From the NCBI GenBank assembly GCA_021827605.1, contig JAKAVF010000022.1:1-40079 (forward strand): a stretch of 40,079 bases of DNA, read 5' to 3'. The stretch's first letter is position 1, and each line of letters opens with the position of its first letter. The notes beneath the pieces are model-generated. The model was given only the letters and a program-made list of their open reading frames with translations, did no database searches and was not told where the DNA came from. Positions 1 through 40,079 of this stretch are shown piece by piece. This stretch comes from Microcaldota archaeon. Lineage in GTDB: Archaea; Micrarchaeota; Micrarchaeia; Micrarchaeales; Micrarchaeaceae. The translations under genes and the position numbers were made by a program.

Positions 1-1
1 G

Positions 2-1087
2 ATCTCTACAAGCAAAACCTTATTCAATCTAACAGACGGAGAGGCGCCGGAACTAAGCCCCACATACGGGCAGTACGACAGCGGAGCGAACGTATTCCTC
101 GTTTATGCGAACGGCACAGACAACGGAATACTCAACCTCAGCGCAGACGCGCACGCGACTCAGGCATCCGTGGCGCTGACGACTGGCACAGGACCCGCAA
201 TCGCAATATCGACTACAGCGTCGACCAACGCAATACAATGGGCGGGCTTCAAACTTGGCCGGATTCGATATATACTGAACGGGTTCATATATCCAACACA
301 AACCGCACAAATCACAGGTCTCGGCGGGGAGATGGAGCTCACGCCCCAGGGATACATCTTCGGTGCAGGCTCTGGTGCTGGCGGCACACTCGCTTCCATA
401 TCAAGAGCGCTCACGACGACGATAACGACGCTTGCAAGCGGAGGCACCGCAGCGGCGAACGCATGGAAATATCTCCAGGCTATATATAATAATGGAGCGA
501 TGAACGCAACTGTCGGCACAGCTGTCCTGCAGAAGACGCAGTCGGTCACGGCAACAGACAACACCTTTACGGGAAATTCGGTTGGCATAGCCGTTTCTGA
601 CACATCAGCTGGCTCCAACCTCGCGTACTATGAGTACTTCTATGCGCACTCATACCCGATGGGCAACACGCAGCCCAGCGCCACGTTCGGCACAATAGAG
701 TTTATACCTCCTCCTGCATCAGGCACGTGCACAATAAGCCTTAGCAGCAGTCTGATAAGTTTCGGCTCTATCGCAACTATGGCCAACACCGCTACGTCGA
801 ACCTCATAGTAGATACGGATTCAGGCAGCGTAGCCTCGAACATAATGGTAGAGGGCGGCAACTGGATATCCGGAAGCAACAGCTTCCTCCCAGAGAATAC
901 CCTCTGGAATCCTACAACATCAGCATCGTACATAGGCAATGCAGTGCAGCCTATCCCAAACCTCGTCGACACTAAAATAAAGATAACTGCGGGCAACACA
1001 GGAAACATCTACTTCGGTGTCGGCGTCCCGTCAGCGCAAGCGGCAGGATCCTACTCCCAGAATATAATACTGGAGAATTTGTGCTAG
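2..1087 (+). CDS. Surface/secreted protein, 5'-truncated, with C-terminal Cys-bracketed module
   Basis: The frame is open from the first bases of the window to TAG at 1085-1087, so the true start lies upstream. A GTG at 170 is only an internal codon, since the 56 codons before it read as coding. The visible ~360 residues are rich in Ser, Thr, Asn, Gly and Ala and almost free of Lys, as in archaeal secreted or S-layer-like proteins. The first ~240 residues look beta-rich and possibly lectin-like; I do not recognise the family. The last ~119 residues (728-1084) start and end with Cys and carry the motifs GGNWISGSN, ENTLWNPTTSASY, YFGVGVP and SQNIILENLC. The same module occurs twice in each of the next two genes, so the three are paralogues. 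Surface location is inferred from composition. Function unknown. Confidence 0.8.
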   Translation: MSTSKTLFNLTDGEAPELSPTYGQYDSGANVFLVYANGTDNGILNLSADAHATQASVALTTGTGPAIAISTTASTNAIQWAGFKLGRIRYILNGFIYPTQTAQITGLGGEMELTPQGYIFGAGSGAGGTLASISRALTTTITTLASGGTAAANAWKYLQAIYNNGAMNATVGTAVLQKTQSVTATDNTFTGNSVGIAVSDTSAGSNLAYYEYFYAHSYPMGNTQPSATFGTIEFIPPPASGTCTISLSSSLISFGSIATMANTATSNLIVDTDSGSVASNIMVEGGNWISGSNSFLPENTLWNPTTSASYIGNAVQPIPNLVDTKIKITAGNTGNIYFGVGVPSAQAAGSYSQNIILENLC

Positions 1088-1130
1088 CGGTATTCCGCTA
1101 ATTACAGAAATGGAAGGGAAATACACATAT

Positions 1131-1140
1131 ATTTATAAAT
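1131..1140 (+). promoter_or_regulatory. TATA box for the gene at 1168
   Basis: ATTTATAAAT lies about 32 nt before the GTG at 1168. An archaeal initiation site ~26 nt after the TATA centre falls near 1162, giving an almost leaderless transcript. This supports GTG 1168 as the start. Confidence 0.65.
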
Positions 1141-1167
1141 GTATTCTCAATAGTAAATAGTGAGAAC

Positions 1168-2151
1168 GTGAACGTAATAAACGTCACGGCGAAAAGGATG
1201 ACCAGCCTAGTCGCCGCAATAATGGTAACATTCACCCTAGCATTCGCATTTTATGGGATTAACCTCGCCGGTGCGACTTCATCGCCAAGCAATGTTGTTG
1301 CATCGCTCAGCGTACAGAGCACCTGCCTAATAAGCGCCCCGAGCAACACCGCTATCAACTTCGGAAACCTTAACCCGACGCAGTCTTACTCCGCGACCAA
1401 TGCAGTAACATTCACGGACAACGGTGGCAATGCGCCAGCAAACATACTCGTAGCAGGCTCAAACATGATATCCGGAAGCAACAACTTCTATGTAACCAAT
1501 ACTCTCTGGTCTCCGACCAGCGCCGGCAGCACCACACCGCTTACTTTATACACAGGGCTTGCAAGCCTCGTTGACACGCTGATACAGATACCTGCTCCAT
1601 CGAGCTCCAATCCGGCAACAACCAATACAATATACTTCGGAATTGACATACCCGCAGGAACTCCTGCCGGAGTCTACACGCAGAACATAGTATATGGATA
1701 TACGTGCAACGGGGGACCGGCGAATGCGATAGCAACCAATACGGTAGCAACTGCAAATGTCCAGACAGCATGCTTCATAAGCCTGAATACAGGAACGATA
1801 GACTTTGGCACTCTCAGTCCAAATGGAAACGTCCCGACCGCAAACCAGATCATAGATACTGATCAGGGGGGCAACATCGCTGCGAACATACTTGTAGAGG
1901 GCGGCAACTGGATATCCGGAAGCAACAACTTCCTCCCAGAGAACACGCTCTGGAACCCGACTACTTCCGCATCGTATGTAGGGAATGCGCTTAGCGCAAT
2001 ACCTACGGTTACAGACACCCACATCCAGATAGCAGCAGGCACAATATCATCGCCGAATCCGGCTGCAAGCATATACTTCGGAGTAGGGGTACCTGCAGGC
2101 CAGGTAGCCGGCGCATACACCCAGAACATAATACTTGAGAATCTGTGCTGA
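1168..2151 (+). CDS. Secreted surface protein with two Cys-bracketed modules
   Basis: A 327-residue protein. The first ~40 residues form a signal peptide or anchor: basic start, a hydrophobic run (LVAAIMVTFTLAFAFYGINL), then a likely cleavage site around AGATSS. Two copies of the shared module follow, at roughly residues 53-180 and 202-327, each bracketed by Cys. An AT/NV-rich connector separates them. Almost no charged residues occur after the signal peptide, as expected for an acid- or surface-exposed protein. GTG 1168 was chosen because it sits ~30 nt after a TATA box; ATG 1198 is an alternative that still keeps the hydrophobic segment. The gene follows a paralogue (81 nt gap) and abuts the next paralogue. 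Function unknown; a structural cell-surface or filament-like role is inference. Confidence 0.85.
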   Translation: MNVINVTAKRMTSLVAAIMVTFTLAFAFYGINLAGATSSPSNVVASLSVQSTCLISAPSNTAINFGNLNPTQSYSATNAVTFTDNGGNAPANILVAGSNMISGSNNFYVTNTLWSPTSAGSTTPLTLYTGLASLVDTLIQIPAPSSSNPATTNTIYFGIDIPAGTPAGVYTQNIVYGYTCNGGPANAIATNTVATANVQTACFISLNTGTIDFGTLSPNGNVPTANQIIDTDQGGNIAANILVEGGNWISGSNNFLPENTLWNPTTSASYVGNALSAIPTVTDTHIQIAAGTISSPNPAASIYFGVGVPAGQVAGAYTQNIILENLC

Positions 2152-2153
2152 AG

Positions 2154-3140
2154 ATGAGACGCGATAATAGAGGCAAAACCGCATTCACAATATTCATCGC
2201 CAGCATAGCCGCTATAGCTTTCATCTCCCTCTTTGCATTCGACTCGATACTATCAAACGCAAGCACAGCGTCAACGAACGTGATAGCCAGCGCTACAGTG
2301 AATTCGGTATGCATTATGAGCATAAGCAATACGGCGATAGACTTTGGGCTCGTGTCTCCTACCGTCTCCACAGCGACATCGAACATAGTTGCGATAATAG
2401 ATACCGGAGGCAACGCGCCAGCCAACGTTCTAGTGGCAGGCGGGAATTGGATCTTCGGAAGCAACAGCTTCTACGTCGCAAACACGCTCTGGAACCCGAC
2501 CAGCGCATCGGCTGGAGTCGGCAACGCACTCGCGCTTTACACAGGGCTTACAAGCCTTGTTGACACGTTCATACAGGTGCCTGCACCAACGCTCTCCGTA
2601 CCAACAACCTATAACAACATCTACTTCGGTGTCGGAATCCCTGGCGGCACTCCCGCAGGAATCTACACCCAGAACATAGTTTATGGTTACAACTGCGGAG
2701 CAGGAGCCGTCCCAATCGCCACCAACACCGTAGCTACGGTCAATGTCCCCAGCACGTGCTTCATAGGCGTCAGTGCAAACACCATAAACTTTGGCACGAT
2801 AAATCCTGGCGCAAATGTTCCAACAGACAAGCAGATTACAGTACAGGATCCTGGCGGAAACATAGCGGCGAACATACTTGTGGACGGCGGAAACTGGATA
2901 TCCGGAAGCAACAACTTCGGAGTAGCAAACACACTCTGGGACACATCCAACGATGTGACTTATATAGGAAACGCGCTGAAGCTCGCGCCTGGTGGACTCA
3001 CCGATACGATGCTGCAGACTCCTGCGCCGACTCAATCCAATCCTACGACATCGAACAATATCTACTTCGGCCTTGGAATCCCAGCTGGAGCAGTGGCCGG
3101 CGCTTACACTCAGAACATTATAATAGAGAACTCGTGCTGA
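2154..3140 (+). CDS. Secreted surface protein with two Cys-bracketed modules (paralogue)
   Basis: 328 residues from ATG 2154, which is 3 nt after the previous stop; GTG 2145, overlapping that stop, is an alternative that adds three residues. The N-terminus is basic (MRRDNRGK) followed by a hydrophobic stretch (TIFIASIAAIAFISLFAF) and a likely cleavage site near SNAST. Two module copies follow (DNA 2310-2696 and 2757-3137), each starting and ending with Cys, with GGNWIFGSN and GGNWISGSN motifs. The order signal peptide-module-module is the same as in the previous gene, so the pair arose by tandem duplication. The lack of a promoter-sized gap suggests cotranscription with the gene at 1168. Function unknown. 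Confidence 0.85.
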   Translation: MRRDNRGKTAFTIFIASIAAIAFISLFAFDSILSNASTASTNVIASATVNSVCIMSISNTAIDFGLVSPTVSTATSNIVAIIDTGGNAPANVLVAGGNWIFGSNSFYVANTLWNPTSASAGVGNALALYTGLTSLVDTFIQVPAPTLSVPTTYNNIYFGVGIPGGTPAGIYTQNIVYGYNCGAGAVPIATNTVATVNVPSTCFIGVSANTINFGTINPGANVPTDKQITVQDPGGNIAANILVDGGNWISGSNNFGVANTLWDTSNDVTYIGNALKLAPGGLTDTMLQTPAPTQSNPTTSNNIYFGLGIPAGAVAGAYTQNIIIENSC

Positions 3141-3145
3141 GTAAC

Positions 3146-3155
3146 TAAATTTAAA
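3146..3155 (+). promoter_or_regulatory. TATA box for the gene at 3189
   Basis: An AATTTAAATA-like element a few nt after the preceding stop, ~38-40 nt before GTG 3189. It suggests that this gene has its own promoter separate from the surface-protein pair. Confidence 0.5.
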
Positions 3156-3188
3156 TACTCTTGCAACGATAGATTAACGACGGAAACG

Positions 3189-3917
3189 GTGTTTTCCATA
3201 GGAAATGAAATGAGGGCGATCGGTTTATTCGCAGTCTTCGCACTTCTGGTGCTGCCTAGCATCACGCATTCGCAGATAGGAGAGCGCGCAGGCCCTCTGC
3301 AATTCAACGTCTCAATAGGCGGAAACGAAACAATCCCATGGACAATATTCAACAACGGGAACTCGACAGTCTATTTCATAACCTACGTAGGCGCGCTGCA
3401 GCAGTCCGACAACCAGATCACGCCTACTATAGTGCTCAATCCTGCAAACGGGAGCATAGCAGCGCATTCATCCGTAAACATAAATGTAACCGTCTACATG
3501 CCAGCGCAGAACAAGCCTGGCATAGGTTCGTGGAGCTCAATCCTCCAGGTGATACAGACAAGCAACCAGACAGCATCCGGCGGCAGTGCTGTGATAATGG
3601 CTGGTCTTGCGAAGGCGATGGACATAGTCTCCAAGCTGCCTCCGCCGACAACAACTACTGTTCCTGTAACGATAGCGCAGTCAGAGAGCATATTCCCGCT
3701 CGGCAGCGCCACTATCGCGATAATCATTGCACTCATTGCGCTTGGAGCCGCAGGATACATGCTATCGAAGCGCAAGAAGCGTGCTGCTAAGAGGAGACCC
3801 TCCGCGAAGCGCGCAAGAAAGAGGCCATCTGCAAGGCGCTCTTCTGCAAGGAGGCGCAGCGCATCACGCGCAAGGAGCGCCTCAAGGACCGTAAAAAGAA
3901 GGAGAAGGAAGCGCTGA
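3189..3917 (+). CDS. Type I membrane protein with protamine-like cytoplasmic tail
   Basis: 242 residues from GTG 3189; ATG 3210 is an alternative start. Order of parts: signal peptide (GLFAVFALLVLPSITHS); an extracellular beta-rich region of ~130 residues with several N-glycosylation sequons (NVS, NET, NST, NGS, NVT, NQT); a short PPPTTTTVPV stalk; one membrane helix (ATIAIIIALIALGAAGYML); then a ~48-residue tail made almost only of Arg, Lys, Ser and Ala, ending in RRRRKR. The tail is like histone H1 C-termini or protamines. By the positive-inside rule it would be cytoplasmic. It lies just after the three surface-protein genes, so an envelope role is likely. No enzymatic motif is visible. A tail that contacts DNA, RNA or acidic lipids is inference. 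Confidence 0.8.
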   Translation: MFSIGNEMRAIGLFAVFALLVLPSITHSQIGERAGPLQFNVSIGGNETIPWTIFNNGNSTVYFITYVGALQQSDNQITPTIVLNPANGSIAAHSSVNINVTVYMPAQNKPGIGSWSSILQVIQTSNQTASGGSAVIMAGLAKAMDIVSKLPPPTTTTVPVTIAQSESIFPLGSATIAIIIALIALGAAGYMLSKRKKRAAKRRPSAKRARKRPSARRSSARRRSASRARSASRTVKRRRRKR

Positions 3918-3972
3918 CTCCGGCTTCTTCCAACGTTTTCTCAAAAGGATCAGGCTGCATACCCGCTTCAAA

Positions 3973-4155
3973 ATGGTAAAAAGCATGAGGCAGTCCGAAT
4001 CGGGACTGCCGTCAAAGAAGGATTATCTCTTTCTTCTTTTCTTTGGGTCCTTCCTTGCTGTCTTTCTTTTTACTCTTTTTGCCATTTTTACCACTGATGA
4101 TGTAACACTGCGAATTTATTTAAAAGGGCGCACCCGATGCGCGAACAAGAAGTAA
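3973..4155 (+). CDS. Doubtful 60-residue single-pass membrane ORF
   Basis: A 60-codon frame with one very hydrophobic segment (YLFLLFFGSFLAVFLFTLF) encoded by a pyrimidine-rich tract. It may be coding, but the same DNA looks like a transcription-termination region (hairpin followed by T-runs), and a TATA-like TTTATTTAAAAG lies inside its 3' part (4116-4127). No start signal is evident. Treat as unproven. Confidence 0.22.
   Translation: MVKSMRQSESGLPSKKDYLFLLFFGSFLAVFLFTLFAIFTTDDVTLRIYLKGRTRCANKK
3991..4090 (+). terminator. Hairpin plus T-rich tracts after the membrane protein gene
   Basis: CAGTCC (3991-3996) pairs with GGACTG (4003-4008) across a 6-nt loop. Long T/C-rich runs follow at 4026-4090. 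Archaeal termination is driven mainly by T-tracts, so the region 3918-4179 is read here mostly as a termination and spacer region between converging transcription units. Confidence 0.4.
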
Positions 4156-4179
4156 AACATTCCTGAAAATTTCCTTTTC

Positions 4180-5235
4180 TCACTTTTGGATGAGATATCC
4201 TTTGCTGTATCGCCTTATCGATGCATATTCCTTGCTTATGTCGCCGCTGCTTATCGGGAGCATTCCAAGAAGAGGCCGGCCAAGCTCTCCGTATTCCACT
4301 TCGGTCGGAGCGAGGCTGCCCATAAGCTTCTTGTACGCCTGCACTACATACTTGTACGACTTACTGAAGTTGTCGAACACTCCGATTGCGAATGAATCGT
4401 ATGTGCCGACAAGCGACATCTTCAGGATATACCTGCTTATGAGCGGATTCCTCTCGTCCTTTGTGAAAAGCAGCCGAGAGTAGCTGCTGGCTCTTGAGTG
4501 AGACTCGGACGGCACATATTTCGCAAACAGCGACATGAAAGATGCGCTTTCCCGCATTTCCATCGCGATGGTGAACCTCTTTATGTACTTCTTCTTCAGC
4601 AGTTCGTTGAACTGGTATATACAGGTCTTGTAGTTCATATTCATTCTCTTAGCCAGCTCCTTCAATGAGATGCGTGAATCAGTATTGAGCAGCATCAGCA
4701 TTTTCTTATCACGTTCCGGTATCCTCGTCCTCTGCAGTATCTCGTTTCTGACCGGGATGTGTCCGAGCCTGGTGAATACTATCTGCGACTGCTCCCACTT
4801 CATCCCATACTTCTGCATCAGCTCGCTCCTCATATCCCTGTCCCAGTTCGCATAATCCCTGAACGATGTCGAATTGGAATAGATGAGGAGGTCATAACTT
4901 CCCTTCTTTACCGGAACGACGAGCTGCGGTATATAGGACTTCCTGAAAAGATTACAGAGAACTGCAGTGCTCGGCCTCCTCCTGAACTTCACAAGGGTAA
5001 TGTGCGGGTTGTTAAGCCCGATTCTAGTCTTGCTTATGTTGATGGTGTAGCTGATTCCGAATTCCTGCTCTATCCTTTTGAGGCGTTTCGCAACGCTCCT
5101 CCTTGAGAGATGGAGCTCCCTTGCCATCTCGGTGAGCGTAATCCTGGAGTTCTCCGACAGCATGCGAAGTATCCTTCTCGTTACTATGCTGTAGCGCCTG
5201 TTGAACTCACACTCCACAGAACCAATGTCTATCAT
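4180..5235 (-). CDS. Lrp/AsnC-type transcriptional regulator with two winged-helix segments
   Basis: 351 residues from ATG 5235 (MIDIGSVECEF). Residues ~15-65 form an AsnC-type helix-turn-helix (ILRMLSENSRITLTEMAREL, then a basic recognition helix with RRSVAKRLKRI). A second one occurs near residues 175-215 (MLMLLNTDSRISLKELAKRM). The segments after each HTH are mixed alpha/beta, as in effector/dimerisation domains. Two consecutive HTH units in one chain are known among archaeal Lrp-like proteins. The frame is open further upstream, but ATG 5235 sits ~25 nt after a TATA-like ATTTATTTCT, which favours the short form. The gene diverges from the HAD-CoaB-methyltransferase operon and may control it; that is inference from position. 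Confidence 0.8.
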   Translation of the reverse strand: MIDIGSVECEFNRRYSIVTRRILRMLSENSRITLTEMARELHLSRRSVAKRLKRIEQEFGISYTINISKTRIGLNNPHITLVKFRRRPSTAVLCNLFRKSYIPQLVVPVKKGSYDLLIYSNSTSFRDYANWDRDMRSELMQKYGMKWEQSQIVFTRLGHIPVRNEILQRTRIPERDKKMLMLLNTDSRISLKELAKRMNMNYKTCIYQFNELLKKKYIKRFTIAMEMRESASFMSLFAKYVPSESHSRASSYSRLLFTKDERNPLISRYILKMSLVGTYDSFAIGVFDNFSKSYKYVVQAYKKLMGSLAPTEVEYGELGRPLLGMLPISSGDISKEYASIRRYSKGYLIQK

Positions 5236-5354
5236 GATTACTTCTTTCCCAGTTAGAAATAAATGCCTATCCCAAAAGTCTAATAAAATATTGAAAAATG
5301 ACCAAAAATGATATCCATAACTTTTTGGACAGCCATAGTATAAATGGTGAGAAA

Positions 5355-5990
5355 ATGATAGCAGGCATTCAATTGGCGGGGAAGGGGAGTTATGTGAGGG
5401 AGCCGGCAATGCAGCAGCTAAGGACGCCGCTTAACCAGAACGGCACAAAGACAAACCTTGCAATAGTAGACGTCGATGGCACGCTAGTCTTCGTAACAGA
5501 GGCGAAAAGGCGTGCAGACACCGAGGTGTTTGGAAGGTCGCTAACGAGACCGGAATTCGAGATTCAGCCAAAGGAGCTTAAGAGGCGATCTTACGACCTT
5601 GTAGCTACGAAGTACAAGGACCTGCTTGTGCCAAACAAGTTGCTTGTCGAAATGCTCAATAGGAAGAGGGAGCAGGGAGTGGTGGTGGCTGTGCTTACTG
5701 GCAGGTGGAAGCACATGGAGGAGCAGACCAGGGAGACGCTGCAGAAGATAGGCCTCGAGTTCGACTGGCTCTTCACCAACCCAGATGGGAACGTGAAAGA
5801 TGAGGAATTCAAGATGGGGCTTCTTCCGCAGTTGGCAGTCGGATTCGAGTCCATAGATGTGTATGAGGACAAGGAGGACAATATCCACTTCTTCAAGAGG
5901 AAGACGGATACTAGGTTCAGCTTCCACATAGTGAGGCCTGAGGGGATGCTGCGGATATGCAGCGGCTACATTCCGCTGAGGGTGGGATGA
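5355..5990 (+). CDS. HAD-superfamily phosphatase/hydrolase
   Basis: Motif I is DVDGTL (nucleophile Asp plus acid/base Asp), motif II is the Thr of VLTGRW, and the acidic motif IV is VYEDKEDN, so the catalytic set of a magnesium-dependent HAD hydrolase is present. A basic segment containing KRRADTEVFG and a cap-like helical insertion lie between motifs I and II. The substrate cannot be told from sequence. ATG 5355 follows a GGTGA ribosome-binding site at 5346-5350; ATG 5298 is an in-frame alternative that sits too close to a TATA-like element at 5279-5291, and ATG 5412 is a shorter option. The stop codon overlaps the next start (ATGA at 5987-5990), so it is translationally coupled to the CoaB-like gene. 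A phosphatase role in nucleotide or cofactor metabolism is inference. Confidence 0.8.
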   Translation: MIAGIQLAGKGSYVREPAMQQLRTPLNQNGTKTNLAIVDVDGTLVFVTEAKRRADTEVFGRSLTRPEFEIQPKELKRRSYDLVATKYKDLLVPNKLLVEMLNRKREQGVVVAVLTGRWKHMEEQTRETLQKIGLEFDWLFTNPDGNVKDEEFKMGLLPQLAVGFESIDVYEDKEDNIHFFKRKTDTRFSFHIVRPEGMLRICSGYIPLRVG

Positions 5991-7105
5991 TGGCTGGTGA
6001 GAGAAGGATCCTGATAACTGGGGGAGCGGTTCCTGTCTACATAGACGACATGCGCATCCTGTCGAATGGCGCGAAGGGAGGGCAGTCTGCGGAATACGCT
6101 GACATATTCGCAAGGAAGGGCTACACTGTCACCTACCTCACGGCGCAGGCTGCGATTCTACCAAAGGAGAAAAGGGTGAATGTAGTCTACTACAATGGAT
6201 TCGATGACTATCGAGAAAAGGTAATCGCGATTTCGAAGGAGAGCGACCTTGTGGTGCTGTCAGCTGCGGTCGCCAACTTCATGAGGAAGGGAGGCCGCTA
6301 CAAAGGGAAGATAAACCCAAATGCGGAGGGAGAGCTGGTCCTCAGGCTGGTACCTACTCCAAAGGTAATAAACGAGGTGAAGAAGGTGAATCCTGGCTGC
6401 TGCCTAGTTGGATTCAAGCTGATGAGCAGAGCAAGCAGGGATGAGCTCATCGATGGAGCATGGAAAGTGATGCGGAACGCTAGGGCAGACCTAGTAATCG
6501 CCAATGACAGGCAGGAGCTGATGAGGAAGCTCATCCTTGCAAAGGATAAATCATTCAGAGAGGTAGGGAACCTCGAAGGTGCTGCGGATTTCATCGAGCA
6601 GATTGCGAATGACAAGCACTTCAGGACAAAGGTTTCTGGTGGAAGCCTTTCTAAGCACGCCGCTGTGGCGAAGGCATGCCAAGATCTCGCAGAAAGGAAC
6701 AGCAGGAAGTTTGTTTCTTGGGGAGATGGCTCAGAGAGAAGGTTTGGCTGCATAGCAATGCGCTCCAATGGCGGAATGGTGATAAGCCCAAGAGAGAAGG
6801 ACACCCCTAAAACGAAGTGGAAATGGGTCTTGGTCAGGGATGTGGATCCACGAGGGATGCGAATCCATGCAGCTGGCGGAAAAGCCTCGCTCAACACTCC
6901 ACTTCTTTGGAATGTTTTTAGGAAAAACAGAGACGCAGCCTACATAATCCACTATCACAGGCAAAGGAAGGGCCTTCCAACCGTTGGCTGGGCTCCTCCT
7001 GGGACGCTAAGGGAGTATAACCTTGCAAGGAAGGGCTCGTTCAATGTATTCGGCCACGGCGCAATCGAAATATATGACAAGAAGGGTGATTTGCTTGTTG
7101 AATAG
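5987..7105 (+). CDS. CoaB-like (phosphopantothenate-cysteine ligase) domain fused to class II aldolase-like domain
   Basis: 372 residues. Residues ~1-210 match the DFP/CoaB ligase fold: ILITGGAVPVYIDDMRILSN nucleotide-binding start, SAAVANF, KGKIN, PTPKVINEV, LVGFKL and ADLVIANDRQE. CoaB joins phosphopantothenate and Cys in coenzyme A synthesis; the flavoprotein CoaC decarboxylase half is absent. Residues ~220-372 look like a class II aldolase/adducin domain: SKHAAVAKACQDLAERN, the zinc-type IIHYH motif and FGHGAIEIY. The position of the catalytic Glu of fuculose-phosphate aldolases (PSSE) seems to read ASLN, so aldol chemistry is doubtful. The start ATG 5987 overlaps the upstream stop. The downstream methyltransferase begins inside the 3' end. 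CoaB activity is likely; the role of the fused domain is unknown. Confidence 0.75.
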   Translation: MMAGERRILITGGAVPVYIDDMRILSNGAKGGQSAEYADIFARKGYTVTYLTAQAAILPKEKRVNVVYYNGFDDYREKVIAISKESDLVVLSAAVANFMRKGGRYKGKINPNAEGELVLRLVPTPKVINEVKKVNPGCCLVGFKLMSRASRDELIDGAWKVMRNARADLVIANDRQELMRKLILAKDKSFREVGNLEGAADFIEQIANDKHFRTKVSGGSLSKHAAVAKACQDLAERNSRKFVSWGDGSERRFGCIAMRSNGGMVISPREKDTPKTKWKWVLVRDVDPRGMRIHAAGGKASLNTPLLWNVFRKNRDAAYIIHYHRQRKGLPTVGWAPPGTLREYNLARKGSFNVFGHGAIEIYDKKGDLLVE

Positions 7106-7739
7106 CTGCTACAAAAGTGGGAATTACGACGTGCTCTATGCAAGATACCTGAAGAACGCATCGCAGCTTACCAACCAGATAAGGATAGACAGGCGCATGA
7201 GCTATGTTGACCTCTGCGGTGGAACCGGTGCGGTATCGAGGGAACTGGTCAAGAAGGGTGCGGCAGACATAACCGTCGTAGACCTTAACCGGAATATGTT
7301 GAAGCATGCACCAGTCGGCATCAAGCGGGTAGTCGCCAATGCAGAGGAGTGGAAACCGGAAAGGAGATACGATGCGGTATTCTGCAGGCAGGCAATCACT
7401 TATTTAAATCTCGAAAGGCTGGAAAAGGTTATCGACAGCGCACTGAAGCCCAGCGGCGTCTTTGTTTTCAATCTCATCTGCACAGAAAAGAGCACGATTG
7501 CATCGTTTGACCGGAAGGCTTACGAACTCAATGGAAAGAGGTACCAAGAGATGACCTTAATCCTCTTCGGAAGGGCATATCACTTCCAGCACTCAGAAAA
7601 AGACGGCATAGATCTCACATCATTCAGAATGTACGGTAGGAGCGATATCAAATCCGCCTTCAGGAACTGGGACATAAATGTAAACCGTGGCCCGAAGGCG
7701 ATGTACTTCGTATTGAGGAGGAAGCGCAAGAGGGATTAA
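7074..7739 (+). CDS. Class I SAM-dependent methyltransferase
   Basis: 221 residues from ATG 7074, which overlaps the upstream gene by 32 nt. TTG 7095 or 7098, preceded by GGTGAT, are plausible alternative starts. Motif I VDLCGGTGAVSREL is the SAM-binding glycine loop, VVDLNRNML carries the acidic ribose-binding residue, and YDAVFCRQAITYL fits motif IV, followed by LKPSGVFVFN. This is the UbiE/small-molecule methyltransferase layout, with a C-terminal region rich in beta strands. It ends the operon begun by the HAD hydrolase and the CoaB-aldolase fusion, so it may act in the same small-molecule pathway. Substrate unknown. Confidence 0.8.
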   Translation: MTRRVICLLNSCYKSGNYDVLYARYLKNASQLTNQIRIDRRMSYVDLCGGTGAVSRELVKKGAADITVVDLNRNMLKHAPVGIKRVVANAEEWKPERRYDAVFCRQAITYLNLERLEKVIDSALKPSGVFVFNLICTEKSTIASFDRKAYELNGKRYQEMTLILFGRAYHFQHSEKDGIDLTSFRMYGRSDIKSAFRNWDINVNRGPKAMYFVLRRKRKRD

Positions 7740-7862
7740 ACTGATTGCAATTGACGTGTTGGTCACCATAGCGGTTGCTGCAGTGGCACCAGCACATGCA
7801 ATCGCATATAGCCAAAACCCATTAATAAAAGCAATGATGTGAGCACCCAAAATCTGCGCATC

Positions 7863-8276
7863 TCAGTTTATCCTCCTTGCGATCCTAGATAGCCTGTGGC
7901 CTTTTGTCCTGAGCTCAAGCTCGTAAAACATACCAAAAGCCATCTTCTGAACGTTGAAGCCCTTTTTCAGGAGTGCGTTGTAGAGCAGGTCCAGCATCCT
8001 CTTTGCCGTCTCCGGGCTCGACTGCTCGGCGAAAAGATGAGCAAATGGATTTAACACAATAGAAGTCACATTAAGCTGGACAGCTATGGAAGATATCTCG
8101 TTCACTGACCTATCTATGATAGTTTCCTCTTGATTCTCATCGCTCTTCTCAAAGCTTGCAAAGACCAAGATAGTGTTTTCTGCGTGGATTAGAGCTGCGC
8201 TCTCGATTATCTGCGAGCGACCTTTCTCAGTCGGAGTCGCAGTCACGTAATCTACATGCCATGCAAGGAATCTCAT
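7863..8276 (-). CDS. Free-standing archaeal threonyl-tRNA synthetase editing domain
   Basis: 137 residues that follow the archaeal ThrRS N-terminal editing domain (Tthr-edit_1, D-aminoacyl-tRNA-deacylase-like fold) over the full length: N-terminal LAWHVDYV, a hydrophobic VFASFEKSDE strand, VNEISSIAVQ, SIVLNPFAHL (the YPYAHL element with its His) and the closing TKGHRLSRIARR. Such domains remove Ser from mischarged tRNA-Thr. There is no catalytic or anticodon-binding ThrRS part here and the frame stops right after the domain, so this is a trans-editing factor, as known for some crenarchaea with split ThrRS. The usual FGW-x-K segment reads FGMFYE, so a Lys normally present seems replaced by Tyr. 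It lies 36 nt downstream of metK on the same strand. Confidence 0.75.
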   Translation of the reverse strand: MRFLAWHVDYVTATPTEKGRSQIIESAALIHAENTILVFASFEKSDENQEETIIDRSVNEISSIAVQLNVTSIVLNPFAHLFAEQSSPETAKRMLDLLYNALLKKGFNVQKMAFGMFYELELRTKGHRLSRIARRIN

Positions 8277-8312
8277 TCAATCATCGTAGCTCGCAATGGA
8301 TCTATAATCGAG

Positions 8313-9482
8313 CTATACCTTGATACCGCTTTCGGTCTGCAGGCCAGCATGTTCCCTAAGAACCCCCGCCTTGTCAGTCCTCTCCCACGGAAGTCCTTCC
8401 TTGCCGAAGTGGCCGTATGCCGATGTCTTACTGTACCTTATGCCCTTCAACCCGAGAGAGCTTATTATGTCCGCAGGCTTTAGTGCAAAGTTCTTCCTTA
8501 TAAGTGCCTCTATAGTCTCAAGCGGCACCTTGTTGGTGCCGAAGCATTGCACATGTACGTTCAATGGCTCAGCGTAGCCAATGCAGTAAGATAGCTGCAC
8601 TTCGCATTCGTCAGCTAGTCCGGCAGCTACAATGTTCTTCGCTATGTACCTGGCTTCATAAGCTGCCGAGCGGTCAACCTTCGAGGGATCCTTCCCGGAA
8701 AATGCCCCGCCGCCGTGCCTGCCCCTTCCGCCGTAAGTGTCTACGATTATCTTCCTGCCAGTGACACCGGTATCAGCGGCCGGGCCTCCGAGTACGAACT
8801 TCCCCGTAGCATTTATCAGAATTCTCGTCCTGCTGTCGAAGAGGCTGCCGAGGACTGGCTTTATCACCCTCTCCAGCACCTTCTGCCTGAGCACTGCAAT
8901 GTCGCATTCCCTATGGTGTATTGCAATTATGACTGTATCAACTCTTTTCGGCGTACCATCTTCGTATTCCACCGTCACCTCGCTTTTTCCATCAGGAAGC
9001 GCCTCTTCTATCTCGCCACTCCTCCTCACGTCAGCCAGCTTTTTTGTAAGGGCGTGCGCAAGCATGATTGGAATAGGCATGAGCTGCGGGGTCTCCCTGC
9101 ACGCATAGCCGAACATTATTCCCTGATCTCCAGCGCCCTGCCCCGCGAAGTCGCCCTGTCCTTCTGTGACTCCCTGCGAGATGTCAGGGCTCTGCTCGTG
9201 GATCAGCACCAGCATCTTCGACTTGTCGGAAAAGCCAAGTGCCTCATCTGTGTAACCTATCTCCCTTATCTTCCTCCTCGCCACAGTTGCGAAGTCTACT
9301 TTCGCCTTTGTGGTGACCTCCCCAGCCATGCAGCAGAAGTTCGTCGTTGCCAGTGTCTCGACAGCTACCCTGCTGTCTGGGTCCTGCTCTAGGCATGCAT
9401 CCAGGACCGCATCGCTTATGGCATCGCATACCTTGTCCGGATGCCCCTCAGTTACGCTCTCTGAAGAGAAGTAAGTTTTCAT
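8313..9482 (-). CDS. metK: S-adenosylmethionine synthetase, bacterial/eukaryotic type
   Basis: 389 residues, the usual MetK length. It makes SAM from Met and ATP. Signatures: [20 protein letters not shown] at the N-terminus (ATP/metal), [20 protein letters not shown] (methionine loop), [20 protein letters not shown] and the [19 protein letters not shown] phosphate-binding motif, with the lysines and aspartates of the active site in place. This is the bacterial/eukaryotic MetK family. Most archaea use a very divergent SAM synthetase, so the gene was probably acquired. A TATA box (9512-9522) lies ~35 nt before ATG 9482. The ThrRS-editing gene follows in the same direction. Several SAM users occur nearby (methyltransferases, radical SAM enzyme). 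Confidence 0.95.
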
Positions 9483-9511
9483 AAAAGCACCACATAGAAC
9501 TATTCTGGAAA

Positions 9512-9522
9512 CTATTTAAAAG
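9512..9522 (-). promoter_or_regulatory. TATA box for metK
   Basis: CTTTTAAATAG on the reverse strand, centred ~35 nt before the metK ATG. This predicts a transcript with a leader of only ~8 nt. Confidence 0.65.
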
Positions 9523-9590
9523 CGCAATAGAAAGAGCGGGTAGCCAGCGTAAAAACATGCATGGCACGCCCTAAGCTTTAGTGGAAAAAG

Positions 9591-9661
9591 TGGGCCTGCG
9601 GAGAATCGGACTCCGGTCTCAAGCGTGTAAGGCTAGCGTCCTACCATTGAACGACAGGCCC
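9591..9661 (-). tRNA. tRNA-Val (anticodon UAC)
   Basis: 71 nt folding into a cloverleaf: acceptor GGGCCTG with CAGGCCC, D-stem GTTC/GGAC around AATGGTA, anticodon loop CTTACAC (anticodon UAC at 9627-9629), T-stem CGGAG/CTCCG, discriminator A. No CCA is encoded. Two oddities: a U-U mismatch at pair 28-42 of the anticodon stem, and a T-loop reading TCCGATT, that is C instead of U at position 55. Confidence 0.9.
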
Positions 9662-9761
9662 ATAATAAGCTTACACTAACTCCCCCTTCAGGAGCTACTT
9701 ACCTTTGTACCAAACGCCTAATATCCCTTTCGGTGATGTAATCTATAAGAGAGAGGAGTGG

Positions 9762-10115
9762 ATGGCAGAAGGAAAACCGATAAAACTCAAGCGCGACAGC
9801 TACCTTGCGGAGAGAGGAGGGTCTGCTAAGCTCGTCGACGTGATATGCGCAAAATGTAGCAACAGGGTCCTTCTCTACCAGAAGGACGGGGTTGGCTGGC
9901 TGAAGCGCTGCTACCTCAACAGGATAGTCGGGCCAGAGGAGTATGCCGAGCTGCAGAACAAGGGCCTAAGGGTCGAGACGATGCCATACCTAATATGTCA
10001 GAAGTGCAAGAGCGTAATCGGCACCCCTATACTCCATAAGGACGGAAGGCTCGCCTTTCTCCTGAGGCGCGGCACATTCATAAGAAAGCAGAACAAGACC
10101 GTAAAGTACAGGTAA
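9762..10115 (+). CDS. Small zinc-ribbon-like protein, function unknown
   Basis: 117 residues from ATG 9762, chosen for its GAGGAG ribosome-binding site; the frame extends back to TTG 9705. Two CxxC knuckles, CAKC (residues 29-32) and CQKC (79-82), ~50 residues apart would bind one zinc. Between them lies a GWLKRCYLNRI segment, and the C-terminus is basic (RRGTFIRKQNKTVKYR). The layout suggests a nucleic-acid- or ribosome-associated zinc ribbon. I do not recognise a named family. It converges with the aminotransferase gene: the two stop codons are directly adjacent (10113-10115 and 10116-10118). Confidence 0.7.
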   Translation: MAEGKPIKLKRDSYLAERGGSAKLVDVICAKCSNRVLLYQKDGVGWLKRCYLNRIVGPEEYAELQNKGLRVETMPYLICQKCKSVIGTPILHKDGRLAFLLRRGTFIRKQNKTVKYR

Positions 10116-11345
10116 TCATTTCTTTGCGTTCTTCCTGCAGAAGTCATTTATCTTGTTTATCGCGTGCTCAAGGACATCTTTCTCAGCAAGGGACACCATC
10201 CTGAAGTGCGACGGCTCCCCGAATCCGGAGCCCCAGACTACTTGCACTCCCTCCTTCTCGAGCAATGAAGTGACAAAATGTACGTCGTTCTTGAAACCCA
10301 TCTGCGAAAGGTCTATCCTTGGGAAGATGTAGAATGCGCCATTCGGCCTGACAATGGACAGATATTGGTTCTCTCCGAGAAGCTTCGTCGAGAAGTTGAC
10401 CCTTTTTTCTATCTCGCCGACCATCTTCCTTATAGTCCGATCGTGCTCTCCAAAGTTGTTAATCGCAGCTGCGGCTGCGTACTCCGCCGGTGTGTTGATC
10501 GATATCCTAGCGCGTGCATAGTCGCCCAGCTTTTTCTTCAGCATGATGGACCTCTTGTCACTCTCTGGGAGGACCATGTAGCCTACCCTGAAGCCAGTTG
10601 CGTCATAGCTCTTCGATATCCCATTCAGCAGCATATGCGGCACCCCCTGCGCGAGCTCAGACACGCTGGTGAACTTCGCGCCGTTGAAGGTGAGCTCATC
10701 GTATATCTCGTCGCTGATCAGGAATATGCCGTACTCATTGGCTAAGTCTACTATCTCCTCAAGGATTTCCCTCCTTAACACCGTGCCAGTCGGGTTGTTC
10801 GGGTTGGTTATCAGCATGTACTTAACATGCTTGATTCTGTTTGACCTCTTGAGCTGTGCCAGTGACCTCTTGAGTTTTTCTATATGGACATTCCACGAAT
10901 CTTTCTCATCATACTGCTGAAATATCGGGATACCATGGTTCCTCTCCAGGTAAGTTGTATAGATCGCAAAGTAAGGCTTGAATATTATTGCGTTTTCCCC
11001 TGGATTGACTATCGCGCTGTTCATGAAAAGGATTCCCTCTGTGACACCGGCTGTTGCAATTATGTCGTCTGGGTTTATGCGCAGGTTGTGCATCCTCTTA
11101 TATCTTCCACAGACAGCCTCCTGCAGCTCGATGGTTCCCTGGGCCCTAGAATAGAATGTCTTGTGCTCTTTCAGCGCGCTTACATATGCGTCTATCACGT
11201 ATTTAGGAGTAGGAAAGTACCTTGCTGGGTCTCCCCTGTTAAGGCTGATTATCTTCCTGCCCGCTTTTCTGAGGCGCTCTGAGACCGCATCGAGTGCTTC
11301 TATATCGTTCTTTGTAAACTTGCTTCTCTCTGAGAGGAATCCCAT
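10116..11345 (-). CDS. PLP-dependent class I/II aminotransferase (aspartate/alanine type)
   Basis: 409 residues from ATG 11345. Family features: ISLNRGDPARYFPTPKYV near the N-terminus, TAGVTEGILF, the substrate/PLP motif TNPNNPTGTVL, SDEIYDELTF with the PLP-pyridine Asp and Tyr, NGISKSYDATGFRVGY with the Schiff-base Lys, and a C-terminal arginine segment (HFRMVSLAE) for the substrate carboxylate. Closest in layout to archaeal AspC/AlaT enzymes that move amino groups between amino acids and 2-oxoglutarate. The frame also has a TTG at 11393, but the TATA box at 11396-11407 lies only ~9 nt before it and would start the transcript inside that extension, so ATG 11345 is preferred. Amino-donor specificity cannot be read. 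Confidence 0.9.
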   Translation of the reverse strand: MGFLSERSKFTKNDIEALDAVSERLRKAGRKIISLNRGDPARYFPTPKYVIDAYVSALKEHKTFYSRAQGTIELQEAVCGRYKRMHNLRINPDDIIATAGVTEGILFMNSAIVNPGENAIIFKPYFAIYTTYLERNHGIPIFQQYDEKDSWNVHIEKLKRSLAQLKRSNRIKHVKYMLITNPNNPTGTVLRREILEEIVDLANEYGIFLISDEIYDELTFNGAKFTSVSELAQGVPHMLLNGISKSYDATGFRVGYMVLPESDKRSIMLKKKLGDYARARISINTPAEYAAAAAINNFGEHDRTIRKMVGEIEKRVNFSTKLLGENQYLSIVRPNGAFYIFPRIDLSQMGFKNDVHFVTSLLEKEGVQVVWGSGFGEPSHFRMVSLAEKDVLEHAINKINDFCRKNAKK

Positions 11346-11395
11346 GGGATTAGTGCTCTGGGAAAGGCTAAAAAGCTTTTCTGCTTCGGTCAAAA

Positions 11396-11407
11396 GCTTA
11401 TATATTT
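11396..11407 (-). promoter_or_regulatory. TATA box for the aminotransferase gene
   Basis: AAATATATAAGC on the reverse strand. Initiation ~26 nt downstream (near 11376) places ATG 11345 about 31 nt into the transcript and rules out TTG 11393. Confidence 0.55.
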
Positions 11408-11484
11408 ACTTTAATATAAAGAGGTATAGTCAAGTAAATAATAGCGACTATGAGTGTGATTGGGGGCACGTATTAAAATGGATA

Positions 11485-11772
11485 TTAAGGAGGTTCATTT
11501 AAGATTCGAGATTCTAAACTTCGCGTCCTTTGGCACAGTGCCGAATTTTTGCATTTGGCAAATGCCTCCATGGCATTTTCTAGAAATATTTCTGGTTTCA
11601 GCCTTTTTCTAAAGGTTTCGCTGCGCAGGCGCGGCCTTTTGTATGCCCTCAAGCTTTCCAGTTTGAAACCGTGCTTGTGTATGATGCTGAATCTTGCTAT
11701 GTACCTCTTTCCGTTCATTAAAACAAGATAATTCGTGTGTGCGAACCCACCCCTAACGAATCTCTTAACCAT
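11485..11772 (-). CDS. Small basic orphan protein
   Basis: 95 residues from ATG 11772; the frame could begin earlier, near 11814. Highly basic and aromatic, with GGFAHTNYLVLMNGKRYIA and a Arg/Lys-rich middle (KRPRLRSETFRKRLKP). A TATA-like GGTATATTG at 11821-11829 lies ~50 nt upstream. I recognise no family. A near-copy of AGGGGTGGGNNCGCAC occurs twice on this strand, around 11742-11757 (inside the frame) and 11805-11820 (upstream of it). Between this gene and the aminotransferase start there are ~139 nt in which only the aminotransferase promoter is evident. Confidence 0.45.
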   Translation of the reverse strand: MVKRFVRGGFAHTNYLVLMNGKRYIARFSIIHKHGFKLESLRAYKRPRLRSETFRKRLKPEIFLENAMEAFAKCKNSALCQRTRSLESRILNEPP

Positions 11773-11874
11773 TTTGGCCCTTAAGGCGCTCTCACAAAAT
11801 ACGTGCGGGCCCACCCCTCAATATACCCCTTTCCATTTTATCAGCCGGATTTTTTCCAAAACTAGCGTTCATTT

Positions 11875-12738
11875 CTACTTATCCATCCACTCCTTGTGGT
11901 AGATGACCTCTTTCAACCTTAGTCCGAGGCCATGCTTTTTCAAAAGCTTGGCAACTATCCTGTCAAGCTCCCTTCTGTGCGGCTCGGTATCCGCATTCGC
12001 ATATACCTCCCTGGCCTCCGGTCTTGACCGCTCCAGAGCCTTCATCAGCCGCTCTCTTATGTAAGCCTTCATGTTGATGTGCTCTACATAGACCTGCTTT
12101 ACTCCTGCGTCGACAAGGCTCCCGAAGAGCTTGTCGAGTAGCTCGGGTTCGTAGCGGAAGTGGGGCAGGAGCGGACCGACAAACGCGTAGGTATCGAATC
12201 CCTCCTCACCAAGCCTCTTAAGCGTGTCTAGCCTCAGGCTTGTCGCAGATGCGCGCACCTCAAGGAACCTGCCGAGCGCATCATCGGTCGTTGTGATGGT
12301 CATCCCTATATCTGGATTGACGATCCTGTGGAATATATCAACATCCCTGAGCACCATCGATGACTTCGTGAGTATCCCCACCTCTCCAGGGTAAGCCTCC
12401 TTCGCAAGGACCTCGAGAATTCCCCTCGTAAGCTTGTACTTCGCCTCCACTCCCTGATACGGGTCGGTGACGGAGCTGAGGAATATCGAGCTCCTCCTCT
12501 CCTCCGGACCGAACCGCGCGAGATCTCTCCTGAATGCCTCGACTGCATTCTTCTTCACATAAACGTAATCGCCCCAGTTGCCGATGGGTTCGTTCACGAA
12601 CCTTCCCATGAAGCTCGCATAGCAGTATGCGCACCCGAATTCGCAGCCAGTGTACGGATTGACGACGTAGTCGGTATCAGGCAGATTTGACTTTACGAGT
12701 ACGTGCTTCGCCTCTATCTCCTTTATCCTGATCGGCAT
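11875..12738 (-). CDS. Radical SAM protein, spore-photoproduct-lyase-like family
   Basis: 287 residues. The cluster motif is GCEFGCAYCYA (CX3CX2C, residues ~32-39), which binds the 4Fe-4S cluster that cleaves SAM. It is preceded by NPYTG, typical of the SPL-like COG1533 family. Further motifs fit that family: FLSSVTDPYQ, a strand with LTKSS, TITTTDD, and a C-terminal region with VYVEHINMK. Members of this group include DNA photoproduct repair enzymes and many uncharacterised proteins, so a DNA-repair role is possible but unproven. A GTGAT ribosome-binding site precedes ATG 12738, and a TATA box (TACTATAAATTC on the forward strand, 12776-12787) lies ~43 nt upstream. No partner gene is fused or overlapping. 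Confidence 0.85.
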   Translation of the reverse strand: MPIRIKEIEAKHVLVKSNLPDTDYVVNPYTGCEFGCAYCYASFMGRFVNEPIGNWGDYVYVKKNAVEAFRRDLARFGPEERRSSIFLSSVTDPYQGVEAKYKLTRGILEVLAKEAYPGEVGILTKSSMVLRDVDIFHRIVNPDIGMTITTTDDALGRFLEVRASATSLRLDTLKRLGEEGFDTYAFVGPLLPHFRYEPELLDKLFGSLVDAGVKQVYVEHINMKAYIRERLMKALERSRPEAREVYANADTEPHRRELDRIVAKLLKKHGLGLRLKEVIYHKEWMDK

Positions 12739-12809
12739 ATTATCACTTTCTGCGCAGTTCCGAAGCTTTCACCCCTACTATAAATTCAATTCCATTTTCT
12801 TCTAATAAA

Positions 12810-13475
12810 TCACTTCTCTGCGAGCTCTGCTTCCTCTATAATGTAAGCCCCGACTGAGCCATTCCATTCCTTCCTCGCTTTATTTATCACAATCCTCTTC
12901 TTAAATAATGGAGCATCGAGAACGAAGGATTCTGCTTCCCCGCCCTCAAACGACATGTTTATCCTGTATTTACGGTGCAGCGTCTGCAACTTTCCTATCA
13001 GTCTCTCGTCTATACGTGCGCCAAGCATAGAATCGTCGAACCCTTCGGCTGCAACCTGCGTGACTATCGCGTTGAACTTTGCTGATATCTCTCCGAGCTC
13101 CATAAGCGGATCCATGCCCCAGAGCGGCGAGTAATGTGTTATTCCAAGCCCATCGCAGATTCTGTTTATCCTGTCCGCCTGATATTTGCTTGCGACCGCT
13201 CCGGTTACTAGCTCTGTCACCTTATACTTCTTCAATGCATCCTCTATGTCAACCAGCTCCTTTTCCTTTTCTCCCTTAGTATTGTAGAATGCGTGCTTGA
13301 CTCCCATCGCCTGCGCCTGAAGTGCGGTCCAGTTCACATTTATTCTCTGCAGCATGTAGCTGAACTTATTCTCGGATACTAGGGTTATAAGAAGCTCTAC
13401 CCTCTTCCCCTGCTCCCACATTCTGTGTATTGCAAGCGTGGAATCCTTACCCCCGCTGTAGAGTGCAGCCAACAT
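12810..13475 (-). CDS. dph6: Dph6-type diphthine-ammonia ligase (ATP pyrophosphatase)
   Basis: 221 residues from ATG 13475; GTG 13484 adds three. The N-terminal PP-loop LYSGGKDSTLAIHRM binds ATP. Conserved family segments follow: VTGAVASKYQADRI, PLWGMDP and the C-terminal GGEAESFVLDAPLFKKRI, which is characteristic of this family (COG2102). Dph6 amidates diphthine to diphthamide on elongation factor 2, an archaeal and eukaryotic modification. TATA at 13509-13520 makes the transcript almost leaderless. It diverges from the peroxiredoxin gene. Confidence 0.88.
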   Translation of the reverse strand: MLAALYSGGKDSTLAIHRMWEQGKRVELLITLVSENKFSYMLQRINVNWTALQAQAMGVKHAFYNTKGEKEKELVDIEDALKKYKVTELVTGAVASKYQADRINRICDGLGITHYSPLWGMDPLMELGEISAKFNAIVTQVAAEGFDDSMLGARIDERLIGKLQTLHRKYRINMSFEGGEAESFVLDAPLFKKRIVINKARKEWNGSVGAYIIEEAELAEK

Positions 13476-13508
13476 TGGTATCACAAAAGCAGTAATTGAT
13501 TATCCCCT

Positions 13509-13520
13509 CTATTATATTTG
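13509..13520 (-). promoter_or_regulatory. TATA box for dph6
   Basis: CAAATATAATAG on the reverse strand. Its centre is ~40 nt before ATG 13475 and ~31 nt before GTG 13484. Confidence 0.5.
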
Positions 13521-13596
13521 ATTCTTGCTGTTCGGGTAAAGGAAATTGCAATTAATCTTTTATAGACAAAACACCCAATTTTATCTTGGTGAGCGA

Positions 13597-14193
13597 ATGC
13601 AGAGCATGTTAGAGATAGGGGAGGCAGCTCCGGAGATCGCGGCAAGGACATGGAATCCAGAAACAAAGAATATAGAGGAATTCAAGCTTTCGGAACACAG
13701 GGGAAGATGGGAGATACTGATTTTCTATCCCGGCGACTTTACCTTTGTGTGTGCAACAGACATCGAAGCTTTTGCTGCTTCTTATCCGGAATTCATCAAG
13801 AACGGCGCGGAGATATACGCGATAAGCACTGACAGCATATACTCGCACAAGGTATGGAGCGAGACGTCTCCGAGGGTCAAGGAGAGCAAGATACCACTCA
13901 TTGAGGACTTCAACAAGAAGGCCTCGGAGGTTTATGGATTCCTAAACAAGGGAAGCGGCGCAGCAAGGAGGGGCACTGTGATAATAGACCCGGAAGGAAG
14001 AGTACAGTACATAGCTGTGCACAGCGACGCCCTAGGGAAGGATGCAGAGCACATCTTCACCTCTTTCATGGGCCTGAAGTACGTGCACGACACTCCAGCT
14101 GAGAAGGGCCATATGTGCGCCATACCCGCGAACTGGAAGGCAGGGAGGAAGGCATTGGAGATAGATCTTGTAAATGACATAGGAAAGCTATGA
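13597..14193 (+). CDS. Two-Cys peroxiredoxin (AhpC/Prx family)
   Basis: 198 residues from ATG 13597, preceded by GGTGAG. The active-site segment is YPGDFTFVCATDIEAF: the peroxidatic Cys sits in the PxxxTxxC motif, but the usual CPT reads CAT. The resolving Cys is in HMCAIPANWK near residue 178. GTVIIDPEGRVQYIAV is the conserved C-terminal half strand. The enzyme reduces hydrogen peroxide and organic peroxides with thiol electrons, likely from a thioredoxin- or NrdH-type partner not seen here. It lies between a diphthamide gene and DNA-repair genes, so an oxidative-damage theme is plausible. Its 3' end overlaps the convergent endonuclease III gene by 6 nt. Confidence 0.92.
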   Translation: MQSMLEIGEAAPEIAARTWNPETKNIEEFKLSEHRGRWEILIFYPGDFTFVCATDIEAFAASYPEFIKNGAEIYAISTDSIYSHKVWSETSPRVKESKIPLIEDFNKKASEVYGFLNKGSGAARRGTVIIDPEGRVQYIAVHSDALGKDAEHIFTSFMGLKYVHDTPAEKGHMCAIPANWKAGRKALEIDLVNDIGKL

Positions 14194-14835
14194 TTTCTTA
14201 ACCGTACTTGAGGGGCAGATGTCGTTCAGCACGCAATCTTCGCAGTATTTCCTTCTTGCGGTGCACACGTCCCTTCCGAGCGCTATGAGAAGGTGGGTCG
14301 CGTTTACCCACTCCTTCTTCGGAACAAACTTCATCATATCTTTTTCTATCTTCTCCGCGTTCTTTGTATTGAAGAGGAAGAGCCTGTTTGCGACTGTTAT
14401 GCAGTGAGTGTCTATCGCAATGCCCTCAGTGACCCCAAAGGCGTTTCCCTGCACTACGTTTGCAGTCTTTCTCCCAACGCCGGGTATCTGCACAAGCTGC
14501 TCCATGTGCTTAGGCAACCTGCTATCGAAATTGTCATGTATATAGTGCGCCGCTTTGATTATATTCTTCGATTTGTTCCTGTAGAGCCCGAGCGTCCTGA
14601 CGTATGGGTAAAGGTCCTGTGGCCTTCTATCAAGGTAGTCCTTGATGTTCGGATATTTCCCAAAAAGAGCTGGCGTCACCTTGTTTACCTGCGCATCCTG
14701 TGACTGCGCAGAAAGCATGGTTGCCACAAGAAGCTCCCACGGATTCTTGTAGTGCAACCTGGTCCTGAGCTCCTCCGGATACTTCTTCTTTAATCTTGAG
14801 ATTATAGTATTTATTTTGCCTTTGGCGCTTTTCAT
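14188..14835 (-). CDS. nth: Endonuclease III (HhH-GPD DNA glycosylase/AP lyase), paralogue 1
   Basis: 215 residues from ATG 14835. LLVATMLSAQSQDAQVNKVT, the helix-hairpin-helix with catalytic Lys (IPGVGRKTANVV), the catalytic Asp in AIDTHC, and the 4Fe-4S cluster C-X6-C-X2-C-X5-C (CTARRKYCEDCVLNDIC) are all present. It removes oxidised pyrimidines and nicks the abasic site. The gene lies 23 nt downstream of the broken SDR gene on the same strand, so disruption of that gene could affect its expression. A second paralogue begins ~800 bp away on the other strand. Confidence 0.93.
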   Translation of the reverse strand: MKSAKGKINTIISRLKKKYPEELRTRLHYKNPWELLVATMLSAQSQDAQVNKVTPALFGKYPNIKDYLDRRPQDLYPYVRTLGLYRNKSKNIIKAAHYIHDNFDSRLPKHMEQLVQIPGVGRKTANVVQGNAFGVTEGIAIDTHCITVANRLFLFNTKNAEKIEKDMMKFVPKKEWVNATHLLIALGRDVCTARRKYCEDCVLNDICPSSTVKKS

Positions 14836-14858
14836 ACCCTCATCAAAAACCGTTATAG

Positions 14859-15608
14859 CTATGAGTATTGGTATCCACCGTCGACTACCACTGTGCATCC
14901 AGTCATATAACTTGCATCATCCGACGCAAGAAATAGGACAACATTTGCTTGCTCTTCAGGTTTGCTAAATCTCCCTAACGAAATATGCTTTTTCTCTTTT
15001 TCAACATATTCCTTTGTGAGTTTACTGTTCATATCAGTGTCAACTCACCCAGGCGCTACACAATTTACCCGTATATTGTACTGACCAAGAGAATGGGCAA
15101 AACTCCTTGTCATATTAATTACGCCGGCCTTCGCTGCGTTGTAATCAATAGAGTAAGAACCGCCCTGATCCAAGCCATTTGTTGAAGAGATGTTAATAAT
15201 TTTACCTGACTTTTGCTTCTTCATCTGCGGTATGGCATACTTGCAGCATAAAAATACGCCAAGTAGGTCAACATCCAAAGTTCTCTTCCACTGTTCAACA
15301 GTCCTCTCAGAAAAAGGCACGTCAAAAACAATACCAGCATTATTTACTAGGATATCTAATCTGCCAAACTTCTTTATAGCCAGGTCTATCATCTTTTTAA
15401 CCTGGCCCTCATCAGACACATCGCATTTGATTGCAATAGCATCAGAACCGAATTTCTTTATTTCAGCGGCTACCTCATCAGCTTTCTTGCCTGAATTCGT
15501 GTAATTGACTATTACATTCGCGCCTTCCCTGCCAAAGCCAAGTGCTATCGCCCTTCCAATACCTCTGCTCGCTCCTGTTACTAGGACAACCTTCTCTTTA
15601 AATCGCAT
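14859..15608 (-). pseudogene. FabG-like short-chain dehydrogenase interrupted by an in-frame TGA
   Basis: From ATG 15608 the frame reads a complete SDR: VLVTGASRGIGRAIALGF (TGxxxGIG cofactor loop), LVNNAGIV (NNAG), IINISST with catalytic Ser, and SIDYNAAKAG with the YxxxK pair. It stops at TGA (15045-15047) after NCVAPG. The same frame then continues 61 codons with the expected SDR C-terminus: [44 protein letters not shown], ending at TAG 14859-14861. The whole is 249 codons, the normal length. TGA replaces the position where VAPG is usually followed by Trp (TGG to TGA), so this is a one-base nonsense change, a sequencing error, or readthrough. TGA is a normal stop in the neighbouring genes. 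The gene looks AT-richer than its neighbours, suggesting recent acquisition. Confidence 0.85.
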
Positions 15609-15642
15609 AAAATGATTTATACTTATCTTGTTATTAAGATTT

Positions 15643-16299
15643 ATGGTGGGGGAAAGATTTCTCAATCCGAAGGAGGCGGAAGAGCTGACGTCAACACTCA
15701 GCAAATCCTACAAGGACGCAAAATACTACCTCCATTTTAAGACGCCAATCGATCTTGTAGTTGCTGCGATACTCTCTGCGCAGACGCGTGATGAGGTTGT
15801 CAATGCTGCTACTCCCAAACTCTTCTCAAAATACAAGACGGCAAAGGACTACGCACATGCAGACCCGCAGGAGCTTGTTGAACATATCAAAAGCATCAGC
15901 TTCGCAGGCAACAAGGCGCGCAACATCATCAACACGTGCAGAACCATAGACGAGAAGTACGGGGGCAAGGTGCCAGACAAGATGGAGCAGCTTGTCGAAC
16001 TGCCAGGGATAGGAAGGAAGACCGCAAACACTATACTCATCAACGCTTATGGGATAGTGGAGGGAATTCCCGTTGATACTTGGGTGATAAAGCTCTCCTA
16101 CAGATTGGGTCTCAGCAAGAACACGGATCCTGAGAAGATAGAACAGGACCTGATGAAGGTAGTTGACAAGAAGTACTGGCACAACTATGCATACGTAATG
16201 AAAGCGCACGGAAAGAAGATATGCCAAACGATACCTATTTGTAGCAAATGCCCGGTAAATGATATCTGCCCAAAGAATGGAGTTACAAAGAAGCTGTGA
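15643..16299 (+). CDS. Endonuclease III-like HhH-GPD glycosylase, paralogue 2
   Basis: 218 residues from ATG 15643. VAAILSAQTRDEVVNAATP, LPGIGRKTANTILINAYG with the catalytic Lys, and an iron-sulphur cluster motif at the C-terminus (CQTIPICSKCPVNDIC, spaced C-X5-C-X2-C-X5-C, one residue shorter in the first gap than in paralogue 1). The catalytic Asp is in VDTWV, where most EndoIII have VDTHV. These differences suggest a shifted substrate range. The 34-nt gap to the divergent SDR start contains a TATA-like TTTATACTTA, giving an almost leaderless start. Its 3' end is followed immediately (4 nt) by the endonuclease Q gene, so the two probably form an operon. Confidence 0.92.
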   Translation: MVGERFLNPKEAEELTSTLSKSYKDAKYYLHFKTPIDLVVAAILSAQTRDEVVNAATPKLFSKYKTAKDYAHADPQELVEHIKSISFAGNKARNIINTCRTIDEKYGGKVPDKMEQLVELPGIGRKTANTILINAYGIVEGIPVDTWVIKLSYRLGLSKNTDPEKIEQDLMKVVDKKYWHNYAYVMKAHGKKICQTIPICSKCPVNDICPKNGVTKKL

Positions 16300-16303
16300 T
16301 CTT

Positions 16304-17560
16304 TTGCGAGTAATCTCGGATTTGCACATTCATTCGCGATTCGCGATGGCGTGCAGCGAGAGCATTACAGTTCAGGGAATGCACGACACCTGCATCGAGA
16401 AAGGGATAAACCTCATCGCAACCGGCGATATCACCCATCCTGCTTGGCTGAAGGAGCTCAAGTCATCGCTCGAGCCCGCAGAACCAGGTCTTTTCAGGAT
16501 GAAAGGCTCGCAGAGCGATGTAAGGTTCATTCTGGGCGGAGAGGTATCAGCTGTCTTCAACGTTGCGGGGCAGTCAAAGAGGATACACCAGGTCATACTC
16601 ATGCCGAGCTTCGGCTCGGTCGATGCACTCAACGACATGCTTTCAAAGAAGAGCGACCTAAAGGCAGACGGGAGGCCGCAGGTATGGATGACAGGAGCCG
16701 AGATAATAGAAACCGCACTGAAGGCAGACAAGAGCGCATTCGTGTTTCCTGCACATATATGGACTCCATTCTTCGGTGCTCTCGGTGCGAAGTCCGGTTT
16801 CTCTTCCCTTAAAGAGGCGTATGAGGATCAGGTCAAGAACATCTATGCTGTCGAGATGGGGCTCAGCAGCAACAGTCCGATGAACTGGAGAATATCAGAG
16901 CTGCGCAATTGCGCTCTTCTTGCAAACAGCGACATGCACTCTCTCCACAAGATAGGAAGGGAGATGAACGTCTTCGAGATTGACAAAAAAGCTCTCTCCT
17001 ACGATGCGGTCATCAAGACGATTAAGGACAAGGACCGCAAGACATTCAAGATGGTGCTGAAGTTCTTCCCAGAAGAGGGAAAGTACCACTTTGACGGCCA
17101 TAGGGAGTGTATAGTTTCAATCGACCCCACAAAATACAGCATAAGGCTCTGCCCTGTCTGCGGCAAGAAACTCGTTATTGGGGTGATGCACAGAGTCAAT
17201 GACCTTGCGGACAAGCCTGAGGGATATATTCCAAAGGACGCAGTACCATACTTTAGCGCAGTTCCATTGCGAGAGGTGATTGCTTACGTCCTGAAGAAGG
17301 GCGACGGAACAGCCGCGGTGGAGAACCAGTACAAGAGGCTTGTCTCTGAGGTAGGCACTGAATTTGATATCCTTGTAAGCGCACCCATAGAACAGATTAC
17401 TGCGAGCTCGACCCCGGAGATAGGTGAAGCGATCAGCAACATGCGCGAGAGGAAGGTCAATGTAGTGCCAGGCTATGCAGGCGTGTTTGGAAAAATAGAC
17501 CTTCTCAACAGGGAAAGGGGACTCCCAGCATCTTCGTCGTGGAAGCAGAAAATGCTATAG
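16304..17560 (+). CDS. Endonuclease Q (PHP-family DNA repair endonuclease)
   Basis: 418 residues from TTG 16304, which has GTGATC just upstream; ATG 16277, overlapping the previous gene, is an alternative. N-terminal PHP metal motifs: SDLHIHSRFA, ATGDITHPAW, and downstream AHIWTPFFG and NSDMHS. After the PHP domain comes a zinc knuckle (LCPVCGKKL) followed by a Glu/Lys-rich C-terminal domain. This layout is that of EndoQ, known from Thermococcales, which cuts 5' to deoxyinosine, uracil and abasic sites. The pairing with an endonuclease III paralogue gives a base-excision/alternative-excision cassette. Its 3' end overlaps the convergent membrane-protein gene by 6 nt. Confidence 0.85.
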   Translation: MRVISDLHIHSRFAMACSESITVQGMHDTCIEKGINLIATGDITHPAWLKELKSSLEPAEPGLFRMKGSQSDVRFILGGEVSAVFNVAGQSKRIHQVILMPSFGSVDALNDMLSKKSDLKADGRPQVWMTGAEIIETALKADKSAFVFPAHIWTPFFGALGAKSGFSSLKEAYEDQVKNIYAVEMGLSSNSPMNWRISELRNCALLANSDMHSLHKIGREMNVFEIDKKALSYDAVIKTIKDKDRKTFKMVLKFFPEEGKYHFDGHRECIVSIDPTKYSIRLCPVCGKKLVIGVMHRVNDLADKPEGYIPKDAVPYFSAVPLREVIAYVLKKGDGTAAVENQYKRLVSEVGTEFDILVSAPIEQITASSTPEIGEAISNMRERKVNVVPGYAGVFGKIDLLNRERGLPASSSWKQKML

Positions 17561-17908
17561 CTGCCTGACAGGTGTTGCAATCGCCTTCTTGAAGTTGTAC
17601 ATCGGCTTTGGTCTCGGCCTTGGTCTCTCTACTGGGTATTTGTTCCTGAAAGTCGCATCAGCAACGCCGTCTATTATCTTCCTGTAGTGCTTCACTACAA
17701 TCAGAGCGATGAATATCAGCGATGCAAGGATGACTTCAGCGAAAAGAAGGTAGCCTCCGATGAGGAGCATGAAGCTAGATATCTTTGCTCCCTGGATCAC
17801 AAGAAGGGTTGCAAGCGCAACGAAGAAGTCTAGCCCAACCGACATATAAGCAAGCCTCTCCAGCAGCCTTTCCATTCTCTTTATTCTCACATACTGACCG
17901 TAATACAT
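17555..17908 (-). CDS. Two-helix membrane protein, function unknown
   Basis: 117 residues. Two long hydrophobic segments: GLDFFVALATLLVIQG and SFMLLIGGYLLFAEVILASL (continuing through IFIALIVV). The N-terminus is basic (RIKRMERLLERL), and the C-terminal ~40 residues are soluble with a PRPRPKP stretch. By the positive-inside rule both ends would be cytoplasmic. A TATA-like element (GAAATGTTTAAAAAGG on the forward strand, 17956-17971) lies ~50 nt upstream. I recognise no family. Confidence 0.65.
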   Translation of the reverse strand: MYYGQYVRIKRMERLLERLAYMSVGLDFFVALATLLVIQGAKISSFMLLIGGYLLFAEVILASLIFIALIVVKHYRKIIDGVADATFRNKYPVERPRPRPKPMYNFKKAIATPVRQL

Positions 17909-18035
17909 CCATCCACCTGGTCGCCAAACCCTTTTAGTGCAAGTAGAGATTGCAATGAAATGTTTAAAAAGGAAGTCAAAAATGCTTTTTACTTGGAAGT
18001 TTTGTTTCTACTCCAACAATTTCATTTTTAGATAA

Positions 18036-18044
18036 CTATAAATA
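18036..18044 (+). promoter_or_regulatory. TATA box for the gene at 18075
   Basis: CTATAAATA, centred ~35 nt before ATG 18075. The predicted start of transcription (~18066) lies after TTG 18066 begins, which favours ATG 18075. Confidence 0.55.
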
Positions 18045-18074
18045 TTATTTCGGGGTCACGTTTCTTTGATTTGG

Positions 18075-19076
18075 ATGGCAGGAAGAACGAAAGTGCCAGA
18101 ATCTAATGATATAAGGGCCTTAGGCATAGGCAACGCACTGACCGGGATAAGCACGTGGGGTGATGCCACATTCACCATACGGTATAAGGTTACCGCCCTG
18201 CCGGAAGCTAGCCTTACTGTGAGCCGGGAGAAGATAACGCTTGCTTCAAGAGGATTCGAAATCAGCTTTGGGCTCGATGGGTCATTTACTTTTAAATCCA
18301 GAACGCCGGGCGCTCCCAGCACATTTAATAGGAGCAACATAATGAGTGCAACCTCTGTAAACCTCCTGAAATCCAACTTCCAATCCGGAAGTCCCGTGAT
18401 GATGAAGCTTGCCTTGATAGCGAGCCTTGAAGAGATAACAAAGGCGCTTGAAAAGGAATCGCCAGGAGACTTCATGCACAAGCTCAAAGCCCTGGCCGCC
18501 AGCATGGGCGCAACAAGGGAAAAGCTGTCGGAGCTAGAATCAGGAGTAATATCCAAGTTCGCCAGACTCATAGATGAAGCCGTAGAGGTAAGCGGGAAAA
18601 TGGACGACCTCTCATTGAAGTCGATTCCAAAGCTCAATGCCCTTATCAGGCAGTCAAAGGCTGTGAACGAAGCGCTGATGCGCCTGGAAATACCCGAGCT
18701 TGAGGCCGCAATAAACGAGCTGAAAAGCGCAAAGGAGTCCATCGCTTCGCTCCTTCCAGGTGAAATGCAGCTGGTCAACGTGCTGGATAAGGCGCTCTAT
18801 CGCCTGGAAAACGAACAAAAGCTGGACGAGTCCCTTCTGGGTGAAATAGGAGATGTTGAGCGCACCATTAGCGGAAAGGCAGAGGCAGCAACAGCAACGA
18901 AACTAGTAAGGTTTATAATACCGAATATAACCAAAGTGCTGAAGGGGTCAAAATTCGAGATAAAGCAAGTGCCCTTCAGCGTATCCCTGAGAAGCGCAAT
19001 CGATGCAGCCAATAGGTCAGTGATATTGAATCTTGAAGCGCAGGGCAACCCCGGCGAATTCATTGACATGCTCTGA
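18075..19076 (+). CDS. Helical orphan protein with beta-rich N-terminal domain
   Basis: 333 residues, no recognised family. Residues ~1-85 look beta-rich and Ser/Thr/Gly-containing (ALTGISTWGDATFTIRYKV, ISFGLDGSFTFKS). Residues ~100-290 are almost purely helical with heptad-like Leu/Ile spacing and many Glu/Lys, compatible with a coiled-coil or spectrin-like bundle. The last ~45 residues return to mixed character. No signal peptide or membrane helix. The stop shares the palindrome TGATCA with the stop of the convergent exonuclease gene (19074-19079). A structural or scaffold role is only a guess. Confidence 0.75.
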   Translation: MAGRTKVPESNDIRALGIGNALTGISTWGDATFTIRYKVTALPEASLTVSREKITLASRGFEISFGLDGSFTFKSRTPGAPSTFNRSNIMSATSVNLLKSNFQSGSPVMMKLALIASLEEITKALEKESPGDFMHKLKALAASMGATREKLSELESGVISKFARLIDEAVEVSGKMDDLSLKSIPKLNALIRQSKAVNEALMRLEIPELEAAINELKSAKESIASLLPGEMQLVNVLDKALYRLENEQKLDESLLGEIGDVERTISGKAEAATATKLVRFIIPNITKVLKGSKFEIKQVPFSVSLRSAIDAANRSVILNLEAQGNPGEFIDML

Positions 19077-19844
19077 TCAAAGTGGCATGTCCAGCTCTAT
19101 GGTTATCGGTGCGTGGTCAGAACCTAGCACCGAACCGAGGATGCCAGAGCTCTTTACCTTTTCCTTTATGTCATCTGTGACTATGGCATAGTCTATGCGC
19201 CAGCCTATGTTCCTTTCTCTTACATTTGACCTGAAGGCCCACCATGAGTAATGCCCGCCGCCTTTTGTGAAGATCCTGAAGGTGTCTGTGTAGCCCATGC
19301 CGAGGAATTTCGTCATCCACCCTCTTTCCTCGTCAGTAAAGCCCGCGTTTCCCCTGTTCTCCCTTGGCCTGGCTATGTCGATTTCCTCATGGGCTACGTT
19401 GAAGTCTCCGCACATGAGGAGCGGTTTCTTCTTCTTAAGCTTCTGCATAAACCTGGCGAATTTCTCGTTGTACCAGAGCTTGAAGTCCAGCCTTTCCAGC
19501 TCCCTTCTCGAGTTCGGGAAATAAGTGTTGATTACAAACAGGTTTTCAAACTCTGCCGTCAATACGCGCGCCTCGTCATCTATCGCAGCGTCGCCTATCC
19601 CGTACGTGACTTCTATTGGCGTCTTTTTTGTGAGGGTCAACAGTCCGCTGTAGCCCTTCTTCTTTGCGGGGTAGAGTATCGGCGTATACCCGTTGCCGTG
19701 GAGTTCGAGCGGCAGCTGGTTAGCCTTGACCTCCTGGAACATTAGTATGTCGTATTCCCCGGAGCCTATCAGCCGGGGAAGTCCATCCTTGCCCATCGCA
19801 GCGCGTATGCCGTTTACATTCCAAGAAAGTACCTTCAAGACCAC
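19077..19844 (-). CDS. xthA: Exonuclease III / AP endonuclease
   Basis: 255 residues from GTG 19844. ExoIII/APE motifs in order: VLSWNVNGIRAA (catalytic Asn), MFQEVKA (metal Glu), NTYFPNS, LLMCGDFNVAHEEID (GDFN), a FTDEERGWM segment, TDTFR, YSWWAF, GWRIDYA and the C-terminal GSDHAP catalytic pair. It cuts abasic sites 5' to the lesion, completing the base-excision set seen upstream. GTG 19844 lies ~31 nt after a TATA box, and the resulting length is that of the family. The frame continues upstream, but codons before 19844 fall in or before the TATA box. Confidence 0.92.
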   Translation of the reverse strand: MVLKVLSWNVNGIRAAMGKDGLPRLIGSGEYDILMFQEVKANQLPLELHGNGYTPILYPAKKKGYSGLLTLTKKTPIEVTYGIGDAAIDDEARVLTAEFENLFVINTYFPNSRRELERLDFKLWYNEKFARFMQKLKKKKPLLMCGDFNVAHEEIDIARPRENRGNAGFTDEERGWMTKFLGMGYTDTFRIFTKGGGHYSWWAFRSNVRERNIGWRIDYAIVTDDIKEKVKSSGILGSVLGSDHAPITIELDMPL

Positions 19845-19868
19845 ACCCTGCTTCTGTCTAACAGCAAA

Positions 19869-19880
19869 GAATATATATCT
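19869..19880 (-). promoter_or_regulatory. TATA box for the exonuclease III gene
   Basis: AGATATATATTC on the reverse strand, ~31 nt before GTG 19844. It fixes a non-ATG, near-leaderless start. Confidence 0.6.
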
Positions 19881-19943
19881 GCTGATTAGAATAAAAATAC
19901 TGGTTTCTCTTTTTAAGAGACAAGTAAACACAGGCGTGTTTTT

Positions 19944-20369
19944 ATGATAAAGCAGGTAGAGCTTAAAGGCAAGGTTGTCGCAGCTGTGCGAGTGCGAGGG
20001 CGCGTCAATGTAAGAACCAGCATAGAGGAGACCATGAAGAGGCTAAACCTCAAAGCGCCAAACAACTGCACGATCATAATGGTGAACGACCAGTACCTAG
20101 GCATGCTGAAGAAGTGCGCGAACCACATAGCATACGGCGAGATAGACGAGCCGACCCTTGCGAAGCTCGTAAAGAAGTACGCTCTTGAGATAGACCCGAA
20201 CGCCGCGCTTGCAGGCAAGGCGGACATCAGCACTTTGAAGGAGGAAATGCCGCTCAGGCTGCACCCTCCGAAGCACGGATACGATCCGATAAAGAAGCAC
20301 TTCAGCCAGGGCGGAAGCCTCGGGTATATGGGCAAGGACATAAACAAGCTGATAACGAGGATGGTCTGA
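19944..20369 (+). CDS. rpl30: Ribosomal protein uL30 (archaeal L30/L7 family)
   Basis: 141 residues, the longer archaeal/eukaryotic form. VAAVRVRGRVNVRTSIEETM, LNLKAPNNCTI and the archaeal C-terminal extension with LRLHPPKHGYD and FSQGGSLGYMG are diagnostic. A large-subunit protein. A TTTTTAAG element at 19910-19917 centres ~30 nt before ATG 19944, so the transcript is almost leaderless. Followed after 12 nt by uL15. Confidence 0.95.
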   Translation: MIKQVELKGKVVAAVRVRGRVNVRTSIEETMKRLNLKAPNNCTIIMVNDQYLGMLKKCANHIAYGEIDEPTLAKLVKKYALEIDPNAALAGKADISTLKEEMPLRLHPPKHGYDPIKKHFSQGGSLGYMGKDINKLITRMV

Positions 20370-20381
20370 GGTTTGGTATTC

Positions 20382-20840
20382 ATGGTAGTTAGAAGGGCGA
20401 AGAAGAACAGGAAATACCTTGGCACAAGGAGATGGGGAGTAGGGAACATCAAGAACGCCAGGGGAGCCGGGGACAGAGGCGGCGTCGGCGCGATCGGAAG
20501 GCTCCGAAAGCACGACTGGACCTACATAACCGCGAAGAGGCCGGACCTCATAAGGAAGAAGGGATTCACGCCAAGAAACAGGACCGAACTGATGGAGATA
20601 AACCTCAACCAGATAAGCTCAATCCTGAAGAAGCAGAACAAGAGCGAGCTCGACCTAGAGGGTTACAAGGTGCTGAGCAACGGCACGCTCGACGTAAAGG
20701 CAACAATCAAGGCGAGCGGGTTCTCGGAGAAGGCGATGGAGAAGATAAAAGATATCGGCGGGAGCGCGGTCCTCATTGAGCAGCAAGGTAAGGCAGCTCC
20801 AAAACCTGCCGCAGCGGTTCCAGCCTCTTCAGGAAACTGA
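20382..20840 (+). CDS. rpl15: Ribosomal protein uL15
   Basis: 152 residues from ATG 20382; TTG 20373 is a weaker in-frame alternative. The Arg/Gly-rich N-terminus (RRAKKNRKYLGTRRWG, GAGDRGGVG) threads into 23S rRNA, and KHDWTYI, the GFTPRNR segment and GGSAVLIEQQ follow archaeal uL15. It ends with an Ala/Pro-rich tail (AAPKPAAAVPASSG) that looks unstructured. It follows uL30 as in archaeal spc operons, but secY, which normally comes next, is not present. Confidence 0.95.
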   Translation: MVVRRAKKNRKYLGTRRWGVGNIKNARGAGDRGGVGAIGRLRKHDWTYITAKRPDLIRKKGFTPRNRTELMEINLNQISSILKKQNKSELDLEGYKVLSNGTLDVKATIKASGFSEKAMEKIKDIGGSAVLIEQQGKAAPKPAAAVPASSGN

Positions 20841-20875
20841 TCCGGAATCTCGTTGTTGACGGCAAGGCAGCAAGC

Positions 20876-20884
20876 TTTATATAT
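20876..20884 (+). promoter_or_regulatory. TATA box for the gene at 20928
   Basis: TTTATATAT, centred ~48 nt before ATG 20928, separating this gene from the ribosomal operon. Confidence 0.5.
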
Positions 20885-20927
20885 GAGGATAAATTTCATA
20901 CCTAGCGGATAGAATAGGCGCATAGGC

Positions 20928-21518
20928 ATGACAAAGACGACTGCAAAATGCTCGGAGGCGCAGGCAGCGCTAAGGGAGCATCTGGGTAAGGTGATAACGG
21001 TCGAATTCTCATGGCGCGGCAACGATTTCCTGGAAACAAGCCTGTTGCGCGGTATAGAAGATGGCAGGCTGCTCCTCGAGACAGGCAGCGTGCCGTTCAG
21101 CTCCAGGAGCGCTGAGATAAGGCGCATCTATGACAGCAGAGGGCAGCAGATATTTTCAAATCCAGCTGCAAACCCGCGCATCAGGACTGGTTCGCGATCC
21201 TCCCTGTTCATTGACAGTGACGATGACCCGGTCCTCAAGCTGCGCACAATCGTCACCGTAAATGTGCAAAATGGCGAGAGAGCCAGGGACGAGTCGCACA
21301 CATACATAGTCGAGCTGAAAAAGGATGAGGACGGATGCTATGTCGCTTTTGCGCCGAAACTGAAAGGCTGTGTTTCAGGGGGGAGGAACAAGTCAGAAGC
21401 GCTGAGGAACATAAGAGAGGCGATTGCAGGTTTCATCAAACTTTTGAGGGCAAACGGAGAGGAGCTCCCGGTTGAAGATCTGTCAGAAATATACTCCCTG
21501 ATCGGGGCAGGCAGATAA
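20928..21518 (+). CDS. HicB-like antitoxin domain with a possible Sm-like N-terminal domain
   Basis: 196 residues. Residues ~124-178 are a HicB-family domain: YIVELKKDEDGCYVAFAPKL, GCVSGGRNKSEALRNIREAI, in the partial RNase-H-like fold that blocks HicA toxins. Residues ~10-76 are a separate small domain with LGKVITVEF, LETSLLRGIEDGRLLLE and a YDSRGQQIF end. That pattern resembles the five-stranded Sm/SH3-like barrel of archaeal proteins, and is inference. A ~45-residue linker with Arg/Ser joins them. The next gene, 38 nt downstream with its own TATA element, encodes a HicB-HicA fusion. No HTH or ribbon-helix-helix DNA-binding tail is visible, unlike many HicB antitoxins. Confidence 0.75.
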   Translation: MTKTTAKCSEAQAALREHLGKVITVEFSWRGNDFLETSLLRGIEDGRLLLETGSVPFSSRSAEIRRIYDSRGQQIFSNPAANPRIRTGSRSSLFIDSDDDPVLKLRTIVTVNVQNGERARDESHTYIVELKKDEDGCYVAFAPKLKGCVSGGRNKSEALRNIREAIAGFIKLLRANGEELPVEDLSEIYSLIGAGR

Positions 21519-21556
21519 CTTTTTTATATTAGGATCTTCATTGTACTTATGAGCCT

Positions 21557-22117
21557 ATGGGCTACAACTACAAAATAGGCATAAGGAAGGATGGGCGCTC
21601 CTACCTCGCAATAGTGCCAGCGCTTCCGGGCTGCATCAGCCACGGCGCCACAAAGGAGGAAGCGGTGTCAAACGCAGAGGCAGCCATCAGAGCATATGTA
21701 AAGGCAATCAAGAAGAAGAAGGAAAAGGTGCCGGCAGAGGACGATCCTCCACATACGTTCCTGCTTCCACCATCAGCAAAACAGGAAAAAGAAACAGCGC
21801 CGCACATAGAGCACAAGCTTCCGCAGGTGACAGGGAGGGAGATGGTCTCGATACTCAGGAAGGACTTCGGCTTCACTGTCGTGAGCCATGAGGGATCTCA
21901 TGCAATTCTCGAGAAGATGGCAAAAGAGGGAAGGATAAGGCTAAGTGTCCCAGAGCACGATTATGATCTCGGGAAAGGGCTGATAAGGGCGATACTGGAC
22001 GAGGCGCATGTTGACAGGCTGGACTTCTACCTAGCGGTGAACCCGCACGACAGGCAGCTAAAGAGGCTTGCCGCAACGCTGAGGCGAGAGCAGGAGGGAG
22101 CCAGCGCCACAGCATGA
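21557..22117 (+). CDS. Single-chain HicB-HicA antitoxin-toxin fusion
   Basis: 186 residues. Residues ~1-55 are HicB: YLAIVPALPGCISHGATKEE, then AAIRAYVKAIKKKKEKVP. A Pro/Glu/Lys linker (~58-85) follows. Residues ~88-158 are a HicA/YcfA domain: LPQVTGREMVSILRKDFGF, SHEGSHAILEKM (His115 is the expected catalytic His), IRLSVPEHDYDLGKGLIRAI. HicA is a double-stranded-RNA-binding mRNase; HicB neutralises it and usually is encoded by a separate gene. Here both are on one chain in antitoxin-toxin order. A TTTTTTATATTAG element just upstream gives a nearly leaderless start at ATG 21557. The basic C-terminal tail is an extension beyond HicA. An internal pair, self-inhibited until cleaved, is inference. 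Confidence 0.82.
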   Translation: MGYNYKIGIRKDGRSYLAIVPALPGCISHGATKEEAVSNAEAAIRAYVKAIKKKKEKVPAEDDPPHTFLLPPSAKQEKETAPHIEHKLPQVTGREMVSILRKDFGFTVVSHEGSHAILEKMAKEGRIRLSVPEHDYDLGKGLIRAILDEAHVDRLDFYLAVNPHDRQLKRLAATLRREQEGASATA

Positions 22118-22160
22118 AAAAACGCAAGGTTTTCTCCAAAATTTTCCTATTTTAACTACT

Positions 22161-22171
22161 TTTAAATATCT
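22161..22171 (+). promoter_or_regulatory. TATA box upstream of the gene at ~22190-22744
   Basis: TTTAAATATCT, the same core as at 23100-23110. It predicts initiation near 22190. Confidence 0.55.
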
Positions 22172-22273
22172 TGAAATGCGTTATAGATTTGTGATATTAT
22201 AGCAGGAAACACGGCAGAGAAGAGCACTACTGCGCTACCGCAATGGGAGACCGATAAGCCTTATGGCAGCAAG

Positions 22274-22744
22274 TTGGCACTGCTGGACACTCCAAAAGAG
22301 AGCGTCCTCCTCTTAGTTATAGAACCGCATAAGCATACCGGAATGGGCATAGACCCATCAAAGCTTGACTCTGATGGACTGCGTCCGCACCCAGGCGAGA
22401 GCGTAGAAAACATAAAATTCCTGAAATATGCGGATGGAAAGCCTGATGATGGACTTTATCCTCTAATCTATAAATACAGGAAAATAGACGAGCGCGGGAT
22501 AGGGAAGGTCTGGGAAAACCGCTATGGGCTAGGTGACACCTACTTCAACGGTCAAGATAAGCACCAGTTGTGGGGGGACACCTTCGAATCTGTGCGCGAT
22601 CCGATACAGGTCCAAAGGGACAACGGCTACTGGCACATCCTGATAAACGATTCGGACAGGCCAATAATGCTGCTGATAACGGTGAAGAAGGAAAACGCAC
22701 CAACGCACCTGGAGAGGACCGAATCCGAGGCGCCAAAATCGTAG
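22274..22744 (+). CDS. Orphan protein, start uncertain
   Basis: 156 residues from TTG 22274, the only standard start codon in frame. The frame is open back to 22187 and its first codons (about 29) read like coding sequence (TALPQWETDKPYGSK), while the promoter predicts a transcript beginning near 22190. The true start may therefore be a non-standard ATT or ATA at 22187, 22196 or 22199. A GTG at 22191 is out of frame and reaches a stop after three codons. The protein is soluble, with PHKHTGMGIDPSKLDSD, FLKYADGKPDDGLYPLIYKY and NDSDRPIMLLITVKK. I recognise no family. Confidence 0.55.
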   Translation: MALLDTPKESVLLLVIEPHKHTGMGIDPSKLDSDGLRPHPGESVENIKFLKYADGKPDDGLYPLIYKYRKIDERGIGKVWENRYGLGDTYFNGQDKHQLWGDTFESVRDPIQVQRDNGYWHILINDSDRPIMLLITVKKENAPTHLERTESEAPKS

Positions 22745-22823
22745 CCCATTGCGCAAGAGTTTTAGATTTTACCTGCGATTCAATATCTCACAATCAGAAC
22801 CATTCTATTAAAAGGCGATCTAA

Positions 22824-23009
22824 ATGATAAATGTAAGCAAAGAACCAGGATTACAGGCGGTTAGGCTGGAACTTCTTCGCGAGCCGGTATTGGCAAGGCT
22901 GCACGACGTTCCCCCAGCAAGGATAGGGGAACTGTCACCTGTAGAAGCAAGAAAGATAGTTGAAGAGGTCATAAACAGAAGGCTGAGCGAAACGGATGTA
23001 GAAAAATAA
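22824..23009 (+). CDS. Small orphan protein, helical
   Basis: 61 residues starting at ATG 22824. A mostly helical, amphipathic protein (VRLELLREPVLARLHDV, SPVEARKIVEEVINRRLSE) with no hydrophobic membrane segment. It lies in a run of small genes. No family recognised. Its length and lack of a clear ribosome-binding site leave it uncertain. Confidence 0.5.
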   Translation: MINVSKEPGLQAVRLELLREPVLARLHDVPPARIGELSPVEARKIVEEVINRRLSETDVEK

Positions 23010-23047
23010 TAGAGGAAACAGGCTGATCCTCAATAACTAATGCTCGT

Positions 23048-23092
23048 TTTAATGGCAAAACCATAGGATTTAATGCAAAAACCGACGGTTTT
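23048..23092 (+). promoter_or_regulatory. Direct repeats and palindrome just upstream of a TATA box
   Basis: TTTAATGGCAAAACC (23048-23062) and TTTAATGCAAAAACC (23069-23083) match at 13 of 15 positions with a 21-nt period (two helical turns). The second overlaps the perfect palindrome AAAACCG-A-CGGTTTT (23078-23092), which ends 7 nt before the TATA box at 23100. It is placed like a regulator-binding site. Confidence 0.4.
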
Positions 23093-23099
23093 CATACCA

Positions 23100-23110
23100 T
23101 TTAAATATCT
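23100..23110 (+). promoter_or_regulatory. TATA box for the gene at 23132
   Basis: TTTAAATATCT starts 32 nt before GTG 23132, so the transcript would be leaderless. Confidence 0.6.
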
Positions 23111-23131
23111 CAAGCGACGCTAATTATATCA

Positions 23132-23326
23132 GTGAACCCAATGACAGAAAAGGACAGGGCAGCCGGAACGCAGGCAGATGGGGAGATATCAAGGACCGGG
23201 ACCTACGTCTCGCCTACTGGAACGCGCGTGGAACTCAGAGTGAACGGATTCGGCGTAGTTTCTAGTGTAACCATTAGAAAGCCTGACGGAGAAACCGTTA
23301 CTTACTCGCCATACAGCAAAAGGTAA
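23132..23326 (+). CDS. Small beta-rich orphan protein
   Basis: 64 residues from GTG 23132; ATG 23141 is an alternative. After a polar N-terminus it reads as beta hairpins: SPTGTRVELRVNGFG and VVSSVTIRKPDGETVTY. No family recognised. A clear promoter and possible operator precede it, so it is probably expressed under specific conditions. The gene end and the following bases hold a 13-nt duplication, GCAAAAGGTAAGA, at 23316-23328 and 23333-23345. Confidence 0.5.
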   Translation: MNPMTEKDRAAGTQADGEISRTGTYVSPTGTRVELRVNGFGVVSSVTIRKPDGETVTYSPYSKR

Positions 23327-23345
23327 GATACGGCAAAAGGTAAGA
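23316..23345 (+). repeat. Short tandem duplication over a stop codon
   Basis: GCAAAAGGTAAGA occurs twice at 23316 and 23333 (17-nt period). The first copy contains the stop codon of the small gene. Probably slippage. Confidence 0.6.
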
Positions 23346-23421
23346 CAGGTAACAAATTAGGCTAATTATTAAAAGTAACTAGTTTATAGTAGCTTAAAGT
23401 ACGCAATGCAGTCGATATTCC

Positions 23422-24588
23422 ATGGAGAAGATTGGAAAGCTAAAGATAGTGTTTTACACAGACTCGTTCCTGCCGGCGCATGACGGCGTAGTCTCATCTA
23501 TACTCAATTTTAGGAAGGAACTGATGAGGAGAGGTCACGAGGTGCACATATTCACCGCTGGAAACAGCAAGACAAAGGAAGCGGTAGCAGGAATGGAAAA
23601 TATCCATGTGATAAAGGGCATAAAGTTCCCGAAATACAAGCAGTACAACGTAGCTCTAGCGCCGTTCATCACGCAGATGAAGCTCAATGAGATAAACCCT
23701 GACATAATACACTGCCATACGCCATTCTTCATGGGAGCCTGGGGCCTTACCCTGGGGAAGGTCAATAAAATCCCTGTAGTTAGCACCTTCCATACACTGT
23801 TCACCGACAGGTTCGTGCTTCAGGAGTATTTCTCGAAAAGGGCTGTGCCGTACGTGCAGAAATACTCCTGGACCTACGCGAGGCTCTTCTACAACAGGTG
23901 CGACCGGGTAATGGCGCCATCGGAGACGCTGAGAGAGGTGCTTGAGAAGCATGGTATAAGCAAGGTGTCTACGGTGCCGAACGGCGTAGATACAGATAGA
24001 TTCAATCCTTCAATAAAAGCCGGAAGCCTTAGAAGGAGGCTCAGGAAGGACCGCTATGAAAGGATAGTCCTCTATCTTGGGAGGATGAGCAAGGAGAAGA
24101 GGGTAGAAACCCTCCTCAAGGCTGCAAAACTCCTAAAAGATGACGATGTCAGGTTCATAATGGCTGGAGCAGGCCCGTCTCTCGACAAGTATAAGCATAT
24201 AGCCGATAGGATGAGGCTGGATAACGTTGAGTTCACAGGCTTTGTCAGCGACAAGGCGCTGCCCAAGTACTATGCAGCATGCGATGCTTTCTGCATCCCA
24301 TCCACATTTGAGACACAGGGAGTGGTATGCCTAGAGGCGATGGCGTGCGGCAAGCCCGTGGTAGGGGCTGACAAGCTGGCACTCGCCGAGATAATAAAGA
24401 ACGGCAGGAACGGGGAGAAATTCAAGAGCCTGGACAGCAGGGAGTGCGCGAGGAAGATTAAAAAAGCCTTAAATAATGCATCATCCTATAAAGAAACAAG
24501 GAAAACAGCGATGAAGTACTCCATAGAAAGGACTACCGACGAGCTTTTAAATGTATACAATAAAGTAATAACAGAGGTTACGGTCTAA
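23422..24588 (+). CDS. Family 4 glycosyltransferase (GT-B fold)
   Basis: 388 residues. IVFYTDSFLPAHDGVVSSI and PDIIHCHTPF are the N-terminal acceptor lobe, LGRMSKEKRVETLLKAAKL and ETQGVVCLEAMACGKPVVG (the E-x7-E nucleotide-sugar-binding motif) the C-terminal donor lobe. It transfers sugar from a nucleotide sugar with retention; the layout resembles archaeal and bacterial lipid-glycosyltransferases (diacylglycerol glucosyltransferase-like). The acceptor may be lipid or glycan and cannot be told. ATG 23422 begins immediately before the conserved start, and ATG 23406 upstream is out of frame. No neighbour of obvious glycan function is adjacent, although a GT-C and GT2 pair lies ~8 kb downstream. 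Confidence 0.9.
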   Translation: MEKIGKLKIVFYTDSFLPAHDGVVSSILNFRKELMRRGHEVHIFTAGNSKTKEAVAGMENIHVIKGIKFPKYKQYNVALAPFITQMKLNEINPDIIHCHTPFFMGAWGLTLGKVNKIPVVSTFHTLFTDRFVLQEYFSKRAVPYVQKYSWTYARLFYNRCDRVMAPSETLREVLEKHGISKVSTVPNGVDTDRFNPSIKAGSLRRRLRKDRYERIVLYLGRMSKEKRVETLLKAAKLLKDDDVRFIMAGAGPSLDKYKHIADRMRLDNVEFTGFVSDKALPKYYAACDAFCIPSTFETQGVVCLEAMACGKPVVGADKLALAEIIKNGRNGEKFKSLDSRECARKIKKALNNASSYKETRKTAMKYSIERTTDELLNVYNKVITEVTV

Positions 24589-24660
24589 AACAGAAGTACA
24601 GCTTCTATTTTAATTTTCATAATCATAAGTGGTTAACTGAACAGCGATAGCGGCACACAA

Positions 24661-25395
24661 GTGCCAGCAGCAGAGAATGCGCCAAGCGCGCTGAAGAAGA
24701 CAGCTCCTTCTGCACCCCTAGTTGGTGCAAATCAGCGCAACAGCAGGGAGCAAGCCCCAAGCCTGTTAGCAATAGCAATCAAGGAGAGCAAGGATCCTGA
24801 TGTGGCAAAGCTCAAGGAAGAGATAGACAACGCGAAGAAGGCGAGGAGCGACATAATAGGCAGGATAAAGGAGGCGCGGAGGAAGCTGGGCTACAAGGAA
24901 GCTGAGGGCATAGCAATCCAGAAGCTCCTCGAGATTGAGAAGGGCAAGGACCAGAACAACGAGAAGAGGAGGAAGATAGGGTACCTCAAGAGGCTAAAGA
25001 ACAAGCTTGAGTTCAAGATATCCACGGAAGCGAAGTCCCTCGCCGAGGAGAAAGACCTTGTGAGGAAGATCGAGGAAATAAACAAGGAGCTCAACGAGGC
25101 GTACAAGTCCATAAGGCTCGAGAGGAAGAGCGACTTCATAAAGAAGGACATAGAGGACTACAAGAAGTCCATAACGGAGCTAGAGGCAAAGATAGCCGAG
25201 AACGACAAACAGCTTGACGAACTTTACGATAAAATAAGGAAACTGCTAGGCATAGAAAGGGCCAAGTTCGAGAAACAGCAGCAGAGGCCGAAGAGAAAGC
25301 CACAACAGTCACCGATGCAGGAGATAAACCTGGAGGACATTGCGGTCATCAAGAAGAAGGAGAAGAAGGCTGTCGAAGAGGACGAAAGTGCCTAG
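24661..25395 (+). CDS. Long coiled-coil protein (COG1340-like)
   Basis: 244 residues from GTG 24661. After a Pro/Ala/Ser-rich ~45-residue N-terminus, residues ~45-205 form an uninterrupted coiled coil of Lys/Glu/Ile/Leu heptads (VAKLKEEIDNAKKARSDIIG and so on). The C-terminus has QQQRPKRKPQQSP and an acidic end. The composition and layout match uncharacterised archaeal coiled-coil proteins of the COG1340 type, but family membership is inference. The last codons overlap the start of an A-rich tract leading to the ribonuclease gene, so the two may be cotranscribed. Confidence 0.75.
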   Translation: MPAAENAPSALKKTAPSAPLVGANQRNSREQAPSLLAIAIKESKDPDVAKLKEEIDNAKKARSDIIGRIKEARRKLGYKEAEGIAIQKLLEIEKGKDQNNEKRRKIGYLKRLKNKLEFKISTEAKSLAEEKDLVRKIEEINKELNEAYKSIRLERKSDFIKKDIEDYKKSITELEAKIAENDKQLDELYDKIRKLLGIERAKFEKQQQRPKRKPQQSPMQEINLEDIAVIKKKEKKAVEEDESA

Positions 25396-25464
25396 CGGTT
25401 CCAAAAGACAGGCAGTACGGGAAACTTCTTTGGAAGAAGTTTCATCAAGAGCACAGACAGACGA

Positions 25465-25586
25465 AAGTAAGATGAAAAACAAGACAGCAACGAGACAAAA
25501 TAAAAAACAAAAAAGAAAAAAAGAACAAACAAAAACAAAGGACAAAGGAAAAAAATAAAAAAAAACAAAAATAAGACAAGAAAAAG
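25465..25586 (+). promoter_or_regulatory. A-rich, almost T-free leader before the aCPSF2-like gene
   Basis: About 120 nt between the coiled-coil gene and ATG 25587, made mostly of A with few G and C and only a handful of T. It would give an unstructured poly-A-like mRNA leader. A lysine-rich frame (from 25340 to 25558) runs through it but has no start signal and looks like a composition artefact. Confidence 0.6.
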
Positions 25587-27137
25587 ATGAAAGAAATGAA
25601 AATAACATTCTACGGAGCAGCTGAGGAAGTCGGAAGAAGCTGCATTTTGATAACTACCGACAAAGCGAAGATCCTGCTCGATGCAGGAATAAAGGTCGAG
25701 GCTGGGGAGAACCAGTTCCCGACAATACCGAGCAACGAGATAAAGGAGCTGGACGGCGTTTTCATAACGCACGCCCACCTTGACCACGCCGGTTTCATAC
25801 CGCACCTGTTTGCGAGGGGCTACAGGGGCAAGGTATATGTGACCAAGCCCACCTTGGAACTTCTCGCGGTGCAGATCGCGGACTATGTGCGGCTTTCGGA
25901 GCCGAAGGAGGTGACGAAGGACGTTCTCGCGATAATGCAGAAGAACTACAAGATAGTCGAGTTCAGGGAACCGGTCCACATAATGGACACTACCATCGAA
26001 TTCGTCGATGCCGGCCATATAGTGGGCAGCGCGCTGGTGCTGCTGAGCAGCGGCGGCAAGGCCCTGCTTTACACAGGAGACATAAACCTGGCAAAATCGA
26101 AGCTCCTGAGCGGGGCAGACCTCAACAACCTGCATGCGGATGCGCTCATAACGGAGAGCACATACGGGGGGAAGGAGGACATGCACCTGGAAGAAAAGGA
26201 GATGGCAAAGGGCATGGTAAAGAGCATAAAGGAAACAATCCTGCAAGGGGGAAAAGTAGTCATCCCGAGCTTTGGCGTTGAGAGGGGCCAGGAAGTCCTC
26301 CTGTACCTTGACGACTTCATGAATTCCGGAGTGCTGCCGAAGGTCCCGATCTACGTCGATGGCGTCATAGGCAAGGTCATGAGGATATTCAGGCACAATG
26401 TCATCTACTGCAGGAAGGAGATACAGAGCAAGATACTGATGAGCGACTACGACCCGTTCAAGAGCGACAACTTCAACTTTGTGGAGAGCAAGCAGCAGCG
26501 CAAGAAGATAATAGACAGCCAAGAGAACTGCATCATCGTCACCACCGCTGGAATGCTGACCGGGGGGCCGGTTGTCGGATACCTGAAGGCGATGGCGGGC
26601 AACTCAGCGAACAAGCTCATACTTGTCGGATTCCAGCCGCAAGGGACGTCGGGGCGGGCACTGCTCGACGGCCAGAGGGAGATAGACTTCCATGGCCAGA
26701 AGCTCAAGGTAAACATGACGGTGGAGATGCATAAGATGTCAGGCCATGCCGACAGGAAGCAGCTTGAGCTGCTGCCGAAGAAGATACAGGGACTAAAGAC
26801 CATTTTCATAGTCCACGGAGAGCCGTCTAAGTCGAAGCAGCTGGCAGAGGCGCTTAGCCACAGCTATCATGTAGTGCTGCCGAAGATAGGCGAGCACCAC
26901 ATCCTTGGAGGGGAGCCGCACAGGCAGCCTGCAAAGCCGGACGCGCAGGTGCAGCAGGCGCCGAAGCCGCAGCAGGCGCAAAAGCAGAATCAGCGCCCGC
27001 GGCAGCAACGGCAGCAGCAGAGCCAAAAGCCACAGACGCAAAAGCCCCATGGAGAGAGGGCTAGAACGCCAGTCCAAAGGCCGCAGCAGCCGCACCGTGG
27101 GACAAGGGGCTACAGATACAAGGAGCTTCCGGAGTGA
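25587..27137 (+). CDS. Beta-CASP metallo-beta-lactamase ribonuclease, aCPSF2/RNase J-like
   Basis: 516 residues. Metallo-beta-lactamase motif HAHLDHAG (residues ~61-68), then DAGHIVGSA, YTGDIN, SFGVERGQE and TTAGMLTGGP in the beta-CASP cap, MSGHADRKQL and the C-terminal HGE. The missing KH domains separate it from aCPSF1, so it is aCPSF2-like (archaeal RNase J group), an exo- and endonuclease of mRNA 3'-end formation and decay. A ~85-residue C-terminal tail rich in Gln, Pro, Arg and Lys is an unusual addition and probably disordered. ATG 25596 is an alternative start. It follows a long A-rich leader. Confidence 0.92.
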   Translation: MKEMKITFYGAAEEVGRSCILITTDKAKILLDAGIKVEAGENQFPTIPSNEIKELDGVFITHAHLDHAGFIPHLFARGYRGKVYVTKPTLELLAVQIADYVRLSEPKEVTKDVLAIMQKNYKIVEFREPVHIMDTTIEFVDAGHIVGSALVLLSSGGKALLYTGDINLAKSKLLSGADLNNLHADALITESTYGGKEDMHLEEKEMAKGMVKSIKETILQGGKVVIPSFGVERGQEVLLYLDDFMNSGVLPKVPIYVDGVIGKVMRIFRHNVIYCRKEIQSKILMSDYDPFKSDNFNFVESKQQRKKIIDSQENCIIVTTAGMLTGGPVVGYLKAMAGNSANKLILVGFQPQGTSGRALLDGQREIDFHGQKLKVNMTVEMHKMSGHADRKQLELLPKKIQGLKTIFIVHGEPSKSKQLAEALSHSYHVVLPKIGEHHILGGEPHRQPAKPDAQVQQAPKPQQAQKQNQRPRQQRQQQSQKPQTQKPHGERARTPVQRPQQPHRGTRGYRYKELPE

Positions 27138-27290
27138 AGCGCCCAACCCCAAAGAACGGCAAATTCCACATGCCTGCGCAAAAGATTGCGTGATACTTCT
27201 GCAATGGACGAAGAATGCGCGGAGACGGAGGAAAGTTTAAATAACCTTCGAATTAAAATAGAACTCTGAGACTTGGGTTGGGTTAATATA

Positions 27291-27647
27291 ATGCCAAAAG
27301 ATTCTTCTAAAAGGGCAAGGCTTTCGAAGGAAGTAGAGGAGATTAGGAGACTCAGGGACCTCAACAAGCTGCTGAAGGCGGGCGATTTCGAGAATGCGCT
27401 TCTTTCAAACTCGGCAAAGGATTCCGAAACGCTAAACGACAATGTCTATGGGGCGCTCCTGGACCGGGCTGATGCTGAGGAAAGGGGAACGCGAGGGCTT
27501 GAAGTGATAGAAAGGCTGACTATGGCGAGCGGGACAGGAAGGATTGTCAAGCAGAAGAACGTGAAGATAAGCAGGAAGGGAGGCAAGGTCACGGTCCAAA
27601 GGAAAATCCACCTCGTAAAGAAGGCATCTCCAAAAAGAAAGAGATAA
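27291..27647 (+). CDS. Small basic orphan protein
   Basis: 118 residues from ATG 27291, with a TATA-like GTTTAAATAAC at 27235-27245. The N-terminal half is helical (ARLSKEVEEIRRLRDLNKLL). The C-terminus is strongly basic (KISRKGGKVTVQRKIHLVKK, KRKR), compatible with RNA or DNA binding. No family recognised. It lies ~30 nt before tRNA-Ala. Confidence 0.6.
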   Translation: MPKDSSKRARLSKEVEEIRRLRDLNKLLKAGDFENALLSNSAKDSETLNDNVYGALLDRADAEERGTRGLEVIERLTMASGTGRIVKQKNVKISRKGGKVTVQRKIHLVKKASPKRKR

Positions 27648-27676
27648 ATAACCTATTCCTTTTATCAATAATGCAT

Positions 27677-27748
27677 GGGCTCTTGGCTCAATGGTAGAGC
27701 GCCCGCTTTGCAAGCGGGAGGTTGCGGGTTCGATTCCCGCAGAGTCCA
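27677..27748 (+). tRNA. tRNA-Ala (anticodon UGC)
   Basis: 72 nt: acceptor GGGCTCT with AGAGTCC, including the G3-U70 wobble pair that identifies tRNA-Ala, D-stem GCTC/GAGC, anticodon loop TTTGCAA, anticodon stem CCCGC/GCGGG, T-arm GCGGG-TTCGATT-CCCGC, discriminator A. No intron and no encoded CCA. Confidence 0.97.
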
Positions 27749-27778
27749 CTTCAGTCTGCTGAATTCCAAAGTGATAAA

Positions 27779-28267
27779 ATGCGAGATTTTACGATAAGGA
27801 TTGCAACGAAAAAGGATTTGCCTGGAATCAGCAGGTTCGGCACTCCAGTAGTCAAATCATTGAAATTCTACAATAAGGAGCACACGGCAAGGAACGTCTA
27901 CGAGCTGAGCGTCAAGGACCTCAAGGACACGTTCAAAAATTACAAGAATAGCATAGTGATAGCCGTGGCAAAAGACGGCAGGGTTGTAGGCATGTGCACG
28001 CATTATATAGGCCATGGCCATGTAGACTGGCTGGACTGGATCCTTGTAGACCAGAGCTTCAGAGAGAAAGGCGTCGGCAGGGCGCTGATAAATTTCGCAA
28101 TGAAGGACGCTAAAAAGCACGGCTGCCACAAGATCTTTTGCGATACACATCCGAGGAACAAGCCAGCCTTCAAATTCTTCTCAAGAATGGGCTTCAGGAA
28201 GGTCGGCATACTGAGAAAGCACGCCTTCCGTGAGGACCAAATAATGTGGGAGAAGCCAATAAGGTAG
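27779..28267 (+). CDS. GNAT-family N-acetyltransferase
   Basis: 162 residues from ATG 27779. The acetyl-CoA-binding motif A is DQSFREKGVGRALINFAM (Q/R-x-x-G-x-G). Motif B has KPAFKFFSRMGFRKVG with the Phe/Met packing residues, and ILVDQ precedes motif A. The fold starts with TIRIATKKDLPG, typical of RimI-like enzymes. Substrate unknown: protein N-termini or small amines are the family norm. A GTGAT sequence ~4 nt upstream of ATG 27779 is a good ribosome-binding site. The gene begins 31 nt after tRNA-Ala. Confidence 0.82.
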   Translation: MRDFTIRIATKKDLPGISRFGTPVVKSLKFYNKEHTARNVYELSVKDLKDTFKNYKNSIVIAVAKDGRVVGMCTHYIGHGHVDWLDWILVDQSFREKGVGRALINFAMKDAKKHGCHKIFCDTHPRNKPAFKFFSRMGFRKVGILRKHAFREDQIMWEKPIR

Positions 28268-28443
28268 CAACAGAAGATAGCCAGTCAGGCCATCGGCTGG
28301 CAGGCTACTGGATAGACAAATACGTATTCAAGAAGGCAGGAATAAATATAAACTAATTTTTATACCAGCGCAATAAGCGAACGTTCCTGAGAGAAAGGTA
28401 TTAAAAGTGATGTTTCTATTGATAAACGAATAAGGTGTTATGA

Positions 28444-28824
28444 ATGGCACAAAATAGTTTGGTAATGGCGACTATTGTAGCATTAGTGATTACGATAGTC
28501 TTCGGTCTTATCGGCCTGTTCACCTACATAGGCTGGCTAGGGCTGGTCGGCATATTCATTGCCGGTCTGGTTGCAGGCTGGATGGTGAAGGACTTCAAGA
28601 ACGGCGCGATATCCGGATTCGTGGGACCTGCGGTCGCGACGATTATCGTGGCGATAATCGAGATAGCGTACTTCGCAAGCGCCCTCGGAGGAGTCGGCGG
28701 TGCGCTGGTCGGCGGCTTCGCTACCCTGATTGTCGGCGTCCTGATAATAGGAGCTATAATCGCGGGAGTGATCGGCCTCGTAGGCGGCTTGGTAGGCGCT
28801 TACATCGGAAAGTCGAAGAAGTAA
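28444..28824 (+). CDS. Gly-rich four-helix membrane protein (DUF5518-like)
   Basis: 126 residues. Three to four hydrophobic helices with many glycines (VALVITIVFGLIGLFTYIGW, FIAGLVAGWMVKDFKNGAIS, VATIIVAIIEIAYF, VGVLIIGAIIAGVIGL) and a short basic end (GKSKK). The repeated GWMVK and GAISGF pattern is that of archaeal DUF5518-type proteins; assignment is tentative. Function unknown. It is monocistronic: the 176 bases upstream hold only a TATA-like element, and a terminator follows. Confidence 0.65.
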   Translation: MAQNSLVMATIVALVITIVFGLIGLFTYIGWLGLVGIFIAGLVAGWMVKDFKNGAISGFVGPAVATIIVAIIEIAYFASALGGVGGALVGGFATLIVGVLIIGAIIAGVIGLVGGLVGAYIGKSKK

Positions 28825-28848
28825 TTCCCTTTCCGGCATCGGTTAAAA

Positions 28849-28888
28849 GTTGCAGGTCTTCCTGCAACCTTTCTTATTTTTGTTTTTC
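28849..28888 (+). terminator. Hairpin plus T-tract terminator
   Basis: A perfect 8-bp stem, GTTGCAGG (28849-28856) and CCTGCAAC (28861-28868), around a TCTT loop, followed by CTTTCTTATTTTTGTTTTT. It resembles an intrinsic terminator, placed between two convergent genes (28824 and 28907). Confidence 0.75.
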
Positions 28889-28906
28889 CAATCCCTTAGC
28901 GAAGCG

Positions 28907-29521
28907 TTACCCCTTTATGAAGTCCTTAATTATCTTCTCGGCTCCATAGCTGTTGACTATCTCCCACGCCCTGGCGTATGTATGCGGCATTGTGCCGTAG
29001 AAAGAGAGGTATTTCTCTGCCTTGGCATGGCCGAAGGCCCTTACATAAGCCAGTTTCAGAATGGCGTGAAGCAAGATGTGGTGCCGCACGCTGATGTCCT
29101 CTTTGCCAAACTCCCTATTGTACCTCTTCCAGTTTATCTTGTCAAGATTCTGCACTTCGAGGTTGTGCCCCATCTCATGGAGCGTGCCCTCAATGTCGCG
29201 CTCTATATCATATGACGCCCTTATAGTCATGGGGTCGCTGAAAGATTGACTTGAATCCAGCAGGTAGCACTTTATTATTTTCTCATCCCAGCCAAACCCC
29301 ACTATTCTAGACATTGCCATAAGCGCCCTTACCCCCTCCTTATCCCATATAAGCTGCAGCCTCTTTGCATAATCTTTCTTCTTTTTTATGTCCTCATGTT
29401 TCCAGACATCTCTCGATATCTTGCCGAATACCTTTTCATCGTACTTCGTGAGACCTGTCCTCAATTCAAGCACCACCATCTGGTAAACCGGAGAGTAGAC
29501 AAATCTTACTTTGGGAATCAT
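28907..29521 (-). CDS. HExxH zinc-metallopeptidase-like protein
   Basis: 204 residues from ATG 29521. GTLHEMGHNLEV contains the HExxH zinc motif and fits a zincin core, with HHILLHAILKLAYV downstream where a third ligand could lie. No signal peptide or membrane helix, so it is probably cytoplasmic. The start was chosen because the bidirectional TATA element (29543-29554) lies ~27 nt before ATG 29521, whereas ATG 29539 is only a few nt from it. I do not recognise the family. Whether it is an active protease is not established. A second HExxH protein occurs at 38978. Confidence 0.7.
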   Translation of the reverse strand: MIPKVRFVYSPVYQMVVLELRTGLTKYDEKVFGKISRDVWKHEDIKKKKDYAKRLQLIWDKEGVRALMAMSRIVGFGWDEKIIKCYLLDSSQSFSDPMTIRASYDIERDIEGTLHEMGHNLEVQNLDKINWKRYNREFGKEDISVRHHILLHAILKLAYVRAFGHAKAEKYLSFYGTMPHTYARAWEIVNSYGAEKIIKDFIKG

Positions 29522-29542
29522 GGACCTACTTGTGAACATGCG

Positions 29543-29554
29543 CTTAAATAATTA
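29543..29554. promoter_or_regulatory. Symmetric bidirectional TATA element
   Basis: CTTAAATAATTA reads as a TATA box on both strands. It sits at the exact midpoint between two start codons, ATG 29521 (reverse) and GTG 29572 (forward), ~26 nt from each. Both transcripts would be leaderless. Confidence 0.6.
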
Positions 29555-29571
29555 TCACATTAATTACCTCT

Positions 29572-30561
29572 GTGCCAACGCAATATCTGATATTCTGCGA
29601 CAAGCGCTTCTTGAGGAGCGCGGTAAAGGAGCTTGCCGCTGTTTATCCTAATCTAAAGATAGAAAGCGCAGATTCTTCTGGGAGGTTTCTTATCGCTTCC
29701 TCAAAAACAGAGGCAAAGCCATCTGCGGATTTGGTGTTCGTGGAAAACGTAGTTCCGGTTTCGATTGAGCTGGAAGGGGTGAAATACAAGAGCAAAGAGC
29801 TCTTGATAGCATTGCAAGAGATAATAAGGAGAAAGGACAGGTTCAAGATCGAAGCTCTGAACCTATCATCGCACTCCGGTGCGAATGCGAAGACGATAGA
29901 AGTCTTTCTTGGACAGGCTCTTGAAAAGCAGGGACTTGTCGCAGACCTAAAAAACCCGACTTTACTGGTTTATGTGGTCCTTGCCGGAGACGACATCTTC
30001 ATCTGCAAGACGGATGAGCAGTATGTGCTAGATGCATTTAGGGCAAACAAGTTCGGCAAAGACGAGAAGATAAGCAGGGCCGAGTTCAAGCTCAAGGAGG
30101 CGATAGACTACTTCGGAATAGACAGGGGGAAGATAAAGCTTGCACTGGACATAGGTGCAGCTCCAGGGGGCTGGTCGAACCACATGGCGAAGCAGGGAGC
30201 GAAGGTCATAGCCGTGGACAATGCAGCTCTAGCCTACGAGAAGCTTGACATGAAAAGAATCGTCCATATCCCAAAGAGGGCGCAGGATATTGACATGGAG
30301 TCCCTCAAGAAGTTTGACGTAGACATCCTCCTCATGGACATGAACATAGCCCCTTCCGATAGCGCTGCGCTTGCTGTGAGATTCGCAGATATTCTTAAGA
30401 AAGGCGCCTTCCTTATACTGACGATTAAACTTGTAGATTTGAGGATAGAAAAGCACATAAAGGACGCGAAGGAGATACTTTCAAAGGAGTACAGGGGAAT
30501 AAGGCTCAAGAAGCTGCCGCACAACAGGCAGGAGCTCACCCTTTTTGCGATTAAGAAATGA
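29572..30561 (+). CDS. FtsJ-like SAM methyltransferase with THUMP-like N-terminal region
   Basis: 329 residues from GTG 29572. The C-terminal half is an RrmJ/FtsJ-type domain: ISRAEFKLKEAIDYF, ALDIGAAPGGWSNHMAKQ (SAM loop), VIAVDNAAL, DILLMDMNIAP and LKKGAFLILTIK (catalytic Lys region). Residues ~60-140 (SIELEGVKYKSKELLIALQE, then SSHSGANAKTIEVFL, LVYVVLAGDDIFIC) look like a THUMP domain, found in RNA-modifying enzymes such as RlmM. Together this suggests 2'-O-methylation of rRNA or tRNA. Leaderless from the shared promoter; NAC follows after 10 nt. Confidence 0.82.
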   Translation: MPTQYLIFCDKRFLRSAVKELAAVYPNLKIESADSSGRFLIASSKTEAKPSADLVFVENVVPVSIELEGVKYKSKELLIALQEIIRRKDRFKIEALNLSSHSGANAKTIEVFLGQALEKQGLVADLKNPTLLVYVVLAGDDIFICKTDEQYVLDAFRANKFGKDEKISRAEFKLKEAIDYFGIDRGKIKLALDIGAAPGGWSNHMAKQGAKVIAVDNAALAYEKLDMKRIVHIPKRAQDIDMESLKKFDVDILLMDMNIAPSDSAALAVRFADILKKGAFLILTIKLVDLRIEKHIKDAKEILSKEYRGIRLKKLPHNRQELTLFAIKK

Positions 30562-30571
30562 TTGTGATACT

Positions 30572-30910
30572 ATGATGCCAGGAATGGACCCAAGACAGAT
30601 GAAGAGCATGCTCGCCAAGATGGGGATACAGACAAGCGAAATCAATGCGCTCCGCGTAGTTATAGAGTGTGCAGACAAGGATATAGTGATAGAGAATCCA
30701 CAGGTGACCGCAATCAGCGCGCAGGGATCTGTCAGCTACCAGGTAGCGGGAGAGACAACAGAGAAGGAGAAGAAGGTCGAGATCGAGATCACCGAAGACG
30801 ACATAAAGATGGTGATGGATGGAACAGGCGCAAGCAAGGAGGACGCAACAAAAGCACTCCAGGACTCCAATGGCGACATAGCGCAGGCGATACTCGCCCT
30901 GAAGAAATAG
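30572..30910 (+). CDS. nac: Nascent polypeptide-associated complex protein (archaeal NAC)
   Basis: 112 residues from ATG 30572 (ATG 30575 next to it). The NAC domain has the archaeal pattern PRQMKSMLAKMGI, ALRVVIECADKDIVIENPQ and SYQVAGE. A C-terminal UBA domain (DIKMVMDGTGASKEDATKAL, then NGDIAQAILAL) completes the family layout. It binds emerging peptides at the ribosome exit. It starts 10 nt after the methyltransferase gene and is probably cotranscribed with it, which links RNA modification and translation. Confidence 0.94.
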   Translation: MMPGMDPRQMKSMLAKMGIQTSEINALRVVIECADKDIVIENPQVTAISAQGSVSYQVAGETTEKEKKVEIEITEDDIKMVMDGTGASKEDATKALQDSNGDIAQAILALKK

Positions 30911-30919
30911 AAGCGGTTG

Positions 30920-31651
30920 CTACCACTCCCTTATCGATGCGCCGCAGTCTACGCACTTGAACAGCTGTATGTTCCCCTCGTCTCCCCTTGTCCACCACTC
31001 CTTGACTACAAGCGCTTCTGTGGAACCGCACTCCTTGCAGACATGGTGGACGGTGGCAAGCTTGAGCTTCACCCTGGGATCGTCGACGAACTCCTCAAGT
31101 TGGATCGATGAGCCGAGCAGCCTCTTCTCGAACGTCTCGTACTTTTCATAAACGTCGGGGTCTTGGATCAGCTTTCCGCCGGAGACCCTGCACTCCTTCT
31201 TCGCCTTGTCTATATCATTCCTCTGCAGCAGCACAGCGCCATCAACATCGGTAAAGTTAGAGACCTCTATTCCGCTGGGAAGCGGGAGCTGGTAGAACTT
31301 CTGCTTCTCTATGAAGGACGTCCCCTCTCCAAGCCCCTCAAGTATCTTGTACGCCTCGAGCCTGTATCTAACGAAGTTTGTCAGCGGGAAAGACACTATG
31401 TGCACCCTGCTGAACTCCACCTTCTTCCCCCTCCAGTCAGGCGCAAATCCATAGTTCGCGATAAGCTTCTCCTTCAGCGAGCCCGTATCAAGCGACTCCT
31501 TCTTGAATTCCTCTATGAACTGCTTCTCGAACGGCTGCCCGTACTGCTCGAGCATCTCGAGTTGGAATACTCTTTTCTTAGCACCGGAAAGCAGGCTGGA
31601 CAGCTCCTCGTGGAAGTCCTTTCCAGCAATCTCCCTAGCTTCTTCTGTCAT
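30920..31651 (-). CDS. Protein with TFIIS/TFS-like C-terminal zinc ribbon and a novel N-terminal region
   Basis: 243 residues. The last ~40 hold VCKECGSTEAL and FKCVDCGASIREW, with WWTRGDEGNIQL between them. That is the layout of the TFIIS C-terminal ribbon (C-x2-C, hairpin with an acidic DE pair, C-x2-C), which in archaeal TFS and eukaryotic TFIIS reaches into RNA polymerase for transcript cleavage. The N-terminal ~200 residues (helical start, then mixed; SFPLTNFVRYRLEAYKIL) are unknown to me. It is longer than TFS (~110 residues), so it is not plain TFS. ATG 31651 lies 27 nt after a TATA box, so leaderless. Confidence 0.7.
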   Translation of the reverse strand: MTEEAREIAGKDFHEELSSLLSGAKKRVFQLEMLEQYGQPFEKQFIEEFKKESLDTGSLKEKLIANYGFAPDWRGKKVEFSRVHIVSFPLTNFVRYRLEAYKILEGLGEGTSFIEKQKFYQLPLPSGIEVSNFTDVDGAVLLQRNDIDKAKKECRVSGGKLIQDPDVYEKYETFEKRLLGSSIQLEEFVDDPRVKLKLATVHHVCKECGSTEALVVKEWWTRGDEGNIQLFKCVDCGASIREW

Positions 31652-31672
31652 GAGTAGAGTATTGCTGCCTAT

Positions 31673-31684
31673 TTTTATTTATAT
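31673..31684 (-). promoter_or_regulatory. TATA box for the zinc-ribbon gene
   Basis: ATATAAATAAAA on the reverse strand, ~27 nt before ATG 31651. Confidence 0.6.
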
Positions 31685-31759
31685 CTTGCCATAGACGTAA
31701 GCGCAGGATTTTTAATATTTAGTTTCCAGTATAGACTGCGACATCCAGGGGTTCTTTTC

Positions 31760-31942
31760 ATGAACAGCCCAGAATTGATAGTCTTATTCATAATTGGGAT
31801 TGCAATCCTCTTCATGGTCTACTCCATAGCTAGGAGAAACAAGGTAACGATGTTGCTGGTGCTGCTCGTCCTCGCCGTAGTAATCTACTACGTATTCACA
31901 AACCCTGGCAGCACCTCTTTCCTCTCGAGCTTCCAGCCCTGA
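31760..31942 (+). CDS. Tiny two-helix membrane protein
   Basis: 60 residues. Two hydrophobic helices (LIVLFIIGIAILFMVYSI and MLLVLLVLAVVIYYVFT) around a basic loop (ARRNKV), so both ends are probably outside. A TTTTTAATATTTAG element at 31710-31723 is TATA-like. No family recognised. It converges exactly with the next gene: its last base is 31942 and the neighbour's is 31943. Confidence 0.6.
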   Translation: MNSPELIVLFIIGIAILFMVYSIARRNKVTMLLVLLVLAVVIYYVFTNPGSTSFLSSFQP

Positions 31943-33367
31943 CTATTTGTAGCACATATAGTTTTGCGGGAGCAGCACCTCGTAGTAATAGCTGTCGTAG
32001 GCGATGCTGGCATTCTGCAGGTCCCTCACCGCATAGAGGTTCGTTGACTCGGTCCCGTTCTTAAAGAGAAGCACAGGATAGCTGAGCGAGGATACGTTCT
32101 TGTCGAACTGGGAGAATGCGCTCACATTCCTGTAAAGCATAAGCACCCAGTCATTGGACACTATCCTGCAGTTCTGGAACCCGAGAGCCGTTAGTTCAGC
32201 CTGCGCGCTGCTGTAAACACCGCTTGTTGCGCTGATTGACGGGATCACGGCGAAAAGCTCAAGGTAGGCTACAAGCAGCACGAAGAGCAGTGCAGATAGA
32301 GCCCCGCATGCAGCAGGCAGGTTGCGCCTCGTGTATTTCCTAAGGTCATTTACCACGGCTATCACCAGTAGGCCGCTCGACGCGAATAGCAGATATCCGT
32401 AACGCACCTGCGTGAATATGTCATAGTAAGGCGCTATCGCAAGCGTAGCAATGAGCGATAGGATGAGGAACGTGAAGAGGATCGTGTAAAGGTAGAGCCT
32501 GCTGTCCTTCTGCATCCACGAGATTAGGTCCCTCTTTGGGATATGCCTCCTTGCAGATTCCACTATCGCCTTCCTCTTCTTGTAGATAAAGAGCGCGGCA
32601 AACGCTCCGATGACTATCGGATAAAGAACGACTGTGATGAACGAGCCTATGTTTATCGAAAACGGCCCAGCATTGTTGTGTGCTATCGCAAGCGAGAGCT
32701 CATAGCTTGCGAGCGGGTTCTGGAAGAACACGGTGCTGAAGATGAGCCATGGCGCTATCGCAATGGCAAACAGCACAGATGCATAAAGGATCTTCTTCGG
32801 TTTGAACATCAGGAACAGCATGGGGATAAGCGCAAGGGTCGGATATTTCCCAAGCGTAGCAAGGCCGAGGAAAAGCCCGAACCAGACGCTCTTCCTCGCG
32901 AGGAGCCCGATCGCCACGAACAGGAAGAGCAGCGACACCATCTCCTCGCTGCCGGCCACCATGCTTGTATACAGGAAGACCGGGCTGATTAGGAATGCGT
33001 ATGCGAGCAGTTCGTTGACCTCAAGCTTTCTTGCAACGAACCGTATCACAAGGAAGTATGCTACGAGCAGCAGCGCAAGATAAGCGGCTATAGCTGCGCT
33101 GCCTTGGAACACGAGATACAGCGCCGCGAGCGTGAACCCGGCTATCGGTGCCCTATAAGACTCGAAGTAGAAGAGAGGGTTCTGGTTGTACTGGTTGCAG
33201 ACCGGGTTCAGGAGGCATTGGTAAAAGGCGGGGTTGGAGAGGCTTCTTCCGTTCAGGTAGTGCGCTATCAGGTCCCATCCCGGGCCGAGCTGGCTGTACG
33301 CCAGCGCAAGGGAGAAAACCGACAATCCGATTAAAATTGTTATGAGGATGAGCTCGGGCTTCTCCAA
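31943..33367 (-). CDS. Multi-pass membrane protein, GT-C glycosyltransferase-like
   Basis: 474 residues from TTG 33367, with a GTGAT ribosome-binding site 3-4 nt upstream. About ten hydrophobic segments. The first luminal loop after helix 1 has GPGWDLIAHYLNGRSL with an Asp, where GT-C enzymes (PMT/ArnT class) carry their catalytic acid, and a family-like GKYPTLALIPMLFL segment. The C-terminal ~120 residues are soluble and carry several sequons (NVS, NGT, NAS). Such enzymes move sugars from lipid-linked donors across the membrane. It is the last gene of an operon with DUF424 and a GT2 enzyme. The GT-C assignment is by layout, not by a decisive motif. Confidence 0.65.
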   Translation of the reverse strand: MEKPELILITILIGLSVFSLALAYSQLGPGWDLIAHYLNGRSLSNPAFYQCLLNPVCNQYNQNPLFYFESYRAPIAGFTLAALYLVFQGSAAIAAYLALLLVAYFLVIRFVARKLEVNELLAYAFLISPVFLYTSMVAGSEEMVSLLFLFVAIGLLARKSVWFGLFLGLATLGKYPTLALIPMLFLMFKPKKILYASVLFAIAIAPWLIFSTVFFQNPLASYELSLAIAHNNAGPFSINIGSFITVVLYPIVIGAFAALFIYKKRKAIVESARRHIPKRDLISWMQKDSRLYLYTILFTFLILSLIATLAIAPYYDIFTQVRYGYLLFASSGLLVIAVVNDLRKYTRRNLPAACGALSALLFVLLVAYLELFAVIPSISATSGVYSSAQAELTALGFQNCRIVSNDWVLMLYRNVSAFSQFDKNVSSLSYPVLLFKNGTESTNLYAVRDLQNASIAYDSYYYEVLLPQNYMCYK

Positions 33368-33371
33368 AGAA

Positions 33372-33701
33372 TCACTTTGGATACTCCACTCTGTACGCGT
33401 GAGCGTATGGCACTTTCTGTATGTTCAGGATGTTCTCCGCCTCTATTATCTTCATTTCGAGCGCTATGCCAACTGCTTCTTCTCCGACGATATTGGCCGA
33501 ATAGATGCCGTCCGCTTCGCCTATCATCCTCTTCGCTTCATCCTTCCCAACAAGCTTATCGTTGTAGAAAGATGCATAGGTCTTTATGTCCATGACAATC
33601 TCTCCCTCAATCAGCACCCGGTCTATCAGGGCTTTGTCGCACATAGCGACGACGGAGCCGTTGTCGGAATTGTGGATCCTTATGTATATCACGCAACTCA
33701 C
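33372..33701 (-). CDS. DUF424 archaeal protein
   Basis: 109 residues from GTG 33701, which directly follows the upstream stop. Conserved DUF424 features: VIYIRIHNSDNGSVVAMCDK, an ANIVGEEAVGIALEM helix and the end IQKVPYAHAYRV. GTG 33692 is an alternative that begins closer to the family start. DUF424 proteins are widespread in archaea and small, with no known activity. Its stop lies 4 nt before the start of the GT-C-like gene, so the three genes form an operon; the co-location with glycosyltransferases is informative only as linkage. Confidence 0.85.
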   Translation of the reverse strand: MSCVIYIRIHNSDNGSVVAMCDKALIDRVLIEGEIVMDIKTYASFYNDKLVGKDEAKRMIGEADGIYSANIVGEEAVGIALEMKIIEAENILNIQKVPYAHAYRVEYPK

Positions 33702-35249
33702 TCATCCATATTTGTACAAGAAGAATGCGGCGAGGAAGTATAAAATACCATACCAGAACAGCCAGATGCCCCCTGCCAGGTTGAGCTGCATGAGTGCGAA
33801 AAGCGAGAGGGTGAACATCGAGATGCCGAAGACCACCTCGGTCTTCGTGTTGCTCAGGACCGTAAGTATCCTTTTTTCCGTGACCAGGCTGTCCCTGTGC
33901 TTGTTCCACTTCATCGCAGGATTCCTATTCAGGAACGTCGAGACAGCTGCCTTTGCCCTGACAAACGCCAGAGCGTAGTTGAGCAGGAATACCATGAAGC
34001 CCTTCTTCCAAGAGCCGAAGTACACCCTTGTGAGAAGTGCTGGCGTCAGCAGAGATAGCGTGAACGCGAAGAACCCGAGCGTCTCCAGGTCTACGCCCCA
34101 CTGGTTCTGGAGTATCAGGCTCTTGAAGTCAACATGCGCGAACGGGAGCGAAGTGAAGACGATCAGGGCCGACACCACCGTGAAGAGTATCAGGATCGTT
34201 GAGAGGTAGTTGAGGCCGAAGCCGTGGACCGTATACTCGACGTTCGAGAGCGGGCTCATCTTCTTGTACCCGCCTCTCCTGAAATAGTAACCGAGGAACT
34301 GCGTGTCCCCGTAGTTATAGCGCCACTGCTGCTTTGCAAGCTCGGTGAAGGTGTAGACCGGCCTTCCCTTTGCATAGCATTCCGGTACGTAAAGGCTCTG
34401 CCAGCCGTGCATGTCGGATTCGAACGAGAAGAACGTATCTTCTATTACGTATTCAGGGAACCCGCCTATGTCGTCAAATGCACTCTTCCTTATCAGACCG
34501 CAAGAGCCGGCGAATATCGCCGTATTGTTAAGAGCGCGCGCAGGCTGTATGAAGTTGAAGAAGAACGCATCAAATATATCGATTGATTCCGAGAAGAATG
34601 TACCTTTCTTGTACCTCTTCTCCGTCTGCACGTACGAAACCTTCTGGTTCTCGAAATATGGGAGCAGGTCCAGCAGGAACCTGTTGTTGATCAGGGTCTC
34701 ATCAGAGTCGAATATCGCTATGAACTCCTCCTTCGACACCTTCGCCATCTCGTTGATTGCGCCTGCCTTGAATCCCTTCCTCCCGTCCCTGTGCAAGTAT
34801 ACCATGCCCTGTCTCTTTGCAACCGACTCTAGCCCCTTCATTATCGCAGGGTCGGTAGAGTCGTCGACAAGGTAAAACTTTAGCTTGTTCTTCGGGTACG
34901 AGAGGCCCTTGAAGGACTTCACGTTCTCCTCAACCATCGCCGGTTCCTCGTTGAAGACGGGAACTGCCACTGCGACTGTTGGGAATCTCGAGATTGGCTT
35001 TAGGCTCGCCTTCAGTTTTTCGAAGTGCTTCCCATACGTGTAAGACTTGAAGTACAGCGTAGAAGCGTAGATGTTGAAGAATCCCGCTACTATGGACAGC
35101 GCTGTGAACGATCCGGCTAGCAGGTAAGCATAGAAGGAGTTTGCAACGTAGAAGAGATAGACCGAGAACGCTATTCCAGCTATGGACAGTATTGAGAAGA
35201 GCGCAACGGTGATGAACCTTCCACCGTATAGCTTGTTGTATCGGATCAT
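33702..35249 (-). CDS. Membrane-bound family 2 glycosyltransferase, cellulose synthase-like
   Basis: 515 residues. Two N-terminal helices, then the GT-A catalytic domain: VAVAVPVFNEEPAMVEENV, YLVDDSTD, the DxD motif in IFDSDETL, IEDTFFSF (the ED motif), KQQWRYNYG (a QxxRW-like sequence), and ~5 C-terminal helices. This is the processive or cellulose/mannan-synthase-like GT2 layout, using a nucleotide sugar on the cytoplasmic side. The ATG 35249 start has a TATA box (35281-35292) at the right distance. It heads the operon with DUF424 and the GT-C-like gene, a reasonable set for surface glycan or protein-glycan assembly. Confidence 0.88.
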   Translation of the reverse strand: MIRYNKLYGGRFITVALFSILSIAGIAFSVYLFYVANSFYAYLLAGSFTALSIVAGFFNIYASTLYFKSYTYGKHFEKLKASLKPISRFPTVAVAVPVFNEEPAMVEENVKSFKGLSYPKNKLKFYLVDDSTDPAIMKGLESVAKRQGMVYLHRDGRKGFKAGAINEMAKVSKEEFIAIFDSDETLINNRFLLDLLPYFENQKVSYVQTEKRYKKGTFFSESIDIFDAFFFNFIQPARALNNTAIFAGSCGLIRKSAFDDIGGFPEYVIEDTFFSFESDMHGWQSLYVPECYAKGRPVYTFTELAKQQWRYNYGDTQFLGYYFRRGGYKKMSPLSNVEYTVHGFGLNYLSTILILFTVVSALIVFTSLPFAHVDFKSLILQNQWGVDLETLGFFAFTLSLLTPALLTRVYFGSWKKGFMVFLLNYALAFVRAKAAVSTFLNRNPAMKWNKHRDSLVTEKRILTVLSNTKTEVVFGISMFTLSLFALMQLNLAGGIWLFWYGILYFLAAFFLYKYG

Positions 35250-35280
35250 GCGAACATTACCTGCTATCCTCTTTCTTGCC

Positions 35281-35292
35281 TTTTATAATATA
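35281..35292 (-). promoter_or_regulatory. TATA box for the GT2-DUF424-GT-C operon
   Basis: TATATTATAAAA on the reverse strand, ~37 nt before ATG 35249. It predicts a leader of ~11 nt. Confidence 0.6.
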
Positions 35293-35494
35293 CAGAAAAG
35301 CTGCGGTTATCTATTAAATCCTAGTTTTATATAAGTATTGTTTCATCCCTCTCCCAGCAGCACTGGGCATTCCATAATTTCAGAAATCTACGTCCCCAGT
35401 CCAATGGCTTTTTGACGATAAACATATATTTTACGACGGAAAGTGAGAAGATTTAAGTATTTACCATGTTTTAACCTTCTAGGAGCAAAACACG

Positions 35495-35521
35495 TAGTCT
35501 AGAGGATAGACTGATTGGTGA
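35495..35521 (+). promoter_or_regulatory. Hairpin and ribosome-binding site of the ABC exporter gene
   Basis: AGTCTA (35496-35501) pairs with TAGACT (35507-35512) around GAGGA. GGTGA (35517-35521) follows 4 nt later and 5 nt before ATG 35527. The 5' part of the intergenic region (35250-35494) holds the divergent promoters and no gene; a TATA-like AGATTTAAGTATT at ~35448-35460 would start this transcript near 35480. Confidence 0.45.
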
Positions 35522-35526
35522 AAAAT

Positions 35527-38118
35527 ATGGCAAAAGCCGAAGTGGAGCTGAAAACGGACCTGGACCATAACCTGAACCTCAAGGAGGAACAAGTCATAGT
35601 CTCGGATGGAAAGCTCTCAGTGCTGGAGAAGGGCAAGGAGATAGTCAGCTGCAGGCTTGTAGACATAGAAAGAGCATACGTAGAGAATGGCTTCGGCATA
35701 AACAAGCTTGTGATAAGGATGAAGACAGGCGAGGAAAGGGAGTTCGCATACTTCACTAAGGAAAAGTCTGCGAACTTCGGAAAGTTCGCCGAGGCAGTGA
35801 ACAACCACTTCTCGAAAGGCAGCACCGTGAAGCTCACGTTCGCAAAGGAGAAGGGGGAGAAGGTGAACAAGGTGCACACGCTCCTCTGGCTCTATAACTT
35901 CGGAAGAAAATACAGGAGGTCTCTAATCATCGGTCTGATAATATCGGTACTCTTAGCGCTGGTCAACCTGATTCCTCCGTATCTTCTGAAAGTGCTCATA
36001 GACAACGTCATCCTTGCGCCTACCCACTCGCAGTCACTCTTCCCTTTGCTGATAGCCACGCTGCTCGCCGCTTCTTCTGCAGCGATGGTCTTGTCGATGC
36101 TGCAGAGCTATATACTCAACAAGACAGGCAACAAGATAGTCACCGAAATGAGGAACAAGCTATTCGCTCATGTGATAAGGCTCCCGCCGTCGTTCATAGA
36201 CAAGATGTCCACCGGAAGGATAATATCAAGGCTGATATCTGACGCGGGAAACACGCAGTGGCTGATGACATTCGGCCTTCCTACGGTTGTCATAAACATG
36301 CTCACGATCCTGGGGATAGGCGCGATACTCTTCACCATGTACCCAGCTCTTGCTGTATACGTGCTGATCCCAGTGCCTTTCGTGATATGGCTTGTAATCC
36401 GCTACAGGAGAAGGGCGAATATTATGTACTACAGGAACTGGAGGAGGAGCGCAGACATGCTTTCTTCCATCTCCGACATAGTGCCAAACTATACTATTGT
36501 CAAGTCAGCGTCGAAGGAGAAGATTGAGAGCGACAAGTTCGGCGACGTAACGGACAGGTACTTCAACTCGCAGGTAGATCTTACAAAGCTTAACCTGTGG
36601 CACTGGCCTGTCGTTGGCTTCATAACGGGGATAGCCACTCTTGTCATCTGGTGGGTTGGGGGAAACCTGGTGATAGCCGGGACAATACAGCTCGGAGTGA
36701 TTACGGCTTTCATAGCTTATCTCGCGATGTTTTACAACCCGATAAACCAGCTAGGCAACATAATACCTTTCGTGCAGCAATCAATAACCTCGGGGCAGAG
36801 GTTGAGGGAGATCCTCGACGAGGAGGTCCCTGCGCTTAGGCACAGGGTGGAGCATAAGACAAGACCCAAAGGGGACATAGAATTCCGTGGGGTATCCTTC
36901 GAATACATGCATCCATTCCCGACGATAAAGGATGTCAACTTCAAAATAAAAGCGGGAAGCAAGACCGTCTTTGTCGGGAAGAGCGGCTCGGGCAAGACTA
37001 CGCTGGCGAAGCTGCTGCTCAGGCTGTACGAGTTGAAGGAAGGAAAGATAACGATAGGCGGTAAGAACATAGCCAACTTCGGCCTCGGCAGCCTCAGGAA
37101 TGGCATCGCCTATGTGCCGCAAGAAGCCGTCCTCTTCGACAACAGCGTAGCATACAATGTAGCGTACTATTCCCCGACGCAGGCTGATCCACTCGAGATA
37201 ATGCTGGCCTGCTCTGAGGCGGCAATCCACAGCGAGATAATGCGCATGCCGCAAAGCTATGATACAAACATAGGAGAGAGGGGATATGCGCTCTCCGGCG
37301 GGCAGAGGCAGAGGCTCTCGATAGCAAGGGCCGTGCTGACAAATCCGAACATAGTGGTACTTGACGAGGTGACGTCAAATCTCGACGCTATAAATGCAAG
37401 TGAAGTAGAGGAGACTATAGAGCACTTCACCAGGGGCAGGACTTCCATATCTATAACACATGACGCGAATGAGATTCTGGATTCCGACTATGCAATAGTA
37501 GTAGAAAACGGCAGGGTGGTAGAAGCGGGAACGCCGCACGCGCTTCTCGAGAAAAAAGGAGGGAAGCTGTCCGGGCTCATGAGGACCAAGTCGCAAAAGC
37601 AGTTCCTGAAGAAGAGGTATGGTGGCCTGACAGCCAACAAGGTAGCGGAGTTCATCACCAGCGCATCGCAGATATCAGTAGCAGCGGGAAGAAGGCCCAG
37701 CCTGATAAACGTCTCTTACAAACGGCACACATACAAGGACCTGATGCCGCAGCTACCCTTCCCGATAACAAACCCGCAGGTTGTGATATTCAATGACAGG
37801 GAAGGCAGGCCAGTGCTGCTGGTAAACGATGCGAATAGGCTAGCCGGCGCGTCAAACGTGACGCTGGCAAAAACGCTCAACGTGACCAACTTCAAGCTCA
37901 GGATAACGCAGATAGAGAAGGTGCTTGTCACGGGAGACGGAGTTGAGTGGCTTGTCAAGACGGACAGGGGGAAAAGGAAGGTTATTACCGAGAGCAGGCG
38001 GAGCGTGAGGGATCTCGGGAAGAAGCTTGTCCTGATAGACAGAGAGGGCTCGGTCTTCGAGGCGGTGAAGTCAGAACTTGACCCTAGGAGCCAAAAGATA
38101 ATACAGGCAACAATCTGA
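35527..38118 (+). CDS. ABC exporter with N-terminal extension and C-terminal DUF1854-like domain
   Basis: 863 residues from ATG 35527. Residues ~1-105: a soluble beta-rich domain (DGKLSVLEKGKEIVSCRLVD, then KTGEEREFAYFTKE) that looks PH-like. Residues ~120-400: six-helix exporter membrane domain. Residues ~440-700: ATPase with Walker A GKSGSGKTT (~483-491), Q-loop YVPQEAVLFD, signature ALSGGQRQRLS (~588), Walker B VVLDEVTSNLD and H-loop SITHDANEI. Residues ~725-863: a DUF1854-like domain (PFPITNPQVVIFNDREGRP, WLVKTDRGKRKVI, KLVLIDREGSVFEA). DUF1854 is known at the C-terminus of some ABC transporters, including ones linked to cyanophycin metabolism in bacteria. A half transporter that would dimerise. 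Substrate unknown. Confidence 0.88.
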   Translation: MAKAEVELKTDLDHNLNLKEEQVIVSDGKLSVLEKGKEIVSCRLVDIERAYVENGFGINKLVIRMKTGEEREFAYFTKEKSANFGKFAEAVNNHFSKGSTVKLTFAKEKGEKVNKVHTLLWLYNFGRKYRRSLIIGLIISVLLALVNLIPPYLLKVLIDNVILAPTHSQSLFPLLIATLLAASSAAMVLSMLQSYILNKTGNKIVTEMRNKLFAHVIRLPPSFIDKMSTGRIISRLISDAGNTQWLMTFGLPTVVINMLTILGIGAILFTMYPALAVYVLIPVPFVIWLVIRYRRRANIMYYRNWRRSADMLSSISDIVPNYTIVKSASKEKIESDKFGDVTDRYFNSQVDLTKLNLWHWPVVGFITGIATLVIWWVGGNLVIAGTIQLGVITAFIAYLAMFYNPINQLGNIIPFVQQSITSGQRLREILDEEVPALRHRVEHKTRPKGDIEFRGVSFEYMHPFPTIKDVNFKIKAGSKTVFVGKSGSGKTTLAKLLLRLYELKEGKITIGGKNIANFGLGSLRNGIAYVPQEAVLFDNSVAYNVAYYSPTQADPLEIMLACSEAAIHSEIMRMPQSYDTNIGERGYALSGGQRQRLSIARAVLTNPNIVVLDEVTSNLDAINASEVEETIEHFTRGRTSISITHDANEILDSDYAIVVENGRVVEAGTPHALLEKKGGKLSGLMRTKSQKQFLKKRYGGLTANKVAEFITSASQISVAAGRRPSLINVSYKRHTYKDLMPQLPFPITNPQVVIFNDREGRPVLLVNDANRLAGASNVTLAKTLNVTNFKLRITQIEKVLVTGDGVEWLVKTDRGKRKVITESRRSVRDLGKKLVLIDREGSVFEAVKSELDPRSQKIIQATI

Positions 38119-38189
38119 GAAGGCGCGCGTCAACTGTTACAGCCAGGAATAATTTTATATCTGAACAACCGCGATAATTGCTGATAGCA

Positions 38190-38966
38190 ATGCCGGAAAA
38201 AGAGCTTTCTACTATGCAGACGGCTGCGATGTGGTCGATCACTCCACGGCTAGCGGAAGCGAGAGCAGAAGCGGAGGCGTTCGCACTCGGCGGAATAATA
38301 AGGCTCTGGGAGCGCAGGCTCGGTGAACATTACAGTGGGGTGCTAAACGTACCCTGCGGCCTCGGGAGGCATGACGATGCATTGAGGAAACAAGGGTTCA
38401 ACGTCAGCGGCGTGGATCTGAATCCTGACTTCATAAGGTTGGCGCAGAAAGCGCACCCGCAATGGAGCTACCACTACAAGGTTGGCGACATGCGCAAGCT
38501 TCCTTTCGCAAAAGAAGCCTGCCCCGCCTTTGACATAGTCATCAATCTATTCACATCGATAGGCTATAACGGCAAGGCCGGGGACGTGATGACGTTGGCA
38601 GAATTCCGGCGTGTGCTCAAGAAAGGAGGGCTTCTCATCATAGAAACGCACAATAGGGAGCCTTTCAAGGAGCGTTTGCGCCAGTCTTTCATAGATGAGC
38701 CGATTGAGGGGTTTGTAAGGATAGTAAGACATGAGGTAAAGGACGAGGTATGGACACTGCACAATACTCTTCTCAGGAAAGAGAAGAACGGCAATCTTAC
38801 GAAAGTCGGGACAAAGGATACTCCCGTGGTGCTTTATTCGCCCGAGGAACTGTCATCGATCTGCAGGCGTGCGGAGTTTGAGGTTCTTGCGATATATGGA
38901 GGATACACAATAAATCCGATAAAGCCATCTGACGTGAACATGATGCTCGTCGCGAGGAAAAAGTAA
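38190..38966 (+). CDS. Class I SAM-dependent methyltransferase
   Basis: 258 residues from ATG 38190, ~36 nt after a TATA-like AATTTTATATCTG. GVLNVPCGLGRHDDALRKQG is motif I with the glycine loop, SGVDLNPDFIRLAQ the acidic post-motif, AFDIVINLFTSIGY motif IV, LKKGGLLIIETHN the beta5 strand. A UbiE-like small-molecule methyltransferase with a long N-terminal helix and a C-terminal beta-rich segment. TTG 38178 is an alternative start. It stands alone between an ABC gene and a convergent metallopeptidase-like gene. Substrate unknown. Confidence 0.82.
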   Translation: MPEKELSTMQTAAMWSITPRLAEARAEAEAFALGGIIRLWERRLGEHYSGVLNVPCGLGRHDDALRKQGFNVSGVDLNPDFIRLAQKAHPQWSYHYKVGDMRKLPFAKEACPAFDIVINLFTSIGYNGKAGDVMTLAEFRRVLKKGGLLIIETHNREPFKERLRQSFIDEPIEGFVRIVRHEVKDEVWTLHNTLLRKEKNGNLTKVGTKDTPVVLYSPEELSSICRRAEFEVLAIYGGYTINPIKPSDVNMMLVARKK

Positions 38967-38977
38967 CAGTTATCAAG

Positions 38978-39766
38978 CTAGGAGTTAAATTTCCTGTTTA
39001 TCTCCTCCTGGTGCTCCTTTACAAATTCCCACGCCTTCTTCAGGAAGTCTGCGAAATCCTCCTTTTCGTCATAAAATTTCTGGAGGTAGGAAAGGAGCGG
39101 CTTTCCATCGATGCGCATCTCCTGGTATACCAGATAAGTCTTGAATCTGTTCGCAAAAACCCTCTGCAACCTTGCATCGTTCAATAGTATTTCGGTCACC
39201 ATCTCGCTCAATTGCCAGATAAGATGCGGCCTGTTAAACTCCCTTTCATCGGTTCCGGGGAAGACGGATTTCCATTTTTCAAAATAGATAAAGTGCAAGG
39301 TTTCGTGTATCGCAGTCGCCTTCATGCCTTCGATTGTGGACCTGTAAAAAACCCTGAACGACCTTTCGTTTATGTTTCTTGGCCCGAACGGGATTAGGGA
39401 AACGTATCCGGAAACGTGTGTGCCTCTTGGCCATTCCTGCTCAACTATTTCGGATAATGCTCGCATAACATCTGCATTAATCCCATCCCATTCTTTCTGA
39501 AATCCCGCAGCTACGCCTTCAAAGAGCGCCCTGTCCCTGGCATACACCGCAGAAAAGAACTCACGCTCTGCCTCTATCGCCGGCTCCTTGCCCTTTAAAG
39601 CATCCGCGAGTCCAGGATAAGCATTGTAGATCAGCTGTGCCCATGATTTGCCACCGTTCCTGTCCTTTTCAAGATGCTCGTGCAGAACCGAGAAATCCCA
39701 CTCTAGGCTTGATACCCCAAATTTGACCGTAGGGAATGCGCTAGCGGTTGCTGCTGCCGTTCTCAT
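38978..39766 (-). CDS. HExxH metallopeptidase-like protein (second of two)
   Basis: 262 residues from ATG 39766. AIHETLHFIYFEKW contains HExxH, and SEMVTEILLND ~45 residues later offers a Glu as third zinc ligand, the gluzincin spacing. The rest is helical and charged with no secretion signal. ATG 39781 is five codons upstream but lies only ~10 nt from a TATA box (39787-39800), so ATG 39766 is preferred. It resembles the gene at 28907 only in the zinc motif; the sequences otherwise differ. Substrate unknown and activity untested. Confidence 0.72.
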   Translation of the reverse strand: MRTAAATASAFPTVKFGVSSLEWDFSVLHEHLEKDRNGGKSWAQLIYNAYPGLADALKGKEPAIEAEREFFSAVYARDRALFEGVAAGFQKEWDGINADVMRALSEIVEQEWPRGTHVSGYVSLIPFGPRNINERSFRVFYRSTIEGMKATAIHETLHFIYFEKWKSVFPGTDEREFNRPHLIWQLSEMVTEILLNDARLQRVFANRFKTYLVYQEMRIDGKPLLSYLQKFYDEKEDFADFLKKAWEFVKEHQEEINRKFNS

Positions 39767-39786
39767 AGTCTCAATTCGCATCTGCC

Positions 39787-39800
39787 AATATTTATATATT
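39787..39800 (-). promoter_or_regulatory. TATA box for the second HExxH gene
   Basis: AATATATAAATATT on the reverse strand, ~28 nt before ATG 39766. Confidence 0.6.
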
Positions 39801-39822
39801 GCTGGCTCACAATAAAAGCTGT

Positions 39823-39945
39823 GCCGAGGTGGCAGAATCCGGTAATGCGCCGGTCTCGAGTTCGCAGAATATCGAGAGCTGATTGGTGATGCACGGGTAA
39901 ACCGGTGCCCTTCGGGGCTTTAGGGTTCAAATCCCTACCTCGGCG
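39823..39945 (+). tRNA. tRNA-Ser (anticodon CGA) with a 39-nt intron
   Basis: Class II tRNA. Acceptor GCCGAGG with CCTCGGC, D-stem GCA/TGC, anticodon stem CCGGT/ACCGG, anticodon CGA at 39857-39859, variable arm GCCC-TTCG-GGGC, T-arm TAGGG-TTCAAAT-CCCTA, discriminator G as in tRNA-Ser. The intron (39861-39899) sits at the canonical position 37/38. TCGAGA inside it (39872-39877) pairs with TCTCGA over the anticodon (39854-39859), as in archaeal pre-tRNAs spliced at bulge-helix-bulge sites. No CCA is encoded. Confidence 0.9.
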
Positions 39946-39978
39946 TATATACTATAGCTTTCCTTGAAAGTCCGACAA

Positions 39979-40079
39979 CTACTTTTGGACGGATAAAAGC
40001 GCCTCAATCGGCAAAAGCGTCGCAATGCTTCTGATCGTTTCCGGACTCAATCTTTTCACAAAATTACTTATCGCACGTC
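39979..40079 (-). CDS. 3' end of a gene running off the window
   Basis: Open from the window edge to TAG at 39979-39981, giving 33 residues (FVKRLSPETIRSIATLLPIE and a few more each side). Amphipathic helical text, without stop codons in this frame. Too short to identify. Confidence 0.4.
   Translation of the reverse strand, partial: RAISNFVKRLSPETIRSIATLLPIEALLSVQK

What the first reader, a model, noticed from the sequence alone, without database searches (positions are those of the whole stretch)
21557..22117. HicB-HicA fused in one chain: a single-gene toxin-antitoxin
HicA and HicB are usually two proteins. Here an N-terminal HicB domain is joined by a Pro/Lys/Glu linker to a HicA domain that keeps the catalytic His in SHEGSHAIL. 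A permanent intramolecular pair would be inactive unless the linker is cut, or could have become an RNA-binding regulator. The fused order and the linker are direct reading; the mechanism is inference.
Basis: partly seen in the sequence, partly recalled or inferred. Interest (0 to 1): 0.72.

Follow-up and report, generated by a model that had tools for sequence, protein, structure and literature searches.

The report
Fused HicB–HicA single-gene toxin–antitoxin
This archaeal gene really does join a HicB antitoxin and a HicA RNA-cutting toxin in one protein, but that layout was already catalogued in 2024, and here it looks like a recent, local fusion of an ordinary neighbouring gene pair.

Summary
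One open frame, 21557-22117 (+), encodes 186 aa with a HicB domain (PF15919, aa 5-60) and a HicA domain (PF07927, aa 93-151), both above Pfam's cut-offs. The four residues invariant in 15 aligned sequences are kept, including the catalytic-position His115 of "GSH". AlphaFold2 gives a confident chain (pTM 0.83) with HicB and HicA folds joined by a short disordered linker. No frameshift is needed: codon bias supports this frame throughout. The novelty claim is not supported. Gerdes (2024, PMC10865869) defined this architecture as Class 12: one gene encoding a small HicB, without a DNA-binding domain, fused to HicA. Among 301 genomes of the phylum, the other hits examined are two-gene hicB-hicA pairs (Class 2). 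About 40 matches span both domains in one frame, all with at least one stop, and one such TAG-ATG pair lies in this same genome. The window gene is the only stop-free copy found. It sits in a roughly 2.6 kb lineage-specific insertion between rpl15 and a glycosyltransferase gene, with its own TATA-like box, next to a second gene carrying a HicB domain. Most likely mechanism: an autoinhibited HicA ribonuclease held off in cis by HicB. A decaying fusion is the main rival.

The parts
21557..22117 (+). hicBA fusion gene, 186 aa plus stop
   Evidence: single open frame; PF15919 and PF07927 both above cut-off; codon bias in frame along its whole length
21569..21736 (+). HicB domain (aa 5-60), partial RNase H fold
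   Evidence: PF15919 36.9 bits; AF2 strands 7-12, 15-19, 26-30, helix 33-53, strand 67-69; Foldseek to HicB 6g1c, rmsd 1.2-1.6
21782..21802 (+). flexible linker core (aa 76-82)
   Evidence: only stretch with pLDDT below 50; lies where two-gene relatives have their stop/intergenic region
21833..22009 (+). HicA toxin domain (aa 93-151)
   Evidence: PF07927 44.3 bits; AF2 helix-strand-strand-strand-helix, pLDDT 93-98; Foldseek to HicA 6g26_E TMt 0.85 and 1whz TMt 0.82
21899..21901 (+). codon of His115, the catalytic-position histidine of the GSH motif
   Evidence: invariant column in 15 aligned sequences; role of this His in characterised HicA from PMC11594946
22052..22111 (+). extra C-terminal helix (aa 166-185)
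   Evidence: AF2 helix, pLDDT about 85-90; absent from all 14 aligned two-gene relatives
21521..21529 (+). TATA-box-like element of the fusion gene, about 32 nt before the ATG
   Evidence: TTTWWATAT: 6 matches in the window against 0.91 expected, 4 of them in this insertion
20928..21518 (+). neighbouring gene: unknown N-terminal half plus a second HicB domain (aa 126-182)
   Evidence: PF15919 28.9 bits; listed matches in 301 genomes cover only its HicB part; its HicB groups with the fusion's HicB, support 91/83
20841..23421 (.). lineage-specific insertion between rpl15 and a glycosyltransferase gene
   Evidence: the two flanking genes lie within about 20-370 bp of each other in 11 of 13 congeners

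Best explanation
The gene is a fused HicBA toxin-antitoxin of the Class 12 type, made by loss of the stop codon (and of the hicA start) between the two genes of an ordinary Class 2 hicB-hicA operon. The N-terminal HicB domain folds back on the C-terminal HicA domain and masks its RNA-binding face and His115, so the ribonuclease is off by default. Toxin would be released when HicB is displaced, refolded or degraded, by a trigger or by proteolysis. Shown here: the single frame, both folds, the retained active-site positions, the lack of a recognisable DNA-binding domain, and the two-gene layout of relatives. Inferred: docking in cis, RNase activity, the trigger, and any role in stress or virus defence.
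For: Both domains above Pfam cut-offs in one frame. Invariant G113/H115/P132/G141 retained. AF2 mean pLDDT 88.4 and pTM 0.83 for the whole chain, which suggests a defined relative placement of the domains, although coordinates could not be inspected. Solved HicA and HicB structures are the nearest folds. Across 301 phylum genomes every other listed match spanning both domains in one frame (about 40) carries at least one stop, and all pairs examined run hicB then hicA. The same genome has a hicB-TAG-ATG-hicA pair in frame (L005). The gene has its own TATA-like box and no good internal start for a free HicA: the in-frame GTG 21827 and ATG 21842 fall at the very start of the HicA domain, with a purine-rich stretch only before the ATG. 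HicB inhibits HicA by packing a helix on the HicA sheet in solved complexes (PMC10865869).
Against: No experiment. Found in one genome only. In small trees the fusion has the longest terminal branch for both domains (HicB 1.52, HicA 2.36), as expected if constraint is relaxed. The HicB-HicA interface was not measured.
Confidence: 0.6

Rival explanations
1. A decaying toxin-antitoxin module: the fusion locked the toxin off permanently and the gene is drifting to loss.
For: Singleton in the phylum; longest branches of both domains; another fused pair, Phd-RelE of Ralstonia, has been suspected a dead end (PMC4826407).
Against: Active-site positions kept, coding bias in the domains as strong as in conserved genes (0.24-0.29 against 0.12-0.34), own TATA-like box, and an added ordered C-terminal helix.
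Confidence: 0.22
2. [quoted passage not shown]
For: Permanent 1:1 tethering; extra C-terminal helix with several Arg/Lys; a second HicB-bearing gene next door.
Against: The catalytic-position His and surrounding invariants are kept, which a pure binder would not need.
Confidence: 0.1
3. A sequence or assembly error removed a stop codon; the cell has two genes, a normal Class 2 operon.
For: Relatives and the second hicBA of this genome are in-frame pairs with one stop, so one wrong base would be enough; the assembly is a single 52-contig draft.
Against: The place is not just a stop turned into sense: the usual hicA start (Met two residues before the KLP/RLP motif) is also gone, replaced by IEHKLP; the frame-0 coding score stays positive through the linker.
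Confidence: 0.06

Closest known systems
Class 12 fused HicBA (Gerdes 2024, PMC10865869)
   Same: One gene, HicB first and HicA second, small HicB without DNA-binding domain, canonical HicA and partial RNase H folds
   Different: Gap between the domains longer than in the paper's modelled example (aa 60 to 93 here; aa 60 to 74 in MBI3260764.1) and an extra C-terminal helix; no stop-free relative among the 301 phylum genomes searched
Class 2 hicBA operons (PMC10865869)
   Same: Same order, sizes and folds; the likely ancestor; present in this genome (contig C12) and widespread in the phylum
   Different: Two genes, separated by a stop or overlapping out of frame
Class 11 fused HicAB (PMC10865869)
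   Same: HicA and HicB in one chain
   Different: HicA first, and a C-terminal HTH or RHH DNA-binding domain
CapRel-SJ46 and EzeT fused toxin-antitoxins
   Same: Toxin and antitoxin in one chain, inhibition in cis
   Different: Unrelated toxin domains and activities; only the logic is shared

Membership tests
Class 12 fused HicBA | Monocistronic, HicB N-terminal and HicA C-terminal | tested here: met
Class 12 fused HicBA | Small HicB without a DNA-binding domain | tested here: met
   no HTH/RHH match in Pfam and no such unit among the AF2 elements of the HicB half
[quoted passage not shown]
Class 12 fused HicBA | HicB domain with beta-beta-beta-alpha-beta partial RNase H fold | tested here: met
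   strands 7-12, 15-19, 26-30, helix 33-53, strand 67-69
Class 12 fused HicBA | Placement among the published Class 12 sequences (Table S1, Fig. S12 of PMC10865869) | not testable with these tools
Type II toxin-antitoxin | HicA half toxic through RNase activity | not testable with these tools
   only retention of the His and fold was shown
Type II toxin-antitoxin | HicB part neutralises the toxin by direct contact | tested here: inconclusive
   whole-chain pTM 0.83 is consistent, but the interface could not be inspected
Type II toxin-antitoxin | Two separate proteins | tested here: not met
   one chain; so it may work like a type II system but is not a canonical one

The most novel reading that the evidence does not exclude
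A two-gene sensor module: the fused HicBA is an autoinhibited ribonuclease whose state is set by the neighbouring protein, which carries a competing HicB domain behind an unknown beta-rich domain, so that toxin release occurs by exchange of HicB partners rather than by proteolysis.
Probability: 0.07. Interest if true: 0.55.

Novelty: new member of a known kind. Interest (0 to 1): 0.27.

Why it matters
It documents a fused HicBA in a small-genome archaeon, with its probable two-gene precursor layout visible in relatives and in the same genome. That makes the origin of Class 12 from Class 2, whose direction the literature left open, more concrete. It also offers a compact test protein for whether a toxin tethered to its antitoxin is live, regulated or dead.

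Tried and rejected
Frameshift artefact: rejected on frame and codon bias. HicA half without its fold: rejected. Widely conserved fusion: rejected, no other stop-free copy in 301 phylum genomes, no match in phage records, none in a close-relatives-only scan of viral contigs; the one plasmid match is a Rippkaea (cyanobacterial) record with separate HicA and HicB annotations. Recombination of unrelated halves: trees too weak to decide. An Sm-like fold for the N-terminal half of the neighbouring gene: helix plus five strands predicted, but low confidence (pTM 0.45) and no Sm match among the listed PDB hits. Flanking repeats marking the insertion: only short imperfect ones. NCBIfam and PADLOC gave nothing.

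Full report
Observation. The open frame at 21557-22117 (+) encodes 186 aa without a stop. Pfam finds PF15919 (HicB-like antitoxin) at aa 5-60 with 36.9 bits and PF07927 (HicA toxin) at aa 93-151 with 44.3 bits, both above the cut-off of 27. PHROGs agrees: HicB-like at aa 2-64, toxin at aa 90-152. A profile of 15 hicBA sequences matches solved HicA and HicB chains. In that alignment G113, H115, P132 and G141 are invariant and the fusion keeps all four.

Frame. A codon score trained on conserved genes of the window is positive in frame 0 for the HicB part, linker, HicA part and C-terminal tail (0.29, 0.11, 0.24, 0.23) and negative in the other two frames, so no frameshift is needed. The linker score is the weakest but close to the mean of equally short stretches of conserved genes (0.12). 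Raw reads are not available.

Structure. AlphaFold2 on the 15-row alignment gives mean pLDDT 88.4 and pTM 0.83. The alignment pairs the fusion with two-gene relatives whose single intervening stop was read as Gln, an alignment device only. The HicB half shows three strands, a long helix and a short last strand (67-69); the HicA half shows helix-strand-strand-strand-helix; only aa 76-82 fall below pLDDT 50. Nearest solved folds are HicA (1whz, 6g26_E) and HicB (6g1c). An extra helix at aa 166-185 has no counterpart in the relatives. Coordinates could not be inspected, so docking of HicB over H115 is inferred from the high whole-chain pTM and from solved HicAB complexes (PMC10865869).

Distribution and origin. 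Protein searches of 164 genomes of the order and 301 of the phylum found no other stop-free match spanning both domains. A profile search of the same 301 genomes found about 40 further matches spanning both domains in one frame, each with at least one stop. Those examined are hicB-hicA pairs (Class 2 layout), many with exactly one stop between the parts. The genome itself holds such a pair on contig C12, where the TAG stop of hicB is followed directly by ATG of hicA in the same frame (L005). In relatives hicA often starts as M-x-K/R-L-P; in the fusion the same place reads IEHKLP, so both the stop and the start have gone. This points to fusion of a Class 2 operon; the reverse direction is not formally excluded.

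Context. In 11 of 13 congeners rpl15 and the glycosyltransferase gene lie next to each other (gap about 20-370 bp); here 2.6 kb separates them. Of the other two, G007 lacks the glycosyltransferase there, and the closest relative, G008, has a contig end just after rpl15, so it could not be checked. The insertion holds a gene with an orphan N-terminal half and a second HicB domain (20928-21518), the fusion, and at least one more gene (22274-22744) that has scattered relatives. TTTWWATAT occurs 6 times in the window against 0.91 expected; four of the six lie in this insertion, before its genes, one of them about 32 nt before the fusion's ATG. The fusion is thus probably transcribed on its own with almost no leader (inference).

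What is known. Gerdes (mBio 2024, PMC10865869) sorted HicA contexts into 14 classes; Class 12 is a monocistronic hicBA encoding HicA fused to a small HicB, resembling Class 2 in order and size, with some members judged to be under selection and with regulation unknown. A 2015 review (PMC4826407) had already noted putative HicA-HicB fusion proteins in databases and described EzeT as a single-chain toxin-antitoxin. All Class 12 features that could be tested here are met; placement in the published Class 12 set, toxicity and neutralisation were not testable. The finding is a new member of a known kind.

Mechanism and rivals. Most likely the protein is a HicA ribonuclease held off in cis by HicB (0.6). 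A decaying module is the main rival (0.22): the fusion is a singleton and carries the longest branches of both domain trees. A repurposed RNA-binding regulator (0.1) is less likely because the catalytic positions are kept. A base error at a lost stop (0.06) cannot be excluded without reads, but would have to coincide with loss of the hicA start.

Noticed in passing
window 20928-21518: Gene with an orphan N-terminal half (predicted helix plus five strands, low confidence) and a C-terminal HicB domain; the HicB part groups with that of the fusion (91/83), which may mean tandem duplication.
   Followed up: partly
L005 1486-1929 (G000 contig C12, 24682-25119): A second, ordinary hicB-hicA pair in the same genome, in one frame with TAG directly followed by ATG.
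   Followed up: yes
window 20841-23421: About 2.6 kb between rpl15 and a glycosyltransferase gene that are nearly adjacent in most congeners; four TATA-like boxes lie in it.
   Followed up: partly
window 22274-22744: Protein of unknown family downstream of the fusion with matches in 10 other of 163 related genomes searched, several in longer open frames.
   Followed up: partly
L087 (G003 contig C18, 12.2 kb): A contig of a congener carries several HicB/HicA matches close together, perhaps a toxin-antitoxin cluster.
   Followed up: no
window 14188-14898 (-) and 15628-16299 (+): Two proteins that look by eye like endonuclease III relatives lie close together; not checked with a family search.
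   Followed up: no
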